A stretch of DNA of 64,000 nucleotides, taken from contig JAFUZJ010000015.1 of NCBI GenBank assembly GCA_017476665.1, positions 19,022 through 83,021 of the forward strand, in the 5' to 3' direction. The position numbers were made by a program, and so were the translations under genes. The notes below the pieces were generated by a model that was not told the DNA's origin, searched no databases, and was given only the letters and a program-made list of their open reading frames with translations. This document shows, piece after piece, positions 1 through 64,000 of this stretch (positions are counted from its first letter, which is position 1; each line of letters begins with the position of its first letter). Source of the stretch: Lachnospiraceae bacterium (GTDB lineage: Bacteria; Bacillota; Clostridia; Lachnospirales; Lachnospiraceae).

Positions 1-1887
1 CTTTTCATCCCGCAGTGCAACCGCTTTCCCGCGATAGGTGATCTCCCTCAGTTTGATCATGCAGGATCTGCTTCCCGGATCCAGACGCACCCGTCTGACA
101 GTCTGAGAGATTGTGATCTCACACGCTAACTCCCCGGATTCCACCTGAATTCCCTGCACAAAATAGGACTGGGGCTCGCTGAAGCCTGCTCCCGTATCCT
201 CATAGACCTGAAACGCCGTCTGGGGCGACCTCTCGCAGCCTCCCGCACTGCCGCTCCGCAGGAGTTCGGTCAGCGTGATCAGACGGTTTCCGATTTTCTC
301 GCGGATCTGTGCCAGAGAAGCCCTGCCGCCGGTCACCTTCTTTTGAAACTCCGCTTCCATCCGCTCCACCTGCGCCGCCTGCATCTCCGTCAGGGAAAGT
401 TCCTTCAGCATTCGGTCTCTGTCCAGCACGTTTCTTCTCTCATCTTCCAACAGGTAGCAATACACCGCCTTATAGATCAGCAGCTTCAGATCCGTTTCCT
501 CGCCGGTCCACTCGTAATCGATCAGCGTCCATTTGTCCCCGTCCGTCAGAAGATTGGAAAAGATCAGATCCCTGCTTATCAGATTTCCCCGATAGGACTC
601 GCTCCGATAAGAAATCCGCTTTACATATTCCCGAAACAGCGCATAAAATCCCTCTATATCATGACTGAAGAGCTTCTCATCCATACGTTTGGACAGCGGC
701 TCGCCCTGTACAAACACGAATCGGGAATCCCTCTCCTGATCAGTTCCCTCGGAAAGGCACTGATTCACCGAGATAAGCCCGCCTTCATATCGGGCGGAAA
801 GCTCACGATATGCTTTCGCCATCGTCTCCCCGCAGATATGCGCGCGTGCGGCATCCGTCATCGGATATTTTCTCACCACGGTCTGCCCGTCCCTATCCCG
901 CAGGATCTGCGTACAGATCGCATAGTCCGGCGCTCTGTCGTTGGAGTATTTCGCGTACTTTACAGGCAGCCCCGGTCCCGTCACCACCAGAAAGGAATTG
1001 GAGAAAAAGGGGAAGTTCCCCTCTTTGATCAACCCGTCAAAGGCATGTTTTTCGTCAAAAAGATGCAGTCTGTCCCTGTCAAAATTCCGCAGATTGTCCG
1101 AGAGTTCCCCTGTCTTTGGCAGATAGGAGTCACTGTACAGACAAGACATAAATTTGTAATCCGGATAGGGATAATAAAAATGGGACTCCCAAACATCGGC
1201 CTGTTCCAGCACGCCTGCAAGCCCTTCCCGCCCGAAGGTGCGCACACCTTTGTTCTCGGAGTAATCCTCGATCCCCTCAAAAAAGCCGCCCGTGTGGTCC
1301 TCCCTGCAGCCGGCAAAATATTTCAGACCGTATTTATTTTCAATGGCGATCACAAGTCGTCCGCCTGCCGCCAGATGCTTCTTCAAGATCCGGATAAAAT
1401 CCGCATGGGGCGTGTTACCGCCGATATAACTGTCTGCATATTCCAGCACACCGATCAGCATGATATAGTCATAATCCGTGGGCAGTTCCGGCTCAATATC
1501 CTTAAAATTCCCCACATGGATTGTAATGTTGTCGCACTCCCTGTGCCGATAGGCATTGATCATGCTACGCTTTTGGGACAGTTCCACACAGGTTACACTG
1601 CCCGCCTTGCGGGACAGCACACCCGTGATCGCACCGCAGCCGCTTCCCACCTCCAACACTTTTGCCCCGTGTTCCATCGGGATCCACTCCACAATATTTT
1701 CGCGAAGTGTGGACAAATGATACAGGATTGGCCAGCTTCCCTGCCCTTCTATGAGTTCCGGATATTCTTCCTGCGTCCTGGAACGTGCGATCTCCAAAAG
1801 CGTTTCTTCCACTTCACCGTCGCAATAGAAATCCTGTCCCGGATACTTACTGTAATCCAGCGTGACTTTCCCAATATTCTCCGTCAT
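1..1887 (-). CDS. SAM-dependent methyltransferase with kinase-like domain, partial (3' end beyond left edge)
   Basis: The reading frame is open from the ATG at 1887 to the window edge (629 codons), so the C-terminus is missing. Residues about 70-200 form a class I methyltransferase: motif I reads VLEVGSGCGAITG, followed by CVELS and YIMLIGVLEY. Residues about 330-480 look like an aminoglycoside/choline-kinase fold: a VVRKYP lysine, then RDLIFSNLL and LIDYEW in place of the usual catalytic and metal-binding loops. The stop codon of the upstream wzt-like gene overlaps an AAGGAG ribosome site, so translation is coupled. A methyltransferase-kinase next to Wzm/Wzt resembles WbdD, which caps O9a-type polysaccharide so that Wzt can recognise it; that role is inferred. 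The kinase assignment rests on motif shape only; the methyltransferase call is firm. Start chosen for the AAGGAG 8-9 bases upstream. Confidence 0.75.
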   Translation of the reverse strand, partial: MTENIGKVTLDYSKYPGQDFYCDGEVEETLLEIARSRTQEEYPELIEGQGSWPILYHLSTLRENIVEWIPMEHGAKVLEVGSGCGAITGVLSRKAGSVTCVELSQKRSMINAYRHRECDNITIHVGNFKDIEPELPTDYDYIMLIGVLEYADSYIGGNTPHADFIRILKKHLAAGGRLVIAIENKYGLKYFAGCREDHTGGFFEGIEDYSENKGVRTFGREGLAGVLEQADVWESHFYYPYPDYKFMSCLYSDSYLPKTGELSDNLRNFDRDRLHLFDEKHAFDGLIKEGNFPFFSNSFLVVTGPGLPVKYAKYSNDRAPDYAICTQILRDRDGQTVVRKYPMTDAARAHICGETMAKAYRELSARYEGGLISVNQCLSEGTDQERDSRFVFVQGEPLSKRMDEKLFSHDIEGFYALFREYVKRISYRSESYRGNLISRDLIFSNLLTDGDKWTLIDYEWTGEETDLKLLIYKAVYCYLLEDERRNVLDRDRMLKELSLTEMQAAQVERMEAEFQKKVTGGRASLAQIREKIGNRLITLTELLRSGSAGGCERSPQTAFQVYEDTGAGFSEPQSYFVQGIQVESGELACEITISQTVRRVRLDPGSRSCMIKLREITYRGKAVALRDEK

Positions 1888-1898
1888 GCCTGCTCTCC

Positions 1899-3191
1899 TT
1901 ATGCTTTTTGGACAAACGGTATGATCTTGTCCTGTTCCGCCGCATCCTTCACTTCCATGGTGGTATCCATGTCATAAAATCCGACCGTATTCTTGTCGGA
2001 AACAACCGTGACATGCAGGGCATCGTAAAGTCTGTGATACACTTCAAAATCATCTCCGTTATACCCCGTCACGCCGAAAGAGATCAGATATTCTCCCCCC
2101 TGAAGACTCATTTTCTGCCGAAAAGAGACATCCTTGATCTGACCGGGCCACACAGAATCCAAAAACGCTTTCTCTATCATGGAATTGGTCCCTGTGATCT
2201 CCGTCCCCTGTACATTTTTAAAAGACATGGCAAAGATCGGCGCCGGAAGCGTATCGGTGAACTCCACCGTCATATGCACCGTAAACTCCGTCCCCTTGAT
2301 CACCGCCGTGGTCTTCGTGCCCTTGTCATCCGTAATGTAATATTCCAGGATCCGGGCCTGCCCGGTTCCGTATTCCAGCAGCTGGGGATTCACATCCTCC
2401 TGCACGGAAACCTCCTGCGGCAACTCATATTGTCCTACCAGCACACGCTTATAGGCGTCGATCATCTCTTTGGGTTTTCCGACGCCGAGGATCTCTCCCT
2501 TATTCAACAGAAAAACCCTGTCGCAATACTTACTGATACTGCTCAGGTCATGGCTTACAAATACGATGGTCTTACCCATCTCCTTAAATTCCTCAAACTT
2601 GTGGTAACACTTTGCCTGAAAGAACACATCCCCTACGGAAAGTGCCTCGTCCACGATCAGGATCTCCGGCTCGATATTGATGGCCACCGCAAAAGCCAGC
2701 CGCACAAACATGCCGCTGGAATAAGTCTTTACAGGCTGGTACACATAGTCCCCGATGTCCGCGAATTCCAGGATCGCAGGAAGTTTCTCATCAATCTCCT
2801 TCTCAGAAAATCCCATCATTGTACCGTTCAGATACACGTTCTCAATCCCGTTGTACTCCTGATTAAAACCGGCACCCAATTCCAACAGTGCGGAAATCCT
2901 GCCGTCCACCGCCACTTCCCCCTCTGTGGGATTCAGCACACCGGTAATGATCTTCAAAATGGTCGACTTGCCGGATCCGTTTGTACCGATGATCCCCACC
3001 GTCTCGCCCCGACGGATATCCATGCTGACCCCCTTCAGGGCATAGTGCAGCTTATACTTGGTCTTTCCTCCCAACCCCAGCGCTTCTTTCAGGCGATCCT
3101 TTGGGTTGTCATACAGCTTATATATTTTTTTCACATTTTTGACGGCAATGGCAATCCCGTCCTGTTTTGCCGTCTGTTCCTGATTGTCCAT
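1899..3191 (-). CDS. wzt: Wzt-type ABC transporter ATP-binding protein with C-terminal glycan-binding domain
   Basis: ATPase that powers export of a lipid-linked polysaccharide with the Wzm-like permease encoded two genes upstream. The first ~240 residues carry Walker A (GTNGSGKST), a degenerate signature (TYSSGMFVRLAFA) and Walker B (EILIVDEAL). Residues ~250-430 form a separate beta-rich domain of the Wzt_C type, which in characterised transporters recognises the modified end of the polymer. That matches the neighbouring methyltransferase-kinase gene. I place the start at ATG 3191 behind GGGAG; a GTG at 3203, overlapping the stop of the upstream gene, is the alternative and would add four residues. 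Length (430) is typical of Wzt proteins with a binding domain; those without one are ~250. Confidence 0.9.
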   Translation of the reverse strand: MDNQEQTAKQDGIAIAVKNVKKIYKLYDNPKDRLKEALGLGGKTKYKLHYALKGVSMDIRRGETVGIIGTNGSGKSTILKIITGVLNPTEGEVAVDGRISALLELGAGFNQEYNGIENVYLNGTMMGFSEKEIDEKLPAILEFADIGDYVYQPVKTYSSGMFVRLAFAVAINIEPEILIVDEALSVGDVFFQAKCYHKFEEFKEMGKTIVFVSHDLSSISKYCDRVFLLNKGEILGVGKPKEMIDAYKRVLVGQYELPQEVSVQEDVNPQLLEYGTGQARILEYYITDDKGTKTTAVIKGTEFTVHMTVEFTDTLPAPIFAMSFKNVQGTEITGTNSMIEKAFLDSVWPGQIKDVSFRQKMSLQGGEYLISFGVTGYNGDDFEVYHRLYDALHVTVVSDKNTVGFYDMDTTMEVKDAAEQDKIIPFVQKA

Positions 3192-3199
3192 ATTATCTC

Positions 3200-4699
3200 T
3201 CACTCCCGCGGCAGCAGAAAAACCGCTTCCTTGTCATACCAGCTTGCCAGCGACCGGTTGGACTCATTCTCCGGGTCTTCCGACAGATCACCCATGCAGA
3301 GAAACCAGGGTTTCCAAATATAAGGCTCTAATCCTACCGTCTGCTCATCGCTCTTCAAGCGCGCGACCCGTTCCAGATATTCCTGATAAAAATTATTTGC
3401 CTCTCCCGTATGAATATAATAGTAGGCGCCATAGGAACTGAAACTGCCCGCCTGATTGCTCTCCGTATGAAAGACCAAAAGCACCATCACTGCGATCAGA
3501 GGATAAAACCACCAGGAAAACATTTGGGACTTGCGTGACCCTTTCCGCTTTTTCCAAATCCAGCCGCACCAATAGATCACATTGAGAAGCAACAGCATCT
3601 GCCAGGTCAGTTTTACGGCGTTCAGCGTTCTGCCCAATCCACCGTGCCCCAGCGAATACAGGCTGGGCGTAAACCCGGTGGCATACAGGCATACGGACCA
3701 CAGGCTTACCACTCCCGGAAGCGGGAAGGTAAATGTCGTCCTGCTCACTATATGCAGCAGGATTGGCAACAGAAACAGCAGGATGACAAACGCCATCCAT
3801 CCGGTAAACTGCCAGGCCCTCTTTCCGCCTTCCGCGAAAGAATACACAATCGCTCTCCAGGGAGACATCCCCCATCCGATATAACTGTCTGCCCGCCTCA
3901 TATTACCCGGGGCTGAAACATTCAGGTAAAAGCCGGCCACATACACTCCAAGCACCGGCAGTATCCAGAAAGTTTCCGGTCGTCTCCTGACCGCTTCCAT
4001 AACCATGATCGACACTAGGATCAACAGCCCTTGCAACGCCGTGACAAAATTGGCCCCTGCCACCACAAATGCCAGGATCACAGCCACGATCATCCTAAAA
4101 ACTTTTCGAATCCAGCCTTTCTGCTTCTCTTCTCTCTGTATGATCCGTATTGTGATCGCGGTCAATATCATCAAAAAAGAGTGCATGCCCACATAGTGCA
4201 CGCCTCCATTGTACCAATAGATCCCTTCTTTTGCCGTGTGGATCAGTTCCAACGCCAGAACAGCGCCGCCAAATCCTACCGCTAACGCGTGTATCCGGTC
4301 TGCGCGAAGCAATACCCTCACAACAGTATATAAAAGCAGAGATACGGCAAAGGTCAGAATCAGGATCAGAAAAACCGGTCCCAGATAATAGTATTCCTCT
4401 CCCCAAATTGCCGGCATCAAAGTCATAAAAAAGATAGAACTGTATGTCCCCTGCCATGCATACCAGGAGGTTCTTATACTTTCCCAGGCACCTTTTATGG
4501 CATTTCCCCAGGTCATGCCATCCCACAGCATCTGATCTCTGGCAAAACGCCCATAATTATAATCGTCATACCACGGCACAGAATACCCTGCCAGTCTGAG
4601 GAGCGGATATAACGAGAGTAACAGTACCAGTATTGTCATTCCGAGATACCACACCGGCTCTATGCGCCATTGTAGAAACTTTCTCATTTTACGTTTCAT
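3200..4699 (-). CDS. Polytopic membrane protein, DUF6056/GT-C-like
   Basis: About ten hydrophobic segments, with an early extracytoplasmic loop containing YSVPWYDDYNYGR and later WQGTYSS, the arrangement seen in DUF6056-type and other GT-C-like proteins that use lipid-phosphate sugars outside the membrane. The acidic DD pair just after the first membrane segment is the likely active-site position in GT-C enzymes; here this is inference. It sits between the Wzm-like and Wzt-like genes, so it probably modifies the polymer they export. A TTG 14 codons upstream is possible, but the ATG at 4699 has AGGAAA at a good distance. No substrate can be assigned from the sequence. Confidence 0.7.
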   Translation of the reverse strand: MKRKMRKFLQWRIEPVWYLGMTILVLLLSLYPLLRLAGYSVPWYDDYNYGRFARDQMLWDGMTWGNAIKGAWESIRTSWYAWQGTYSSIFFMTLMPAIWGEEYYYLGPVFLILILTFAVSLLLYTVVRVLLRADRIHALAVGFGGAVLALELIHTAKEGIYWYNGGVHYVGMHSFLMILTAITIRIIQREEKQKGWIRKVFRMIVAVILAFVVAGANFVTALQGLLILVSIMVMEAVRRRPETFWILPVLGVYVAGFYLNVSAPGNMRRADSYIGWGMSPWRAIVYSFAEGGKRAWQFTGWMAFVILLFLLPILLHIVSRTTFTFPLPGVVSLWSVCLYATGFTPSLYSLGHGGLGRTLNAVKLTWQMLLLLNVIYWCGWIWKKRKGSRKSQMFSWWFYPLIAVMVLLVFHTESNQAGSFSSYGAYYYIHTGEANNFYQEYLERVARLKSDEQTVGLEPYIWKPWFLCMGDLSEDPENESNRSLASWYDKEAVFLLPRE

Positions 4700-4746
4700 T
4701 CTGCTTTTCCTGCATTCCTTCTGTATACCAGAATTTATCAAACATC

Positions 4747-5730
4747 TTACAATACATCTGCAAAATGTACCTTCAACCGCTTAAAGATCAGTGCGCCGAT
4801 CCCAAACAGGATCATGGTGGCGATCCAAAAATACATAGTGGAAAAAAAGTCCTCAAAAAACCATTCTCTCTCGTAAATCGCACTGCGATACCCGTTGACA
4901 ATATAGACCAACGGATTCAGCTTCAAAAGACTCACCCATCTGTTGTCACCGATATTATTGATATCCCATAGAATGGGCGTGGCCCACATACCGATCTGCA
5001 ATGCGATCCCGATGATCTGTGCCAGATCATTGAAAAACACGACGATCGCACAGGTGGTATAACTGAGTGCCAGCACAAAAATAAACAGACACGCGCTGTA
5101 ATAAACCAATTGTATCGTATAGATCGTCGGATAATACCCATAGATTGCCGCCACGATCAGGAGCACAATCACAAAAAACACATGGATGAACGTGGCTGCG
5201 ATCACCTTGATGATCGGCAGGATACTGATCTTGAACACAACTTTTTTCACCAGATAATTATATTCCCGCAGGGCATTTGTCCCGTTGTTCAGCGCTTCGC
5301 TGAAATAAAACCACGGCACCAGCCCGGCTGTCAGAAAAAGCACAAACGGCACCTGTGCTGAAGTCCTGCTGGCGTTTCCGCCCATGATCACATCAAACAC
5401 TACATAATACATACCGACCGTCACCACGGGCTGCAGCATTGCCCAGAATGCGCCCAGATAAGATCCTGCGTAACGTTTTTTGAAATCATTTTTTGCAAGT
5501 TTCCAGATCAGATGCCTGCTCTGCCAAAGTTCCTGCGGCAAAACAATAAATTTATCATATCCCCTTACAAACACCAGACAGGAAACCAGGATCACCATGA
5601 CGGAGATTCCTTTCTTCATGATTTCCTGAACCGGATCTGCATTCGGATTGCTGTGCAGCAAAATAATCGCCGCCAGGATCGTCGCCGCTGCAAGGAACAG
5701 CGCAATCCCTTTTCTCTTACTTATTTGCAT
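4747..5730 (-). CDS. wzm: Wzm-type ABC-2 transporter permease
   Basis: Membrane half of the polysaccharide exporter paired with the Wzt-like ATPase. The N-terminus has two hydrophobic segments (residues ~10-55), then the typical amphipathic stretch LIWKLAKNDFKKRYAGSYLG and six membrane segments of the ABC2_membrane family ending in RLKVHFADVL. The two extra N-terminal segments make it longer (327 residues) than the ~260 of classical Wzm. The start at 5730 lies inside the end of rfbC (10-base overlap) with AAGGAG seven bases upstream; an earlier ATG would run deep into rfbC and has no comparable ribosome site. Confidence 0.9.
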   Translation of the reverse strand: MQISKRKGIALFLAAATILAAIILLHSNPNADPVQEIMKKGISVMVILVSCLVFVRGYDKFIVLPQELWQSRHLIWKLAKNDFKKRYAGSYLGAFWAMLQPVVTVGMYYVVFDVIMGGNASRTSAQVPFVLFLTAGLVPWFYFSEALNNGTNALREYNYLVKKVVFKISILPIIKVIAATFIHVFFVIVLLIVAAIYGYYPTIYTIQLVYYSACLFIFVLALSYTTCAIVVFFNDLAQIIGIALQIGMWATPILWDINNIGDNRWVSLLKLNPLVYIVNGYRSAIYEREWFFEDFFSTMYFWIATMILFGIGALIFKRLKVHFADVL

Positions 5731-6278
5731 GCCAGATACTCCTTCAGTCCGCCCCACTTGGTATCCTTTTCGGATAAGAGGAGCTCCATATCCTCCGCAA
5801 ACGGCCATTCCACTCCGATCTCAGGATCGTCATAACGGATGCCGCCCTCATCTCCCGGATGATAATAATCGGAGCATTTATAGAAAAATTCTGCATAGTC
5901 GGACAGCACAAGAAATCCATGTGCAAAATTTTTAGGGATAAAAAATTGCTTTTTATTCTCTTCCGACAACAGGACGCCAAACCACTTTCCGAACGTCGGC
6001 GACCCCTCTCTGAGATCCACCGCCACATCAAAGACCTCTCCCCGGATCACCCGCACAAGCTTGTCCTGAGGAAATTCCTTTTGAAAATGAAGACCTCTGA
6101 GTACGCCGCGCTTGGATGCCGACTGATTATCCTGTACAAATACCTGCGGTATGCCGGCCGCTTTATAATCTTCATACTGGTAGGTCTCCATAAAATAGCC
6201 TCTGGCATCTCCGAACACCTTCGGAGTGATCACCTTTAATCCCTCTATCTCACATGTTTCCACTGTGATCTGTCCCAT
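5721..6278 (-). CDS. rfbC: dTDP-4-dehydrorhamnose 3,5-epimerase
   Basis: Converts dTDP-4-keto-6-deoxy-D-glucose to dTDP-4-keto-L-rhamnose, step three of dTDP-rhamnose synthesis in the cytoplasm. Family marks are DARGYFMETY near the N-terminus, GVLRGLHFQ with the catalytic histidine, the VFDVAVDLREGSPTFGKW block and FFIPKNFAHGFLVLSD. The 185-residue length is normal. GGAGG precedes the start. rfbA and rfbB lie upstream in the same operon, interrupted by a muramidase gene. The fourth enzyme, RmlD, is not in the window; it could lie beyond the left edge or elsewhere. Confidence 0.96.
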   Translation of the reverse strand: MGQITVETCEIEGLKVITPKVFGDARGYFMETYQYEDYKAAGIPQVFVQDNQSASKRGVLRGLHFQKEFPQDKLVRVIRGEVFDVAVDLREGSPTFGKWFGVLLSEENKKQFFIPKNFAHGFLVLSDYAEFFYKCSDYYHPGDEGGIRYDDPEIGVEWPFAEDMELLLSEKDTKWGGLKEYLACK

Positions 6279-6304
6279 GTTATTTCCTCCGTCCTGTCAC
6301 ATAC

Positions 6305-7606
6305 TTATTCATACATAATATTCATGTCCACATTGCCCTCGATGCCATCCACATGACCTTTCGAGCTATACTGCCACATTCTGTAGTAACCCTGGTACAG
6401 CGGCACGCTTCGGTACTCCGCCAGCCAGATATAGTAGTCTTCCAGCCGTCTCGTCTGAAGATTGTGATCATACCAGTTCCTGCTGGCATAAACTCCCGCC
6501 TGATATCCTCCGTTGCGGATCGTCCTGCAGAACGCATCGCACACCAACGTTCTTGTATCGATATCCAGCCCGTCTGCCCGGCCGTTTCCTCCGGCTCCTT
6601 CCGTATCGATAAAGACCGGATAGGTGATCTCATATTCCTTGATCCACTCTAATACAGCAGATGCTTCTTCCACTGCCTCCACCTCATTGGTGGCCTGCGT
6701 AAAGAAATATACGCCCACCGGCACACCGGCCGACGCAGCTCCCTTCATATTCGCTTCAAAACAGATATCCTGCACCAGACTTCCCGTGGAAGAGCCGCGA
6801 TATCCCGCCCGCACGATGGCAAACTGCACGCCCGCTGTCTTGGCGCGGTCCCAGTCAATATCCCCGTTCCATTTGGATACGTCGATCCCGGCTTTTGTCT
6901 TTCCGCTAAACGCTTTCAGATCCGTCATTTCCGTCTTGTCCGCATCCGCCAGCGCATCCTTCTCACCGGTATCCTCCGCAGCCGCATCTATCTCACTCTC
7001 TTTTCTGATCAGAAGAGAGATATCACGAATTGGAAGATATTCCACCTTGTTTTTTACTTTGACTCTGGTCTGACTGGCAGGCACTTTATATCCCGATATC
7101 GGTGAAAGCTGCACCAGGTATTCCCCCGCATCCAAATCTCCGATATAGATCACACCGTCTTTATCCAGATCCTTATACCGTCCGTCCTTGGAAGAGCCCT
7201 CCGCCGCCTCGGTCTTTTCCAGCTCCACAAAAAAGCTTTCTCCGGGCACCAGATTTCCCGCCGTATCCACAATCTGGATCCGCAGGTCTTTCTCAATGGA
7301 TGTCACTATAAGGGAGAGGTGATTCGACAGATCCTTCGCCGCTTCCAATACCGCATTTCTCTCCGGATCAAAGAAACCGTCATCCCGCTCAAAAGCCTTT
7401 TCATCCGTACCAATCCTGGCAGGATCCATGTTCCTATCCTCTGTCGGTTCCTCTTCGGACACGGACATCGACTGACTTTCCTGCACGTTTTGCTTCTGGC
7501 TGCCGGCCCCGAATCGGTTCTGATTGGACCATAGCACGGCTAACATGACCGCCAGGATCACAGCCAGACTGGAAAGGATCGCAGTCCACTGTAATTTAGA
7601 GTCCAT
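6305..7606 (-). CDS. Membrane-anchored GH25 muramidase (lysozyme-like)
   Basis: Predicted N-acetylmuramidase acting on peptidoglycan outside the membrane. A single N-terminal membrane segment (residues ~7-26) is followed by an acidic linker, a Cna-B/prealbumin-like beta domain (~95-190, with [22 protein letters not shown]) and a GH25 domain (~235-433). GH25 active-site motifs are intact: GIDVSKWNG and FIDTEGAG. The start overlaps the end of rfbA by 11 bases and uses GAGGT inside that gene. It is a shorter paralogue of the muramidase at the head of the operon, lacking the acidic repeats, the Ig-like domains and the wall-binding repeats. Muramidases embedded among rhamnose genes suggest that wall opening is coupled to attachment or passage of a rhamnose-containing polymer (inference). 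Confidence 0.92.
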
Positions 7607-8465
7607 TTGCTACCTCTGTCAAATATTTTCCGTAATTCGTCTTCATCAACGGTTCAGCCAGCACCAGCAGCTGCTCCTTATTGATAAATCCTTTTTTGTA
7701 CGCAATCTCCTCGATACAGGAGATATACAGCCCCTGCCTCTTCTGGAATGCCGCCACAAAATCCGCCGCATCCAACAGTGCATCATGATTTCCCGTATCC
7801 AGCCATGCAAAACCTCGTCCCAGGGGCTCCACATTCAGGGTACCTCTGTTCAGATATTCATTATTGATGCTGGTGATCTCAATCTCGCCTCTCGCAGAGG
7901 GTTTTACATTCTTGGCAATCTCCACCACATTATTGTCATAGAAATACAATCCTGGCACCGCATAATTGGACTTGGGATTCTCCGGCTTTTCCTCAATGGA
8001 GATGGCTTTCCCGTTCTCATCAAACTCCACCACGCCGTACTCTCTGGGATCCCGCACGTAATAGCCAAAGATCGTGGCGCCAACTTCTCTCTCCGCCACC
8101 CGCTTCAGCACCTTAGTAAAACTCTGGCCATAGAAGATATTGTCTCCCAGCACCAGCGCCACCCTGTCGCTGCCGATAAACTGCTCTCCGATGATAAAGG
8201 CATCTGCCAGCCCCCTCGGGCTCTCCTGTACGGCATAGGACAGTTCCATGCCCAACTGATGTCCGTCTCCCAAAAGCTCCTCAAACACCGGCAGATCTCT
8301 CGGAGTGGATATGATCAATACCTCCCTGATCCCCGCCAGCATCAGCGTGGACAAGGGATAATAGATCATGGGCTTGTCATACACCGGCATGATCTGCTTG
8401 GAAATCGCTTTTGTCAGAGGATACAGCCTGGTTCCCGATCCGCCCGCCAATATGATACCTTTCAT
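7596..8465 (-). CDS. rfbA: Glucose-1-phosphate thymidylyltransferase
   Basis: Makes dTDP-glucose from glucose-1-phosphate and dTTP, the entry step to dTDP-rhamnose and to dTDP-4-amino sugars. The nucleotide-binding signature [11 protein letters not shown] is at residues 8-18, followed by [24 protein letters not shown], the [14 protein letters not shown] stretch, VLGDNIFYG and [13 protein letters not shown]. The 289-residue length is the family norm. AAGGAG lies nine bases upstream. The product feeds RfbB, and then both RfbC in this operon and the WecE aminotransferase of the other operon. Confidence 0.97.
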
Positions 8466-8518
8466 TTTAACATTCTCCTTATTGTTTCATCTATATTATT
8501 GTTGCGTAGTTTCTTGGC

Positions 8519-8613
8519 ACGTATCATTGTGCACATTGTATACTTCACCGTAAGGAGGTTCGAGCGAAAGCGTCCCCAGCATATGAATGTACAATGCGCC
8601 CAATGACACTCGC
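8519..8613. repeat. Imperfect palindromic element, copy 1 (rfbB-rfbA gap)
   Basis: The 154-base gap between rfbB and rfbA holds an imperfect inverted repeat. The left arm contains ATTGTGCACATTGTATACTT and the right arm, read in reverse complement, contains TCATTGGGCGCATTGTACAT. The same arm sequence recurs in the larger palindrome near 36.7 kb. No coding potential is visible. It sits inside an operon, so it may form an RNA hairpin between the two cistrons. Confidence 0.7.
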
Positions 8614-8619
8614 ATAGTT

Positions 8620-9705
8620 TTACCGATTCCCATACATATCATCATAATATTTCTGGTAGTCACCGCTTGTCACATTCTTCATCCAGTCCTCATGCTCAAA
8701 GAACCACTTGATCGTCTTTTTGATCCCTTCTTTGAACATGGTTTCCGGCTCCCAGCCGATCTCGGACTTGATCTTGTCCGGTGCAATGGCATATCTGCGG
8801 TCATGCCCTTTGCGGTCCTCCACATACGTGATCAGCTTCTCGCTCACCACTGCCTTCCGGGGATCTCCCTCCGGAAGCATCTCCTGCAGCGTATCCAGAA
8901 TGATATGCAGGATCTCAATATTCTGCTTCTCGTTGTGCCCGCCGATATTGTAGGTTTCAAACAGTCTGCCCTGCTCCTGCACCATGTCAATGGCCTTGGC
9001 ATGATCTTCCACATATAACCAGTCACGGACATTCTTGCCGTCACCGTACACCGGCAGATTCTTGCCCTGCAGCGCATTGTTGATCATCAATGGAATAAAC
9101 TTCTCCGGGAACTGGTAAGGTCCATAGTTATTGGAACAGTTCGTGATGTTCGCCGGGAAATGATAGGTGTCCATATAAGCCTTTACCAGCATATCCGAGC
9201 TCGCCTTGCTGGCGGAATATGGGCTGTGCGGATCGTAGGGGGAAGTCTCATAGAAAAATGCCGTATCATCCTCCGGCAGGCTGCCGTACACTTCATCTGT
9301 AGATACATGCAGGAATTTCTTGCCTTCCTTGAAACTGCCGTCCGGCAATTCCCATGCGGCTTTCGCACAGTTCAACATGACTGCTGTGCCCAGTACATTG
9401 GTCTGCACAAACACTTCCGGATTTTTGATACTTCTGTCCACATGGCTCTCTGCCGCAAAATGCACCACTCTGTCAATGTCATTTTCCGCAAAGATCTTGC
9501 TGATCGCATCCTTGTCACAGATATTTGCCTTGATAAACGTATAGTTGTCACGGTTCTCGATATCCTTCAGATTCTCCAGATTCCCCGCATAGGTGAGTGC
9601 ATCCACATTGATGATGCGGATCTCATCCCCATACTTTTTGAACATGTAATGAATGTAGTTTGAGCCGATGAAGCCGGCCCCTCCTGTTACCAGATAAGTT
9701 CTCAT
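8620..9705 (-). CDS. rfbB: dTDP-glucose 4,6-dehydratase
   Basis: NAD-dependent short-chain dehydrogenase that converts dTDP-glucose to dTDP-4-keto-6-deoxyglucose. The Rossmann motif is TGGAGFIGSNY at residues 7-17; the substrate-binding and catalytic segments are HVSTDEVYG, with the Ser/Thr-Asp-Glu triad of this family, and YSASKAS, with Tyr and Lys three residues apart. Length (361) is slightly above the usual ~340-355. The start overlaps the stop of the upstream GGDEF gene as ATGA, with AAGGAG upstream, so the two are translationally coupled. Confidence 0.97.
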   Translation of the reverse strand: MRTYLVTGGAGFIGSNYIHYMFKKYGDEIRIINVDALTYAGNLENLKDIENRDNYTFIKANICDKDAISKIFAENDIDRVVHFAAESHVDRSIKNPEVFVQTNVLGTAVMLNCAKAAWELPDGSFKEGKKFLHVSTDEVYGSLPEDDTAFFYETSPYDPHSPYSASKASSDMLVKAYMDTYHFPANITNCSNNYGPYQFPEKFIPLMINNALQGKNLPVYGDGKNVRDWLYVEDHAKAIDMVQEQGRLFETYNIGGHNEKQNIEILHIILDTLQEMLPEGDPRKAVVSEKLITYVEDRKGHDRRYAIAPDKIKSEIGWEPETMFKEGIKKTIKWFFEHEDWMKNVTSGDYQKYYDDMYGNR

Positions 9706-11597
9706 GATTCTTCTCCTTTATCGTTTGATCTGTTATTTGCCTTTTCAAGTTCCCACCAGCACTTTCCGATGAACTGCGCCGTAATGTAGAGCAGCCCTCT
9801 CTCATTGCCGGACCATTTTCGAAATCTTCTGAGTATTTCAAAAGTGACGAGCATCTCACAGCCGTCCTGACCAAAAATCTTTGTGGCATGATAGCCTTCC
9901 GTACCCTGAGCCTTTAATTTATCATATAGCTCAGGAAATTTTTCCTTAAGCGGCAGGGACTGGTTCTGGGTATACAACCCGCTCTCGTCAAAAAGAGCTT
10001 TCCCTCTCTCATCCTCCAGATAATCCGCACGCTGCATCAGGCAGCCGCAATCACCCATGCTGTATTTCAATTCATATCCATCTCCGCCGTACACGGTAAT
10101 CCGATCAATGTCAAAGCTCTTCATCAGATATTGCACCGCATTGTCCAGACCTTCTCTGGTGCCTCCCGCCATGCGGTTAAAGGTGTCCACGATCTGTCTG
10201 CACCGCGCATCATAAGCGTTTACAGGATATACTTTGGAATCCTTTTGTTCGGTGGAATACAGATGGAAATCTTTATGCTTTTCTTCCACGTAAATAATAT
10301 AACGGTTTTTCCCCTTCGCCTTGGCAAGATACAGGCATTTATCGGCAAGCTTAAACAATTCCTCATAATCGGATGCATCCTTGGGATACTCCGCAATACC
10401 CGCAGAGGTTGTAACATTCAATCCTCTGTACATCTCTGCACATTGATATGCAATGGTTTTACGCATCGTCTTTAACATCAGGATAAATTCATCTGCATTC
10501 TTCACACGATCCGCAACGATCAGGAATTCATCCCCGCCGAATCTGCCGGCGAACCCGCGTCCCGCCATATTGTTGTTAATCACTTCCGCAACCTTTGCAA
10601 TGATCTCGTCTCCGGCCAGATGCCCGTAACTGTCATTGATATTCTTAAAATCGTCCACATCCAGAATGCACAAAAAAACCGACGCACCCTTGGCATTATC
10701 AATTGTCTCCATTGCGAGCTCTGCAATGGCTCTCTTGTTATACAGACCGGTTCCTCCATCTCTGGCATAGACGCTCTTATAATATTTCTCCTCGCTTTTA
10801 GCCTCCTTGCATACAGTGATCGTGGCAACAAACAGCTCTTTGCGGTTGTCATGGTATGCCGCGCTCCCTCGCAGCAGCAGGTATCCCCTGTCCAGCCCGA
10901 ACAGGCGGCTGTCTACTTCCATCTCCACATCCATATTCTCCATACGATTGGTCAGATGGTCGCACAATGTTTCAAACTCCGCTTTCTGTTTAAAGGAGTA
11001 ATCCGGGCAGGTGGCTATCTCTTCCCGGAAGTCTTCCAGCTTTTTGGCGAACAGATCATTGCTCCGGTTATTGATATACTCATAGATGGAGATCATACCG
11101 TCACTGTAACGGTATTCAAAATACATCTTGTCACTGAGGGACATAAGCTTACGGTATTTCTCCACCCGTCCCTTTGTCAGATCATACAAATGTCCGATGC
11201 GGATGATATCGATCAGCTCCACATCCACGCAGGGCATATCCTCCCATTCTCTCTCATGCTTTGAGAACTTTGCGTATACATACCGATATTTTTCATCTCC
11301 GCCCTGCATGCGAAAAGTCACGCACTGCGGCTCGCCGGTTTCATGGACATCAGCCAAGGCCTTCCTGACACAGTCTGCGTCCTCCGGATGCGCAAGCCCC
11401 GGAAAGGGCAGCGCGGAAAGCCGTTTTAGAAAAGCATATATGCTCTCGTCCGCATTCATGATCGCATCGTCGCTCTTCAGCGAAAGCTTCCCATGTCCAA
11501 AAGAGAGTGCATCTTCCGATTCCGGATAAAAATCTGTCACATTCTCTGCCACGTTCTTCATCCCCCACTGTTTATAACTGTCTTCTTTTCTCTGCAT
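9702..11597 (-). CDS. Diguanylate cyclase (GGDEF) with sensory flanks
   Basis: Predicted to make cyclic di-GMP. The GGDEF domain occupies about residues 285-440, with the metal-binding LDVDDFKNINDSYGH and an intact GRFGGDEF active site. The RxxD product-inhibition site normally nine residues before GGDEF is absent. An N-terminal ~270 residues contains a PAS-like segment (FPGLAHPEDADCVRKAL), and the last ~180 residues may be a GAF-like domain; both calls are tentative. No membrane segment is seen, so the protein is probably cytoplasmic. It lies between the large muramidase gene (3-base gap) and rfbB (4-base overlap), which is an unusual place for a signalling enzyme. The ribosome site for the first ATG is poor; initiation may depend on coupling. 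Confidence 0.88.
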   Translation of the reverse strand: MQRKEDSYKQWGMKNVAENVTDFYPESEDALSFGHGKLSLKSDDAIMNADESIYAFLKRLSALPFPGLAHPEDADCVRKALADVHETGEPQCVTFRMQGGDEKYRYVYAKFSKHEREWEDMPCVDVELIDIIRIGHLYDLTKGRVEKYRKLMSLSDKMYFEYRYSDGMISIYEYINNRSNDLFAKKLEDFREEIATCPDYSFKQKAEFETLCDHLTNRMENMDVEMEVDSRLFGLDRGYLLLRGSAAYHDNRKELFVATITVCKEAKSEEKYYKSVYARDGGTGLYNKRAIAELAMETIDNAKGASVFLCILDVDDFKNINDSYGHLAGDEIIAKVAEVINNNMAGRGFAGRFGGDEFLIVADRVKNADEFILMLKTMRKTIAYQCAEMYRGLNVTTSAGIAEYPKDASDYEELFKLADKCLYLAKAKGKNRYIIYVEEKHKDFHLYSTEQKDSKVYPVNAYDARCRQIVDTFNRMAGGTREGLDNAVQYLMKSFDIDRITVYGGDGYELKYSMGDCGCLMQRADYLEDERGKALFDESGLYTQNQSLPLKEKFPELYDKLKAQGTEGYHATKIFGQDGCEMLVTFEILRRFRKWSGNERGLLYITAQFIGKCWWELEKANNRSNDKGEES

Positions 11598-11600
11598 TCC

Positions 11601-14456
11601 TTAGTACGCCAGATAACTGATATCCATATCCACATTTCCGGTGATGCCGCTCACCCGGCCGGTCGCTTTGTACTGCCACATATCGTATCTTCCCGCATAG
11701 GTGGGCGAAGCCGCATATTGTGCCAGCCAGATCTTATAGCTGCCAAGCTGTCCGGGATCCAGTTTTTCCTCCAGCCAATTTTTGTTTGCATAGATACCTG
11801 CCGAGTAGCCACCGGATTGTACGGTTGCACAGAACGCTTTACATACCGCTGTCCGGGTGCTCTTGTCCAATCCGTCCGCACGTCCCTTATTGCCGGAAGC
11901 ACCGCTGTATTCCACATCCAGGAAGATCGGGTATGTGATCTTATATCCCTTTACCGCATCCAACACAAAGGATGCCTCCTGCACCGCTTCGACCTCGTCC
12001 ACAGCCTGGCTGAAGAAGTACACTCCCACTTTCAGCCCCGCCGAGGTAGCTCCCTTGATATTCTGTTCAAACTTAGAGTCGATGACCAGCGATCCCTGGG
12101 TATATCCCCTGTATCCGCAGCGGATGATCACATAGGAAACACCGGAATTCTTCACGGCATTCCAGTCGATCGATGCATTGTGCTTGGAAACGTCGATTCC
12201 CATGGTGCCGGAATCCGCCCGGAGTACGCCCTCGCTGCTGAAGGTATATTTTGCACCTTGGATCACCTGTTCTCCGGTCACTTTGTTTCCGTTTTTATCA
12301 AAGAAATAAACATTACCGTCTATCGTCTGCCATCCTGTGTACTTCGCTTCGCCCTTCTTGAAGAACTTGGTACCGTCCTTGTAATAATCCGCATAAACCG
12401 CAAGTCTGTAGGTATCATTCTCCAACACATAGAGCTGATTGCCATCTTTATCCTTCAAGGCTGTGCTGGTATCGGTCTTCGGGTGATTTTTCACCGTTAC
12501 CGCACAGGTAGCGGATGCGCCTGCCACCGTGACCTTGATCTCCGCACTGCCCTCTTTTACGCCTGTGACCTTGACTGTCTGACCGTCTACAGCCACCGTT
12601 GCCACACCGGTATCAGAGGAAACCGCGCTTAACGCTGCCGAGGAAACATTTCCGTTGACCTTAAGTGTTACCGGCTCTCCGATGAAGACCTTCTCCGAAG
12701 TCTTTTCCAGACTCAGCCCCGCCATAGCGGTCACCTTCACTGTGATCTTAACAGAAGGTGCTGTTGTCAGCGGATTTTCATTGTAATTTGCGGAAACCGT
12801 GATCTCTGCGTCGCCGACCGCTACGCCGTTCACAGTAACCTTGCCATTTTCATCCACCGTGGCGGTAGCAATTCCTGTATTGTTGCTGTCCGCTTTATAA
12901 ACCAGCTTCCTGCCGCTCTCAAAACCGCTTGCCGTAATTTGTGTGGTCTTGCTCTCCTGCACATACAGACTGACCGTTGCGGGATTCACGGCTAACGTTC
13001 CTGCCACAGGCGTCGCCTCCACCGTCACGTCGCACTCAGCCGCATATGTTTTGACAGCGTTTCCGCCGGATACATCAGTGGTTGTGGTAGTCACCGTGCA
13101 GGTAATCTTTGTACTCCCTGCCGCAACAGCAGTCACCGCACCGTTTCCGTCCACAGTCGCCACAGCGGGATTACTGCTCCCCCATGTGGTGGCCGTCACA
13201 TTGGTCAGCGAATGGTCTGCACTCAGCTGCAAGGTCTGTCCCGCCTTTAAGCTTGCCATGGTCTGGCTCAGCTTGATCTCATTATCCATACGCAGAAAAG
13301 TACCTGCTAACGCAACCGTCAACGGATCCACAATACTGCTTTTGCTGATCTCCACATAAGTGTTCACTACTTCAGTACTGGCTACCCACTCCACCGTATC
13401 TGTCAAAGTTGACTCCACAACCGGTGTTACCTTTTTCTGCTCCTCAGTAGCCACATTGATCTGTGACTCCGTCTTCACTTCATCGGAGACATCTATCTTT
13501 TTATAGACGATATCTTTCTTCACTTCCGCCGTGATCTCGCCCGCAGGTACGGTGTAGTCTGCATACTTCTCCCCGTTCAATTCATCCACTTTGATCTTGT
13601 AATCTCCCGGAGTGATGCCTTTTTTATAGATAATACCGTCCATATCATCATCGCTCCAGATTTCTGACTTCTTATCCGGTGTTGTGACCGTAACGGAAAA
13701 CGGAACGTTGGAGATCAGTTTTTTACTGCTGCTGTTGACAAACTTGATCTTGAGATCCTTTTGAATAGACACGGTATTCAGCGAAACCGTCACTTTCTTG
13801 CTGTAATTCACTTCCTGATATCCGTTTTTTCCTTTTTCCGCATCCTCCTGTTGCTGGCGCAGCTTAAGCGCCTCCTGACGTGCGATCGTCGCATCCGCCA
13901 CAGCTAACAGCCCCTGATCTCCCACAATATCGATCCCATCCAACTGATTTCCTACCGTCCCCAATGCAGCCACCTGTTTCCCAACCGCACGGGATTGCAA
14001 AAAGACTGCACCTGTTATGATCATGAGGATCACAACACATACGCCCGCTGCCAGGATTGCACCACCGCCCAAAAGGCTCTTTATGTCATCGTTTTCTTCA
14101 TCATTGGTGATCTCTTCTATGTCGTAGTACCGGTCTTCCGCTCCATCCACTTCATCGTCTTCATAATACGCTTCATCGGACTCGTAATATTCTTCTTCCG
14201 GCTCCTCGTCCTCTTCAGACTCGTAATATTCTTCTTCCGGTTCCTCGTCCTCTTCAGACTCGTAGTACTCTTCCTCCGGCTCCTCGTCCTCTTCAGACTC
14301 GTAGTACTCTTCCTCCGGCTCCTCGTCTCCGTCCAGTTCTTCGTACGCTTCCTCCGATGCCTCTTCGTCAGATTCGTAGTACTCCTCTTCCGGAATCTCA
14401 TCCTCAAAACTTTGTTCGTCCGCTATATCTCCGTTCCATTTAAAAAAATTCTTCAT
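11601..14456 (-). CDS. GH25 muramidase with acidic repeats, Ig-like domains and wall-binding repeats
   Basis: First gene of the rhamnose/export operon. The cytoplasmic N-terminus (1-126) is extremely acidic and tyrosine-rich, with four perfect or near-perfect 13-residue repeats (DEEPEEEYYESEE). A membrane segment follows at ~131-153, then a Cna-B-like domain homologous to that of the shorter muramidase, three Big_2-like Ig domains (~395-660), a glucan/choline-binding type repeat (YTGWQTIDGNVYFFDKNG, ~690-740) and a GH25 domain (~750-951). GH25 motifs are intact: GIDVSKHNASIDW and IFLDVEYSG. It should cleave the muramic acid-GlcNAc bond outside the membrane while exposing an acidic tail inside the cell. 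AGAGGA precedes the ATG, 30 bases from the predicted transcription start. Confidence 0.92.
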   Translation of the reverse strand: MKNFFKWNGDIADEQSFEDEIPEEEYYESDEEASEEAYEELDGDEEPEEEYYESEEDEEPEEEYYESEEDEEPEEEYYESEEDEEPEEEYYESDEAYYEDDEVDGAEDRYYDIEEITNDEENDDIKSLLGGGAILAAGVCVVILMIITGAVFLQSRAVGKQVAALGTVGNQLDGIDIVGDQGLLAVADATIARQEALKLRQQQEDAEKGKNGYQEVNYSKKVTVSLNTVSIQKDLKIKFVNSSSKKLISNVPFSVTVTTPDKKSEIWSDDDMDGIIYKKGITPGDYKIKVDELNGEKYADYTVPAGEITAEVKKDIVYKKIDVSDEVKTESQINVATEEQKKVTPVVESTLTDTVEWVASTEVVNTYVEISKSSIVDPLTVALAGTFLRMDNEIKLSQTMASLKAGQTLQLSADHSLTNVTATTWGSSNPAVATVDGNGAVTAVAAGSTKITCTVTTTTTDVSGGNAVKTYAAECDVTVEATPVAGTLAVNPATVSLYVQESKTTQITASGFESGRKLVYKADSNNTGIATATVDENGKVTVNGVAVGDAEITVSANYNENPLTTAPSVKITVKVTAMAGLSLEKTSEKVFIGEPVTLKVNGNVSSAALSAVSSDTGVATVAVDGQTVKVTGVKEGSAEIKVTVAGASATCAVTVKNHPKTDTSTALKDKDGNQLYVLENDTYRLAVYADYYKDGTKFFKKGEAKYTGWQTIDGNVYFFDKNGNKVTGEQVIQGAKYTFSSEGVLRADSGTMGIDVSKHNASIDWNAVKNSGVSYVIIRCGYRGYTQGSLVIDSKFEQNIKGATSAGLKVGVYFFSQAVDEVEAVQEASFVLDAVKGYKITYPIFLDVEYSGASGNKGRADGLDKSTRTAVCKAFCATVQSGGYSAGIYANKNWLEEKLDPGQLGSYKIWLAQYAASPTYAGRYDMWQYKATGRVSGITGNVDMDISYLAY
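14172..14327 (-). repeat. Four tandem 39-bp repeats in muramidase gene
   Basis: The units encode residues 44-95 (DEEPEEEYYESEE four times, last copy ending ESDE). They keep the reading frame, so gain or loss of units would change tail length without breaking the protein. Confidence 0.9.
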
Positions 14457-14492
14457 TTGTCACATTCCTCTTCTCAAAATATAATCCATAAT

Positions 14493-14521
14493 ATTATATC
14501 ATCCTGTCCGTTCATCTTCAA
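14493..14521 (-). promoter_or_regulatory. Sigma-A type promoter of muramidase-GGDEF-rfb-wzm/wzt operon
   Basis: On the minus strand TTGAAG, 17 bases, then TATAAT. The predicted start is about 30 bases before the muramidase ATG. No other good promoter was seen down to the left edge. Confidence 0.8.
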
Positions 14522-14654
14522 GCAAATATACCATTTCTTCATAATTTCTTAAATCCTTGTCCTAAATCTTAAACCTTCATGAATATTGTAGACTTTTATT
14601 TCCCAAAATAGTAAAATAATGGATGTGTTTTATAGTAAATTCAGGAGATATGAT

Positions 14655-15623
14655 ATGAAATTCAAACGTTTTATCAACGTGCATACTATTTTAATGCTGG
14701 TCTTCATTCTGATGATCGGCGGAATTATCTATCGATTTTTTCACTGGGGAAATCTTATTGATCTGGATATGATCCATGCAGACGACAGCGAACCCAGACC
14801 GGATACATTTGATTTCTTCCTGCCCTTGATGAACAGTGAAGGACAAACTGTCTCTACAGGAAAAAAAGCCGAAACGATCGTATGTTTCGGCAATGCCCCC
14901 TTTGCAGATGACAGGGACTCAGAGGACAACCTGGCTAACATGATTGCCCAAAAAACCGGCGCAACCGTCTATAATTGTTCGATTGGCCGCAGTTATTTGT
15001 GTGCGTTCAATTACACGCTGGATGTTACCGATAATCCCCTGGATTCTTATAATTTCTACTGGCTTTGCCAGGCTGCAGTCAAAGCAATCCCCCACTCCCA
15101 ATGGGAAGATTCTGCTATTGCGCTTGGCAATACTGCGCCTCCTGAAGCACAGGAAGTATATGATACCCTGTGGGATCTGGATTTTCAGAAAGTTGACACC
15201 ATCGTGATCATGTATGATGCCAGTGATTATCTTGAGGGAAACTCCATGTACAGCGATGATAACCCTACCGACATCCAATGTTTTACCGGCAATCTGGAGG
15301 CCGGAATAGAATTGTTGCAGAGCAGTTTCCCCTGGATCCGCATTATCGTCATGTCTCCAACCTATGCTTTTGCAATAGATAAAAACGGAGACTATGTGAG
15401 CAGTGATCTTTATACCTATGGTTGGGACGTACTCTCCACATATGTGATCAAGGAATCCGAGTCCTGTTTCCGCCATAGTGTATCATTTGTCGATCATCTT
15501 TACGGCACTGTAAATGAAGACAATGCCTCCAAATATCTGGTTGACAATCTTCACCTGAACACAGCCGGCCGCAAGCTGGTGGCAGATCGTTTTATAGACG
15601 CGTTGACCTACTACGATGACTGA
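14655..15623 (+). CDS. SGNH-fold protein with altered active-site blocks, membrane-anchored
   Basis: Plus-strand gene with one N-terminal membrane segment (~residues 8-30) and an extracellular SGNH-like domain. Block V is normal (DNLHLNTAGRKLVADRF, with Asp and His). Block I, normally GDS with the nucleophilic serine, reads FGNAPFADD; block III, normally GxND, reads MYDASDY. The other SGNH gene of this window (25.6 kb) aligns along its length and has intact FGDSLIG and GLNDY. This protein may therefore be catalytically dead or use different chemistry. AGGAG stands seven bases before the ATG at 14655; an upstream ATG is possible but has no ribosome site. It is convergent with, and directly abuts, the last gene of the large operon (the two stop codons are adjacent). 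Confidence 0.75.
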   Translation: MKFKRFINVHTILMLVFILMIGGIIYRFFHWGNLIDLDMIHADDSEPRPDTFDFFLPLMNSEGQTVSTGKKAETIVCFGNAPFADDRDSEDNLANMIAQKTGATVYNCSIGRSYLCAFNYTLDVTDNPLDSYNFYWLCQAAVKAIPHSQWEDSAIALGNTAPPEAQEVYDTLWDLDFQKVDTIVIMYDASDYLEGNSMYSDDNPTDIQCFTGNLEAGIELLQSSFPWIRIIVMSPTYAFAIDKNGDYVSSDLYTYGWDVLSTYVIKESESCFRHSVSFVDHLYGTVNEDNASKYLVDNLHLNTAGRKLVADRFIDALTYYDD

Positions 15624-16388
15624 TCAGTGGTTGGACAATGTGTCTTTATAGATACAATATCCTTGTATTTCTGCATACTTCACATAATTCTCACTGCTTA
15701 AGTTTCCGACTATTTTCTTATTCTGCGGCAGGATGATATAAGTGCAATAGGTCATCCTTGCCAGCTGCCCGAGCTCCGATGCATCGATCACATCCGCCTC
15801 CATCGCTTCACATAATTTCTCCGCATCTCTCCAGCCATTCCAATCCGCATTCATCAGCATTTCTCTGCCGTACGGCATACGTACCGAAGACGAATACTGA
15901 CGTACATACTGCACCATATTCAGGGGAAACACTGCCTGGATCTCGCGCCCCGGGCTTTCAATGACATTGCAGATCTCGACCACACTTTCCGGTATATGAT
16001 ATAAATTTTCTGCCTTAGCAAAAAAACGGTCTGCGTAAATATAGCTACCGGACAAACCGATCACACACACCGCACCCAGCACAAAGAACATCCTGAATTT
16101 TCCCTTAAGGCTGACACATATATGCACGATCGTATAAGCCAGCACCGGCGTCACCGGCACCAGCCACAGAATGCGGTAGTAGATTTCATCTCCTAAATAT
16201 TCGCTCAATTTTTGGGCAAATACCGGATTTAAAAAAAGCAGCAGTATAACGACCGGCACATAGATAAACAAAATTCTGGTCTGTTTCTTATTCTCCCGCA
16301 GGAACAGGTAGACCAGCGAAAGCAAAAACCATGCCATGATCAGTCCGGTTCCCATATAGTCCTGAAACATCATAACAGAGCGACTCAT
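15624..16388 (-). CDS. Membrane protein with extracytoplasmic domain, unknown function
   Basis: I do not recognise this family. Three or four membrane segments occupy the first ~125 residues, followed by a ~130-residue soluble part that appears to be outside. The soluble part resembles the C-terminal domain that follows the membrane region in GT-C-like proteins (YIILPQNKKIVGNL, YCIYKD). With the preceding gene (DUF6077-like, 21-base gap) it could form the second half of a split membrane glycosyltransferase; that is a guess. GGGGAGG precedes the start. It is the last gene of the 13-gene operon. Confidence 0.6.
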   Translation of the reverse strand: MSRSVMMFQDYMGTGLIMAWFLLSLVYLFLRENKKQTRILFIYVPVVILLLFLNPVFAQKLSEYLGDEIYYRILWLVPVTPVLAYTIVHICVSLKGKFRMFFVLGAVCVIGLSGSYIYADRFFAKAENLYHIPESVVEICNVIESPGREIQAVFPLNMVQYVRQYSSSVRMPYGREMLMNADWNGWRDAEKLCEAMEADVIDASELGQLARMTYCTYIILPQNKKIVGNLSSENYVKYAEIQGYCIYKDTLSNH

Positions 16389-16409
16389 TTCTACCTCCCC
16401 GGCATGACC

Positions 16410-17498
16410 TTATGCCTTAAACATATACAGCGCAACACATATTCCGCATGGAACACAGCACAGTGCCAACGGGATCAGCACCAGCCATCGGCGGTAAGCC
16501 ACCGCCGCGCATACGCCTGCCACGCCCACCAACATGCAGCACAGAACAGCCCCCATCACACTGCACAGACATCCGCTCGCCATCACACAAGTCAAAAGCT
16601 CCCAGAAAGCCAGCCCGCATTTTTTGCGTTCCTCCAGCTTGCTCATCAGCACAGACATGAGCATAAACAGCATAGGGATCACGATACTCCCCAGAGCCGC
16701 CTTACCCTGACGGTTTCTGGCGATCATAAAGTTCTCTACTGTATAAAAAGAATAATCCCCGAAAAGGACTAACAACTCTGTAAAGATCAAAAAAAGAGGA
16801 ATTCTCTGCTCTTTCCCGGCAAACAGTTTCTTACCCAGCAAATAGAAGATCATATAGGTCATAGGAATCAGCATAAGCGGCGCTGCCACATGTGCCACAC
16901 TCACTGCCCTGATCCCGCTGATTGCCGACAGATAAGCTATCCAGATTGGAAAAGGCGCCAATCCATGCCGGATATCCACTGATGTAGTGCCACCGGTATA
17001 GGGAAGCTTATGATACATCGTATCAGAATTAACTGCAATGGTTGAAACTGCCACATAATAGGCGTCATCTCCATCTGCATAAGTCATGCGCACTGCCTGT
17101 ATCAATTGAAAAAGCAGGATCCCTGCAAAAAGAATCCAAAAAATCCAGTGAGATTTTTTTTCTTTTGAAAATTGGAATAAATGTAATCCTTTTCTTTTCT
17201 CTCTCACCTGTCCGCACAAGTCACAAATTCCTCCCATTATAGCCAGTGTGACTGAGACCATTTCAAATGTGTATGCCACATCCAAAAAAAACCATTCCTG
17301 AAAAATCCCATAAACACAAATAATCCAAAACGCTGTCCACAACACGAACTGACCGCTCACCCACATATAGATCAGACGATCATTCCCCCGGGTCATTTCG
17401 TTTTTTCGTGTGCAAAAAAAGCCGCCCGTGAGAATTGGCAGAACCAACATCAAAAGGATCAATTTACCGAGTTGAGTCACCATAGACATATCACCCAT
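16410..17498 (-). CDS. Polytopic membrane protein, DUF6077-like
   Basis: Roughly ten membrane segments. The loop RMTYADGDDAYYVAVSTIA with its GDD acid pair resembles DUF6077 proteins and the acidic extracytoplasmic loop of GT-C enzymes. AGGAG lies about 12 bases before the first ATG (a second ATG three codons in is equally possible). Context in a surface-glycan operon suggests transfer of a sugar or other group from a lipid carrier. No substrate can be assigned. The protein stops soon after its last membrane segment, without the soluble domain that such proteins often carry; the next gene encodes one. Confidence 0.6.
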   Translation of the reverse strand: MGDMSMVTQLGKLILLMLVLPILTGGFFCTRKNEMTRGNDRLIYMWVSGQFVLWTAFWIICVYGIFQEWFFLDVAYTFEMVSVTLAIMGGICDLCGQVREKRKGLHLFQFSKEKKSHWIFWILFAGILLFQLIQAVRMTYADGDDAYYVAVSTIAVNSDTMYHKLPYTGGTTSVDIRHGLAPFPIWIAYLSAISGIRAVSVAHVAAPLMLIPMTYMIFYLLGKKLFAGKEQRIPLFLIFTELLVLFGDYSFYTVENFMIARNRQGKAALGSIVIPMLFMLMSVLMSKLEERKKCGLAFWELLTCVMASGCLCSVMGAVLCCMLVGVAGVCAAVAYRRWLVLIPLALCCVPCGICVALYMFKA

Positions 17499-17541
17499 CT
17501 TGTCATCCGTCTCCTATCTCTTCACACTTCTTCATACCTTA

Positions 17542-19278
17542 TCACAGCCGGGAACCCGTCCCAAAATACAATATTTCATCACCATGCGCCCCTCCCTGCG
17601 GCATCAGCACTTCCATCGCAGTCAGCTCATATGCTTGCGCCATGATCTCACATACTTTTTCCCTGTCTGCCCCATCTTTGAGCAGGACCACCACACGCGT
17701 CATGCCCTGTATCAAATCCGGCGTTTTCTCAAATTCCTGCGGCGTGAGTATCAGCGTACACCGGTAATGTGTAAATTCCGGCAGATTCTCATAATACCCG
17801 ACGCCATCTCCGATGCAGATGCAGGGACATTCCCCGTATTCCTCGGATATCCTGACCTGTGCTTCATATCCCCGGTACAAATACGGATTATCATACCTCC
17901 ATGTCTGCAAAGGCTGCAAAAGGATCGTCAGGGCCGCCAGCCCCCATAACAATCTCTTTCCGGCAAAACAGGAAACCGCCGCAACAGACAGCAGAATCAC
18001 CAAAGGAAACAACGGCATAATATAACGGTCCACCAGATAAGGTGACATACGGGCAGCCAGAAGAAAATACCCGGCCACCGGAAGCAGCAGCAGACCTGCC
18101 AGTCCTCTGGAGACAATCCCTCTCTCCTTCCACAGATGCCATGCAATGCAACCGATCAGGACTGCACCTACTAAGAGCACCGTCAGGACACCCGTCTCCT
18201 GTACCAGGATCCCGCCAAACCTTCTCAGCCGCATGCCGTATCCGTCAAGTCCGGAAGACAGATTGGCCAGCGCTTCCACACCTCTCCCGCTGGAAAACAC
18301 ATCCGAGATGGCAAACGGAAAACATACCAACCCGATGACTGCCGCCAACACCATGCTTCGGATATAGCACCAAACTTCCTGCCTTCGATCCGCTCTCCAC
18401 AGCAGGATCACCGTCACCGCTGCCAGGATCAGACAATAAAACAGGAAAAAATACTGTGTCCAGAAGCCGCACAATGTCACCAGGATCAGAAATTTATTCT
18501 TTTTCCCAAAATCACTATACTGCTGCCCCTGTACACGCAAACGGGGCGCCGCCAGTTTGCTCAAGTGGATCGCCAGCAGTGCCGCACACCAGAAACTCAG
18601 CATCCCGTACATTCGGATCAACAGTGTGGTACTCATCGCCCCCGCCGAAAATCCATACAGTGCGGCCGCCCAAAATCCCGCAAATCTTCCCCGCTCCGTT
18701 TTCCCCAAAAGGAAGCATAGCATTCTGCCCATCCACATCAACAGTCCCATGATCCCCATGACACAGATCAGATTAATGCCGCATCCCATAAGCGGGGTGA
18801 TCTGTCCCCGAAACACAGAGGAAACTGTGTGCAATGCCATAAAATGCAAAGGCGGATGGTTGTCATCTTTCACATTAAAATAGACCGACAGATAATCAAA
18901 CGCATCTCCGTCTCCCACTGTAATGTAATCCCGAAACTGCTCCGCCGTGATCCACACCGGCTCCTCGTACACATCCGCCTTGTAGGTCAAAAGCTTACTG
19001 TTTCCCTTGTTCTGAATCACATCCGCGATCGTGTCCCTGAGGTTTCCGAGTGTTTCTCCAAACGTCTCCCCCTCAATCTCCTGCTCCACAAATTTGGCCA
19101 GTCTGCCCTGAGGCTGTGTGGGTACAATCCACGGATTAAATTTTGCGTTTGCCAGTTCGAAACTCAAAAGCTCATCCATGTGATACCCTTCCTTCTGGGA
19201 AATCCCATACAGAAGCCAGATGGCACATGCAATAAGCAGCAGAAGTTCCGGCCACGATCTCCACTTATCTTTCTTCAT
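17542..19278 (-). CDS. GT-C family membrane glycosyltransferase
   Basis: The first membrane segment is followed by EGYHMDELLSFE, the acidic extracytoplasmic motif of family 39/83-like GT-C enzymes, and later DDNHPPLHFMALH. About eleven membrane segments follow, then a ~90-residue C-terminal domain. Such enzymes take a sugar from polyprenyl-phosphate and attach it to a growing glycan outside the membrane; the donor here could be made by the GtrB-like protein of the same operon (inference). The start overlaps the end of the preceding gene by 14 bases, with GAGGT ten bases upstream. Confidence 0.75.
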   Translation of the reverse strand: MKKDKWRSWPELLLLIACAIWLLYGISQKEGYHMDELLSFELANAKFNPWIVPTQPQGRLAKFVEQEIEGETFGETLGNLRDTIADVIQNKGNSKLLTYKADVYEEPVWITAEQFRDYITVGDGDAFDYLSVYFNVKDDNHPPLHFMALHTVSSVFRGQITPLMGCGINLICVMGIMGLLMWMGRMLCFLLGKTERGRFAGFWAAALYGFSAGAMSTTLLIRMYGMLSFWCAALLAIHLSKLAAPRLRVQGQQYSDFGKKNKFLILVTLCGFWTQYFFLFYCLILAAVTVILLWRADRRQEVWCYIRSMVLAAVIGLVCFPFAISDVFSSGRGVEALANLSSGLDGYGMRLRRFGGILVQETGVLTVLLVGAVLIGCIAWHLWKERGIVSRGLAGLLLLPVAGYFLLAARMSPYLVDRYIMPLFPLVILLSVAAVSCFAGKRLLWGLAALTILLQPLQTWRYDNPYLYRGYEAQVRISEEYGECPCICIGDGVGYYENLPEFTHYRCTLILTPQEFEKTPDLIQGMTRVVVLLKDGADREKVCEIMAQAYELTAMEVLMPQGGAHGDEILYFGTGSRL

Positions 19279-21001
19279 CCGCTACCTCATACAAAAAAAT
19301 GCGATAATAACTGTCCTGCGTCTCAAACGGTTCCTCCCGCATCAACACCAGTCCCAACTCCTCACTGTTTGCTATATAGGCGGCAGACAGCAGATAATCT
19401 CCGCCCAGATCCCGTAAAGCTTTTGTATCCAGTTCCAAATGTTGAAAATAGAACCCGTTTTTCTCAATGGTATAATACCCGGGACACTCCGTTCCAAACA
19501 GGTAGCACCGATTCCCCCATTCATCAAAATAGGCCCTCAGATAATCGCTCTCTGCCAATGCCGGCGCGATCACTCTCCGAAAAGCGTGTTTGTAGTCCAA
19601 TGCATAGTTATTGGAATAGCCGTCCAGACAATAGAAACCGTGATACAGCGCAGCCGCCGGATCAATACCCAGGCTGACCACCCGATACGACTCCTGCGTC
19701 AATCCCATTTCCTGTTCTAGGTAATCTCTCACCTGATCCAGCACACCAATCGCGTAATACTCACTGTAACTCAGCATCGGGTAACCCGGATTGCGCAGCT
19801 TTTGCAGATTTGATTTGATATCACTTTCCTTCAGGAGTGTAATGCCCGTCACCCCCGACACAATCAGACACACCAACACGGTAACGACTGCACGGGATTT
19901 CCACACATACGCCAGGCAGCAGCCCAATGCCAGATACCAGAGACAGGGCGCCAGCCACAAAAAACGGTCCAATTGAAAAGCACCTGCCGCTCCCATATGT
20001 TCTTTCAATCCTACGAAAAAGCTGCAATTCCAAAACGCACTGATTCCTGCAAACGCAGCATTACACCCGAGACACCACCAGATGACTGTAACAGATCGAT
20101 CCCTTTGTACCCCTTCCTTCTGCAAAACACCCGACCGGCGTACCCGGATTTCCTCTGCGATCAGAATCAAAACCGCCACTCCCAAAATTCCGATATGCCT
20201 ATCCGTACTATACTGTCCTCCCTCCAAAAAACCTTGGAAAAACCCACGCCATAAATTTTCTGACCCGAGAACATATTCTGTTTTATGGGAAACTTCCTGA
20301 TCCCCGATTCCCAACACCTGCAGAATCAAGGCAAAATTCTCGGCCAGATAGATTGCCGTCATCGTTCCCCATAACAACACCATTGGAATCGGAGCCGCTT
20401 TCTTCCGTACCCAGTCACGCACGATCCAAATTGCCAATACCGCCAATACCGCAAAACCAACCAATATCAGAGAAGAGTTTAACGCATACAGGATTCCGTA
20501 TGCCAGGCAGAAAGCACGCCTCCCCCTGCCCTGCCGCAGTCGGAGCACACACCACAAGAGAAGCGGAAGTCCATATTGCGAAAGCCCATACACCGGCAGA
20601 AAGGGAATGATCCCATACAGTCCTCCCGCCACAAAAGCAGCGATATCACTCTCCGTGTTCTCGTACACCAACAGATACATGCCTGCGTATCCGGTCACGC
20701 AGCCCAGAAGCTGCATCAGATATAAGGCTTTCAGCGGAGAAAATACCCGAAACAATAAGATACATGCCGGCGCCGGGGGCATCAACGCTGTCTTGGAAGC
20801 GCCCCCCAAAAACTCCGGAAGGATCCTGCCATCCCCCAAATGTCTGGCCTGCAAAATATATGCGATCACTTCCCCATCCAGCTGATCGTGATAGGTATAG
20901 ATTGCATTTTCCCCCAGAAAAAGGCTCGGCAAAAGCGTCAATATGATAAGGACACATCCTATTCCAAAAAGAAGACTACTTTTCTTCTGTATATGCAGCA
21001 T
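19265..21001 (-). CDS. Polytopic membrane protein, DUF6044-like
   Basis: About twelve membrane segments plus a C-terminal extracytoplasmic domain of ~170 residues. The early loop NAIYTYHDQLDGE is the mark of DUF6044 proteins, which are found in surface polysaccharide loci and are probably GT-C-like transferases. The Asp residues of that loop are in the usual GT-C active-site position. AGGAGG stands nine bases before the ATG, inside the end of the upstream gene (26-base overlap). Function beyond membrane glycan modification is not deducible. Confidence 0.65.
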   Translation of the reverse strand: MLHIQKKSSLLFGIGCVLIILTLLPSLFLGENAIYTYHDQLDGEVIAYILQARHLGDGRILPEFLGGASKTALMPPAPACILLFRVFSPLKALYLMQLLGCVTGYAGMYLLVYENTESDIAAFVAGGLYGIIPFLPVYGLSQYGLPLLLWCVLRLRQGRGRRAFCLAYGILYALNSSLILVGFAVLAVLAIWIVRDWVRKKAAPIPMVLLWGTMTAIYLAENFALILQVLGIGDQEVSHKTEYVLGSENLWRGFFQGFLEGGQYSTDRHIGILGVAVLILIAEEIRVRRSGVLQKEGVQRDRSVTVIWWCLGCNAAFAGISAFWNCSFFVGLKEHMGAAGAFQLDRFLWLAPCLWYLALGCCLAYVWKSRAVVTVLVCLIVSGVTGITLLKESDIKSNLQKLRNPGYPMLSYSEYYAIGVLDQVRDYLEQEMGLTQESYRVVSLGIDPAAALYHGFYCLDGYSNNYALDYKHAFRRVIAPALAESDYLRAYFDEWGNRCYLFGTECPGYYTIEKNGFYFQHLELDTKALRDLGGDYLLSAAYIANSEELGLVLMREEPFETQDSYYRIFLYEVADEER

Positions 21002-22034
21002 CCGATGCAGCCTCCTTTTTCCAAAATGTTGCCCCCTCTGTCATCCAGAAAAGCCACAGGCACAGGATATAGATAACATTTTTGTAATCCATTTTTCCTG
21101 TCGTGCTGAACGTATACCATGCCGACATAACAACGGTCGTAAATATGGCATAGAGTAAAGCAGACGCATGACAACCTCGTCCGTCTTCCAGCAAAACCAA
21201 AAGCAATCTGAAGATCAGCGCCAGCGCAAACCAACAGCAACCATACCGCATCGCATACTTGCCCCAGATCGGGGAAACCTGCAAAAACTGCCGATAATTC
21301 AGACCTGCATAAGAATCATACGCTCTGTGCTGTAATTGCAGCAGCAAAACCACCGGCGGCAGTACATATCCTGCCTCATCCCATAGGATTTCCTTGACAA
21401 TCTGCTTTTTATGCCCTTTCCATGCAGCATCCCGCAATGCTCCCATCAGGACCCGCACCTCCTCTTCCGAATACTTTTCCCGCAGATCCGGAACCAGGAT
21501 GGTTTCGACCCCCGAAGCCTCCAATGTACTGTCTACCATAACCCAGTAGTCAATCTTATCTTTTGCCTCGTCTTCCAAGGCATAGTAATCCCGATATAAA
21601 GTAGTCCATACGATCCTGCTGCCACAGAGGGCCGGCAGATCCGCTCTCACTATAAGCACAGCTCCAACCCCTAAGCCCAGGATCACGCAAAGGCATGTCA
21701 CCGGTATCCGGTTCCTGCAAGCCTTCCATCCCAACAGCAGGATCAGCACTACCAAAATCCGCAGGTCCGGTTTGGTCAGCAGCTGCAGGATCATAGGAAA
21801 ACTCTCCACTGCCAATACCCGAAACAAGCTTTGCGGGACCGTTGCCTTCGGCATCAGAAACCACAACACCGCGCCCAGAAGTAAAATCTGTACCACGCAA
21901 ACAATGCCTTTACCGAAATCATGCATTCCGGCAAAAGCATTGCACATCCAGAACATTCCCAAAGCAATCTGGACGCAGAAGCCTATGAATATCACTCTGC
22001 TCATCACAGCAGCACAGTTCTTCTTAACATCCAT
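20976..22034 (-). CDS. Hypothetical polytopic membrane protein
   Basis: I do not recognise this family. Five membrane segments in the first ~130 residues, an ~110-residue extracytoplasmic region (from RADLPALCG to RQFLQVSP) and three more membrane segments at the end. The order of membrane blocks around one outer domain differs from the neighbouring GT-C-like proteins, which carry their soluble part at the C-terminus. Overlaps both neighbours in the operon, so it is expressed with them. AAGGAA precedes the start. Confidence 0.55.
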   Translation of the reverse strand: MDVKKNCAAVMSRVIFIGFCVQIALGMFWMCNAFAGMHDFGKGIVCVVQILLLGAVLWFLMPKATVPQSLFRVLAVESFPMILQLLTKPDLRILVVLILLLGWKACRNRIPVTCLCVILGLGVGAVLIVRADLPALCGSRIVWTTLYRDYYALEDEAKDKIDYWVMVDSTLEASGVETILVPDLREKYSEEEVRVLMGALRDAAWKGHKKQIVKEILWDEAGYVLPPVVLLLQLQHRAYDSYAGLNYRQFLQVSPIWGKYAMRYGCCWFALALIFRLLLVLLEDGRGCHASALLYAIFTTVVMSAWYTFSTTGKMDYKNVIYILCLWLFWMTEGATFWKKEAASDAAYTEEK

Positions 22035-23154
22035 AAAATTCCTTTACTTTATCGCAGATATGATCAACCTGCGCCGCAGTCAGGCCGTAGTACATCGGCA
22101 GTCTCACCAACCGCTCGCTCTCTTTTGTCGTATAGACATCCTCCCCATGAAAACGTCCGTATTTTTGCCCTGCCGGCGAGGAGTGCAGCGGAATATAGTG
22201 AAATACTGCCAATATCTCATTCTCTTTCAGATAAGCAATCAATGCACTTCTTTCTTCAATCTCCGCCGCTTTCAGATAAAACATATGCGCATTGTGTACA
22301 CAGTTCCCCGGGATCACAGGCAGCACGATCTTTCCTTTTTGCGCCAAGGTCTCCAAATTCTTGTAATACCGGTTCCAGAGAGCAATTCTCGCCTCATTGA
22401 TCCGGTCGGCAACCTCCAACTGCGCATAAAGATAGGCTGCATTCATATCACTGGGGAGATAGGACGAACCATAATTTACCCAGGTATACTTGTCAATCTG
22501 CCCCCGGAAATATTTGCTTCGATTTGTTCCCTTTTCCCGGATGATCTCTGCATCCTCAATTTTCTCCTCATCCCGGATCAGAAGTGCGCCGCCTTCCCCC
22601 ATACTGTAATTTTTCGTTTCATGAAAACTGAAACATCCGTAATCGCCAAATGTCCCCAGTGCTTTTCCTTTATAGGTGGACATGATCCCCTGTGCCGCAT
22701 CCTCGATCACCCACAGATGATATCTTTCCGCAATATCCATAATGGTATCCATCTCGCAGGCAACTCCCGCATAGTGCACCGGCACAATGCCCTTGGTACG
22801 TTCCGTGACCGCCGCCTCGATCTTGGTCTCATCGATGTTCATGGTGTCCGGGCGAATATCCACAAACACCGGTGTCGCCCCGCGCAGCACGAAGGCATCC
22901 GCCGTGGACACAAACGTGTAAGACGGCATGATCACTTCATCTCCCGGTCCCACCTCGGCAAGTAATGCCGCCATCTCCGTGGCATGGGTGCAGGAAGTCG
23001 TCAACAGACACTTTGCCGTCCCGGTCTTTTGCTCGATCCACTCGTTGCACTTCTTCGTATATGCCCCGTCTCCGCAGATCTTCTGATTTTGAACACATTC
23101 CTGAATATATCCTGCCGCTGTTTCCACATAAGGCGGCACATTGAAATTGATCAT
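22024..23154 (-). CDS. wecE: dTDP-4-amino-4,6-dideoxygalactose transaminase
   Basis: PLP-dependent sugar aminotransferase of the DegT/DnrJ/EryC1 family, very close in motif to enterobacterial WecE/RffA: INFNVPPYVETA at the start, KICGDGAYTKKC, SCTHATEMAALL, PGDEVIMPSYTFVSTADAFV, PDTMNIDETKIEAAV, VPVHYAGVACEMD and REKGTNRSKYFRGQ. The PLP-binding lysine is in SFHETKNYS. It should aminate dTDP-4-keto-6-deoxyglucose (made by RfbA/RfbB of the neighbouring operon) to dTDP-4-amino-4,6-dideoxygalactose. In enterobacteria WecD then acetylates it to Fuc4NAc; no WecD-like gene is seen here. It is not a good match to PseC, the aminotransferase expected for the pseudaminate pathway. Confidence 0.92.
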   Translation of the reverse strand: MINFNVPPYVETAAGYIQECVQNQKICGDGAYTKKCNEWIEQKTGTAKCLLTTSCTHATEMAALLAEVGPGDEVIMPSYTFVSTADAFVLRGATPVFVDIRPDTMNIDETKIEAAVTERTKGIVPVHYAGVACEMDTIMDIAERYHLWVIEDAAQGIMSTYKGKALGTFGDYGCFSFHETKNYSMGEGGALLIRDEEKIEDAEIIREKGTNRSKYFRGQIDKYTWVNYGSSYLPSDMNAAYLYAQLEVADRINEARIALWNRYYKNLETLAQKGKIVLPVIPGNCVHNAHMFYLKAAEIEERSALIAYLKENEILAVFHYIPLHSSPAGQKYGRFHGEDVYTTKESERLVRLPMYYGLTAAQVDHICDKVKEFYGC

Positions 23155-23170
23155 TTTGACTTGTCTCCTC

Positions 23171-24124
23171 TCAACGCTTCCAGGCGCCTACAACGTTTCC
23201 CGAAACATTGTCTGTCACCTGACTGATAATGTATTTGGGCCGGCCCTTCACTTCCTCATAAACACGGGCAATATAATGCCCAATGATCCCAAGGCTCAAC
23301 ATGATGAACCCTCCGATGATCAGGATCAACAGGATCACTGTGGTAAAGCCTTCCACGCTGTTTCCCATAAAATAGCGCACCAGCGTCTGTATGAACAGAA
23401 CAATACTGCCCAAAATAGAGATCAGACCGACAACCGTCACAATCTGAAGCGGCATCGTACTGAAAGATGTGGCATTGGTGATCGCATATCTCATCAGGCT
23501 CCACAGTGACCACTTGCTCTTGCCGAACTTTCTCTCCTGCACCTCATATTCTACCGTATCTCTGCGAAAACCTGCCCAGAATGTCAATGCTCTGAAAAAG
23601 GTATTCCGCTCCGGCAGTTCCAATAAAACCTTGACCACTTTGCGGTCCAAAAGTTTAAAATCAGAGGATGCATTCATATCGATCTTGATCAGTCGGCTCA
23701 TGATCTTATAAAACAATCCCGCCGACAATTTATAACCAAGGCTTTCCCTGCCGCGGTCGGATTTGATCCCCTCCACGACCTCCGCGCCATCGTTCCATTT
23801 TTCCCACATTTGGGGAATCACCTCGGGCGGATGCTGCAGATCACAGTCCATAACGATCACCGCATCTCCGGTCGTCAGTTCAAGCCCTGCAAAAATCCCC
23901 GCTTCCTTACCGAAATTTCGCGAGAACTGAGCCCCCTTCACGCGGGGATTCTTTGCTGCCGCTTTCAAAATTTCCGCATACGTATTGTCCACCGATCCGT
24001 CACTGACAAACACAAGCTCATAATCTATCCCGTGTTTTTCCAGAAGCTCTGCCAATACCGTTGCCGTGTTTTCTATATTCTGTTCCTCATTGTAAGCGGG
24101 CAAAACAATGGACAAAACCGACAT
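23171..24124 (-). CDS. Polyprenyl-phosphate glycosyltransferase, GtrB-like (GT2)
   Basis: An N-terminal GT2 domain (1-~225) opens with SIVLPAYNEEQNIENT and carries the metal-binding VMDCDLQHPPEVI and the acceptor-side FGKSKW; two C-terminal membrane segments follow. This is the GtrB/DPM1 arrangement: transfer of glucose (or another hexose) from a nucleotide to polyprenyl phosphate on the cytoplasmic face. The next gene upstream in the operon encodes a GtrII-like transferase, giving the donor-acceptor pair. A GtrA flippase is not present in the window. GGGAG precedes the ATG. Confidence 0.9.
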   Translation of the reverse strand: MSVLSIVLPAYNEEQNIENTATVLAELLEKHGIDYELVFVSDGSVDNTYAEILKAAAKNPRVKGAQFSRNFGKEAGIFAGLELTTGDAVIVMDCDLQHPPEVIPQMWEKWNDGAEVVEGIKSDRGRESLGYKLSAGLFYKIMSRLIKIDMNASSDFKLLDRKVVKVLLELPERNTFFRALTFWAGFRRDTVEYEVQERKFGKSKWSLWSLMRYAITNATSFSTMPLQIVTVVGLISILGSIVLFIQTLVRYFMGNSVEGFTTVILLILIIGGFIMLSLGIIGHYIARVYEEVKGRPKYIISQVTDNVSGNVVGAWKR

Positions 24125-24127
24125 AAC

Positions 24128-25627
24128 TCAATCTCTCCCTACATTTTCCGTCTTCACATAAATAATACCGTCCACCAGCTTTACTGAAGATGCCGCCGGA
24201 AAACTTTCCATCTCGATATACTCCTCAGAATAATAGATATCACCCATCTCCTTCGGCGTCATAATATTCAGACTTGCACCCAGATAATTTCTGATAAACG
24301 CCTCATAATTCTCAGCAGTGTATAGTAAAGTATCTCCGTTCAATCCAATCATATTAGAGGTGACCGGTAACGTGATATCCGTTACCGGGAACGGTTCATA
24401 CCCTACAACTCCCACCATTGCAATGGGAATCCCCTGATAATACCCTTCTGTCTGTTCAATCCGGTCCAGCAGTCGTACACAATATGCATAGGTCTTCTCA
24501 TACCGTTTTTGCAGATTTGTATATCCGATATTATCCACCAGTGCATAGTGAAAGACCAGTACAAATGCTGCCGCCAGACCGATCCACGCCTTTTTTTCGC
24601 CGTGGCGGCTTACAAATGCCACCATCAGAATCAGATATACCACCCATTGATAGCGCATCAGCAAATGATATGTCACATTGGGAGAAATCAGAAGGATCAC
24701 ATTTGTTGCTAACGGTACCGCCAGCAACACCATGGTTATTATAACAAATAGAGCCGGATTCTTCCATACTTTTCTTTGTTTCCCCAATCTGCAGGCTCCG
24801 TAGATCGCACACCCGCACAACACAATCAACGCAATCAGAGAAAAAATATTCTGGAACAATACATTCCCACGCAATGTAAAACTGAGAAAATCCCGATACG
24901 TATGCGTGATCGTCCCGACTGCCGCCCCGCTGATCCCATCGTTGATCCCCTGATAGGAATCCAGTTCTTTTCCCTCTATCACCAACAAAATCCGCAGGAT
25001 CACATAATAAAACAGGACACCCAACACTCCCATACACAGATAGCGGAATACTTCCCAGCATTTTTCCCTGAAAGGATCTTCCCTGCCGAAAATGCGAAGC
25101 GCCTCATAAAGACAGAGCAGGATCGCAAAGGGCAGATACGCCTGGTAAGTCCCCATGCTGAATGCCAGACAAAAAGCCCCGATCCAAAAGCCCTTTCTCC
25201 ACTTTTTGGTACAGAGCACAGACAATACGGCCAGCAACAATGCCAGCATATAACCATCCATGGTAAACACATAAGCAAAGGTGGACGCCAGCGCCGGAAA
25301 GCTTACAAGCAATCCGCTGATCAGCATGATGGGGACAGTGTCCTGTATTTCCAGCAATTCTGCCAAGGCAACAGACGTCAGTCCCAAAAACACCAATCCC
25401 AGCAATCCAATCACCCAGGGAATCGTATAATACGTTGAAAATCCGCATGCAATCGTCAGAAACCATCTGCCGGATGTGATCATATTCTGATCAAAATACA
25501 GGCTGCTCAGCCCGTCATGATTCGGAATATCCGAAAGCATCACCGGCATATGGATCAGCAAACCGATAAAAAACGCAGATAAAAACGCAACTTTATATTC
25601 TTTTTTGATCTTTGATGTCCATTTCAT
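24128..25627 (-). CDS. GtrII-like membrane glucosyltransferase
   Basis: About eleven membrane segments and a C-terminal outer domain of ~110 residues; matches the glucosyltransferase-domain (GtrII/Glucos_trans_II) pattern, including HDGLSSLYFDQNMITSGRWF after the first segment and TMDGYMLALLLAVLSV. It should transfer a sugar from the polyprenyl-phosphate made by the GtrB-like enzyme, three bases downstream, to a surface glycan. The start is uncertain: ATG 25627 has GGGGGA eight bases upstream, while an ATG seven codons earlier overlaps the stop of the preceding SGNH gene. Confidence 0.8.
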   Translation of the reverse strand: MKWTSKIKKEYKVAFLSAFFIGLLIHMPVMLSDIPNHDGLSSLYFDQNMITSGRWFLTIACGFSTYYTIPWVIGLLGLVFLGLTSVALAELLEIQDTVPIMLISGLLVSFPALASTFAYVFTMDGYMLALLLAVLSVLCTKKWRKGFWIGAFCLAFSMGTYQAYLPFAILLCLYEALRIFGREDPFREKCWEVFRYLCMGVLGVLFYYVILRILLVIEGKELDSYQGINDGISGAAVGTITHTYRDFLSFTLRGNVLFQNIFSLIALIVLCGCAIYGACRLGKQRKVWKNPALFVIITMVLLAVPLATNVILLISPNVTYHLLMRYQWVVYLILMVAFVSRHGEKKAWIGLAAAFVLVFHYALVDNIGYTNLQKRYEKTYAYCVRLLDRIEQTEGYYQGIPIAMVGVVGYEPFPVTDITLPVTSNMIGLNGDTLLYTAENYEAFIRNYLGASLNIMTPKEMGDIYYSEEYIEMESFPAASSVKLVDGIIYVKTENVGRD

Positions 25628-25647
25628 TGTCTCCGTCCCCCTGTACA

Positions 25648-26511
25648 TCACAGGCTCCCATTCAATCCATTGATTATTTTTTCAGCGATGATCTGTCTGG
25701 ATGCTTCATTCGGATGCAACCCGTCTATTGTAAAACGTTCCCAGTCTTCCCACTCCTCATGCGTATATACATCATGATACAGATCGATGGCAGGAATCCC
25801 AAATTCTTTCGCGATCTCCAGTTCCTTCTGCACATACTCCTCCAAAAAGGCATATCCTGTATTGTACTCCTCGCAGGTTAACCCGTTAGAGAGATACCAA
25901 GTATAAGTTGGCGTCACCACGATCAGGTTTATGTCCGGATATGCTTTGTTTATCGTGTATAGCACACTCCGGAGTGCCCCGCCATATGTATTTTCATCAA
26001 ACAGATTTTCAGGGTTATCCACCGGAATTCCTGCATGGTAATCATTTAATCCGAATGCAATCACGATCGTCTTTACCCGATGAAAATCAATCTCCGGAAG
26101 ATCTTCTATGATATCAGCAAAGTAGTTCGTAATTTCCCGTCTGCTGCGCACCGTCTGCTGCACTCCGAAATCGTCAGCTGCCAGCGCCTTTGCTAAACTG
26201 ACCATGTTCAGAAGCGTCATCGTGTAGTTTACATCCAGATTTTCATCCTGTACTGCCAGGCTTGTGCCACCCATAGCCGCATTATACACCGAAAATCCGG
26301 ATATGGTTTCCAGAGCAGTCGTCACAGAAGTCTCATCTCTGCAGAGCCCGATCAGACTATCCCCAAAGACAACCACATCATATTCCTGATCTTTATGGTT
26401 GTTTAGCTGTAAGGAGACAAAAACTGCAAGAATCATTGCAAAAATCCCAGCAGCCGCCATCCAATAACGCATGTTATTTTTCTTATGTGCAAGTTTTTTA
26501 CTCTTTTTCAT
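25648..26511 (-). CDS. Membrane-anchored SGNH hydrolase
   Basis: A lysine-rich start and one membrane segment (~14-36) are followed by an extracellular SGNH domain with all blocks present: VVFGDSLIG (nucleophile Ser), NAAMGGTS, AFGLNDYHAG and IDGLHPNEAS (catalytic Asp and His). Likely an O-acyl esterase or acyltransferase partner for the glycan made in this operon; substrate unknown. It is the intact counterpart of the altered SGNH protein encoded at 14.7 kb. The start overlaps the end of pseG by four bases. Confidence 0.85.
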   Translation of the reverse strand: MKKSKKLAHKKNNMRYWMAAAGIFAMILAVFVSLQLNNHKDQEYDVVVFGDSLIGLCRDETSVTTALETISGFSVYNAAMGGTSLAVQDENLDVNYTMTLLNMVSLAKALAADDFGVQQTVRSRREITNYFADIIEDLPEIDFHRVKTIVIAFGLNDYHAGIPVDNPENLFDENTYGGALRSVLYTINKAYPDINLIVVTPTYTWYLSNGLTCEEYNTGYAFLEEYVQKELEIAKEFGIPAIDLYHDVYTHEEWEDWERFTIDGLHPNEASRQIIAEKIINGLNGSL

Positions 26512-27578
26512 AATCCTATCCGGCTTTTCACCAAAATATCCGCCAGCCTTCCGGCTCCCTGTCCGTCCGTCAGCCTGCGTTCACAGACGGAGTACTCCTC
26601 TCTCAGTTCCTTGCTTTTGCACAATTGTTTGAAGAGCATTGCTATCTTCTCCGTACAGGCATCCCTGTCTTTGTGCCATGCGCCTGCAAAACCTCCGCTC
26701 CCGGTTCTTCCGATAGATTCCGCCAGCGCTTCCTGATTTTCCGCATAGGAAAAACAGAGGAACGGAATGCCCACGGCTGCCAGCTCATACACCGTGCTGC
26801 CGCCCGCCGTGATCGCCAGATCGCACGCGCACATCAATTCCGCCATATTTTTCACATCATAATGGATCTGCAGATTCGGCGTCTGCTCCGCCCGTTCCGT
26901 CCACCCGGAAAAATGCGGGGAAAAACGCCCCACCAGAACATGGAAGAAAATGTCCGGCGCATACACCGCGCGCAGGATCTGCTCCGCAATATTATCCGCG
27001 TCCCCTCCACCGGTGGTGAGAAGCACCTGTTGCACTGCCGGCCGGATGCTGTACTCTGTATTTTGAAACTGCTCCCGCAGCGGCGCATACTGCGCTCCCA
27101 GGAAAAATTTCGTACTCTGCCCCCGATAAAGTCTCCGATAAAGATCCGGATCGGCAAACACGTTATAATTGATCACCCCGTCCACGGGATAAGGCTGGGC
27201 CTGCAGATCGTCCATGAGGAACACACTACCGTAGGCATGCAGCGCCTGCAGATACCGCTCAGTCACATAATAGCTGTCCACCAGGATAACATGTCCTGTC
27301 CCCGTAATCCATTTATCCCATGGGCAGATACCCGCACTGTCTCTGGACAGTTCCGATTCCATCTGTCGATAGTCGGTATCTAGAACTCCCGCCTGGAACC
27401 CATGGTCCCGTGCCATCCGCGCCGAATCCTCATCCGCGCACAGGAACAGCACCTGTGTTTCCCCGTTCGTTTTTTCTTTATCCGCATACCGTGCATGCAC
27501 CGCATGCGCGATCGTCAGGCACCGCATCAAATGTCCGGCGCCGATCCTTGCATTTCCGTCCGCCCGAATGATCAACAT
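26508..27578 (-). CDS. pseG: UDP-2,4-diacetamido-2,4,6-trideoxy-beta-L-altropyranose hydrolase
   Basis: Removes UDP from UDP-2,4-diacetamido-2,4,6-trideoxy-L-altrose, the step before pseudaminic acid synthase. The family signature is at the start: IIRADGNARIGAGHLMRCLTIA, with the catalytic histidine in GAGH. The C-terminal GT-B-like half has LLTTGGGDADN and the nucleotide-binding stretch LAITAGGSTVYELAAVGIP. Length 356 is normal. It lies between pseI and the SGNH gene in the large operon. GGAGAG precedes the start. Confidence 0.93.
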   Translation of the reverse strand: MLIIRADGNARIGAGHLMRCLTIAHAVHARYADKEKTNGETQVLFLCADEDSARMARDHGFQAGVLDTDYRQMESELSRDSAGICPWDKWITGTGHVILVDSYYVTERYLQALHAYGSVFLMDDLQAQPYPVDGVINYNVFADPDLYRRLYRGQSTKFFLGAQYAPLREQFQNTEYSIRPAVQQVLLTTGGGDADNIAEQILRAVYAPDIFFHVLVGRFSPHFSGWTERAEQTPNLQIHYDVKNMAELMCACDLAITAGGSTVYELAAVGIPFLCFSYAENQEALAESIGRTGSGGFAGAWHKDRDACTEKIAMLFKQLCKSKELREEYSVCERRLTDGQGAGRLADILVKSRIGL

Positions 27579-27601
27579 AATCTGCTCTCCAACACCGCTC
27601 T

Positions 27602-28669
27602 CTAATGCTGCCCGTCAAATTCTACCAGATCCCAACTCATCGGAGTGCCGAGTTTTGCATCCCTTGTGATCCGCTTCCCCAAAAGGTCCTCGTAATATTT
27701 CGTGTGCAGCCCGCAGCCGGGACGCACCGAGCGCAGATTCTCGGGCGTGAATACTTCCCCCGCCTTCATGTCCTGCGCCACAAACAGCGAACGGGAATGC
27801 TCCCTCTCTCTGGTCTGCTTCTCGGTCAGCTCATAGGTCACTTTTCCCAATGCCAGCTCAATCTTGCGGATATTGTCCACCATCAGCTTAAACTCTTCCG
27901 GCTCCATGGAAAACGCCGCATCCGCGCCGCCGTCCGCCCTGCGCAGAGTCAGATGTTTCTCCACCACCTTCGCCCCCAGTGCCACCGCTGCATCCGCCAC
28001 GGCATGTCCCATGCTGTGATCGGACAATCCGGTCAGGCAGTCAAAGGTCTGCGCCATGGACGGGATTGTTTTTAAATTAATATCCTCGTAGGGCGCCGGA
28101 TATGCGGAGGTACACTTGAGCAGGATCACATCCTCATTTCCCTCCTGCCTACAGGTATCCATCGCCAGCTCTATATCCGCCAGACGGGCAATCCCTGTGG
28201 CAAAGATCATGGGCTTCCCAAGCTTTGCGATCTTGCGGATCAGCGGAATGTCCGTGATCTCAAAGCTGGCGATCTTATACGCCGGCACCTTCATCTCCTC
28301 CAAAAAATCCACCGCCGTGAAATCAAAGGGCGAAGAGAAGAATTCCAGTCCCATCTCCCGGGCTTTCTCCTGCAATCTCGGCTGCCACTCCCAGGGAGTG
28401 TAAGCCGTCTGATACAGTTTGTGCAGCGTGGTCCCGTCCCACAGCGTCCCCTGGGTGATCTGAAAACAGGGATCGTCGCAGTCCAGCGTGATCGTATCCG
28501 CCGTGTAAGTCTGGATCTTCACAGCGTCCGCTCCCGCATCCTTTGCCGCCTGCATCACGGCCACCGCCCTGTCAAAATCCATCAAATGGTTGGCGGACAT
28601 CTCCGCTATGACAAATGTCGGAGAATCCTCGCTGATGATATGATCGCCAAATTGAATTACTTTGTTCAT
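27602..28669 (-). CDS. pseI: Pseudaminic acid synthase
   Basis: Condenses 2,4-diacetamido-2,4,6-trideoxy-L-altrose with phosphoenolpyruvate to pseudaminic acid. The NeuB-type barrel has SPTFVIAEMSANHLMDFD, DAVKIQTYTADTITLD, FFSSPFD, YKIASFEI, LLKCTSAYPAP, GLSDHSMG and VEKHLTLRRADGGAD; the last ~65 residues are a SAF (antifreeze-like) domain. ANHLMDFD and TADTITLDC are typical of PseI rather than sialate or legionaminate synthases. The start at 28669 has GAGGAG nine bases upstream; the frame stays open 17 codons further but without a ribosome site. Confidence 0.95.
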   Translation of the reverse strand: MNKVIQFGDHIISEDSPTFVIAEMSANHLMDFDRAVAVMQAAKDAGADAVKIQTYTADTITLDCDDPCFQITQGTLWDGTTLHKLYQTAYTPWEWQPRLQEKAREMGLEFFSSPFDFTAVDFLEEMKVPAYKIASFEITDIPLIRKIAKLGKPMIFATGIARLADIELAMDTCRQEGNEDVILLKCTSAYPAPYEDINLKTIPSMAQTFDCLTGLSDHSMGHAVADAAVALGAKVVEKHLTLRRADGGADAAFSMEPEEFKLMVDNIRKIELALGKVTYELTEKQTREREHSRSLFVAQDMKAGEVFTPENLRSVRPGCGLHTKYYEDLLGKRITRDAKLGTPMSWDLVEFDGQH

Positions 28670-28682
28670 TGCACTCTGCTCC

Positions 28683-29228
28683 TCACACAAATACAATCTT
28701 TTCGTACTTCTTCCCTTCACGGATCTCCCGCCAGTGCTCCGCCGTCATCCGCATAAATGTCACGTCATAATAAATACCGTCTTTTAAAATATGATCCTTT
28801 TTCTCCTCCACCACTTCACATCCGCAGATCTTGTGCAGCTGGATCACGCCCTTGTTCAGCGTGAACACATCGCTGATCACCGCCTCTTTTCCCAGTTCGA
28901 TCAGCGCATGGTCGTACATGCTCATCTCCAACGCCAATGCCGTCTGAATGCTGCGCAGCCTCTGTTCGCCCACATAGTAGGCCCAGCCCAGCACGCCGTC
29001 CGCTTTGGTGAGCCCCGTCAGGTTGATGACGCCCGCCGATTCCCCATTCACCCGGATCAGCCAATAGCGCACATCCTTATTTTCCCGGATGCCAGCCAGC
29101 CACTTTTTCTGTCCCTCCAGGGTCAGCTTAGGGTTCGTGTTCATATATCTGGTGATCTCCTCCGCCATGCGCCAGCGTATGATGTTTTCCAGATCCCCTT
29201 CCTCGATCGCGCGCAGTGTCACACTCAT
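28683..29228 (-). CDS. pseH: GNAT acetyltransferase, PseH-like
   Basis: 181-residue GNAT protein next to pseI. The N-terminus TLRAIEEGDLENIIRWRM and the EITRYMNTNPKLTLEGQKKW stretch, followed by GVINLTGL and GWAYYVGEQ (acetyl-CoA side), match the PseH type, which N-acetylates UDP-4-amino-4,6-dideoxy-N-acetyl-L-altrosamine. The start is translationally coupled to the ACP-fusion gene (ATGA). PseH is inferred from family pattern plus context; it could instead act on the WecE product. Confidence 0.8.
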   Translation of the reverse strand: MSVTLRAIEEGDLENIIRWRMAEEITRYMNTNPKLTLEGQKKWLAGIRENKDVRYWLIRVNGESAGVINLTGLTKADGVLGWAYYVGEQRLRSIQTALALEMSMYDHALIELGKEAVISDVFTLNKGVIQLHKICGCEVVEEKKDHILKDGIYYDVTFMRMTAEHWREIREGKKYEKIVFV

Positions 29229-30103
29229 AGGCAGCCTGCCTTCTGAAGCAGCTCCCGCATACCCGTCAGCTCGATTGCATCCTCCAGCGGAATCTTCACA
29301 CCCAAACGTTCCTCCAGTTCCCCGATGATCGTCACATGCATGAGGGAATCCCACTCTTCCACATCCTCGATCAAGGTATCCTCCGTGATCGTACCCGCAG
29401 GCACCGCAAGGATCTCCTCGATCAACGCTATGATCTTATCCTGCAATTCTTTGTTTCCTTCCATAGCTTTCTCCACACCTCTCAGTTTTATGATCACGCC
29501 GCCACGATCCGTCCGCCGGCAGACATACTTTTCTTCTGACGCATTCTTTTCATTCCATACATTCCAAGCAGCCTCAGGCAGGATTGCAAAGGGCTCCGCA
29601 CCGGGCTCTGCACCATCACAGATCTCTTCCAGCGAAGGCGACGGATCTGAAAGCTCCAATTCCGTCTGGATCAGACAGACGCAGGGAAACTGCCACATTT
29701 TTTCACCCAGCAGGACCAGCCGGTCAACCTTCTTGGCATCATATTCCGGTCCGCTTTTATGCCAGCAGATCAGCTCATCCTCCGGAAGAATCACATGAAA
29801 TTCAAAATAAGCATCCTCCCGCCGATTCAGCCAAAAACCGCGCACTTCCGAAAACCCGCCATATTCAAAAAGCATCTGCTTATACCCATTGAAATAAGGC
29901 TCCGACGGCTCCGGCACATAATCCGCTTCCAACTTTGCCTGGTTCCAGGCAATGATCTCCTCCGGGGTATCCATATCATAGCCCCAGTATCCGCCTGCAA
30001 ACCGAAATCCGTTTCCGATCAGAGCCGTATAAAAATCCTGCACCAGCTTCGGATATATGCATTTCTTTTCACATACAAATTTCATTGAAAAATAAGCCGG
30101 CAT
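29225..30103 (-). CDS. Fusion of an unknown ~210-residue domain to an acyl carrier protein
   Basis: First gene of the 13-gene operon. The N-terminal ~210 residues (cysteine-rich start FVCEKKCIYPKL, then FRFAGGYWGYDMDTPEEI) match no family I recognise. The last 79 residues are an acyl carrier protein: helix I KIIALIEEILAVPAGTI, then EEWDSLMHVTIIGELEERLGVKI, with Ser in the DSL motif for the phosphopantetheine arm. An internal ATG at 29464, with GGAG six bases upstream, would give a free ACP of normal length. AGGAGG nine bases before ATG 30103 supports the long form. The protein may hold or move an acyl or glyceryl group for the glycan; the FkbH-like protein encoded at 41.1 kb is the kind of enzyme that loads such carriers. 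Confidence 0.8.
   Translation of the reverse strand: MPAYFSMKFVCEKKCIYPKLVQDFYTALIGNGFRFAGGYWGYDMDTPEEIIAWNQAKLEADYVPEPSEPYFNGYKQMLFEYGGFSEVRGFWLNRREDAYFEFHVILPEDELICWHKSGPEYDAKKVDRLVLLGEKMWQFPCVCLIQTELELSDPSPSLEEICDGAEPGAEPFAILPEAAWNVWNEKNASEEKYVCRRTDRGGVIIKLRGVEKAMEGNKELQDKIIALIEEILAVPAGTITEDTLIEDVEEWDSLMHVTIIGELEERLGVKIPLEDAIELTGMRELLQKAGCL
29471..29474 (-). promoter_or_regulatory. Internal ribosome binding site for a stand-alone ACP
   Basis: GGAG six bases before an in-frame ATG (29464) at the exact domain boundary of the fusion gene. Use of this site would yield a 79-residue ACP. Confidence 0.45.
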
Positions 30104-30154
30104 ATCAGTGCTCCTCCTGGCAGGGATCTGTAAACCTCAGACCATACTGCATTT

Positions 30155-30183
30155 ACTATAACACACCTGCCGGCATTTCACAA
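30155..30183 (-). promoter_or_regulatory. Promoter of the 13-gene glycan operon
   Basis: TTGTGA, 17 bases, TATAGT on the minus strand; predicted start ~45 bases before the first ATG. It begins just after the glmM terminator. Confidence 0.75.
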
Positions 30184-30187
30184 CTTT

Positions 30188-30222
30188 AAAAAAAGGCATC
30201 GGAAACGATTGTTTCCGATGCC
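30188..30222 (-). terminator. Rho-independent terminator after glmM
   Basis: A perfect 12-bp stem (GGCATCGGAAAC with its complement) and 4-base loop, followed on the minus strand by seven T residues, eight bases past the glmM stop. Confidence 0.93.
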
Positions 30223-30229
30223 CCTTTTG

Positions 30230-31576
30230 TTAAACAAGATGTCCCTTTTGTTTTATGACATCTATCACCTGGTCCACATATTTCTCGCAGATCTCATCCG
30301 ACCCCGCTTCCACCATCACGCGGATCACAGGCTCCGTACCGGACTCACGCACCAGGATACGTCCTTCATTTCCGAGTGCCGCTGCAACATCCGCAACCGC
30401 TTTCTGCACATCCGGATCATTCTGTGCCTCCGGTTTGCTCTTTACACGGACATTCTTTAAAACCTGCGGGTAGAACACCACCGGTGCCGCCAGCTCGCTC
30501 ATGGGCTTGCCTTTCGCCAGCATAACCTCCATGAGTTTCAGGGAAGTCACAATGCCGTCACCCGTCGTCTCGTATTTGCTGAAAATAATGTGACCGGACT
30601 GCTCGCCGCCGATACGGTTCCCCGTCTGCACCATATTCTCATACACATACTTGTCGCCCACCTTGGTCTTCTCATACTCGATGCCCACCTTGTCAAGGGC
30701 CTTGTAGAGACCAAAGTTGCTCATGACCGTAGTCACAACCTTGTTGTTCAGAAGCTTGCCTCTCTCTTTCATGTAGAGACCGTAGATGTACAGGATATGA
30801 TCACCGGTGATCACATTGCCCTTCTCATCCACTGCAAGACAGCGGTCCGCATCGCCGTCATAGGCAAAACCGATATCCAGCCCCTTCTCCACCACGAACT
30901 TCTGCAGATGCTCAATATGAGTGGAACCGCAGTCCGTATTGATATTCAGACCGTCGGGTGCATCATTCATCACATAAGTCTTGGCGCCCAGGGCATCAAA
31001 CACACCCTTTGCGATCTGCCATGCCGCGCCGTTCGCCACATCCAGACCCACCTTCACATCCTTGAAGCTGTACTTTGACAGGGAGATCAGGAAACCGATG
31101 TAACGGTTTCTTCCGGCCACATAATCCACCGTTCTGCCGATGGTCTCTCTCTCACTCACCGGAATCTCAATCTTTCCGTCGATATAATCCTCCACCTTGA
31201 GGATCGTCTCCTCATCCATCTTCTCACCGTTTCCGTTCAACAGCTTGATACCATTGTCGTAAAACGGATTGTGGGAAGCGGAAATCATAATACCGCAGTC
31301 AAAATCATCCACTCTCGTGATATACGCCACGGAAGGAGTCGTTGTCACATGCATGATATATGCATCTGCGCCGCTTGCCATCAGGCCGGTGCAAAGCGCA
31401 TACTCAAACATATAAGAAGATCTTCTGGTATCCTTGCCGATAACGATCTTTGCTTTTTTCCCCTGATTGGCACCATAGTACCAACCCAGGAAACGTCCGA
31501 TCCGGATCGCATGCTCAAAAGTCAATGTCTTGTTTGCTTCTCCGCGGAAGCCGTCTGTTCCAAAATATTTTCCCAT
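30230..31576 (-). CDS. glmM: Phosphoglucosamine mutase
   Basis: Converts glucosamine-6-phosphate to glucosamine-1-phosphate for UDP-GlcNAc. Motifs in order: MGKYFGTDGFRGEAN, active-site phosphoserine loop GIMISASHNPFYDNGIKLL, metal loop AYDGDADRCLAVDE, GEQSGHIIF and the phosphate-binding RESGTEPVIRVMVE. Length 448 is normal. Its ATG overlaps the stop of the preceding gene by one base (TGATG). It is the last gene of the nagB operon and is followed by a strong terminator. Confidence 0.96.
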   Translation of the reverse strand: MGKYFGTDGFRGEANKTLTFEHAIRIGRFLGWYYGANQGKKAKIVIGKDTRRSSYMFEYALCTGLMASGADAYIMHVTTTPSVAYITRVDDFDCGIMISASHNPFYDNGIKLLNGNGEKMDEETILKVEDYIDGKIEIPVSERETIGRTVDYVAGRNRYIGFLISLSKYSFKDVKVGLDVANGAAWQIAKGVFDALGAKTYVMNDAPDGLNINTDCGSTHIEHLQKFVVEKGLDIGFAYDGDADRCLAVDEKGNVITGDHILYIYGLYMKERGKLLNNKVVTTVMSNFGLYKALDKVGIEYEKTKVGDKYVYENMVQTGNRIGGEQSGHIIFSKYETTGDGIVTSLKLMEVMLAKGKPMSELAAPVVFYPQVLKNVRVKSKPEAQNDPDVQKAVADVAAALGNEGRILVRESGTEPVIRVMVEAGSDEICEKYVDQVIDVIKQKGHLV

Positions 31577-32238
31577 CAGTCTGCCCTCTTTTCTGCGATC
31601 ACACCATTATTTTTAAAGATGCTGTTGGCGGGTACCGTTCCGCGCACGCAGGATGTGGGATACACATTGCTGTGACGGCCGATGACGGTTCCCGGATTGC
31701 AGACGGAATTGCAGCCTACCTCCACATAATCTCCCAGCATCGCGCCGAATTTCTTCAGTCCCGTCAGGATCTGCTCCGTTCCGTTATGAACCACTACCAA
31801 TGTCTTATCAGACTTCACATTGCTGGTGATGCTGCCGGCGCCCATATGGCTGTAATAACCCAAAATCGAGTCGCCCACGTAATTGTAATGGGGTGTCTGC
31901 ACATGATCGAACAGGATCACGTTTTTCAGTTCTACGCTGTTGCCTACCACACAGTCTGCTCCCACCAGAGCCGAACCTCTGATGAACGCACAGTGACGCA
32001 CCTCCGTGTTGGGGCCGATGATGCAGGGTGCCCCCAGATATGCGGAAGGGAACACCTTCGCAGTCTTGTGAACCCATACGCCGGGCTCCCGCTCCTCATA
32101 ATCCTCTCCCAGAGTCGGTCCCAACGCCAGAATCATATCCTTGATGCCTTTCAACGCCTCCCAGGGATAGGTAAACTGTGAAAGATACTCAGCTGCCAGC
32201 GTATGCTCCAGATCATATAACTCTTTTATCGTATACAT
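31576..32238 (-). CDS. Left-handed beta-helix acyltransferase, GlmU C-terminal-like
   Basis: 220 residues. After ~50 N-terminal residues come hexapeptide repeats (VWVHKTAKVFPSAYLGAPCIIGPNTEV...), then the loop HYNYVGDSILGYYSHMGAGSITSNVKSD, closely like the C-terminal half of GlmU and similar sugar-phosphate uridylyl/acetyltransferases. The N-terminal nucleotidyltransferase domain of GlmU is absent. Between nagB and glmM it would logically acetylate glucosamine-1-phosphate to GlcNAc-1-phosphate, leaving uridylylation to another enzyme. Databases often label this type as a UDP-GlcNAc pyrophosphorylase, which the missing domain does not support. One-base overlaps with both neighbours. Confidence 0.8.
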   Translation of the reverse strand: MYTIKELYDLEHTLAAEYLSQFTYPWEALKGIKDMILALGPTLGEDYEEREPGVWVHKTAKVFPSAYLGAPCIIGPNTEVRHCAFIRGSALVGADCVVGNSVELKNVILFDHVQTPHYNYVGDSILGYYSHMGAGSITSNVKSDKTLVVVHNGTEQILTGLKKFGAMLGDYVEVGCNSVCNPGTVIGRHSNVYPTSCVRGTVPANSIFKNNGVIAEKRAD

Positions 32239-33029
32239 TACAGCCTCTCTTTCTTCTCAATATCGAGAAAATACTTATAGGTATCCACTGTCAGCTCGCC
32301 GCAGGCTGCCTCATCGCACGCGATGATCGCGCCATTGTGCATCTGTAATGCGGAACATGTCCATTTCTGGCTTACGCCGCCCTCCACTGTTGCTGCGAGT
32401 GCACGCGCTTTGTTATGCCCGTTGATGAGGATCAATACCTCCTTGGAATCCGTCACGGTTCCCACACCCACAGACAATGCCTGTGCAGGTACTTTCTCCG
32501 GATCATTTCCGAAGAAACGGGAATTTACAATACGGGTATCTGTGGTCAGATCACGTACGCCCGTGCGGGATGCCAGACTTGTAAAGGGCTCATTAAACGC
32601 AATATGGCCGTCCACGCCGATACCGCCCATGAACAGATCGATTCCGCCATAGGAAGCGATCTTCGCCTCATATCTTGCGCACTCCCCTTCCGGATCGTCC
32701 GTCATACCGTTCAAAATGTTGATATTCTCCGGCTTCATATCCACCAGATGATCAAAGAAATTGTCATGCATAAAGTACCAGTAACTCTGGTCATGCTCTC
32801 TGGGAAGTCCAAGGTACTCATCCATGTTAAAAGTAACCACATTGGCAAAAGACACCTTTCCCGCCTTGTTTTGTCTCACCAGCTCCTGATAGACGCCAAT
32901 AGGACTGGAACCGGTAGGCAGCCCAAGTACAAAAGGACGATCCTCCTTGTGCGCCTGGATCTTTGCTGCAATATAATCCGCCGCCCATTTACACATTTTC
33001 TCATAGTTGTCCTGTATTACAACCCTCAT
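32238..33029 (-). CDS. nagB: Glucosamine-6-phosphate deaminase/isomerase
   Basis: Interconverts glucosamine-6-phosphate with fructose-6-phosphate plus ammonia. Family motifs: VLGLPTGSSPIGVY, FNMDEYLGLP (catalytic Asp), GIGVDGHIAFNEP (catalytic His and Glu) and GHNKARA. 263 residues, close to E. coli NagB (266). AAGGAG lies nine bases upstream of ATG 33029. The gene opens an operon with a GlmU-C-like protein and glmM, both biosynthetic, and is preceded by a glmS-type ribozyme. That suggests it works in the forming direction here, as a GlmS substitute, rather than in amino sugar breakdown (inference). Confidence 0.95.
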   Translation of the reverse strand: MRVVIQDNYEKMCKWAADYIAAKIQAHKEDRPFVLGLPTGSSPIGVYQELVRQNKAGKVSFANVVTFNMDEYLGLPREHDQSYWYFMHDNFFDHLVDMKPENINILNGMTDDPEGECARYEAKIASYGGIDLFMGGIGVDGHIAFNEPFTSLASRTGVRDLTTDTRIVNSRFFGNDPEKVPAQALSVGVGTVTDSKEVLILINGHNKARALAATVEGGVSQKWTCSALQMHNGAIIACDEAACGELTVDTYKYFLDIEKKERL

Positions 33030-33139
33030 ATTGTCGTTCTCCTTATTGTTTTCAGCATATTTTATTGATTTTTTGCGAAAAATATTCGCTGCCGCACCGG
33101 GAAAACCTCTGTTACAGTTTTTATTCTGCTTTTTCCTCT

Positions 33140-33251
33140 TTCCCTTACGATCTGCGGTCAAATGTGGTCGCTCACATTTTGTGACCGTGACAGCATCCGC
33201 CGAGTCTTTCGATCGCTGTCATTCCTCGTCACCCTCTCAGGGCCTGGCGCT
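33140..33251 (-). ncRNA. glmS-type self-cleaving ribozyme/riboswitch (candidate)
   Basis: Read on the minus strand in the nagB leader. After the cleavage site (A at 33251 / G at 33250) comes AGCGCCAGGCCC, a short P2 hairpin (CCCT-GAG-AGGG), then TGACGAGG, P3 strands GACAGC and GCTGTC enclosing ATCGA and TCGGCGGAT, and a P4 hairpin closed by CGGTC/GACCG, followed by CGTAAGG. These are the conserved core blocks of the glmS ribozyme, which cleaves its own mRNA when bound to glucosamine-6-phosphate. P2 is unusually short. The boundaries at the 3' side are approximate. Confidence 0.85.
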
Positions 33252-33316
33252 AATAACGATCCCTGTATCCTCCTTCCATGGCACGATCATCATTTTAACT
33301 ATAACATATCTATGAT

Positions 33317-33344
33317 AGTATATCATAAATAAAGGGAAATGCAA
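33317..33344 (-). promoter_or_regulatory. Promoter of nagB-glmM operon
   Basis: TTGCAT, 16 bases, TATACT on the minus strand. The predicted start leaves ~60 bases before the ribozyme cleavage site and a ~280-base leader before nagB. Confidence 0.7.
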
Positions 33345-33417
33345 ACCGTTTTGTGCATGACAGTGCAAAGCGCTATGCCGGTACGGCAGACAAATTGGCT
33401 CATTGCCCGCGGAAATC

Positions 33418-33463
33418 AAAAACGCATAATTTTCAGATATGGTGAATCTCTGAAAACCATGCG
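33418..33463 (-). terminator. Terminator after the first Rpn gene
   Basis: Interrupted stem with outer arms CGCAT/ATGCG and inner arms TTTCAGA/TCTGAAA, followed on the minus strand by TTTTTG. It separates the Rpn gene from the nagB promoter. Confidence 0.7.
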
Positions 33464-33508
33464 TTTATTAATTCTATGCTCTAAAAATGCAGAATGTATA
33501 CCGTTCCG

Positions 33509-34534
33509 CTACACTGCTGATCTCCTGTTTTTCCGTTGCATTACTTTTGCAAGCACCTGCTCCACATCATATTCCGGGGCAAAATGTTCGGCCTCTTCAC
33601 AGATCAGACTGATTTCGGAAATATCTTCCTCGAGTTCCTCAGCAATTGCATCTGTATTTTTCCCTTTGCGCAGCTTTCTGCAAACCTGTGCAACCAATTT
33701 GAAGCACTCTCCTTCTGCCTTTCCTTCCTCCCACGACTCTTTCTGGATCGTCTTGTCATGCAGTTCTTGGTCAAATTCAAAAATGCTCATGCTGATCACC
33801 TTCGCCTTCTCCCGCAGCAGAAAATCCCGCAAAATTCCTGCATCAATACATTCCTCTACTGCTGCCTCAACTGCGTCCCGCAGAGGCATAGTCTTCTCAT
33901 ATTTCCTGACGCATTCCACATACTGCACATATTGCAGCAGCGTCGGACACTTCTGTTTCAGAGCCTCGTTATAACCCGGATTAATGTTTAACTGTAGCAC
34001 CCGCAGCTCCAGATTCGGTGTCTCTGCGCTGCCATTGCACCCATCCTCCGCTGTATCCGTCGCACGGTAATACGCCTCCGACAGTCTCTGCTCCAACCGT
34101 TCCGGCTGCTTTCGCATCCCGTTATAAAACGTGATAAACCTCGGCGCCGGCAGGCGTATCAGCGAACAGGCATAAATATCCTGCCCTGCTGTCAGCTGTT
34201 CAAACTGTTTCGCCACATAAAAAAGATTCCGCAGCGGCATATTCCTGCACACCGTTGATTGCTGTTCATACAAACTCAGCCGCGTATCCAGAATGAACGA
34301 CACATCATTCTTCATAGACATGTAGATTGCCTGCTCCAACGTCACCACCTGAAGCTGCTCCGGATCCGTATAACTCCCGTCGCTCACCGCATTGTATAAC
34401 GCCAGCAACTCTCTTCTGTCGCTGTAGAGCATGCGAAAAATCGTATCTTTGTACTTCTGCACAACCGCAGGTTTGGCATGCGCTGTGCGCTTGCTGCGAA
34501 CGCCCTGCTTACGTCCTCCTGGCCGTTTTTTCAT
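33509..34534 (-). CDS. Rpn/PD-(D/E)XK nuclease family transposase-like protein (Rpn-1)
   Basis: 341 residues with a basic N-terminus (KKRPGGRKQG) and the Rpn-type nuclease core at ~40-130: YKDTIFRMLYSDRRELL, then NDVSFILDTRLSLYEQQSTVCRNMPLR, with Asp and the Glu-x-Gln pair of the PD-(D/E)XK fold. The C-terminal half is helical and charged (SWEEGKAEGE, CRKLRKGKNTDAIAEELEEDI). Known Rpn proteins promote recombination and cut DNA in vitro. It is a close paralogue of the gene at 53.7 kb. CAGGAGG precedes the ATG and lies within a leader that can fold to hide it. Confidence 0.85.
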   Translation of the reverse strand: MKKRPGGRKQGVRSKRTAHAKPAVVQKYKDTIFRMLYSDRRELLALYNAVSDGSYTDPEQLQVVTLEQAIYMSMKNDVSFILDTRLSLYEQQSTVCRNMPLRNLFYVAKQFEQLTAGQDIYACSLIRLPAPRFITFYNGMRKQPERLEQRLSEAYYRATDTAEDGCNGSAETPNLELRVLQLNINPGYNEALKQKCPTLLQYVQYVECVRKYEKTMPLRDAVEAAVEECIDAGILRDFLLREKAKVISMSIFEFDQELHDKTIQKESWEEGKAEGECFKLVAQVCRKLRKGKNTDAIAEELEEDISEISLICEEAEHFAPEYDVEQVLAKVMQRKNRRSAV

Positions 34535-34541
34535 CTTTTTT

Positions 34542-34608
34542 CCTCCTGTATTAGATTTTTAACTCTTTCAGGAGGTTTGTTCGTCCTTCACATTTTTCAA
34601 AACTCCTG
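34542..34608 (-). promoter_or_regulatory. Leader with alternative hairpins at Rpn-1 ribosome site
   Basis: In the mRNA, element 1 (CAGGAGTTTT) can pair with element 2 (AAACCTCCTG), or element 2 can pair with the Shine-Dalgarno CAGGAGG (seven perfect pairs). The two pairings exclude each other. The same three elements stand in the leader of the Rpn gene at 53.7 kb, with a T-A to C-G double change in the 1:2 stem. Confidence 0.6.
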
Positions 34609-34707
34609 CTTCATCGTATGGGATATGAAAAGCAAGAATTTTCTGAAGGCCATCGATATGTGACAGACGCCTTAACGGCAATAAGAAAAGTTTGCTTTTA
34701 TGCTATT

Positions 34708-34736
34708 ACTTTATCATGAATCATTCTCTTTCGCAA
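34708..34736 (-). promoter_or_regulatory. Promoter of Rpn-1
   Basis: TTGCGA, 17 bases, TAAAGT on the minus strand. The same layout (TTGATG, 17, TAAAGT) precedes the second Rpn gene. The resulting leader is ~165 bases. The rest of the gene-free stretch 34535-34860 holds this leader and, on the plus side, only a stem-loop; no promoter for the next gene could be picked with confidence. Confidence 0.7.
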
Positions 34737-34793
34737 GATAATTTTGCAGTAATTTTATAGAAAAAACAGGAAATACTATCTTATCATAAACCG

Positions 34794-34822
34794 GAAAGCC
34801 GCTGCTTTGCCGATCGGCTTTC
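34794..34822 (+). other. Stem-loop upstream of cis-prenyltransferase gene
   Basis: GAAAGCCG and CGGCTTTC form an 8-bp stem with a 13-base loop, 38 bases before the start codon. No T-run follows on either strand, so it does not look like a normal terminator. Confidence 0.5.
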
Positions 34823-34860
34823 TCGTTAAAACATACAGATCAAGAAAGGAATAATGTCAC

Positions 34861-35484
34861 ATGAAAAAAGCAACTCCCCGACACATCGGCATCATACCTG
34901 ACGGCAACAGACGCTGGGCTGCAGAACGTGGATTGAACAAAGAAGACGGCTATGCTTACGGACTCGCCCCCGGGCTTCAGCTCGTGCGGAAAGCAAAAGA
35001 GTTTGGCATCGAGGAGCTCACCTATTACGGTTTCACCGCGGATAACTGCAAGCGCCCCAAAGCGCAGTTCGAAGCCTTTCGGACCGCCTGCGTAGATGCG
35101 GTGCAGCTGCTCACCAAAGAGGGCGCGGACCTGTTAGTCCTGGGCGACCAAAGATCCAAATGCTTTCCGGGAGAGCTTGCTCCCTACACCACAAGAACCG
35201 CCATAAACGGTGGCGGCATCAAGCTTAATTTTCTGGTCAATTACGGCTGGCAGTGGGATTTGTCCCACATCCGCCAGGACGGCATGCCCTACTCCGCCGA
35301 TGTCTCCCGCATAGACCTGATCGTGCGTTGGGGCGGTATGCGGAGGCTTTCCGGCTTTCTGCCCATTCAGTCCGTGTACTCGGATTTTTATGTTATTGAC
35401 CGCTACTGGCCGGATTACCGTAACTCCGATCTGCGGGACGCCATCGACTGGTACGCCCGCCAGGATGTGACGCTGGGCGGGTAG
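34861..35484 (+). CDS. Short UppS-like cis-prenyltransferase
   Basis: 207 residues, versus 240-260 for undecaprenyl diphosphate synthases. Conserved parts: HIGIIPDGNRRWA (catalytic Asp, GNxRWA), LTYYGFTADNCKRP (for the usual SSENWxRP), INGGGIKLNFLVNYGWQWDL, and DLIVRWGGMRRLSGFLPIQSVYSDFY, with the Arg-x-Gly-Gly and Arg-x-Ser of the diphosphate site, then WPDY. About 30 residues that normally lie between the NYGG-like and RTGG-like motifs are missing. It may make a polyprenyl carrier, perhaps of different length, for the surrounding glycan systems; activity is uncertain. AAAGGA is ten bases upstream. Plus strand, convergent with the next gene. Confidence 0.8.
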   Translation: MKKATPRHIGIIPDGNRRWAAERGLNKEDGYAYGLAPGLQLVRKAKEFGIEELTYYGFTADNCKRPKAQFEAFRTACVDAVQLLTKEGADLLVLGDQRSKCFPGELAPYTTRTAINGGGIKLNFLVNYGWQWDLSHIRQDGMPYSADVSRIDLIVRWGGMRRLSGFLPIQSVYSDFYVIDRYWPDYRNSDLRDAIDWYARQDVTLGG

Positions 35485-35496
35485 ATTGCCCTGCTA

Positions 35497-36087
35497 TTAC
35501 TGCCTGTCCCAGCAGCGTTCTCTGTCCGCCTCCGTGATCTTACGCACCACTCTGCAGGGATTTCCGTACGCCACACTGTGATCCGGAATGTCTTTCGTGA
35601 CGACGCTCCCGCCGCCGATCACCACATCGTTTCCGATGGTCACGCCCGGCATCACCTGCACGCCGGCGCCAATCCACACATTATCCCCTACCGTGATCTC
35701 CCAGGCATACTCCAATCCCTGATTTCTCCGTTCAAAGTCAATCGGATGTCCTGCCGTGTGAAACCCGCAATCCGGCGCGATAAACACATTGTCTCCGAAC
35801 TTCACTTTCGCCCCGTCCAAAATCACCAGATTATGATTTGCAAAAAAATTCTCTCCGATCTCGATATTGTATCCATAATCACACCAAAAGGGCGCAATGA
35901 TACAGAATGCGCCCTTTGTCTTGCCCAGGATTTTCTTCATAAGCACAGTCTGTCCTTCCTCATCGGACGGCCGCAGCTGATTGTACTCAAAGCACAGATC
36001 CTTGACCCGTTTCCGCTCCTCAATCAACGCGGTATCATAATTGGCGTCATACATTTTTTGTGCCAGCATCTTTTCCTTTTCTGTCAT
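35497..36087 (-). CDS. Sugar O-acetyltransferase (Maa/LacA family)
   Basis: 196-residue hexapeptide acetyltransferase using acetyl-CoA. N-terminal helices (MTEKEKMLAQKMYDANYDTALIEER) are the Maa domain; then PFWCDYGYNIEIGENFFANHNLVILD, the catalytic histidine in FHTAGHPID and the beta-helix ending VWIGAGVQVMPGVTIGNDVVIGGGSVVTKDIP. Typical of maltose/galactoside/nodulation-type acetyltransferases; the natural acceptor cannot be told. AGGGG precedes ATG 36087. The frame stays open upstream through a tandem repeat, which I exclude from the gene. Confidence 0.9.
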   Translation of the reverse strand: MTEKEKMLAQKMYDANYDTALIEERKRVKDLCFEYNQLRPSDEEGQTVLMKKILGKTKGAFCIIAPFWCDYGYNIEIGENFFANHNLVILDGAKVKFGDNVFIAPDCGFHTAGHPIDFERRNQGLEYAWEITVGDNVWIGAGVQVMPGVTIGNDVVIGGGSVVTKDIPDHSVAYGNPCRVVRKITEADRERCWDRQ

Positions 36088-36100
36088 GATCCATCCCCTC

Positions 36101-36160
36101 TTTTCACATTTTCCCTTCTCGCATTTTCTCTTTTTACATTTTCTCTTTTCGCATTTTCCA
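36101..36160 (-). repeat. Four 15-bp tandem repeats upstream of acetyltransferase start
   Basis: On the minus strand each unit is close to GGAAAATGYGAAAAG. They end a few bases before the ribosome site of the acetyltransferase gene. Confidence 0.8.
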
Positions 36161-36228
36161 TCCGATCTGCGGCTTGCTCCAACAACTGTTTTGCCTCGCA
36201 TGCCTCACCGGAATCAGATTTCCCGACG

Positions 36229-36582
36229 CTAACCTCCATAATACTCTTGCCGCTTTTCAAAATATAATGTCGGGATTAACTGCATTGCCGTGTCCAGTCT
36301 TTTAAACGCGTCCTCGTCCTCCGCTGAAATAAAAAGTACAAATTCATCTACGGCGACCCGAAAAACTTCCTTCACAACCTTTTTCAGCCTCGCTGCAACA
36401 AGGATCACACAATTGTCCCCGGTAGGAAGACTGTAATGATCCCATATGTGCTTTATATCATTGATCCCGACGCACACCGCTACGATCCTGCGATGTTCAC
36501 ACTTTATAAAATCTAAGTATTTTTTTAAAGAGTCTTTGTCATAAGCACAGGTTTGGCTATCTTCGACCAGTTCTAAATGCAT
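36229..36582 (-). CDS. Truncated, degenerate GGDEF-domain protein
   Basis: 117 residues that align with the middle of a GGDEF domain: VAVCVGINDIKHIWDHYSLPTGDNCVILVAARLKKVVKEVFRVAVDEFVLFIS. The active site GGDEF is AVDEF, so cyclase activity is not expected. The ~60 residues that normally follow are shortened. It may be a c-di-GMP- or GTP-binding relic, or simply a decaying gene. There is no clear operon link: the acetyltransferase gene follows after 141 bases and a palindromic element lies upstream. Confidence 0.6.
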   Translation of the reverse strand: MHLELVEDSQTCAYDKDSLKKYLDFIKCEHRRIVAVCVGINDIKHIWDHYSLPTGDNCVILVAARLKKVVKEVFRVAVDEFVLFISAEDEDAFKRLDTAMQLIPTLYFEKRQEYYGG

Positions 36583-36611
36583 TTACATTCCTCTCTGTGT
36601 TACTCATCTAG

Positions 36612-36813
36612 GTAATTGCGAAACTCCTTTTTATCAGTATCAAATTGTGCATATTGTATACCTCATAAGCAGGGCGTTTGAGGACGTTGGTACTTAGGCT
36701 GCGTACTTTGCAGGCTTAGTACCACTACGTCCGAAATCTAGCTCAAGCGTCCCTGCGGTGAAGTATACAATGTACACAATGACGCTTATCAAAAACTGAG
36801 TTTCACAATTGAC
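36612..36813. repeat. Long imperfect palindrome, copy 2 (MITE-like)
   Basis: About 75 bases at each end are imperfect inverted repeats. Both ends begin GTnAATTGnGAAACTC and include ATTGTGYAYATTGTATACYTCA and CAGGG-CGYTTGAG. The centre holds a second inverted stretch (GGTACTTAGGCTGC / GCAGGCTTAGTACC). The arms match the shorter palindrome at 8.5 kb. No open frame of note. It fills the gap between the degenerate GGDEF gene and the alanine symporter gene. Confidence 0.8.
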
Positions 36814-36816
36814 TAA

Positions 36817-38226
36817 TCACTTCCAAAAGCTGAGTTTCCCCGCGTCCATTCCGATATCCGCCGCATGAAACACGGGATTTTTTCCTGCTTTCTTCTGCTT
36901 CTCATAATCCGCCAGCGCCTTCTTGGCCGTTCCGAACAACACAAAACAACAGGGCAGATTGATCATCGTCATAAGCCCCATGGTGATATCCGCCGCAGCC
37001 CATGCCGCCCCCATCGGGATCACCGCCCCGAAAAAGATGATCAGCACACACACGACATAAAAGAGCTTCCTAAACAGATTCCCCGGACGTTTCTTCCCGT
37101 TCATATAGATCAGCGCATTGTCCACATAATACAGATTCCCCAACAGCGTGGTGAAGGCAAACAGGATCATTGCCAGCGTAATGAACACCGGACCCAGTCC
37201 CCCGAACACGGTTCCCAGCGCATTCTGCACATAGGGCGTGCCGTTGACCTCCTCCGAGATCTCCACGCCGGAGCTTAAACACATCAGCGCCGTCGCCGTA
37301 CACAAGAGCATAGTGTCAATATAAACCGAAACCGTCTGCACCAGTCCCTGTTTCACCGGATGGGTCACATTCGCGGATGCGGAGGCATTGGGCGCCGAAC
37401 CCACACCCGCCTCATTGGAATACAGTCCTCTCTTGACGCCATAGATCAGGCACGATCCGGAAACGCCGCCCAGGATTGCTCGAAAATCAAAGGCATCCCG
37501 AAAGATCATGCCAAACATATGCGGAAGATTCGGCAGATGCAGCACAATCACGATGAGCGCCAGCGCCACATAGAAAATTCCCATAAAAGGAACCACCACC
37601 TCTGTCAGCTTCACGATCTTTTTTCCGCCGCCCATAAGGCAATATCCCACCAATAGCGCCAGCACTGCACCCACGATCATGGGCGTCACCTTGGCATCAT
37701 AAAAACCATACGCTGCAAAGGTAGACTGCAGATTATAGGAACAGAGCAGATTGAATCCCACCGCATAGGTGGAGATCAGACACACACAAAACAGCATGGA
37801 CAGCCAGGGCGCTTTCAGCGCCTGCTCTATGTAATAGGCCGGGCCGCCATAACAGCTCCCGTCCTCATCTTTCCGTTTATAGATCTGGGCCAGGGTACTC
37901 TCCACAAACGCGGAGGCCGCGCCGACGATGCACATCACCCACATCCAGAACACCGCGCCCGGGCCGCCCAGACAGATTGCCGTGGACACACCCACGATGT
38001 TTCCCGTACCCACCCGGGAAGCGGTAGACACCATCAGCGCCTGAAACGACGACACATGCTGCTTGTCTTCCGGTTTCTCCAGAATCAGCCGGCACGCCTC
38101 CCCCAACAGCCTGATCTGCACGAACCGCGTCCTGCAGGTAAAATACAATCCCGCCACCGCCATGATAATGATCAGGATCGGGTAATACATCACATCGTCA
38201 ATCTTGGTCAATATCTCTAAAAACAT
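36817..38226 (-). CDS. Alanine/glycine:cation symporter (AGCS family)
   Basis: Sodium- or proton-coupled uptake of alanine or glycine. About eleven membrane segments; signature stretches include QALMVSTASRVGTGNIVGVSTAICLGGPGAVFWMW, GPAYYIEQAL, GVKRGLYSNEAGVGSAPNASASA and GTPYVQNALGTVFGG. Length 469 is normal. A G-rich ribosome site (AGGGGGGG) precedes the ATG. It is separated by 49 bases from the upstream membrane protein gene and is not obviously linked to the glycan genes. Confidence 0.93.
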   Translation of the reverse strand: MFLEILTKIDDVMYYPILIIIMAVAGLYFTCRTRFVQIRLLGEACRLILEKPEDKQHVSSFQALMVSTASRVGTGNIVGVSTAICLGGPGAVFWMWVMCIVGAASAFVESTLAQIYKRKDEDGSCYGGPAYYIEQALKAPWLSMLFCVCLISTYAVGFNLLCSYNLQSTFAAYGFYDAKVTPMIVGAVLALLVGYCLMGGGKKIVKLTEVVVPFMGIFYVALALIVIVLHLPNLPHMFGMIFRDAFDFRAILGGVSGSCLIYGVKRGLYSNEAGVGSAPNASASANVTHPVKQGLVQTVSVYIDTMLLCTATALMCLSSGVEISEEVNGTPYVQNALGTVFGGLGPVFITLAMILFAFTTLLGNLYYVDNALIYMNGKKRPGNLFRKLFYVVCVLIIFFGAVIPMGAAWAAADITMGLMTMINLPCCFVLFGTAKKALADYEKQKKAGKNPVFHAADIGMDAGKLSFWK

Positions 38227-38275
38227 TTCTGTGCCCCCCCTGCCTTGTCTGTCTTAAATCGTACCCCTATTTTTC

Positions 38276-38908
38276 TTACAGCATGACAAAAAGAATAGCT
38301 GCTATAAACAATACCACCATCGCCACGGCCGCGATCGCCGCAAACCGCCCCTTTCCCTCTTTGATGGACAGGATCATGATGATAATCACATCTAAAGTAA
38401 AAACAAACTGCCCGCACCCGGACAACACACACAGCCATACCGGATGCGCTTTGTTCTGCCCTGCCTTTATGATATACGCCAGGGAAAACGGTGTGGCGCC
38501 AACCAGTCCCGTGTAACCCATCACCGCCAGTGTGACCCCGATGATCGGTCCCAGGAAATTCACCCCTGGCACTGGGATAAACAGGATCAGCCAGGCCAGA
38601 ACCACGCAGAGCCCGCCCAACAGATAAAACGGCATCAACAGGTATTTGATGAGCATCGCACAGTTTAAAAAGCAAGACCGCTCCAGATCCTTGTTGATGA
38701 TCACTGTGATCAGATTGACAAGCCCCAACGCTAACGGCAATACCATAAAGAAGACCCGCACCCAGCCGTTTAGGTCAATCGTAATTTCGCTGCCTCGGGC
38801 TCCGGCTGAAAGGGAAATGTAAAACAAGACCGGATAACTATACATACCGATCACATAAACAACCGACAAAACATACAGAAAAACTCGTCCTATTTTTTGT
38901 TTATTCAT
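38276..38908 (-). CDS. Hypothetical six-segment membrane protein
   Basis: 210 residues with about six membrane segments and almost no soluble part: N-terminal MNKQKIGRVFLYVLSVVYVIGMYSYPVLFYISLSAG, central PLALGLVNLITVIINKD, then YLLGGLCVVLAWLILFIPVPG. I do not recognise the family. It precedes the AGCS symporter gene and follows the AAA ATPase gene on the same strand with short gaps, so co-transcription with either is possible. No motif indicates a function. Confidence 0.6.
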   Translation of the reverse strand: MNKQKIGRVFLYVLSVVYVIGMYSYPVLFYISLSAGARGSEITIDLNGWVRVFFMVLPLALGLVNLITVIINKDLERSCFLNCAMLIKYLLMPFYLLGGLCVVLAWLILFIPVPGVNFLGPIIGVTLAVMGYTGLVGATPFSLAYIIKAGQNKAHPVWLCVLSGCGQFVFTLDVIIIMILSIKEGKGRFAAIAAVAMVVLFIAAILFVML

Positions 38909-38936
38909 GAATACTGCTCCCTTTACCCCCTATGGA

Positions 38937-39977
38937 TCAACCATAGTTCTGCACGATCCCCGAAAATCTTGGCAGTGCCAATGCTACAAAACCATGCTTC
39001 GTAGCACAAATAACCCCCTTTTTTATAAGCCTCTCCCGATACTTTGAAAATACTGCCGAAGTCATAGATAATTTTCCGCACAGCTCACCAACCTTAATTT
39101 CACCCTCCGGCATGACCTGTACGATCTGCCTGTCCTGCGCAGAAAGCGTCTCCCAAATCTTTTTATATACAAAATCATCCAGCATATCATCTAATTTTTC
39201 GAGAATATCTTTTAGGTCTTCCGTCTCACGGTATTCGTAATATAACATCCCCAACGCCTGAAACGCAAATGCATATCCCTTTGTGATATCAGCCAACTCC
39301 CTGGCCTCCTCTGCACCAATCTGGAATATACTCCTATATTGCTTTGCAATCTGATACATACTCAACGGCTCCAGGTGAATCTTGGGTGTCCGCAGCAAAA
39401 ATGTCAATGCAGGGTCATTTTGGATCGCGTAAATATTTTCATACAATCCCGTCATAAGCAAAAATATGGGATAATCCTTCCGGACCCAAATTTGAAATTG
39501 ACTTGCAAAATACCTCATGTTATGTCCCTGCATAACCTCATCTATCGTGATCAGTACTCTCTTTTGCTTCTTATGCAATACTCTCAGAAGTTCCTCTATC
39601 GCACTGATTTCATCCCGCGGTTGAGTACTGCCGTTGAATCCTACACCATATCCGGCAAACGAAATATTGATACCCGCTTCCACAAGCTCCGGTGCTTTCT
39701 TACAGGAATCAGCCAGTCTCTTGCACAAGTCCTCCACCAGATCCTGTGTTGCGTTCAGATCAACCACAACCCAATCATTTTTCTGTTTCAATTCATTGGC
39801 GATGGTTGTCATTAACACAGTTTTCCCGCTTCCCCTGATACCTTCAATCAGGTATGCCTGACTGACCGGATGCTCTGCTGTAAATGTGCTGATGACCCTG
39901 TCCGTACTTTCATAGCGGGATATATATTCAATCGGTTGCTTCCCAAAAGTTAAGGTAAATGGATTATCTTTTTTCAT
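38937..39977 (-). CDS. AAA ATPase with C-terminal winged-helix domain
   Basis: 346 residues. Walker A is GIRGSGKTVL (~residue 46), Walker B RVLITIDEV (~150), and a sensor-like FLLMTGLYENI follows. The last ~70 residues (AQDRQIVQVMPEGEIKVGELCGKLSMTSAVFSKYRERLIKKGVI) form a winged helix. The layout matches ORC/Cdc6-like 'archaeal ATPase' proteins found scattered in bacteria, whose roles are mostly unknown. AAAGG precedes ATG 39977. Its promoter and leader contain three 29-bp repeats, which the winged helix could bind (inference). Confidence 0.75.
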   Translation of the reverse strand: MKKDNPFTLTFGKQPIEYISRYESTDRVISTFTAEHPVSQAYLIEGIRGSGKTVLMTTIANELKQKNDWVVVDLNATQDLVEDLCKRLADSCKKAPELVEAGINISFAGYGVGFNGSTQPRDEISAIEELLRVLHKKQKRVLITIDEVMQGHNMRYFASQFQIWVRKDYPIFLLMTGLYENIYAIQNDPALTFLLRTPKIHLEPLSMYQIAKQYRSIFQIGAEEARELADITKGYAFAFQALGMLYYEYRETEDLKDILEKLDDMLDDFVYKKIWETLSAQDRQIVQVMPEGEIKVGELCGKLSMTSAVFSKYRERLIKKGVICATKHGFVALALPRFSGIVQNYG

Positions 39978-39992
39978 CGTTGCCTTTCTCGT

Positions 39993-40079
39993 TTTCATAA
40001 ATCTTCATAAATTAAAATTTCTTTCATAAATCTTCATAAATCAAAATTTCTTTCATAAATCTTCATAAATCATTTTATC
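39993..40079 (-). repeat. Three 29-bp tandem repeats in ATPase promoter/leader
   Basis: Each unit contains two adjacent ATTTATGAAR ten-mers on the minus strand (six in all). The first unit overlaps the -10 box and the last ends 15 bases before the ATG. Layout is like an operator array or a repeated leader RNA. Confidence 0.85.
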
Positions 40080-40100
40080 AAATACCATCTTACTTGTAAA
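40072..40100 (-). promoter_or_regulatory. Promoter of AAA ATPase gene
   Basis: TTTACA, 17 bases, TAAAAT on the minus strand, the -10 lying inside the first 29-bp repeat. Confidence 0.75.
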
Positions 40101-40131
40101 GCCTGAAACAATTTTACCTCTCCTAATCCCA

Positions 40132-41051
40132 TTAATCACTGTATGTCTCTATCCCGATCAGTTTTCCGTCTGCATCCAACGCAACCGTCAGTTTCCCGAC
40201 ATTTATCAAAATCTGATCCGGCGTGATCTCTTTCACCGCAATCTCATCCACACATTTGGAAAAAGTATCACCGTATTCCTCAAGGATAATATTATCTATC
40301 TTTTTCTCAGCAACATAATGAATAAAATATTTTGTTCCAGAAAAATCTGCATTTTCTGTTATCTTCCGTTCCATTTCTTTGGTTATGCATCTTAAATATA
40401 TACCCTCAACACTTTTTCTTACCTCATCCTGCAAATGCCATTTTTTATCATTTGCCTGGTATTTTTCATACTTCAAATCCCCAATTGCGTCTCGATAACG
40501 CATCTCTATCTTAAAATAGAATCCTTCATCCGTCAGCGTTTTACCAATTCTGTCAATTGATCGATGGTTTCCTGCATATCCGCGTCTGGAGGCAATTCCA
40601 CTATGGGAAATACAGTAATCAAATGATATTGCATAAAAACATTAAACGGCATAACAGAAGGAATCCATTCATTTGTAAGCTTGTAAGAAATCATCGGTTC
40701 CCCGCTTTTGTATTCTTTTGGATATACGTTCATGTCGCTGTTTTGAACAATTTCATTCAACTTATTCTGTATCCGGCTTTAAAAATATTTTTTATAATAA
40801 TCATCATGATATCCATCTTTTGTAATATATAAATTATAGACATTTCCGTCCAAATCTTCAAACGTTCCATCTGCTTTATGTTCCAGAATCCATGGATATT
40901 CTCCCTCTCCTATATAATTTCTTACTTTAAGGTTCTGAATGAATGTCATATGATAGGAATCCAGCCAAATATAATGCCTGAATGGATAAGCGCCAATCAA
41001 TACAATAACTGCAATAATTACAATCAAAATACATAAATTCTTTTTTGTCAT
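40132..41051 (-). pseudogene. Broken gene for a membrane-anchored protein, unknown family
   Basis: Three adjacent minus-strand fragments seem to be one gene. The first (41051-40779) begins MTKKNLCILIVIIAVIVLIG, a membrane anchor, and ends YHDDYYKKYF. The second continues in the same frame after one TAA and six codons (NEIVQNSDMNVYPKEYKSGEP...). The third (40503-40132, plus ~10 sensible codons upstream, LTDEGFYFKIEMRYRD) is shifted by one base at an AAAA run after ...LTELVKR. One stop and one frameshift thus explain all three. Family and function are unknown. The alternative is three small genes, less likely because the second has only a TTG start and no ribosome site. Confidence 0.6.
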
Positions 41052-41128
41052 TTTGTTTGTTCCTCATAATTACCGGTTACTTTATAAGCATTTGCAATGC
41101 TTTAATATTATAAAGCTTTAGGCTGGCA

Positions 41129-42841
41129 TCACAGCGGAATCTCCTTGATCCTGATATTTTCCAGCACCATCTGTCCCACGAACTCCCTGAGGGGCGCCTT
41201 GGTCAGATCCACCTCATAGACCTTTGTGCCGTCAGCACGCTCGCCCAGCATCTCGTAGCCTGCTTTCGCGTAAAAATCCTCCACCGGCTTGTTCTTCGCC
41301 GTGGGGATATAGTACCCGCGCAGCTTGGTGAAATGCTCGTCCAGCATCTCCAGCTCCACGTCCTTTAAGATGCCGTACTCCACATTTTTGCCCATCACGC
41401 GGCAGCTCATCAGAAACTCTTCGATCACCGGCACCGACTGGGACATATCCACGATCACCGCGGCCACCACACCATTGTCTCCAAAGCGGTCTTCTACCCG
41501 GTAGGCAAACAGCTTTTGATAAGGATCATTTAACATCCGCTGCAGCTCACTCATGGTATGGCGCACCGTGGTCAGATTAAATTGGTTGGTCTTATTGACC
41601 ATGTCCTCCAGACGCTTCAGATGCTTGTCCGCTTCCACTCTGGTGACCACAATCTTCAGTTCCTTCAGGTATTCGTAAAAGTTGCTGGTTGTCTTCTTCA
41701 GTTCCATGCGCTTTGCATTCTCCGCGTATTGTGCTGTTTTGTCCAAATCCTCTTTGGTCAGTACACTTTTTTCAAAATAATCATGATAGATCTTCGTCAT
41801 GGCAGGCGCCAGCTCCTCCGCATTCTCCGGAAAGTCCGGCACGGTCAACTGAGGCAGCATCTGCGCCACCTCCATGCGCTCCTGGGGGCTGTCATCCCAA
41901 AATACAAAGGAATCCACACCCAGATTCAGCTCCTGTGCGATCTCCAGAATGTTCTCGCTCTTTGCATTCCAGTTGATCCGCTTCGCCGCGAAATGTTCGG
42001 GTTTCAGCACCATATGGGGATGATTTTTCAGGATTGCCTCCGCATCCTCCTCATTGTTCTTGGATACGATTGCCAGCAGCACCCCCTGCTTCTGCATCTG
42101 TCGGATCACACGCTGGTGATTCTTGTAGGCAAGACCACTGTGATCCTCGGAGAGTACCACCGGGCTCTGATCATGTTCCCCGGCCAGTCCACCCCACAGC
42201 GTGTTGTCCAGATCCAGCACCAGCACCTTTTTCGGCGTCCGGTATTCCATATGCACATAGCGCAGGATCAGCTCCGCCAGCCGTTTCTGCGCTTCATTGC
42301 TGAGCAGGATCTTGCCCATATACCACATCTTCATGGAAAAGGCATTTTCCTCTCCCAGCTGCTCTATCATTCTCCGATACGGAAATTTCCTCACGTTGGG
42401 AAACTGTTCGCACAGCGCATCCAGCCTGTCCATCCACAGATTCTCCAGCACCACTCTGTCCACCAAGAGATCCGCCGCCTCCAGCTCCGGACTATAAAGA
42501 TAGACATCGCTGACGTAATAGATCCGATCCGGACGCATCGCTTCCGCAAACGTGGCATACCACTGCTCCACATGCGCCTCCACGGCTTCCTTTTCCAGCT
42601 CATGTTCCGTCAGTTCCGCCAGATCCATAACCAGAAACGTGATCTCCGGCTCAAACTGATTATAGTCGGAATTCGGATTCATCATGGCCCCCAACTCGTT
42701 TCCGTAACCGGATGGCTGGTGAACCTCCGCCTCCCTGGAAAGCCGTCTGCTCACGGAACTCATATTCACATTGGACAGCAGGGTGATACGTCTCCTGACG
42801 GGCGCTCCTGCCGCTGATCTTGTCACATTTTCCTCAACCAT
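41129..42841 (-). CDS. FkbH-like HAD-IIIC protein
   Basis: 570 residues. An N-terminal ~190-residue SGNH-like/FkbH domain precedes the HAD core, VLVLDLDNTLWGGLAGE (nucleophile Asp), with LLAIVSKNNEEDA and SFVFWDDSPQERMEV. The last ~150 residues, from VVTRVEADKHLKRLEDMVNKTNQFNLTT, are GNAT-like (YRVEDRFGDNGVVAAVIVD). Characterised FkbH proteins move a glyceryl unit from 1,3-bisphosphoglycerate to an acyl carrier protein. Co-transcribed with pseF (22-base gap). The only ACP in the window is the fusion encoded at 29.2 kb, so the pair may load a C3 group for decorating the glycan (inference). The ribosome site AAGGAG is 13 bases from the ATG, slightly long. Confidence 0.85.
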   Translation of the reverse strand: MVEENVTRSAAGAPVRRRITLLSNVNMSSVSRRLSREAEVHQPSGYGNELGAMMNPNSDYNQFEPEITFLVMDLAELTEHELEKEAVEAHVEQWYATFAEAMRPDRIYYVSDVYLYSPELEAADLLVDRVVLENLWMDRLDALCEQFPNVRKFPYRRMIEQLGEENAFSMKMWYMGKILLSNEAQKRLAELILRYVHMEYRTPKKVLVLDLDNTLWGGLAGEHDQSPVVLSEDHSGLAYKNHQRVIRQMQKQGVLLAIVSKNNEEDAEAILKNHPHMVLKPEHFAAKRINWNAKSENILEIAQELNLGVDSFVFWDDSPQERMEVAQMLPQLTVPDFPENAEELAPAMTKIYHDYFEKSVLTKEDLDKTAQYAENAKRMELKKTTSNFYEYLKELKIVVTRVEADKHLKRLEDMVNKTNQFNLTTVRHTMSELQRMLNDPYQKLFAYRVEDRFGDNGVVAAVIVDMSQSVPVIEEFLMSCRVMGKNVEYGILKDVELEMLDEHFTKLRGYYIPTAKNKPVEDFYAKAGYEMLGERADGTKVYEVDLTKAPLREFVGQMVLENIRIKEIPL

Positions 42842-42863
42842 TGTTGCATTTCAGCTCCTTGTC

Positions 42864-43565
42864 CTATTTCTTGGGCGACTCTCCGGTCATCAGCCAATAC
42901 TTCATCTCCGCGATCTCCCAGTCGGTCAGATTGTCGATGTCCTGCACCTCCAGCTCTGACACAATGAGCGGCAGGATGTTGCCCACCATCAGCTTCTGAT
43001 TACGTCTGAATGCCTCCGTGCGGAACACGTAAAACTGTCCCACATCATGATAATGCGGCACCAGATCCTGGGAACGGCTGTCCAGATACTCCGGATACTC
43101 AAACACCAGCTTCCCGTCTTTTACAATCATGGCACGCTGGGGTGGATAAGAAAACGCCACCACAGGGATCAGCGTGTCCGCATCCGACTGTTCCAGCTGC
43201 TCCACCGCGCTCCTTAATTTCTCTGCTGTCACAAAGGGTGCTGTGGGATAAATGCACACACCCATGTCAAATTTCTCTCCACGCCTCTCATACTCTGCCA
43301 GCACCTCCAGCAGCACATCATTGGTGGTTGCAAAGTCATTCGCCGTTTCCGCACTCCGGTAAAAAGGCACCTCCGCACCATATTGCTTCGCCACCTCCGC
43401 GATCTCTTCATCATCCGTGGACACCATGACCGTGTCAAAAATACCGGACTTCACCGCCGCTTCAATGGAGTACGCCAAAATCGGCTTTCCGCAGAACTCT
43501 CTGATATTTTTACGCGGGATCCGCTTGCTCCCGCCCCGTGCCGTAATAATTGCTATTTTTTTCAT
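42864..43565 (-). CDS. pseF: Pseudaminic acid cytidylyltransferase
   Basis: Activates pseudaminic acid with CTP. NeuA-type nucleotidyltransferase: IAIITARGGSKRIPRKNIREFCGKP at the start, VMVSTDDEEIAEVA, VCIYPTAPFVT, and LVPHYHDVGQFYVFR. The DVGQFY stretch and 233-residue length are typical of PseF rather than NeuA. It lies 14 kb from pseGHI, in a two-gene unit with the FkbH-like gene and its own promoter. PseB and PseC are not in the window. Confidence 0.93.
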   Translation of the reverse strand: MKKIAIITARGGSKRIPRKNIREFCGKPILAYSIEAAVKSGIFDTVMVSTDDEEIAEVAKQYGAEVPFYRSAETANDFATTNDVLLEVLAEYERRGEKFDMGVCIYPTAPFVTAEKLRSAVEQLEQSDADTLIPVVAFSYPPQRAMIVKDGKLVFEYPEYLDSRSQDLVPHYHDVGQFYVFRTEAFRRNQKLMVGNILPLIVSELEVQDIDNLTDWEIAEMKYWLMTGESPKK

Positions 43566-43609
43566 TTCTCTATTTTCCCCGTTTCCCTGAAAACTCGCTT
43601 GTATTTTTT

Positions 43610-43638
43610 ATTTTATCATAACCAAAAAAGAACCGCAA
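43610..43638 (-). promoter_or_regulatory. Promoter of pseF-fkbH unit
   Basis: TTGCGG, 17 bases, TAAAAT on the minus strand, ~38 bases before the ATG at the predicted start. Confidence 0.72.
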
Positions 43639-43644
43639 CCAGAC

Positions 43645-43676
43645 AAAAGCCGGAGCGTTTCATCTATTGCTCCGGC
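43645..43676 (-). terminator. Terminator after third Rpn-type gene
   Basis: Perfect 8-bp stem GCCGGAGC/GCTCCGGC with a 12-base loop, followed on the minus strand by TTTTG; it precedes the pseF promoter. Confidence 0.8.
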
Positions 43677-43689
43677 CATTATTACGCTA

Positions 43690-44745
43690 TCATATTTTCT
43701 TTGAAAAATCCTCAATACTCGTTGCATCTAAACCGATGCGAAACCATTTTCCCAAAACCTCTGCATCCTTTTGCTCGTCTATTTTACAATGCAGATCCTT
43801 CGGAATTTTCCCCAATCGATCCAACAGCTGGAGCAATAAACTTCTGGTTGTACGTTCTATTCCCTGTTCTATTCCCTGTTCTATTCCCTGTTTTATTCCC
43901 TGCTCTATTCCCTGCTCTATTCCCTGCTCTATTCCCCGCTCCATTCCATACGCCTCATACCAATCTGCCAACCCTCGCATCTTCTGCAACCCCTCCTTTA
44001 CTTCTTTGGTCGGTTTGACGCCATACTCCTGCTCCAATATCCTTACCTTATCATCTGATGAAAGCTTGGGAGAAAAAATCGTCCCCAAATACCCATGTAA
44101 ATCTGTTGCTCTCTTTTGATAGCTGTCTTCATTCAATCCGATCATTGTCACATTCAAAAGATCGTATCTATGCCGTTTGGAATCCACTGCTCCCGCGATA
44201 TTCTCTGGCGTGATACGATAACTGGTAATCGTATCTGCCTCTATCAGAGGTGCATTCAGACATAGCCAGATTGAATAAACCTTCTTGATATTATCATAAT
44301 CCTCCCCGGTAAATTCTGTGTCCATCTGGGCAGAAATCATACGGCAACAATAAAATATTCCTCTGGGCACCAGATCATATCCCGGGTAAAAGTCTTTTTG
44401 TATCTCCACATTCAGTAAAATCCTGATGCGCTCGCTCCCCGGTATGCTAACATAAAAGCGCACATCATATGTGATTCTGCCTTCCCCCGGCACAGAATCT
44501 TCCGTGTTCATGCCGGTGATTGCCTCCGTCTTACTCCCCGGGATCAGAGGTACTTTTGAGATTTCAGTTCCTTCAATAAATGTTTCGATTTCCTGCAGAT
44601 CGTAATCCTTGAGTTCCACGACATTGCTCTGTAAAATTCTTGCCAAAACCCCTTTGTCCGCTGTAATCTTTTTTGCTTCCGCATCAAATTCCGCCCTATC
44701 CCCATAGGAGTCAAGGCTTCTGTTCAAATAAGCAGTCTGTTTCAT
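43690..44745 (-). CDS. PD-(D/E)XK nuclease family transposase-like protein
   Basis: 351 residues of a different subfamily from Rpn-1 and Rpn-2. Nuclease core: GRITYDVRFYVSIPGSERIRILLNVEIQKDF (Asp, then Glu-Ile-Gln), followed by RGIFYCCRMISAQMD. The C-terminal region contains seven tandem Glu-Gln-Gly-Ile units before SLLLQLLDRLGKIP. AAAGGAG lies five bases before the ATG. The gene has its own promoter, a ~155-base leader and its own terminator, so it is an independent cassette between two glycan operons. Confidence 0.82.
   Translation of the reverse strand: MKQTAYLNRSLDSYGDRAEFDAEAKKITADKGVLARILQSNVVELKDYDLQEIETFIEGTEISKVPLIPGSKTEAITGMNTEDSVPGEGRITYDVRFYVSIPGSERIRILLNVEIQKDFYPGYDLVPRGIFYCCRMISAQMDTEFTGEDYDNIKKVYSIWLCLNAPLIEADTITSYRITPENIAGAVDSKRHRYDLLNVTMIGLNEDSYQKRATDLHGYLGTIFSPKLSSDDKVRILEQEYGVKPTKEVKEGLQKMRGLADWYEAYGMERGIEQGIEQGIEQGIKQGIEQGIEQGIERTTRSLLLQLLDRLGKIPKDLHCKIDEQKDAEVLGKWFRIGLDATSIEDFSKKI
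43855..43938 (-). repeat. Seven 12-bp tandem repeats in nuclease gene
   Basis: Units encode Glu-Gln-Gly-Ile (one Lys-Gln-Gly-Ile); an eighth, decayed unit follows. Multiples of 12 keep the frame, so copy number can change without loss of the protein. Confidence 0.92.
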
Positions 44746-44867
44746 TCATACTCCTTTCTGTTTTGGGATATAGCAGAAAAGAGTGTATCAAAAATAATCT
44801 GTCTGACAACTATAGTCTGCCATATCTTTTTCTTCATTTACAAAAATAATTCATTCTAGTGAAATAT

Positions 44868-44936
44868 GGCGACACGCCAGATATGCACATTGAATTAAGA
44901 TATAGTCATCATAATACAATACTCAGAAGTTGTCAA
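44868..44936 (-). promoter_or_regulatory. Promoter and conserved leader hairpin of the nuclease gene
   Basis: TTGACA (44931-44936), 17 bases, TATGAT (44908-44913): the best sigma-A match in the window. About 30 bases into the transcript lies TCTGGCGTGTCGCC, a GGCG/CGCC hairpin. The same TTGACA, spacing and hairpin precede the nuclease-gene remnant at 63.1 kb. Confidence 0.85.
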
Positions 44937-44956
44937 TATTTATTTTCTTTTACATT

Positions 44957-45898
44957 TTACCTCAAATATCCCGGCCGCTTCAGACATTCCTCCGAAAATA
45001 CGTACTCCGGTGTGGAAAAGGAATAGCTGATCTCGTCCTCATAGTACCAGGGATCCTCTTCGTGAAGATTATTTTTCAGCACATGAAAGTCCTGCGCCGG
45101 CATATATCCCTGTGCCAGAAGCATTGCCTTTTTGCCGTCCTTCTCACATACATCGGCCACCATCACTACATGTCCGGGGGAGCCTGCCTTGATAAAAATA
45201 TCGCCGGGCTGCACTTCGGCAAGCGCCACCGGCTCAGACTCCGCGGCCAGAGATATGGTGCTGGCATAGTTAAAGACCGTATTCAGATAAGCCTCAAAAG
45301 TTTCGTCCGTATCCTCTCTCACGGTTCCTGACACCCAGGAGACCTGGTTGCCGTTTACCTTCACCCTGCCCCCTGCCAGATAGGTCCGATAGTCACACAG
45401 AAACCCGCTGACAAAATGAAAGGCGATCTCATCCTGTCTTCCGCCTGCCCGCAGATACTCCGCATAAACACGCATGACCGAATCCGCACACTGCTGTAGA
45501 TCCCGCTCTCCCAGATACATGTCAAAAACAGCCACCTGCGCGGAAGCCGTTTTCTGCCTGCCGTCGTAATAACAGACCGGGCTACCGTCTTCTTTCATGG
45601 GATAATTCCGTAGAAAATCCGTAAGGCTGCCGCTTTCTGCGGGAATGCGCTCATAACCTTCCGGCGTACGGATGCGTTCAGCCAAAGTTTCTCCGGTGGA
45701 AATCACGAGAGGATCTACGACAGGTTCGTCCGATGCGGCAGCGACGGCTTCCTGTGTCGGAATCTCCGCGCCTGTCTCCGCTCCCGTCTCCCTGCTCATC
45801 TCCCGGATTGTCTCCGGTTCTGCCTGGGAACGCCCCGTCCCACATGCAGAGAGGCACAACCCCGCCAGCAGAAAGATTGCAATTCTTTTTCTTGTCAT
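44957..45898 (-). CDS. DUF4846 lipoprotein
   Basis: 313 residues with a lipoprotein signal (FLLAGLCLSACG, lipid-anchored Cys at 19), a Glu/Thr-rich linker and a DUF4846 domain: RIRTPEGYERIPAESGSLTDFLRNYPMKEDGSPVCYYDG, then LQQCADSVMRVYAEYLRAGG, and GDIFIKAGSPGHVVMVADV, which recalls NlpC/P60-type proteins (Gly-His near a Gly-Asp-Ile) but is not a clear match. Function is unknown. It is the last gene of the operon that starts at 53.5 kb, 24 bases after a GGDEF gene. No terminator was found after it. Confidence 0.82.
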   Translation of the reverse strand: MTRKRIAIFLLAGLCLSACGTGRSQAEPETIREMSRETGAETGAEIPTQEAVAAASDEPVVDPLVISTGETLAERIRTPEGYERIPAESGSLTDFLRNYPMKEDGSPVCYYDGRQKTASAQVAVFDMYLGERDLQQCADSVMRVYAEYLRAGGRQDEIAFHFVSGFLCDYRTYLAGGRVKVNGNQVSWVSGTVREDTDETFEAYLNTVFNYASTISLAAESEPVALAEVQPGDIFIKAGSPGHVVMVADVCEKDGKKAMLLAQGYMPAQDFHVLKNNLHEEDPWYYEDEISYSFSTPEYVFSEECLKRPGYLR

Positions 45899-45922
45899 GT
45901 GACAGTTCTCCTCAGTCTTTTA

Positions 45923-46987
45923 TCACTCCGGAATCTCCTCACCGGTGAGCCGGATATGAAACTCCATCAGGTTCGCCAGATAAAACAGGAGCGCACTCTC
46001 ATCTTCCTGCCAGATTCGGAGACTGTGGGGCTCCGCACAGATCAGATAGCCCAGTGTTTCCTTCCCTGCTCCGATGCGCACGATCAGCACGGTTTCCACC
46101 TGCCATTTCCGGAGCACCTCATAGAAAACGGGACTGACATATTCAATCTTACGGAAGGAATTGGCGGAATAAATATCCTCGGACATCAGTGCGCCGATAT
46201 CATTCACGATCTCCTCCACATCGGGATTACCCACCGCATGCATGATCCCCCTTTTTCCTGTGTAATACAGTTCCGAAATACGCAGTTCCGAAAACAGGAT
46301 ACCGCTGACGGCATGCAGTTTTTCCGAAAGCGTCTCTCCGCCGCCCCGAAACTGCTGTCCGATCTCGTGAAGCATCGTATATAATCCATGCTTTGCGATC
46401 TTCTGAATCTCCAGATTCCTGTGCATGTCTTCTCTGTAATAAATATAACAGTTGCGCCCCTTGGTCTTGCCGCGGTAGAGCGTCTTGTCGATCAGCGCAA
46501 AGAGGCTGTCATAGTCCGTGGCGTTTTCCGGGAACGAGGCGCATCCGATGGTGCCGGTGATAAAGGGTCTGCAGTTCTCCAGATCAATGTTTTTACGCAA
46601 AACCGTATCGTTATGATAAAAGCCATCCAGAAAAGGCTTCTTCTGTTCCACCGTCAGATCGCGCAGATTTACAATAAGCATCTCATCTCCGCCGAAACGC
46701 CCGGCGACGCCATAGCCGTCCAGATACTGTGCCAGATCATGCGCCACGCCGATCAGCACGCCGTCTCCCACATGATGCCCGTAGGTATCGTTAATAAATT
46801 TAAAATTGTCCAGATCCAGCATGGCGAAGGTAAACGGTATCCCCTCCGCGATCAAAGAGCGGACAAATCCCAGAATATATCCCCTGGAAACGATTCCGGT
46901 CAGCGTATCCAGAATAATATCCAGGCTGTTCTTTTCAAGAATCTTTGCAAAATAGGGATACTTTCGCAACTGTTCCTCTGTGTACAT
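45923..46987 (-). CDS. Diguanylate cyclase (GGDEF)
   Basis: 354 residues. GGDEF domain at ~30-190: LDTLTGIVSRGYILGFV, MLDLDNFKFINDTYGHHVGDGVL and an active site VAGRFGGDEMLIV, GGDEM being a functional variant in many cyclases. No RxxD inhibitory site. The C-terminal ~150 residues (HGLYTMLHEIGQQFRGG...) may be a GAF-like sensor, similar in layout to the GGDEF protein encoded at 9.7 kb. AAGGAGG precedes ATG 46987. It lies 13 bases downstream of the EAL-GGDEF gene. Confidence 0.88.
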   Translation of the reverse strand: MYTEEQLRKYPYFAKILEKNSLDIILDTLTGIVSRGYILGFVRSLIAEGIPFTFAMLDLDNFKFINDTYGHHVGDGVLIGVAHDLAQYLDGYGVAGRFGGDEMLIVNLRDLTVEQKKPFLDGFYHNDTVLRKNIDLENCRPFITGTIGCASFPENATDYDSLFALIDKTLYRGKTKGRNCYIYYREDMHRNLEIQKIAKHGLYTMLHEIGQQFRGGGETLSEKLHAVSGILFSELRISELYYTGKRGIMHAVGNPDVEEIVNDIGALMSEDIYSANSFRKIEYVSPVFYEVLRKWQVETVLIVRIGAGKETLGYLICAEPHSLRIWQEDESALLFYLANLMEFHIRLTGEEIPE

Positions 46988-47000
46988 GCTTTCTTCCTCC

Positions 47001-49568
47001 TTATACTCTGGATCGCTCCTCTGCCAGATTGTAAAGAGCATGCAGATCATGCACTTCCGAATATCTGGCAATTCCTTTTTTGAAATAGACCGTACAGGGA
47101 ATGCGGTCAACCGATTTAATGCTGCGCACACCGTCTTCCAGCCGTTTCAACAGGTGCGTCAGATCCTCCTCCGTCCGGCATTGCGCCAGCACCATAAAAT
47201 GGTCACCGCTGTATCTGGCTACCACGCCGTTTATCCCCACATACTTCCGCAGCGCCTGTCCCACCGTCTTAAGAAGGGCGTCTCCCCATTCCACACCATG
47301 GTTTTCATTATATTCCCGGAAATTTTCAATATTCAGGTAGATCACTCCAAAATCAATATCCTGCTTCTGATAACTCTCCTGATACTGTAGCATGACATTA
47401 AAGAGCCCCAGAAAATTCAGCATACCGGTGTGGGCATCCACCGTTTCCACAACCCTTCCGCCCTGCTCCTCAGTCATGCCAAGAACTGTTCCCGTCTGCG
47501 TCACATCCCGGAAGGTGCCCATAAGTCCCACGATCTTACCGTCATCGTAGATCGGCATTTTGCTGGCAATAATATCCCGCACTTCGCCGTTGTTGAGACA
47601 ATGTCCCGCCACATCCCTGGTACGGATCCCCTTCTCCAGGACCAGTTCCTCATCCGTCTTGTACGGAGTCGGATCTACATGCCAGCCCATGTCTTCATCG
47701 TCCTTTCCGATCAGCTCCTCTGCTTCCCGCAGACCATAGTAATCCAAAAAGCTTCTGCTGGCGCCGCGGAACTTCCTGTCCTGATCCTTCCAGAAAAACA
47801 TCACGCTGGAATTCTGCACCAGATTTTTCCAGAGCACCGCAGAGGTAATCTCATTTTCATCCATCTGTCCCGCAGCAAATGCGTTTTGTCTGGCATTTCT
47901 CTCCGAAGCATCCTGCGCGGCCCGCCACAAATACTTGAGACTGTCATTGTCGATCAGCCTTGAACAACACAAAATTTTCCGGTCATACCGGTTTCCTGCA
48001 TAAAGCAACACATTCAGATGCCAGATATAATTCCCATCTGCCGTGAGAATACGGAACGGCGCGGAAATAAACGGCATATGACTCTCATCCAGTCTGTCCT
48101 CTATCGTCGTCATATCCATGAAAGTGCGGAACCGCTCCCTGTCCTCGGGATAGACATCATGCACCGCAAAATGCTCCAGTTCCTCCATCGTAGGGAAACG
48201 ATTATAACTTTCCGTAAATTGTGTCGATCTGTAAATATTCTGGGAGTATCCGGTCATCAGATCGATCACCTCAATATCCTCGTAAAGTGCGAACAGATCG
48301 CCCGCATAACCAGCCAGCAGATTATCCCGTACCACGTTTCCGTCGGAGGAAATATTCTGCAGGATACATGCATATGCACTGCCCCCGGGAAAATCAGAGA
48401 CGTGGCACACCTGCACAAAACAATGCTCTCCGTTTCGCACAAAATTAGCCGTCTCAATCTGTTTGGTATCCTTTGCTTTCCGGAACAGATATCTGCATTT
48501 CTTTCCGAAAAGGACATCATTCTTCTCATAAAGCTCCTCCACCTCATTGGTGGAAGATATCCCCACGCTGTTCAGTGTCTGTATGTAGTGGGCATTCGCA
48601 AAAAGATATCTGGCTTTCCTGTTGGTGACCTCAATGATTGCAAAGGGAATCTGCCCTTCATCCATGATGGGTTCATATGCATTTCCGTCCGTAGCCAGGG
48701 TAAGCGGCGTAGGACTTAACATATTGATGCTGCCGATATCATGATAATATTGCTTCTTGCTCTGGGATTCCATGGGAAACTGCATCGCGCGCAGATGCTC
48801 GATACACTCGTCATACGGCAGCGGTTTTCCAATATAGAATCCCTGGGCTTTCTCGCATCCGATGCTCCGCAGGAAATCCAGCTGTTCCGCCGTCTCCACG
48901 CCTTCCGCCAGCGTATGCACGCCGATCCGCTTAGACATGTCCACCACAGACCGGATGATCTCCTTGGAACGGGCATCAAAATCCCGCATAAACAGCATAT
49001 CGATCTTCAGTGTATCGAAGTGGTAATCCTTCAAAACATTCAGAGAAGAATACCCGCTTCCGAAATCGTCCATCCACACCCTGAGACCGCTGTCCCAGAA
49101 GCAGTCCAGCGCCTCGTGCATCCGGCTCTCGCCGCTGTCCATCATACTCTCCGTGATCTCCACGTGAAAGATATCCCGGGGCAGTTTATTATCCCGGATC
49201 GCATTCTCAATAATGCTATGGATATCACAGAGTTGAAAATCCAGCCGGGACAGGTTAAAGGACACCGGCACGATCTTGCGCTTCAGCCGCACCAGACCCG
49301 CATAATGTTTACAGATACTTTCTATGATACAGATATCCAGTTTATGAATCAGCTGTGCGTCCTCCAGTACGGGAATAAACACTGCCGGCGACAGAAGTCC
49401 GTAATGCGGATCATCCCATCTGGCCAGCGCCTCCATACTACAGATCTCCCCTGTCAGCGTACGGATCACAGGCTGGTAATAGGCCTTGATATATCCCTTT
49501 TCAATTGCATTTTCCAGCTGGTCCACCACATATCCCCGGATCACTTCCTGGTTTATTTTATCACTCAT
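47001..49568 (-). CDS. EAL-PAS-GGDEF cyclic-di-GMP phosphodiesterase
   Basis: 855 residues with an unusual order, EAL first. EAL domain (~10-260) has the key residues: SMEALARW, SFNLSRLDF, VEITESMM, WMDDFGSGYSSL, LKIDMLFM, LAEGVETAEQ and QGFYIGKP, so phosphodiesterase activity is likely. PAS-like sensor regions follow (~300-690; e.g. FFWKDQDRKFRGASRSFLDYYGL). The C-terminal GGDEF domain is degenerate (ARYSGDHFMVL in place of GGDEF) and is probably regulatory. Located between a GT2 gene and a diguanylate cyclase gene in one operon, so a c-di-GMP pair is co-expressed with glycan genes. GGGGGA precedes ATG 49568. Confidence 0.9.
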   Translation of the reverse strand: MSDKINQEVIRGYVVDQLENAIEKGYIKAYYQPVIRTLTGEICSMEALARWDDPHYGLLSPAVFIPVLEDAQLIHKLDICIIESICKHYAGLVRLKRKIVPVSFNLSRLDFQLCDIHSIIENAIRDNKLPRDIFHVEITESMMDSGESRMHEALDCFWDSGLRVWMDDFGSGYSSLNVLKDYHFDTLKIDMLFMRDFDARSKEIIRSVVDMSKRIGVHTLAEGVETAEQLDFLRSIGCEKAQGFYIGKPLPYDECIEHLRAMQFPMESQSKKQYYHDIGSINMLSPTPLTLATDGNAYEPIMDEGQIPFAIIEVTNRKARYLFANAHYIQTLNSVGISSTNEVEELYEKNDVLFGKKCRYLFRKAKDTKQIETANFVRNGEHCFVQVCHVSDFPGGSAYACILQNISSDGNVVRDNLLAGYAGDLFALYEDIEVIDLMTGYSQNIYRSTQFTESYNRFPTMEELEHFAVHDVYPEDRERFRTFMDMTTIEDRLDESHMPFISAPFRILTADGNYIWHLNVLLYAGNRYDRKILCCSRLIDNDSLKYLWRAAQDASERNARQNAFAAGQMDENEITSAVLWKNLVQNSSVMFFWKDQDRKFRGASRSFLDYYGLREAEELIGKDDEDMGWHVDPTPYKTDEELVLEKGIRTRDVAGHCLNNGEVRDIIASKMPIYDDGKIVGLMGTFRDVTQTGTVLGMTEEQGGRVVETVDAHTGMLNFLGLFNVMLQYQESYQKQDIDFGVIYLNIENFREYNENHGVEWGDALLKTVGQALRKYVGINGVVARYSGDHFMVLAQCRTEEDLTHLLKRLEDGVRSIKSVDRIPCTVYFKKGIARYSEVHDLHALYNLAEERSRV

Positions 49569-49619
49569 AGCAGATCCCCCAATCTGTTTTGTCGTACCGC
49601 CAACGCCCACTTTCTTCCG

Positions 49620-50642
49620 CTATCTGCTGCGCATCCTGCGCACAAACAGCTTCAGCCGGTAATACCAGTAAAACTTCAGATCCGATCCCGCCTGCATATA
49701 GATCAGTTCCTGTTCCTCCGCGCCGGTAAACCGCTGAAAATAAGGATTCAGCCGAAAACCAGGGAACTTGACCTTTACGCCCCGCCGCAATTCCTTCACA
49801 AAGGAAAGCTTCGGATGCTTCACACCGGACATATAAGAAAACAAAGTATTCACATAATAAAGTTCCGTAAAGCGATATTCGATCTCGTCATGATAGGTGT
49901 CCAAAAATCCCCGCCACTTGCATTCGCCATACAGGAGCTCCGCAGCCTTCATGCGGTCTCTGCATTTCTCCTCCGTGATATGATGCACCGTGGACACATT
50001 GTGCTGGTAATAATAATACAGGGGCTCTTCCACCCGCTCAAAGTGGGTAAAATACAACGACCACACCGGTCCCGCACAATTATCCTCATAGAAGATTCCC
50101 TCGGGAAAACTCAGTTTATTTTCCTGAATCACCGAATGCTTATAGACCTTAATGACCATGCTCCCGGATCGCATCAGGAGGCTCTTGTGCTTCTCTTCGT
50201 CCAGCACGCCGGTCTGGGATGCGTCGTTGTTGGAAACGACTTCCCCTACTTCCATGGTATGTTCCGTCACCAGGTTGTAGTCACAGCCCACCATGTCAGC
50301 ACCGGTTTCTTCCGCCTTTCGCAGCAGCTTCTCGTAATAGTCCGGCGTCACCCAGTCATCACTGTCGATAAATCCGATCCACTCACCCTCCGCCACCTTC
50401 AGGCCTGCGTTCTTGGCTCCGCCCTGGCGGCGGTTGCGCTCGTTGTGCAGAACCTTGATCCGCTGCCCGTATTTGCGCTCAAATTCCCGCAAGATCTCCA
50501 GGGAATTGTCCGTGGAGGCATCATCCACCGCGATGATCTCATAGGGCTCCTGCAGGCTTTGGTTGACCAAGGAATTCAGGCAATATTCCAGTTTTTGATC
50601 TGCCGCCATATTATAGACGGGCACGATAATACTCAGTTTCAT
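49620..50642 (-). CDS. GT2 family glycosyltransferase
   Basis: 340 residues. GT-A domain: KLSIIVPVYNMAADQKLEYCL, IIAVDDASTDNSLEIL, NRRQGGAKNAGLKVAEGEWIGFIDSDDW (metal-binding Asp-x-Asp). The C-terminal ~130 residues are basic and helical, as in family 2 enzymes adding to lipid-linked or wall glycans. The stop is followed after 51 bases by the EAL gene; the start overlaps the ABC transporter gene by four bases. Sugar specificity is unknown. Confidence 0.9.
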   Translation of the reverse strand: MKLSIIVPVYNMAADQKLEYCLNSLVNQSLQEPYEIIAVDDASTDNSLEILREFERKYGQRIKVLHNERNRRQGGAKNAGLKVAEGEWIGFIDSDDWVTPDYYEKLLRKAEETGADMVGCDYNLVTEHTMEVGEVVSNNDASQTGVLDEEKHKSLLMRSGSMVIKVYKHSVIQENKLSFPEGIFYEDNCAGPVWSLYFTHFERVEEPLYYYYQHNVSTVHHITEEKCRDRMKAAELLYGECKWRGFLDTYHDEIEYRFTELYYVNTLFSYMSGVKHPKLSFVKELRRGVKVKFPGFRLNPYFQRFTGAEEQELIYMQAGSDLKFYWYYRLKLFVRRMRSR

Positions 50643-52393
50643 AAGGTCCCCCGCTCTATGGCCACCTTCCCGTTCTCTACGCGGTACACCAGATCACACT
50701 TCTCAATGGTCTGCAATCGATGGGCAATGATCACCAATGTCTTCCTGCCGTGCAGTCTGTTGATGGACTCCATGATGGCCGCCTCTGTGTCATTATCCAG
50801 CGCGGAAGTCGCCTCATCCAGGATCAGCACCTCCGGGTCATTGTAAAGCGCCCGGGCAATACTGATACGCTGGCGCTGTCCGCCGGAAAGCCGGATTCCC
50901 CGCTCACCGATCTTCGTCTCCAACCCGTCCGGAAGCGTCTTGATAAATTCATCCAGCTGCGCCTCCCGCAGAACCTCCCAGACCCTTTTCTCGTCAATCT
51001 TTTCATCTGGCACGCCAAATGCCACATTCTTGCGGATCGTGTCATCCAGCATAAAGATCATCTGCGGGATATATCCCACATTTTTCAACCACTTCCGGTA
51101 ATTCTGCCGGATGTCCTCACCATCCGCCAGCACCTGCCCGGTCCGCAGTTCCAAAAGTCCCAGCAGGATATCCACCACCGTACTCTTGCCGGCCCCCGTG
51201 GTGCCCACGATACCCACGGAAGTCCCCACCGGCACGATCAGACCCGCGTGATCAAAGATCAGCTTGTCCGTCTCCGGATAGGCATAGGTGATATCCTTTA
51301 ATTCAATTGATTTCTTTACCGGCAGCTTCTCATCCTCATCCGTGGCAAAGGACATGTCCACCTTTTCATCGTCGATCTCATCCTGCAGATTGTCGCTGAC
51401 ACCCATGAAGAAGGGCTCAAAATACGCAATGGAATTGATCTGATTGTTGATGCGGTTCACGCAGGGCAGTAATACAAAAGCCGCCGCTGCCAGCGTGGAA
51501 AACACCGCCAGCATATTTTCCGTAGATACGCCGGAAACCACCATATAGATCATATATCCCACCATCGTCGCCACACAGACCGTCTCGATCAGCAGCTTGG
51601 GAATATTATTGTACAGGCTGTATTTCTGTACCGCATTCACATAGCCCTGCCCGCACTTTTTGTACTCGTCCACAAAATACTGCTCCTTACCGGCAACCCG
51701 GACCTCTTTCATGCCCTGCACCGTCTGGGAGATCCACTTGAACAGACTGCTGTAGTAATCCTGGTTGTCCTTTCCTGCCTTATACATAATGGGCTTCAGC
51801 ACAGTCTTTACACCGAGCATCAGCACTACCATCACCACCGCCAGCAGGACCGTCATAGTCCCGTTGGTCATGAAACAATAAGTAATGATAAACAGAGAAA
51901 CGACTCCGTCCGACATCATCTGCAGCAACGCCAGGATCAATGCATACATATTGTTCACATCGGATGTAATACTGCGCTGCACCACCGCAGTGTCCGTGTC
52001 CGACCGCAGATAGAACTCATAGCTTCTGCGCAGATAATTGCGCATCATGCGCTCCGAGGTGCGAAACTGGTTTGTATAGATAAACGCAAAAGTCAGCTTC
52101 TGCTGCACATACAGAAATAGGTTTTTCACGATAAAGGTTGCGATCAGAAGCACCATGATCGTCACGGCAAAATCCTCATAATCAGGACTGCCGAACCACC
52201 GATAGATCGTGGAAGCAATCCGGCTCTTCTCTATGGCTTCCGGGTCAATGACGATATTCACCACCTGCACCAAAAGCCCCACGCCCGCCGTCTGCAGGAA
52301 CGCACCGATGACCATGAGGAACATCAGCCCCACCATGGTCGTCTTCTGCTTTCTATCCAATAAAACATTTAGCTTCTTTATGATCTGAAACAT
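50639..52393 (-). CDS. ABC transporter, fused permease-ATPase (PglK/MsbA-like)
   Basis: 584 residues. Six membrane segments in the first ~330 residues (type I exporter fold), then an ATPase domain with GTTGAGKSTVV, LSGGQRQRISIARAL and VLILDEATSALDNDT. The N-terminus (KLNVLLDRKQKTTMVGLMFLMVIGAFLQTAGVGLLVQVV) and context between two glycosyltransferase genes match flippases for lipid-linked oligosaccharides such as PglK. Lies six bases downstream of the sialyltransferase-like gene. Confidence 0.9.
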   Translation of the reverse strand: MFQIIKKLNVLLDRKQKTTMVGLMFLMVIGAFLQTAGVGLLVQVVNIVIDPEAIEKSRIASTIYRWFGSPDYEDFAVTIMVLLIATFIVKNLFLYVQQKLTFAFIYTNQFRTSERMMRNYLRRSYEFYLRSDTDTAVVQRSITSDVNNMYALILALLQMMSDGVVSLFIITYCFMTNGTMTVLLAVVMVVLMLGVKTVLKPIMYKAGKDNQDYYSSLFKWISQTVQGMKEVRVAGKEQYFVDEYKKCGQGYVNAVQKYSLYNNIPKLLIETVCVATMVGYMIYMVVSGVSTENMLAVFSTLAAAAFVLLPCVNRINNQINSIAYFEPFFMGVSDNLQDEIDDEKVDMSFATDEDEKLPVKKSIELKDITYAYPETDKLIFDHAGLIVPVGTSVGIVGTTGAGKSTVVDILLGLLELRTGQVLADGEDIRQNYRKWLKNVGYIPQMIFMLDDTIRKNVAFGVPDEKIDEKRVWEVLREAQLDEFIKTLPDGLETKIGERGIRLSGGQRQRISIARALYNDPEVLILDEATSALDNDTEAAIMESINRLHGRKTLVIIAHRLQTIEKCDLVYRVENGKVAIERGTL

Positions 52394-52399
52394 ATCCTT

Positions 52400-53536
52400 T
52401 TACGCGTCCTTAATCCGTTTTATTCCAACCTGCTCATTCTGCCTGTGGATCAGCGGATCCTCATACAGATCCATGAAATCCTCACCCAGGCGGTCTATCT
52501 CATCCGCAAACTGAATCGCCTTGATCTCCGTCAGCACCGTCACTGCCTTTTTAAAATGTAGGTTCGGGAAATAATTCAATACCTCCATCGGCACCGTGGC
52601 GTCAAACTGCGGATACTGCGGAAACAACTTTCGGTAATCCAGCACATCTCTTGGATGCGGCTTGATAAAGATCGTCCCCTCCGCCTCATATTTTTTTACA
52701 ATATCGCGGAAAATCTTCTCCCGCACATCCAAAGTACACAGCGGATCCGTCAAGATCAGGATCTTGTCTCCCACCTTGCTGCTCTCTTCAATCTGTCGCT
52801 CCAGCTCCTCTTTATCCCGGATAAACGCCCGCAAAAGCAGCTGCTTGTCCTCGTCAGTCAGACGCTCCGCCAGCGCCAGCCTTGGCTCCTCGATATATTG
52901 TGGGCAGGGATACTGGATCAGGGAGATATTGTTTACCTCCATATCGATACAGTACTTGCCATATCCGTTCTGGACAAAGATCAGGTTCAGCTTGCGGGAC
53001 AAAAAAACCTTCAGTCCAAAATGCCCCCTGTTGTCATACCTGGCCGCATCAAAATTCTTCAGACAGTTCAGCCCATCCTCCAACGCATGATAATAAATAC
53101 GGTTCTGATTTAGGTAATACCCAATAGGGTCGGAATCGCAAAAAACATAAATATCCTTATATTGTCTGAAATCCACCGGCACAAAGGGCGCCTCCAGCTT
53201 TGCATACAATCGGGTAAAGCGGATGCGGTACCACAGATTCCAGGGGAAACCGCCACGCCGCTTTCCCCCAAAATTCCCCGCTCCCTGCCGCCACTTGGCA
53301 AGCTCCGGGAAATAATCCTCCCGCTTCTCGTCAAATTCAATGACTTCCTCAAAAAAGCCGGTACGTTCCACTCGATCCTTCAAAGTCTCAAAATTGTTGG
53401 AAAGCTTTGACAGAACAAGGGTCGCACCGCCGGAATCCCGACCTTCGGCCTCACAATTCGCGCGCAATTTCAATTCTTTTAAAAACGTCACATATACATG
53501 ATAGTATGTGTGGCAGACATATATTCTTTCTTTCAT
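52400..53536 (-). CDS. Sialyltransferase-like glycosyltransferase (probable pseudaminyltransferase)
   Basis: 378 residues. Opens IYVCHTYYHVYVTFLKE, as in GT52 and polysialyltransferase-like proteins. Two motifs of bacterial sialyltransferases are present in order: an Asp/Glu-Asp-Gly motif in YHALEDGLNCL and a His-Pro motif in IFIKPHPRD. Those families use CMP-nonulosonates, and the window encodes CMP-pseudaminate synthesis but no sialate synthesis, so CMP-pseudaminic acid is the likely donor (inference). First gene of an operon with an ABC flippase and a GT2 enzyme. The predicted transcript starts only ~10 bases before the ATG. Confidence 0.7.
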   Translation of the reverse strand: MKERIYVCHTYYHVYVTFLKELKLRANCEAEGRDSGGATLVLSKLSNNFETLKDRVERTGFFEEVIEFDEKREDYFPELAKWRQGAGNFGGKRRGGFPWNLWYRIRFTRLYAKLEAPFVPVDFRQYKDIYVFCDSDPIGYYLNQNRIYYHALEDGLNCLKNFDAARYDNRGHFGLKVFLSRKLNLIFVQNGYGKYCIDMEVNNISLIQYPCPQYIEEPRLALAERLTDEDKQLLLRAFIRDKEELERQIEESSKVGDKILILTDPLCTLDVREKIFRDIVKKYEAEGTIFIKPHPRDVLDYRKLFPQYPQFDATVPMEVLNYFPNLHFKKAVTVLTEIKAIQFADEIDRLGEDFMDLYEDPLIHRQNEQVGIKRIKDA

Positions 53537-53552
53537 GGCATTCCCCCATAAT

Positions 53553-53581
53553 ATTTTACCACAAAATTCCTCTTACGTAAA
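53553..53581 (-). promoter_or_regulatory. Promoter of sialyltransferase-like/ABC/c-di-GMP operon
   Basis: TTTACG, 17 bases, TAAAAT on the minus strand. The -35 overlaps the palindromes TTACGTAA and TTACCGTAA, a possible operator. The predicted leader is ~10 bases and consists almost only of the GGGGGA ribosome site. Confidence 0.65.
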
Positions 53582-53598
53582 ATATTACGGTAAATTTT

Positions 53599-53633
53599 AA
53601 AAAAATCCGGCAGAGATTTGCTCCCTGCCGGAT
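53599..53633 (-). terminator. Terminator after Rpn-2; left copy of a direct repeat
   Basis: Stem ATCCGGCAG/CTGCCGGAT with an 11-base loop, followed by seven T residues on the minus strand. The whole 29-base hairpin recurs identically at 54919-54947. Confidence 0.93.
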
Positions 53634-53662
53634 CTTATTGTTTACCCCCCTATGTTCTCATC

Positions 53663-54691
53663 TTATGAAACAGAATTCTTTCCTTGCTTCTCCATCATCC
53701 TATAAAATACCTGTTTCTCGTCATACTCCGGCGCGAAGGCCTCTGCAATCTCACAAATCCACCTGATCTCGGCGATATCCTCCTCCAGTTCATCTGCAAT
53801 CATTTCCGTATTTTTCCCTTTCCGTAGTTTCCTACATACCAGAGATACTTTTAACTCTGCTTTTCCTTCTGCTTTTCCTTCTTCCCACGACTCATTGCGG
53901 ATTGTTTTGTCATGCAGCTCCTGGTCAAACTCAAAAATACTCATACTGATCACCTTTGCCTTCTCCCGCAGCAGGAAATCCCGTAGGATACCTTTTTGTA
54001 TGCACTCATCCACGGCTGTTTCCACTGCTTCCTGCAGGGGCATCGTCCTTTCATACTTTCTGACACACTCTACATACTGCACATATTGAAGCAGCGTGGG
54101 GCACTTCTGCTTCAGCTCCTCATTGTAGCCCGTATTAATATTCAGCTGCAGAACCTTCAGCTCCAGATTTGGGCTCTCGTTCTCCGTGCCGCCCATGTCC
54201 CCCGCATTCTCCGTATTCTCTCTACTATAATAGGCATCCGACAACCTCTGCTCCACCCGTTCCGGCTGTGCTCTCTTTCCGTTGTAAAACGTTATGAACC
54301 GTGGTGCCGGAAGCTGAATCAGACTGCTCGAATAAATATCCCGTCCTGCCGTCAATGCTTCGAACTGTTTCGCCACATACATCAAATCCCGTAGCGGCAT
54401 ATTGGGACAAACTGTACTCTGCTGCTCATACAGACTCAGCCTCGTGTCAAGAATGAACGATACATCATTCTTCATTGACATGTAAATAGCCTGTTCCAAA
54501 GTCACCACCTGGAGCAGCCCGGGATCTGTATAATCCCCGTCATTTACCGCATTATACAGCGCAAGCAGTTCTTTTTTGTCGCTGTATAACATGCGAAAAA
54601 TTGTGTCTTTGTACTCTCTCACGACCGCTGATTTGGCTACACGCTTTCCCGGCTTATTTTGCATGCCGGACTTTCGTTTCTGTTTCTTCAT
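53663..54691 (-). CDS. Rpn/PD-(D/E)XK nuclease family transposase-like protein (Rpn-2)
   Basis: 342 residues, a close paralogue of the Rpn gene at 33.5 kb: YKDTIFRMLYSDKKELLALYNAV, NDVSFILDTRLSLYEQQSTVCPNMPLRDLMYVAKQFE and a C-terminal half with SWEEGKAEGKAE and RKLRKGKNTEMIADELEEDI. The nuclease residues (Asp, Glu-x-Gln) are intact. CAGGAGG precedes the ATG. Promoter and leader match those of Rpn-1, and the whole unit is bracketed by a 29-bp direct repeat, suggesting it entered a pre-existing terminator or duplicated it on arrival. Confidence 0.86.
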   Translation of the reverse strand: MKKQKRKSGMQNKPGKRVAKSAVVREYKDTIFRMLYSDKKELLALYNAVNDGDYTDPGLLQVVTLEQAIYMSMKNDVSFILDTRLSLYEQQSTVCPNMPLRDLMYVAKQFEALTAGRDIYSSSLIQLPAPRFITFYNGKRAQPERVEQRLSDAYYSRENTENAGDMGGTENESPNLELKVLQLNINTGYNEELKQKCPTLLQYVQYVECVRKYERTMPLQEAVETAVDECIQKGILRDFLLREKAKVISMSIFEFDQELHDKTIRNESWEEGKAEGKAELKVSLVCRKLRKGKNTEMIADELEEDIAEIRWICEIAEAFAPEYDEKQVFYRMMEKQGKNSVS

Positions 54692-54698
54692 TCATTGT

Positions 54699-54776
54699 CC
54701 TCCTGTGATAGATTTTGCATTTCAGTTTCATCTCAGGAGGTTCCATTCTTCTTTCGTGACTGATCAGAAACTCCTG
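54699..54776 (-). promoter_or_regulatory. Leader with alternative hairpins at Rpn-2 ribosome site
   Basis: Element 1 CAGGAGTTTC, element 2 GGAACCTCCTG and the Shine-Dalgarno CAGGAGG can form 1:2 or 2:3 pairings, exactly as in the Rpn-1 leader. The last pair of the 1:2 stem is C-G here and T-A there. Confidence 0.6.
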
Positions 54777-54875
54777 CTTTATCGTTTGGGAATAAAAAGC
54801 AAGAATTTTCCGAAAAATCATCGATATGTGATAGACGCCTTAACGGCAACGAGAAAAATTTGCTTTTGTGCTATA

Positions 54876-54904
54876 ACTTTATCACAAAAGAGGCAATGCA
54901 TCAA
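54876..54904 (-). promoter_or_regulatory. Promoter of Rpn-2
   Basis: TTGATG, 17 bases, TAAAGT on the minus strand, aligned with the Rpn-1 promoter. The leader is ~175 bases and shares with Rpn-1 the block TCACATATCGATG and CGTTAAGGCGTC. Confidence 0.72.
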
Positions 54905-54918
54905 GCATAAAATGAAAG

Positions 54919-54947
54919 ATCCGGCAGAGATTTGCTCCCTGCCGGAT
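54919..54947 (-). terminator. Terminator after pectinase gene; right copy of a direct repeat
   Basis: Identical 29-base hairpin to the one after Rpn-2, here followed on the minus strand by CTTTCATTTTATG. It lies 33 bases past the pectinase stop. Confidence 0.82.
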
Positions 54948-54979
54948 CTTTATTCATTTTACATATTGTGTTTTAGATT

Positions 54980-57900
54980 TTATTTCTGCTTTCTTCTGCG
55001 GAAGAAGATCACCTCGCCGCCGATGAATGCAACCATCGCGAAGATCGCTACGATCACGATTCCATACGGGAACGGTGTTGCCTGCGGTGTGATCAGCAGA
55101 TCTGCAACTTCCTGCTCGAGCTGCTTCTCTACCTGCTTCTGGGTAAAGTCTGCAATTGCTGTCTCAGGAACTTCCGGAACAAACTTAGACTCGTCAGCCG
55201 TCTTAGGGCTTGCTTTGCTGCCGCTCTTGGTAACATTGCTCTTGGTTCCAACAGTGCTACCATCCTTCACTCCTGCCAGGCTTCCCTTCGGTCCGTATAC
55301 AACCGAATAAGCTGAGAATTCACTGGAAGCAACCGAAACAGTCAGCGGATCACTATCCTGATCTTTCAACAGTTTTGCAACGCCATCATGTACATAAATC
55401 ACTCCGAAATCATAGTTGCTCGCATCCAATCCATCCGGTGTTGCAAACATCAGGCTGAGCGGACTCTTGAGGTCTGTAACTCTCGCCAGTCTCTCGCCGT
55501 TTGTAGATACCCGATAAACATTTACATCCAAGAAATTCGATACTGTCAGATTATACCGTGCAGCCAGTGCCTGGATCAGTTGCACTGCCGGGCTGTTCAT
55601 CTGAAGACCTTCAATCGCTACCTCAAGATAGTCACTTCCGTTGATCTCTGCTGCTGCCTTTGCATCACCAACGGCAGTCGTCACGATCATTTTGGTTGAT
55701 GTAGTATTCTTGATAGGAAGCGTGCTGTATCTGTTACCGGAAGATGTGGTTACGTATGCTTCGTCCTCCTCATCGTTGCCACCATCACCATCATCTGCCT
55801 GTGCCTCCTGATACTTTAAGAAGTCACCACGGACAATATCTCCGTTTTCATCACGCTGATAGGTTTTCTTCAAATTCATATAATCCGAATACTCAGCCAA
55901 ACTTACAAAATTATTTGCAGTAAGCAATGTGCCTTCGCTGTTGTAAGAAGTCTTTGTCTTGCTATCCCACAGGAAGTTCTTTGTTGATTTAAAGTTTCCA
56001 TTCTTTACAGTACTATTGGAAAGATCCGTTCCTGTACTCTTACCATCCATAAGCGCCATGTCTGCAATATGATCATCCGCGAAAGAATAGAAACCATCAA
56101 CCACGAGTTTATCCGGCGTTGCATTTGTATAGATATGCAACTCTACATTCTCGCCTCCGTTATTATATCCAATACAATCATATGCATTAAATATAGGATC
56201 GGAGTTATTGGTAAATCCATTTGCAGCATTACCAAATGCGATACTGTTATGAATCTCATGAGCAACCGGCTGTCCGCTTCCGCCTAACTTGAAGCCATTG
56301 CCATCGCCCTTAGTTTTTTCAAGTTCTCCGGCAGCATTAGTACAGAAACCATTGCCATATGCGATACAGTTAATAACCTTAACTTCACCGATCAAAGATG
56401 CCTTTGCAAACAAATCCCAACCATCATCCACATTGTTATGTGCAATACATCCGCGGAACTCATTGCCAACGCCTACTGTAAGTTTTGCTGCAAAACCATC
56501 TGCATTATTATCGGAAGCATCGCGGTTGTCATAGGAATCACAATTCAATATTGTATTGTAGGAAGGCCACTTGTCAATCGTCGTTGCTGTATCCGTACGG
56601 CTGATCTGGAGACCTGTATCGGTATTCTTGTATGTCTTACACAGTTCAATGGTATTGTGATTACCACCGACTCTCATACCGGTACCTCTTGTTACACTGA
56701 TTCCTTTTACATGCCAGTAATCACCGGATACGTTAAATGTGCTGCTTCCTCCGGCAAAGTCAAATACTACTCCGTCTAAACTGCTGTATGCAAACAAATT
56801 CTTCGGTTCAGATGCCGTACCGTTATTGCCATGAGGAATTTCTACCATATGCTTGAATGTATAAGTTCCGTCAAGCGCATATATAGTCTGCCCCGGCTGA
56901 CAATAAGCAATTGCTGTCTCAACATCCAAAGGATCTTCTTTGGTTCCCTTCGCTGTACTCTTACCACTAGGTGATACAAACAGTGATTCATATTGTTTTA
57001 CAGTAATTGTTACATTCTTGTTCAGCTTTTTCTCAGCACCTGTGGCAATCTTTATATCTTCGGTTTCCTCTGCTTCAAAAGTCAACTGAACAGGATTTGC
57101 CCCCATCGTAAGAGTTAATGGATATTCATACTCACCAGGTGCTGTAATCTGATCTTGCTTTACTACTGTCTTTCCGTTATGTACCACAGTGAGCAAACCA
57201 GCTGTATTAGTTGTAACCTTTAGTGTATAATCTGCCTGTGACCACTCGGTTAAGGATGTTACATCAATTTCCGGAGTTACCGGCTCTGCCTCTTTCTCTC
57301 TCTGAGGTGCATCCGATACTGCCTTTGTTTTAGTAAGTTTGATTGTGCTTGCGTCAATCGAAATCTTTGCTCCACGAGCTGCCATAAATCCAACATAATA
57401 CTTAGAAGAGTTGACAGCTGTAAAGGTATCAGCCGGCAGATATACCATATCCATACCATTCTCAATATCGACATCTGCATAGCCAATCGGCAGATTCTCC
57501 GCAGCACTTAAGCAATTGCTGTTGTCACTCTTATCCACCATACTTACCCATACGCCTGTATTATCTTTCTTTACAGTCATTGTAAAGGTCTTCGGTGCAT
57601 CTTCCTTAATCTGATATTTAGTCAAATTATCTGTATCTTTATTAAGTTTTGCATATTTTGCTACATTAGTGAATGTATCCGGTGTATTATCGGAATATCC
57701 ATATCTTCCGAAGAAATTGTATCTTCCAAAATATCCACCTACACTGATCGCATTGGAATAGAATATGGAAGAATCCTTGTCTGTTCCAATATCATCTCTC
57801 ACCATGATACCAAAGCCTTCCTGATTATCAGGCGATGACTTTGTTATGAAATAATTTACGGTTACATCCGCTGTCAATTCAAAGTTATCCTCAGGATCAA

Positions 57901-60900
57901 TCTCTGTATAGTAATATGCAATACCATCCTGTGCAGCATCTGTTACTTTACCTTTACCTTCGCCCTGTTCTACAGTGATTGTCGTTCCGTCTACAGAAGG
58001 CTCTTTATCCTTGTCAATCGACTGACCAAATACAATCGACTTCCAATCGTCTTTATTGAACCCACTCTCTGTACTTTCCACAACAGAAGCGACATAGGTA
58101 GCTTTCAAATTCTTACCTGACTTTGATTCAGAAACGGTGATTGTATATTCTCCAATTGTATCTGCCTTGTATGCAGAAGAATCAACAGAATACTCAGTAG
58201 CCGTCAACAACTCGGTATTGCCACTTTCTCTATAAATAGTCAATGCAATTCCTGTTGCATCAAAAGCCTCTCCCTTTTTGAAGGTACTCTTCGTAGGATA
58301 GGTAGAAATTTCGAGCTTTTCATATTCATCGTTCTTTACAACCAAATCATATGTAGCACTCTTTGTCACACCTGCAACAGTATATGCTACGGTATATGTC
58401 TTAGTCCCCGATGTAGTTACATCCACATCCGCAGCAGGAGTGATAGCCACGCCCGACGCTGTCATATCAGATATAACCTCAGACGATCCATCGCTGAAAT
58501 TAGCTGTAATCTTCAGTCCATCTTTATATGAGCCGTTTTCCGGAGTAACACCCTTATAATATGTGGTCTGGGTCGGACCGGAAAGGGTAATGTTTGTGAG
58601 TGTCGCATCAGAAATTGTAACCTTAAAGGTATCCGATTTCGTCACGCCTCCATAAGTATGAGATACCGTAACAACTTTCTCTCCTGCACTTGTGGAATCA
58701 AAACCATCAACCTTGGTGACAGATCCAGCACCTGCAGTCTCGGTACCTGCTACAACATCTTCCAGTGCATAAACCTTTCCGCTGTTGTAGGTAATGGTAC
58801 CGCCAAATCCCGCCCAGTCAATCTCCTCACCAAGCAAGTAAGTATTCTTGGCAGGCGCATAGTCTACTGTTACATCAGATACTTCTTCAGGCAAAACTGA
58901 TATTGGAATCTCAATGGAAAGTCCAAGGTAATTCAACTCGATAGCCGTATCACCTGTATTGGAAGCATCAAATTTCTTGACTACAACCTGAGATCCATCA
59001 ATCGTCTTTTCTTCTCCGCCTACATTGACTACAGCAGAGAATCCTGTCAGATCAAGATCATCCAATGTATTTCCCTGGTAATAAACAACCTTAGCAGGTG
59101 CCGTCTTACTTACCAGCGTAACTGTGTCATTGGCAGATTTTGTATCCAAATATACATTTGAATACTCAACCTTTGCAGCTCTTGCCACAAACATGCCGAC
59201 ATGCATAGACGTGTAATCGCTTTGCGCCCAATCGGTGATATCTGCTGTCCTACCATTAATCGATGCAGATACCGTACCACCGACACGCTGTAATACCAAC
59301 TGATATTCTTCACCGGCAACAAGTCCAGTTAAGTCACCTAATCTCTTATAGTCTCTTTCCTCGTCAGTTTCTGCGGTTGTGTACTTATCAGCCTTCCTCA
59401 CGGTATATCCGGCATACTCTACACTGCCCTGTACATTTGAACCTACAAATACATGACGAAGCGGAGTAGCTTCATCCGTGGTCGAACCAACAGTAGGACG
59501 CATCATCAAACCAAATCCTGCCTGATTAGTAGCCGCCCATGTAATAACATTGGCCTTTGCTGTAAGAATAAAGTCGTCTGTAGCCGAAGCTAATTTCTGA
59601 TTTACAAAATTAATACCATCGTTACCGGATGCCAATTTACCTTTATTACTGGTTGCCTCAAGGGTAAACACCGTATTATCATCATTTGCGCTATAAGTAT
59701 TATTCGCTGCTGCCGTACCAGAACCAAATACATTCTGCTCCCACTGAGGACCATGATTCTGGCTCCAATCCGAAACAGACGACAGATCTAACGCAGTAGT
59801 AATATGATGTACCGGCTCCCATGTGCCCAGATAGGTTGCATCATTCGCAGGGTCGGCAATCTTTTCCCCATCCTCCTGTGTAAGCTGGTAAATGGATGGA
59901 CTATTCTTTGCATAATCAGAATAAAAATATGCATCACTTGTCACATCAAGTGTTGTTCCGATTACATTTCCATACTCCTTGTAAGTCACCTTCTCCGGAG
60001 TCACACCGCTCATGTCAGTCCAACCAGTGGCAAGGATCAGATCACTCGATGCAATCTTTGTTCCGACAAATTTCACTTCTGCATCCGCACTCCAAGGTCT
60101 TCCATAATAACCTGCCTTAACAGAAAATCCAGCAACACTGTTGGCGGTAATTTTGCATCCTCTGAATAAATATTTTCCTCTGTTTACAGCTATATATCCT
60201 TCTTTAGGATCTCCGGTATAGCCCAGCCATCTCAATTCACAATTATCAAAAATTGCTTTGCCCGCATCTCCAAATATATAGTCTGTCTGACCTACGATCA
60301 CACAATCATTGTAATAAGAAATACCCTTATCTGTATACAAGGTATCCTGACTGCTTATAAAAGTACACTGATAAAACTCAGCTTTATCAGCATCAACTGC
60401 CACTGCAGTTGCGCGTTCAACAGTATCTTTCCCTGTCACAACAGTTCCTGTCTTACGCTCTACCGTTGCAACCGCCCCATAAGGATTTGTACTATCGGGA
60501 TCAATCACAGAATCTCCGATTTCTTCATCACATACATACTGATTATATGTATTAATGAAAGTAATGCCTTCCGCCAAGAAGCCGTCAGCATGAACACGAA
60601 CTGTTGCTCCCCATCTATCAGCATAGTTGGATTCATATTTATCATTCGCCAACTTCTCATCGTAAAAACCCCTGCCATTTGTTCCAACTTTTATGCTGTA
60701 ATACTTATAAGCAACTCCATAATACCAGCGAATAACAGGTTTCTTGCCTGTTGCCGCCACCATCTTGATATTCGGGGTATCTACAATCACCTGCTCTGCA
60801 TATTCGTCATCCTGAAGTTCAATTGTAACGTATTCATCATCACGTGGCATTGCTTTTGCTGCCAAAAGAGCTTCCCCAATGGTCTTATAATCGTTACCCT

Positions 60901-62782
60901 CTCCCTTACCAACCTTTAATACGGACTTGAACTCGACAGATGAATAATCTTTTTCCGGAGCATAAAACCACACATCATTTGTAAATACCTCTGTTCCTGT
61001 TCCGGTTACTGCTACATTGTCATATACTGTATAGCCATCTGCGCCAGTCCATTCTGCGCTTGTTGTATAATTTCCATTATTCAAGTTGACTGTATATGTG
61101 TTTCCATTAATGGTCGCATTTGTTGCACTATTTGACTTTTTATTGGTGAACGTCAATTTGGTAACATTCGCGCCCTCAGGAAGTCCTTTAAATGTACCAG
61201 TCACAGTATGTGCCGGTGTCTTGGAAACTTTAATGGTATATGTAGATGACGGCACTCCATTTGTCAGATCCAGTGTTTCCTTATCTATCATGAGTGTATC
61301 ATCGTCAATACTCACAGAATATGTGTATCCCGACTTCATATCCACAGAAGTCGCATCTGCACCTACTGTATACTGAGTTCCTGTCCGGTCATTAGTAAAT
61401 GTAATCTTCGCGCTACCCAGGCTCTCTCCTGTAAAAGCAATTGGTACACTTACAATTGGCTTCGGCAGTTCAAAAGTTACACCTACAAATACCGCCTTGG
61501 ACCCCTGCGCATAAAAATACCATTCTTCACCTGCAAGCACTTCAACCACATGAGGCTCATTCCCCGGAAATGCCGTTGAGCTAACAGCCGGAGTTTTTTC
61601 ATCATCCTTCGTAATATAGAAAGGCTTTCCAGCAGCTTCCATACCATATACGGTTATGGTTCCATCTGCCGGTGCGGTTACTTTCATAAAAGCACCCTTT
61701 TTAGGAATCATACCGTTGGGATTTGTCTTATTATCTTCCAGTCTGGGATTATTTTTACCTTGAATGCCCCAATAATCCTTTCCGTTTATCGTAATAGGAT
61801 TTTTGTTGGCTTTAGGCATATCCTCATTTATATAAATGGGATATGCACCGTAGTTTCCAGCACTTACATTGGTTTCCCCATCAGGGTTAAACCATACTTC
61901 AAATTCCTGAGTTGTAGCTTCTTTTACTGTTACTGAATAAACCTCACTGGTAACATCTCCTGCTGTTGCAGTAATATTTGCAGTACCGGCTTTAACGCCT
62001 GTCACCGTCCCGTCAGAAACAGTGGCAACCGTAGGATCACTTGATGTCCATGTAACTGTTTTGTCCGTAGCGTTCTCGGGTGCAACTGTTGCCGTCAACG
62101 TAATAGTCTTGCCAACCTCAACAGTAGTTTCGCTTCCATTGATCGTCACACCTGTCACTGCCACCTCCGCAGGTGCAGGCGCAACAACAAGACTATTGAT
62201 CGTGATTCCATTATCCGCTCCAGCGAGGAGATATGTCTTTCCACCTTCGAGCACACTAGTAGAATAAGTTACATTAGTACTCTCATTGGCACTAGATGAT
62301 CCTCCCTCTGTCAAGTCTGTGCTGCCTTCATAAAGGCATAACGTAGCTTTAGAAGCGTTTTTGGAAGCATAAGATAATGAAAGTTTAAATTTCTTCCCTG
62401 CTTCTTCAGAAGACAGATCAATCTTTATCGCTTGCTTGCCAGTACTTCTGGTTATTTTACCATTAATTCTAAATAAACTTCCATCATTTTTTATTATGAA
62501 TTGTTTATCTGCGCCAACCCCTTGATAGCTAAAAATCCCCTGCGTAATTACCGCTCCTGAAAGCAGTTGATAATATCCTGTGGCTTCATCATTTTTCCAC
62601 TTATCAGTATTTGTCGCATCATTAGCCGTCAGAGACGTATCAAATTCATAGCTTGTCTCATTGGACTCCTCTGCTTTAACCTTTGATACCCCGCCGCCAT
62701 ACAGGTTCGTGGGCACCAATCCGACTACCATCATGACAGTCATCAATATGGCAATCGCTCGTTGTCTCATTCTCCGTTTCAT
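54980..62782 (-). CDS. Giant secreted pectin methylesterase-pectate lyase, membrane-anchored
   Basis: 2,600 residues from ATG 62782 (GGAGG eight bases upstream). Signal peptide 1-~38 (RAIAILMTVMMVVGLVPTNLYG). Then a carbohydrate-binding-like region, a Big_2 Ig domain (~205-285), and a pectinesterase domain (~620-960) with QDTLY, GQTDYIFGDA and GRPWS, the catalytic marks of family CE8. Next are a concanavalin-like region (~995-1220), several Ig-like domains (~1230-1570), a second concanavalin-like region (~1575-1815), and a parallel beta-helix lyase (~1930-2300) with NADGFAAKL and NNVDDGWDLFAK, as in PL9. A C-terminal membrane segment with RRRKQK follows. It would strip methyl groups and then cut the demethylated pectin at the cell surface. 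Single-gene unit between terminator and remnants. Confidence 0.9.
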   Translation of the reverse strand: MKRRMRQRAIAILMTVMMVVGLVPTNLYGGGVSKVKAEESNETSYEFDTSLTANDATNTDKWKNDEATGYYQLLSGAVITQGIFSYQGVGADKQFIIKNDGSLFRINGKITRSTGKQAIKIDLSSEEAGKKFKLSLSYASKNASKATLCLYEGSTDLTEGGSSSANESTNVTYSTSVLEGGKTYLLAGADNGITINSLVVAPAPAEVAVTGVTINGSETTVEVGKTITLTATVAPENATDKTVTWTSSDPTVATVSDGTVTGVKAGTANITATAGDVTSEVYSVTVKEATTQEFEVWFNPDGETNVSAGNYGAYPIYINEDMPKANKNPITINGKDYWGIQGKNNPRLEDNKTNPNGMIPKKGAFMKVTAPADGTITVYGMEAAGKPFYITKDDEKTPAVSSTAFPGNEPHVVEVLAGEEWYFYAQGSKAVFVGVTFELPKPIVSVPIAFTGESLGSAKITFTNDRTGTQYTVGADATSVDMKSGYTYSVSIDDDTLMIDKETLDLTNGVPSSTYTIKVSKTPAHTVTGTFKGLPEGANVTKLTFTNKKSNSATNATINGNTYTVNLNNGNYTTSAEWTGADGYTVYDNVAVTGTGTEVFTNDVWFYAPEKDYSSVEFKSVLKVGKGEGNDYKTIGEALLAAKAMPRDDEYVTIELQDDEYAEQVIVDTPNIKMVAATGKKPVIRWYYGVAYKYYSIKVGTNGRGFYDEKLANDKYESNYADRWGATVRVHADGFLAEGITFINTYNQYVCDEEIGDSVIDPDSTNPYGAVATVERKTGTVVTGKDTVERATAVAVDADKAEFYQCTFISSQDTLYTDKGISYYNDCVIVGQTDYIFGDAGKAIFDNCELRWLGYTGDPKEGYIAVNRGKYLFRGCKITANSVAGFSVKAGYYGRPWSADAEVKFVGTKIASSDLILATGWTDMSGVTPEKVTYKEYGNVIGTTLDVTSDAYFYSDYAKNSPSIYQLTQEDGEKIADPANDATYLGTWEPVHHITTALDLSSVSDWSQNHGPQWEQNVFGSGTAAANNTYSANDDNTVFTLEATSNKGKLASGNDGINFVNQKLASATDDFILTAKANVITWAATNQAGFGLMMRPTVGSTTDEATPLRHVFVGSNVQGSVEYAGYTVRKADKYTTAETDEERDYKRLGDLTGLVAGEEYQLVLQRVGGTVSASINGRTADITDWAQSDYTSMHVGMFVARAAKVEYSNVYLDTKSANDTVTLVSKTAPAKVVYYQGNTLDDLDLTGFSAVVNVGGEEKTIDGSQVVVKKFDASNTGDTAIELNYLGLSIEIPISVLPEEVSDVTVDYAPAKNTYLLGEEIDWAGFGGTITYNSGKVYALEDVVAGTETAGAGSVTKVDGFDSTSAGEKVVTVSHTYGGVTKSDTFKVTISDATLTNITLSGPTQTTYYKGVTPENGSYKDGLKITANFSDGSSEVISDMTASGVAITPAADVDVTTSGTKTYTVAYTVAGVTKSATYDLVVKNDEYEKLEISTYPTKSTFKKGEAFDATGIALTIYRESGNTELLTATEYSVDSSAYKADTIGEYTITVSESKSGKNLKATYVASVVESTESGFNKDDWKSIVFGQSIDKDKEPSVDGTTITVEQGEGKGKVTDAAQDGIAYYYTEIDPEDNFELTADVTVNYFITKSSPDNQEGFGIMVRDDIGTDKDSSIFYSNAISVGGYFGRYNFFGRYGYSDNTPDTFTNVAKYAKLNKDTDNLTKYQIKEDAPKTFTMTVKKDNTGVWVSMVDKSDNSNCLSAAENLPIGYADVDIENGMDMVYLPADTFTAVNSSKYYVGFMAARGAKISIDASTIKLTKTKAVSDAPQREKEAEPVTPEIDVTSLTEWSQADYTLKVTTNTAGLLTVVHNGKTVVKQDQITAPGEYEYPLTLTMGANPVQLTFEAEETEDIKIATGAEKKLNKNVTITVKQYESLFVSPSGKSTAKGTKEDPLDVETAIAYCQPGQTIYALDGTYTFKHMVEIPHGNNGTASEPKNLFAYSSLDGVVFDFAGGSSTFNVSGDYWHVKGISVTRGTGMRVGGNHNTIELCKTYKNTDTGLQISRTDTATTIDKWPSYNTILNCDSYDNRDASDNNADGFAAKLTVGVGNEFRGCIAHNNVDDGWDLFAKASLIGEVKVINCIAYGNGFCTNAAGELEKTKGDGNGFKLGGSGQPVAHEIHNSIAFGNAANGFTNNSDPIFNAYDCIGYNNGGENVELHIYTNATPDKLVVDGFYSFADDHIADMALMDGKSTGTDLSNSTVKNGNFKSTKNFLWDSKTKTSYNSEGTLLTANNFVSLAEYSDYMNLKKTYQRDENGDIVRGDFLKYQEAQADDGDGGNDEEDEAYVTTSSGNRYSTLPIKNTTSTKMIVTTAVGDAKAAAEINGSDYLEVAIEGLQMNSPAVQLIQALAARYNLTVSNFLDVNVYRVSTNGERLARVTDLKSPLSLMFATPDGLDASNYDFGVIYVHDGVAKLLKDQDSDPLTVSVASSEFSAYSVVYGPKGSLAGVKDGSTVGTKSNVTKSGSKASPKTADESKFVPEVPETAIADFTQKQVEKQLEQEVADLLITPQATPFPYGIVIVAIFAMVAFIGGEVIFFRRRKQK

Positions 62783-62943
62783 AATATTACCCTCCATTCT
62801 TTTTTGGACGAGAGAACATAAATTTGCTTTAACAGTAGCATTTTTTACCAACAAAATCTAGCGGTTTGTCCGAATTCACAGCATTTTCTCCCTATTTCAC
62901 ATTTTCCGAGACCGTTTTTTAGGCAAATTGCCAAACAAATTTC

Positions 62944-63135
62944 CTACAACCCGAATTCCCGAAACAGCTCCCGCTGAAACGCTGCATCCGCCACTGCTCT
63001 CTTCAGGTCTTCCATCCGATTTTCTTCCTGTTCTCTTTTTTCCACCTCTGTCACATCTATTATTCGTTTTTTTTCAAAGTGAAATAAACGGCGATACGCC
63101 AGACATGCACCTGAATTTCTATGCCAATAGCACAT
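62944..63135 (-). pseudogene. Remnant of an Rpn-type gene: leader joined to the C-terminal tail
   Basis: The 63-codon open stretch ends NRMEDLKRAVADAAFQRELFREFGL, nearly the same as the end of the Rpn-type gene at 63.5 kb (NRLEDLRRAVGDAAFQKQLFQEFGL). Its upstream part is not protein-like; it is the leader conserved with the nuclease gene at 44.7 kb, with hairpin GGCGTATCGCC (63090-63100) and TTGACA (63152-63157). The nuclease domain is missing, consistent with an internal deletion. No ribosome site is seen. The stretch between this remnant and the pectinase start (62783-62943) shows no clear promoter. Confidence 0.7.
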
Positions 63136-63234
63136 TATTGTTTTTGTGGTTTGTCAATGCTTGATTGCATTTTTATCCGTTTTGTTCGGTATCACAAGTC
63201 CGGTCTTTTGATCATGCCTGCAGAATCATAAATA

Positions 63235-63276
63235 AGGCGACATTCCGGAGACACTGCTTCGGGACGCCGCCTTTTT
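63235..63276. terminator. Strong two-part stem-loop, possible terminator
   Basis: Outer stem AGGCG/CGCCT and inner stem TTCCGGAG/CTTCGGGA, all paired, with five T residues on the plus side and TTATTTA on the minus side. Since genes here run on the minus strand it probably ends the small gene just upstream; the T-run favours the plus strand, so direction is open. Confidence 0.65.
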
Positions 63277-63289
63277 GTTTTTGAGTGCT

Positions 63290-63451
63290 TTATTCGTTAT
63301 GGGTTTGTTCGGCCAGCTTTGCCTGTAACTGCGCGATAAGAGCTGCCTGTTCAGCAATGATGCTGTCTTTTGCGGCGACTGTCTCCTCCAGTTCTGTCAC
63401 CATGAGACACTCCGCATTTCGATCCATGATATATAGCTCTTCTGAAAACAT
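63290..63451 (-). CDS. Small coiled-coil protein, probably tail of an Rpn-type gene
   Basis: 53 codons from an ATG with GGAGG eleven bases upstream. The product (MFSEELYIMDRNAECLMV, then ELEETVAAKDSIIAEQAALIAQLQAKLAEQ) is a heptad-patterned helix. The frame is also open for eleven sensible codons before the ATG (FHGITEELLHM), up to a TAA, and such tails are common at the end of Rpn-type proteins, so it may be the decayed 3' end of another copy rather than an independent gene. Confidence 0.45.
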   Translation of the reverse strand: MFSEELYIMDRNAECLMVTELEETVAAKDSIIAEQAALIAQLQAKLAEQTHNE

Positions 63452-63510
63452 ATGTAACAGCTCCTCCGTGATCCCATGAAACCATAAGTTTTAGGCGAAC
63501 TCCGAATCAC

Positions 63511-64000
63511 TCACAGTCCGAATTCCTGGAACAACTGTTTCTGAAACGCTGCATCTCCCACCGCTCTCCTCAGATCTTCCAACCGATTATTTTCAAGCAA
63601 TAGCGCGTACAGCCGATTCACTTTGTCCGCTCCGCGCTTTTCACCCTCATTGACCATTTCATCAATTGCAACACACATGCTATATCCTCCCTCCGGTTCT
63701 TCTTGTCCACTTTGCTTCTCTTTTTCCACATGCTCTAAGAGCTTCGGCATATCTGCCAGTTCGGCGATTGCCCTGCTCGTTTCCGCATCTATGTGATCAA
63801 ACTCTCCGCTGTTTTTCAGCTGTTCCATCTGTTTTCGGCTGCCCCGGGCAGCCAGCACTCGCAGGAGCAGTCCTAATTGCGTGTTACATTTTCCGGCAAT
63901 CTCTGCATCATCCGCACAGACCAGATGCATACGGTAATCGCTGAACGCCTCCGGAAAATCACCGCAATCCATCATATCCCTCAGGCTTCTCGGACCTTTC
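63511..64000 (-). CDS. Rpn family transposase-like protein, partial (5' end beyond right edge)
   Basis: The frame is open through the right edge (KGPRSLRDMMDCGDFPEAFSDYRMHLVCADD...), so only the C-terminal 162 residues are visible. GPRSL followed by an aromatic-rich DYRMHL is typical of the middle of PD-(D/E)XK transposase-like proteins, after the nuclease core. The tail has VAIDEMVNEGEKRGADKVNRL, then EDLRRAVGDAAFQKQLFQEFGL. It is of a third subfamily compared with those at 33.5/53.7 and 43.7 kb. An internal ATG at 63975 should not be taken as the start. Confidence 0.8.
   Translation of the reverse strand, partial: KGPRSLRDMMDCGDFPEAFSDYRMHLVCADDAEIAGKCNTQLGLLLRVLAARGSRKQMEQLKNSGEFDHIDAETSRAIAELADMPKLLEHVEKEKQSGQEEPEGGYSMCVAIDEMVNEGEKRGADKVNRLYALLLENNRLEDLRRAVGDAAFQKQLFQEFGL

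Follow-up and report, generated by a model that had tools for sequence, protein, structure and literature searches.

The window, a 64,000-nucleotide stretch of the genome of a Lachnospiraceae bacterium, carries a glmS-type ribozyme in the leader of a nagB-like gene, which is followed by genes for a stand-alone acetyltransferase (acT) and a phosphoglucosamine mutase (glmM). The features are listed below in the order in which they would be transcribed.

33317..33345, reverse strand: weak promoter-like match, TTTGCA-17-TATACT with TG
33090..33262, reverse strand: glmS-type self-cleaving ribozyme in the nagB leader, assigned by a full-length covariance-model match to RF00234
33250..33251, reverse strand: predicted point of self-cleavage, by analogy with the family: A(−1) at 33251, G1 at 33250 (TTA/GCGCC)
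33224..33231, reverse strand: core block TGACGAGG, from the sequence and the alignment of module copies
33195..33213, reverse strand: core block ATCGA...TCGGCGGAT, from sequence and alignment, within the helix termed P3 in the original prediction
33108..33134, reverse strand: subclass signature AAAAA-GCAG-AATAAAAA-CTGT-AACAGA, from sequence, alignment and pattern counts
32238..33029, reverse strand: nagB-like gene, 263 aa, ATG at 33029 (TIGR00502, 377 bits; cutoff 237)
31576..32238, reverse strand: acT, stand-alone left-handed-beta-helix acetyltransferase, a predicted GlcN-1-P N-acetyltransferase from profile and structural relatives
30230..31576, reverse strand: glmM, phosphoglucosamine mutase (TIGR01455, 545 bits; cutoff 448)

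A glmS-type ribozyme in the nagB leader

The original prediction, made from the sequence alone, had placed a glmS-type ribozyme ahead of nagB, an acetyltransferase gene and glmM, and the covariance-model check that it proposed bears this out. When the window was scanned with cmscan against all Rfam families, RF00234 (glmS) was the sole family above its gathering score, matching at 53.5 bits (cutoff 37; E 1.4e-9) over model positions 1-167, the full length. The same site scored 57 bits in a whole-genome scan, which returned no second match at E 0.001. The conserved blocks that had been listed for the leader are found in the sequence, with AGCGCC, TGACGAGG and TCGA..TCGGCGG all intact, and core positions are nearly all invariant among 44 aligned module ribozymes. 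Sixty bases separate the ribozyme from the nagB ATG. The glmS ribozyme of B. subtilis is described as cleaving at A-1/G1 (PMC11602151), and the cut in the leader RNA is predicted by this analogy. The leader RNA would be a self-cleaving ribozyme activated by GlcN6P. Its location, ahead of nagB and not of the family's usual glmS, is no part of the RNA's definition. As for the promoter also claimed upstream, promoter-like matches do occur there, including a second one at 33326-33298 (reverse strand), but they are weak: a scan of 501 bases gave four, counting both strands, where shuffled sequence gave 1.3 +/- 1.1.

The acetyltransferase has as its nearest solved relatives ST0452 of Sulfolobus (5z09, 2ggo) and GlmU C-terminal domains, with which it shares the left-handed beta helix and a PH.-YVGDS stretch. 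Unlike GlmU, it stands alone, without a nucleotidyltransferase domain, and it matches only the acetyltransferase half of GlmU, at best with 135 bits against a cutoff of 292 and below every GlmU cutoff. Loss of GlmU was ruled out as a mark of the module, as all nine module-free congeners likewise lack a TIGR01173 match at 1e-40. A legionaminic acid/GDP-GlcNAc setting, known from Campylobacter, was considered as well and dropped, the neighbors in the window being PseI/PseG/PseH-like. The window's genome has a single TIGR01455 match (1e-60), the module glmM, and for 16 of the 18 module genomes checked the module's GlmM is the only one.

The contig also carries a full-length glmS (798 bits, starting MCGIVGYIG) at a distance of about 47 kb, and glmS was matched in 50 of 60 module genomes; the idea of a GlmS-free route must therefore be abandoned. 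The ten module genomes with no glmS match (G447, G450, G453, G463, G465, G469, G470, G476, G481 and G484) are assemblies of 1.4-5.2 Mb and unstated completeness, among which true absence in some is possible. The original prediction had named as counter-evidence an ordinary, ribozyme-bearing glmS together with a NagB that only deaminates; the glmS exists, but it has no RF00234 match.

A ribozyme subclass with a divergent P4.1

In B. subtilis and C. difficile, the gene behind the glmS ribozyme is glmS itself (PMC11602151, PMC11477304). The window copy resembles these in its whole-length RF00234 match, its conserved core and its P4 internal loop, and differs in heading nagB, acT and glmM and in its 4-bp P4.1 with a AAUNAANA loop. 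This signature comprises the conserved P4 internal loop, the 4-bp P4.1 and, in place of the GNRA cap, the 8-nt AAUNAANA loop. Among copies in which the core pattern was located (61 of 90 module pieces and 132 of 148 non-module pieces), the AAUNAANA loop occurs in 59 of the 61 module copies and in one of the 132 others; by pattern, 116 of those 132 have a GNRA-capped P4.1 and 15 have neither. The window ribozyme lacks this cap, which is usual in the family but unnecessary for an Rfam match. The original prediction had suspected a variant class on account of a short P2, which we take to be P1 in the accepted helix naming. A structural variant it is, but the unusual part is P4.1. The short 5' hairpin was ruled out as a variant feature, since an ordinary glmS-linked copy (G079) has one too.

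Covariation was assessed on an alignment (A4) of 44 of the 56 ribozymes found by pattern. L065 and L079 were set aside as duplicates, nine copies because they carry long inserts, and L110 because the end pattern did not match it. Standard pairs make up 96.8% of the pair cells, and 16 of 31 pairs changed on both sides. Double-change cells number 157, compared with 50.4 +/- 5.9 after shuffling (none of 500 shuffles reached as high) and 10-36 when the structure was slid, for a structure derived from the alignment under test. The module ribozymes form a distinct subclass with a common secondary structure backed by covariation. In one genome (G858), a ribozyme of this AAUNAANA type stands before glmS itself, so that glmS and the nagB module can fill the same regulatory slot.

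Distribution of the ribozyme and the module

Close relatives of the window's NagB (88-100% identical) were collected at 91 loci, which include L079, the contig of L041, and L065, whose NagB is identical to the window's. A ribozyme lies ahead of the first module gene at 59 of these, 56 found by pattern and three more when the other 35 were scanned with RF00234 at its gathering score. The first gene behind it is nagB in 48 cases, acT in 11 and glmM in none. The 32 ribozyme-free loci include all seven with the order nagB-glmM-acT and all four with glmM first, as well as three (L107, L111, L112) with fewer than 300 bases upstream. At 20 of the 91 loci, nagB has neither partner adjacent, although in three of these cases the sequence runs out no more than about 1 kb from nagB.

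To place the arrangement in the wider family, a class-wide sample of 150 glmS ribozymes was classified by the nearest of glmS, nagB, acT and glmM on the ribozyme strand. The module follows in three of the 150 and is thus a rare arrangement, whereas glmS is nearest downstream in 142; in three cases that gene lies 0.66-1.66 kb away. Two loci that start at a contig end (L166, L172) were counted as glmS because glmS-coding sequence is present, and for the genome with two ribozymes (G648) the second was not separately classified. A ruminant host or rumen compartment is named in 26 of 80 record titles retrieved; the rumen is an ammonia-rich place. A search for phages or plasmids carrying this NagB gave best matches of 63% and 65% identity, respectively, and no close carrier in either collection.

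These arrangements bear on which step the ribozyme serves. In one genome (G841), it heads acT-glmM, and the 14 kb that were read show no nagB; here the RNA may therefore act on the pathway rather than on the NagB step. The ribozyme might then target the committed steps of GlmM and the acetyltransferase, while NagB would hold fructose-6-P, NH4+ and GlcN6P near equilibrium as a buffer, running in either direction according to supply, a reading that also draws on the 11 of 59 ribozyme loci at which acT comes first. Conversely, the ribozyme precedes nagB without an adjacent acT at 12 loci (ten where nagB stands by itself, the sequences of L095 and L110 running out within about 1 kb, plus L103 and L116 with glmM only), so nagB alone seems sufficient to keep it, and the dominance of glmS in the class-wide sample indicates that what the family guards is, for the most part, the formation of GlcN6P. 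On balance, we find a buffering NagB unlikely.

A NagB lineage with an altered activator site

The residues corresponding to Asp72 (which we take to be catalytic), Asp141, His143 and Glu148 of E. coli NagB are present in 90, 90, 89 and 90, respectively, of 90 module NagBs (the 91 loci less L064, in which nagB is cut short; the comparison rows L035 and L037 were unused). The activator residues given for the E. coli enzyme are Tyr121, Asp141, Glu148, Ser151, Arg158, Lys160 and Tyr254 (PMC4281351). In all 90 module NagBs, Ser151 is replaced by Thr, Arg158 by Gly and Lys160 by Arg; Asp141 and Glu148 are retained, as are Tyr121 and Tyr254 in five aligned rows. With three activator residues replaced, the module NagB would not fit the GlcNAc6P-activated subtype. 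It shares 58-65% identity with the NagB enzymes of E. coli and of the Bacteroides type. No NagA match (TIGR00221, 1e-30) was found in the window's genome, which is 97% complete, or in 12 of 18 module genomes at the same threshold; the other six have NagA. In three module-free genomes (G006, G016, G021), a nagB scoring 274-306 bits, compared with 377 for the window's, adjoins nagA. The module enzyme thus shares the NagB family with catabolic nagAB systems and differs in its lineage, in its biosynthetic partners and in having no NagA match.

Another alternative is an ordinary deaminase that drains surplus GlcN6P, whether GlmS-made or salvaged, to fructose-6-P, with the ribozyme setting the level of the operon. 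NagB is usually catabolic (PMC4281351), its equilibrium favors deamination (PMC11593775), GlmS coexists in most module genomes and NagA in a third of those examined. Against this, cutting at high GlcN6P would shut the drain exactly when it is needed, the window's genome has no NagA match, the catabolic nagB of relatives is a separate lineage adjoining nagA, and the GlcNAc6P activator site, which serves catabolism, is altered throughout the module NagBs. We rate a draining NagB fractionally less plausible than a buffering one.

A proposed ammonia-fed branch into UDP-GlcNAc synthesis

On the best reading, the module is a mobile branch, controlled by the ribozyme, through which ammonia would feed UDP-GlcNAc synthesis beside GlmS. 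One polycistronic mRNA would encode NagB, the stand-alone GlcN-1-P acetyltransferase and GlmM. NagB would run in the aminating direction, converting fructose-6-P and NH4+ to GlcN6P; GlmM would convert this to GlcN-1-P; and the acetyltransferase, if GlcN-1-P is its substrate, would make GlcNAc-1-P and pull the reversible step forward. An AGX1-like uridylyltransferase, encoded elsewhere in the genome, would complete the route to UDP-GlcNAc. When GlcN6P is plentiful, it would enter the ribozyme, the mRNA would be cut, and NagB, GlmM and the acetyltransferase would fall. The branch would parallel the glutamine-dependent GlmS, which is itself ribozyme-free in this genome. That the subclass ribozyme controls the nagB-acT-glmM mRNA, with NagB aminating beside GlmS under GlcN6P feedback, we consider probable.

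A biosynthetic role of this NagB is the best-supported reading of the sequences, and its operation in reverse is supported but unproven: the argument rests on the only GlmM lying in the module, the lack of a NagA match, the activator residues replaced in every module NagB, and the subclass ribozyme before glmS in G858. The ammonia route is not forced, because the window's genome and most module genomes have GlmS. From the reported equilibrium constant of 0.2 M (PMC11593775), assumed concentrations of 10-20 mM NH4+ and 2 mM fructose-6-P would give 0.1-0.2 mM GlcN6P by simple arithmetic. For Akkermansia, which lacks GlmS, the conclusion was that NagB could not support synthesis at physiological levels (PMC5902328). 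Counted against the ammonia-fed branch are also the 32 of 91 loci without a ribozyme, the 20 of 91 at which nagB lacks an adjacent partner, and the NagA genes of 6/18 genomes.

It is very improbable that the RNA has decayed or been re-tuned into a relic without GlcN6P cleavage, or that the enzymes use a different amino sugar phosphate, for example the galactosamine form, given the near-invariant core and strong covariation of the 44 aligned copies; the lower scores in module genomes (36-71 bits versus 80-123 for many other copies) fit the divergent P4.1, and a genuinely decayed copy (G112) is known for contrast.

The proposed ammonia-fed branch has partial precedents. An anabolic deaminase of the NagB family is described in Giardia, where the step from ammonia to hexosamine is shown, whereas here it is proposed; that enzyme is unresponsive to GlcNAc6P (PMC4281351), and activator residues are partly lost in both. 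Giardia, however, is a eukaryote and uses the product for a GalNAc polymer of its cyst wall (PMC4281351), whereas the window NagB is bacterial, lies beside glmM and an acetyltransferase gene, and is predicted to be under a ribozyme. Within the same theme of coupling the deaminase to acetylation, Deng 2006, a reference of PMC12385614, reportedly engineered a pathway joining NagB to a GlcN6P acetyltransferase; that pathway is man-made, whereas here the genes are natural and come with a putative feedback RNA. We lean slightly toward a broader claim, that nature has a route from ammonia to UDP-GlcNAc independent of glutamine. It would be built on a NagB lineage that lost its catabolic activator site and that the glmS-ribozyme subclass bound to biosynthesis; a mobile three-gene module would have carried it among bacteria of the ruminant gut, and it would be interchangeable with glmS behind the same RNA.

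Implications

The known role of glmS ribozymes is feedback control of glmS. No report of one before nagB was found in the open-access literature searched, although an earlier mention is possible. If a subclass serves the nagB module, the ribozyme would mark enzymes that form GlcN6P generally, and amino-sugar synthesis would be likely to have an ammonia branch, much as nitrogen assimilation has glutamate dehydrogenase alongside glutamine synthetase. The naturally divergent P4.1 offers material for structural studies of the ribozyme, and any compound that triggers the RNA would here reduce GlmM too. The old question of whether a bacterial NagB runs forwards in nature is now directly testable with few genes.

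Ribozyme and module in the window

The original prediction placed a glmS-type ribozyme in the leader of nagB, and the covariance model found it there. When the window was scanned by cmscan with all 4227 Rfam models, the only match above its gathering score was to the glmS ribozyme (RF00234), and a whole-genome RF00234 search of G000, the window's own genome, returned this site again and nowhere else. The predicted company of nagB, a GlmU-C-like acetyltransferase gene (acT) and glmM also held: the three genes are consecutive on the minus strand (33029-30230), the last base of each being the first base of the next.

Features of the ribozyme-headed module in the window
33262-33090, minus strand: glmS-type ribozyme (RF00234, full length, 53.5 bits against a gathering score of 37)
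33029-32238, minus strand: nagB (NagB score 377 bits, cutoff 237)
32238-31576, minus strand: acT, acetyltransferase gene (similarity to GlmU-type models confined to their C-terminal part, below their cutoffs)
31576-30230, minus strand: glmM (GlmM score 545 bits, cutoff 448)

The closest solved relatives of the acT protein are GlmU C-domains and ST0452 of Sulfolobus. Downstream of the module lie genes resembling those for PseH, PseI and PseG of pseudaminic acid synthesis (26508-29354), which suggests that UDP-GlcNAc is turned into this sugar or a related one. The window also encodes a 292-aa protein with an acyl-carrier domain at its C-terminal end and an N-terminal portion that matched no family (29225-30103), and a protein of 951 aa in which an acidic EEYYESEEDEEP-type repeat lies close to the N-terminus (11601-14456).

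With the ribozyme before nagB confirmed, its interpretation as feedback on a GlmS-free, NagB-based route is partly supported. GlmS-free it is not: G000 carries glmS (C53:3425-5245, minus strand; 798 bits; product beginning MCGIVGYIG) on the contig that also bears the ribozyme, some 47 kb away, and the genome-wide search gave no RF00234 match there. Among 60 module-bearing genomes, glmS was present at 1e-60 in 50 (over cutoff in 49) and a single RF00234 match in 41 (40 over cutoff). In the 34 of these 41 that also have glmS, the ribozyme never directly precedes it and shares its contig only in G045, G055, G462 and G467. glmS directly follows glmM in G055, G413 and G422.

A ribozyme subclass with a different P4.1

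Within the known glmS ribozyme family, the copies attached to the NagB module form a structural subclass. Nearly all core positions are invariant across 44 aligned module ribozymes. RNAalifold gave 31 pairs for them, with both sides changed in 16 and standard pairs in 96.8% of cells. Double changes numbered 157, against 50.4 ± 5.9 when shuffled and 10-36 with the partner slid, although the structure came from the same 44 sequences, a bias towards the unslid count, and kinship inflates the shuffle test. The hallmark of the subclass is AAAAA-RC(A/G)G-AAUNAANA-C(U/C)GY-AACARA. Whereas usual glmS ribozymes mostly carry a GNRA cap, the P4.1 of module copies is a 4-bp stem carrying a loop of eight bases, and one A-U pair of the stem is changed to G-C in 18 of the 44. 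We take the flanks of the hallmark to correspond to the P4 internal loop, IL4 of B. subtilis, which docks on the ribozyme core there according to PMC11602151.

The suspected variant class was borne out by pattern, the form occurring in 59 of 61 module copies against 1 of 132 others, 116 of which showed the GNRA cap. The lone exception is telling: it sits before glmS itself in G858, a genome of the same genus as G841, whose subclass ribozyme heads acT-glmM.

Frequency and spread

A genome-contig scan with five NagBs yielded 581 relative-encoding stretches, of which the best 80 were examined; adding the window and ten further loci made 91. The three genes stand together in 61, in all six possible orders; a ribozyme lies ahead of the first module gene in 59 loci and is absent from 32.

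Gene arrangements at the 91 loci and ribozymes before the first gene
nagB-acT-glmM: 39 loci, ribozyme in 35
acT-nagB-glmM: 11 loci, ribozyme in 10
nagB-glmM-acT: 7 loci, ribozyme in 0
glmM-acT-nagB: 2 loci (ribozyme in 0 of 4 glmM-first loci)
glmM-nagB-acT: 1 locus (among the same 4)
acT-glmM-nagB: 1 locus, ribozyme in 1
nagB and glmM only: 9 loci (nagB-glmM order, ribozyme in 2 of 8)
nagB and acT only (contig end): 1 locus, ribozyme in 1
nagB alone: 20 loci, ribozyme in 10

The ribozyme core lies 160-490 bases from the gene start in the 56 loci located by pattern. As a yardstick, 391 genomes were sampled evenly across the class, and the flanks of their 150 RF00234 matches (148 genomes) were fetched and classified. 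Most (142) precede glmS, three head the module (G000, G746 and, with acT-glmM, G841), three precede something else (G531, G585, G665), one (G112) has decayed and stands ahead of a nagB that is interrupted, and one, a tandem copy in G648, was left out of separate classification. Seen from the glmS ribozymes, the link is thus rare (3 of 150 matches); seen from these NagBs, it is frequent (59 of 91 loci).

The decayed match (L064 5321-7937, 30 bits) lacks the AGCGCC block; behind it come a nagB cut short and a 581-aa ORF, transposase-like in appearance. The two matches of the tandem pair (L216, G648:C39 2273-4098) are separated by about 1.6 kb, and glmS lies downstream of them. At L237, L266 (core blocks kept) and L285, none of glmS, nagB, acT and glmM was found downstream on the piece fetched. 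Six ribozyme-less loci (L105, L118, L125, L126, L136, L142) carry raiA RNA (RF03072) about 2-6 kb upstream of the nagB module on the same strand; right before other ribozyme-less nagB genes lie a DUF3800-XI RNA (L083 6763-6809) and signal recognition particle RNAs (L106 3804-3903, L115 6827-6926). At L077 (4821-6738), ribozyme and nagB are followed by a YvcK/GlmR-type gene (TIGR01826, 268 bits), with neither acT nor glmM adjoining; PMC6171935 describes YvcK/GlmR in B. subtilis as a checkpoint steering carbon into peptidoglycan.

The module was likely spread by horizontal transfer. Its proteins are much more similar than GlmS across the same genomes, with mean identities of 91% for nagB against 64% for glmS (45 pairs of 10 genomes), and of 90% for glmM and 88% for acT (36 pairs of 9 genomes), a likeness that strong conservation alone may explain. 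Five genomes of one genus are scattered over three positions of the NagB tree, in between other families: G000, G011/G018/G045 and G055. G000 and the G011/G018/G045 set sit in well-supported groups, G055 does not. Ribozyme presence switches at least seven times on well-supported branches, so it was gained or lost repeatedly. Under strict filters RF00234 appears in 4 of 61 genomes of the genus (G000, G011, G018, G055); these filters missed the ribozyme of G045, found in the module-genome search. The NagB profile at 1e-70 matches 9 of 392 genomes of the order. Among the best 80 of the 581 stretches, 26 have titles that refer to a ruminant host or rumen compartment and 38 further ones bear RUG or RUI labels, which we take to denote rumen catalogues.

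Direction of the NagB reaction and the UDP-GlcNAc pathway

The module's NagB most likely makes glucosamine-6-phosphate (GlcN6P). A ribozyme that cuts at high GlcN6P is sensible before a GlcN6P-maker and perverse before a remover, which counts for biosynthesis. The module encodes the sole GlmM in 16 of 18 module genomes checked (G133 has a second; that of G464 is located elsewhere), so in most of them a central-pathway enzyme is under the ribozyme's control. NagA gave no match in G000 and none in 12 of the 18; in G006, G016 and G021, three genomes without the module, a different nagB adjoins nagA. Acetylation would pull the NagB reaction toward synthesis, as it reportedly does in an engineered pathway. 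Taking the equilibrium constant given as 0.2 M in PMC11593775, arithmetic with assumed levels (10-20 mM NH4+, 2 mM fructose-6-P) puts the balance point at 0.1-0.2 mM GlcN6P. SRTRIKT of solved NagBs aligns with SRTGVRD in the window NagB. PMC4281351 names seven activator residues, and three of them are replaced in all 90 module NagBs. The same paper reports a Giardia NagB-family enzyme that makes GlcN6P from ammonia and is unmodified by GlcNAc6P.

Against biosynthesis stand the usual presence of glmS, the loci without a ribozyme and NagA in 6 of the 18 module genomes. On the piece of G841 read, the ribozyme precedes acT-glmM and no nagB was found. According to PMC5902328, the Akkermansia NagB (ammonium Km 41 mM) was judged unable to serve synthesis, and it is a deaminase although GlcNAc6P is no activator; lost GlcNAc6P control alone is therefore no proof of direction. 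The corresponding Km is given as 31.4 mM for E. coli and 3.7 mM for the bovine enzyme in PMC11593775. None of these arguments decides the direction.

GlmU (TIGR01173, 1e-40) was found in none of the 14 members of the genus searched, among them G000 and nine congeners without the module; among the 18 module genomes, two matches were over cutoff and two partial. A PF01704 protein occurs in G000, in all nine congeners and in 9 of the 18 module genomes, G000 included; that of G000 (L308 3232-4161, on G000:C7) has AGX-type UDP-GlcNAc pyrophosphorylases as its nearest relatives (AGX2, E 9e-68). Since GlmU was not found and an AGX-like protein is present, acT plausibly stands in for the absent half of GlmU, and the route would run from NagB or GlmS through GlmM and acT to the AGX-like enzyme. 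With its AGX-type enzyme and no GlmU match in the 14 members, the genus would have a mosaic UDP-GlcNAc pathway.
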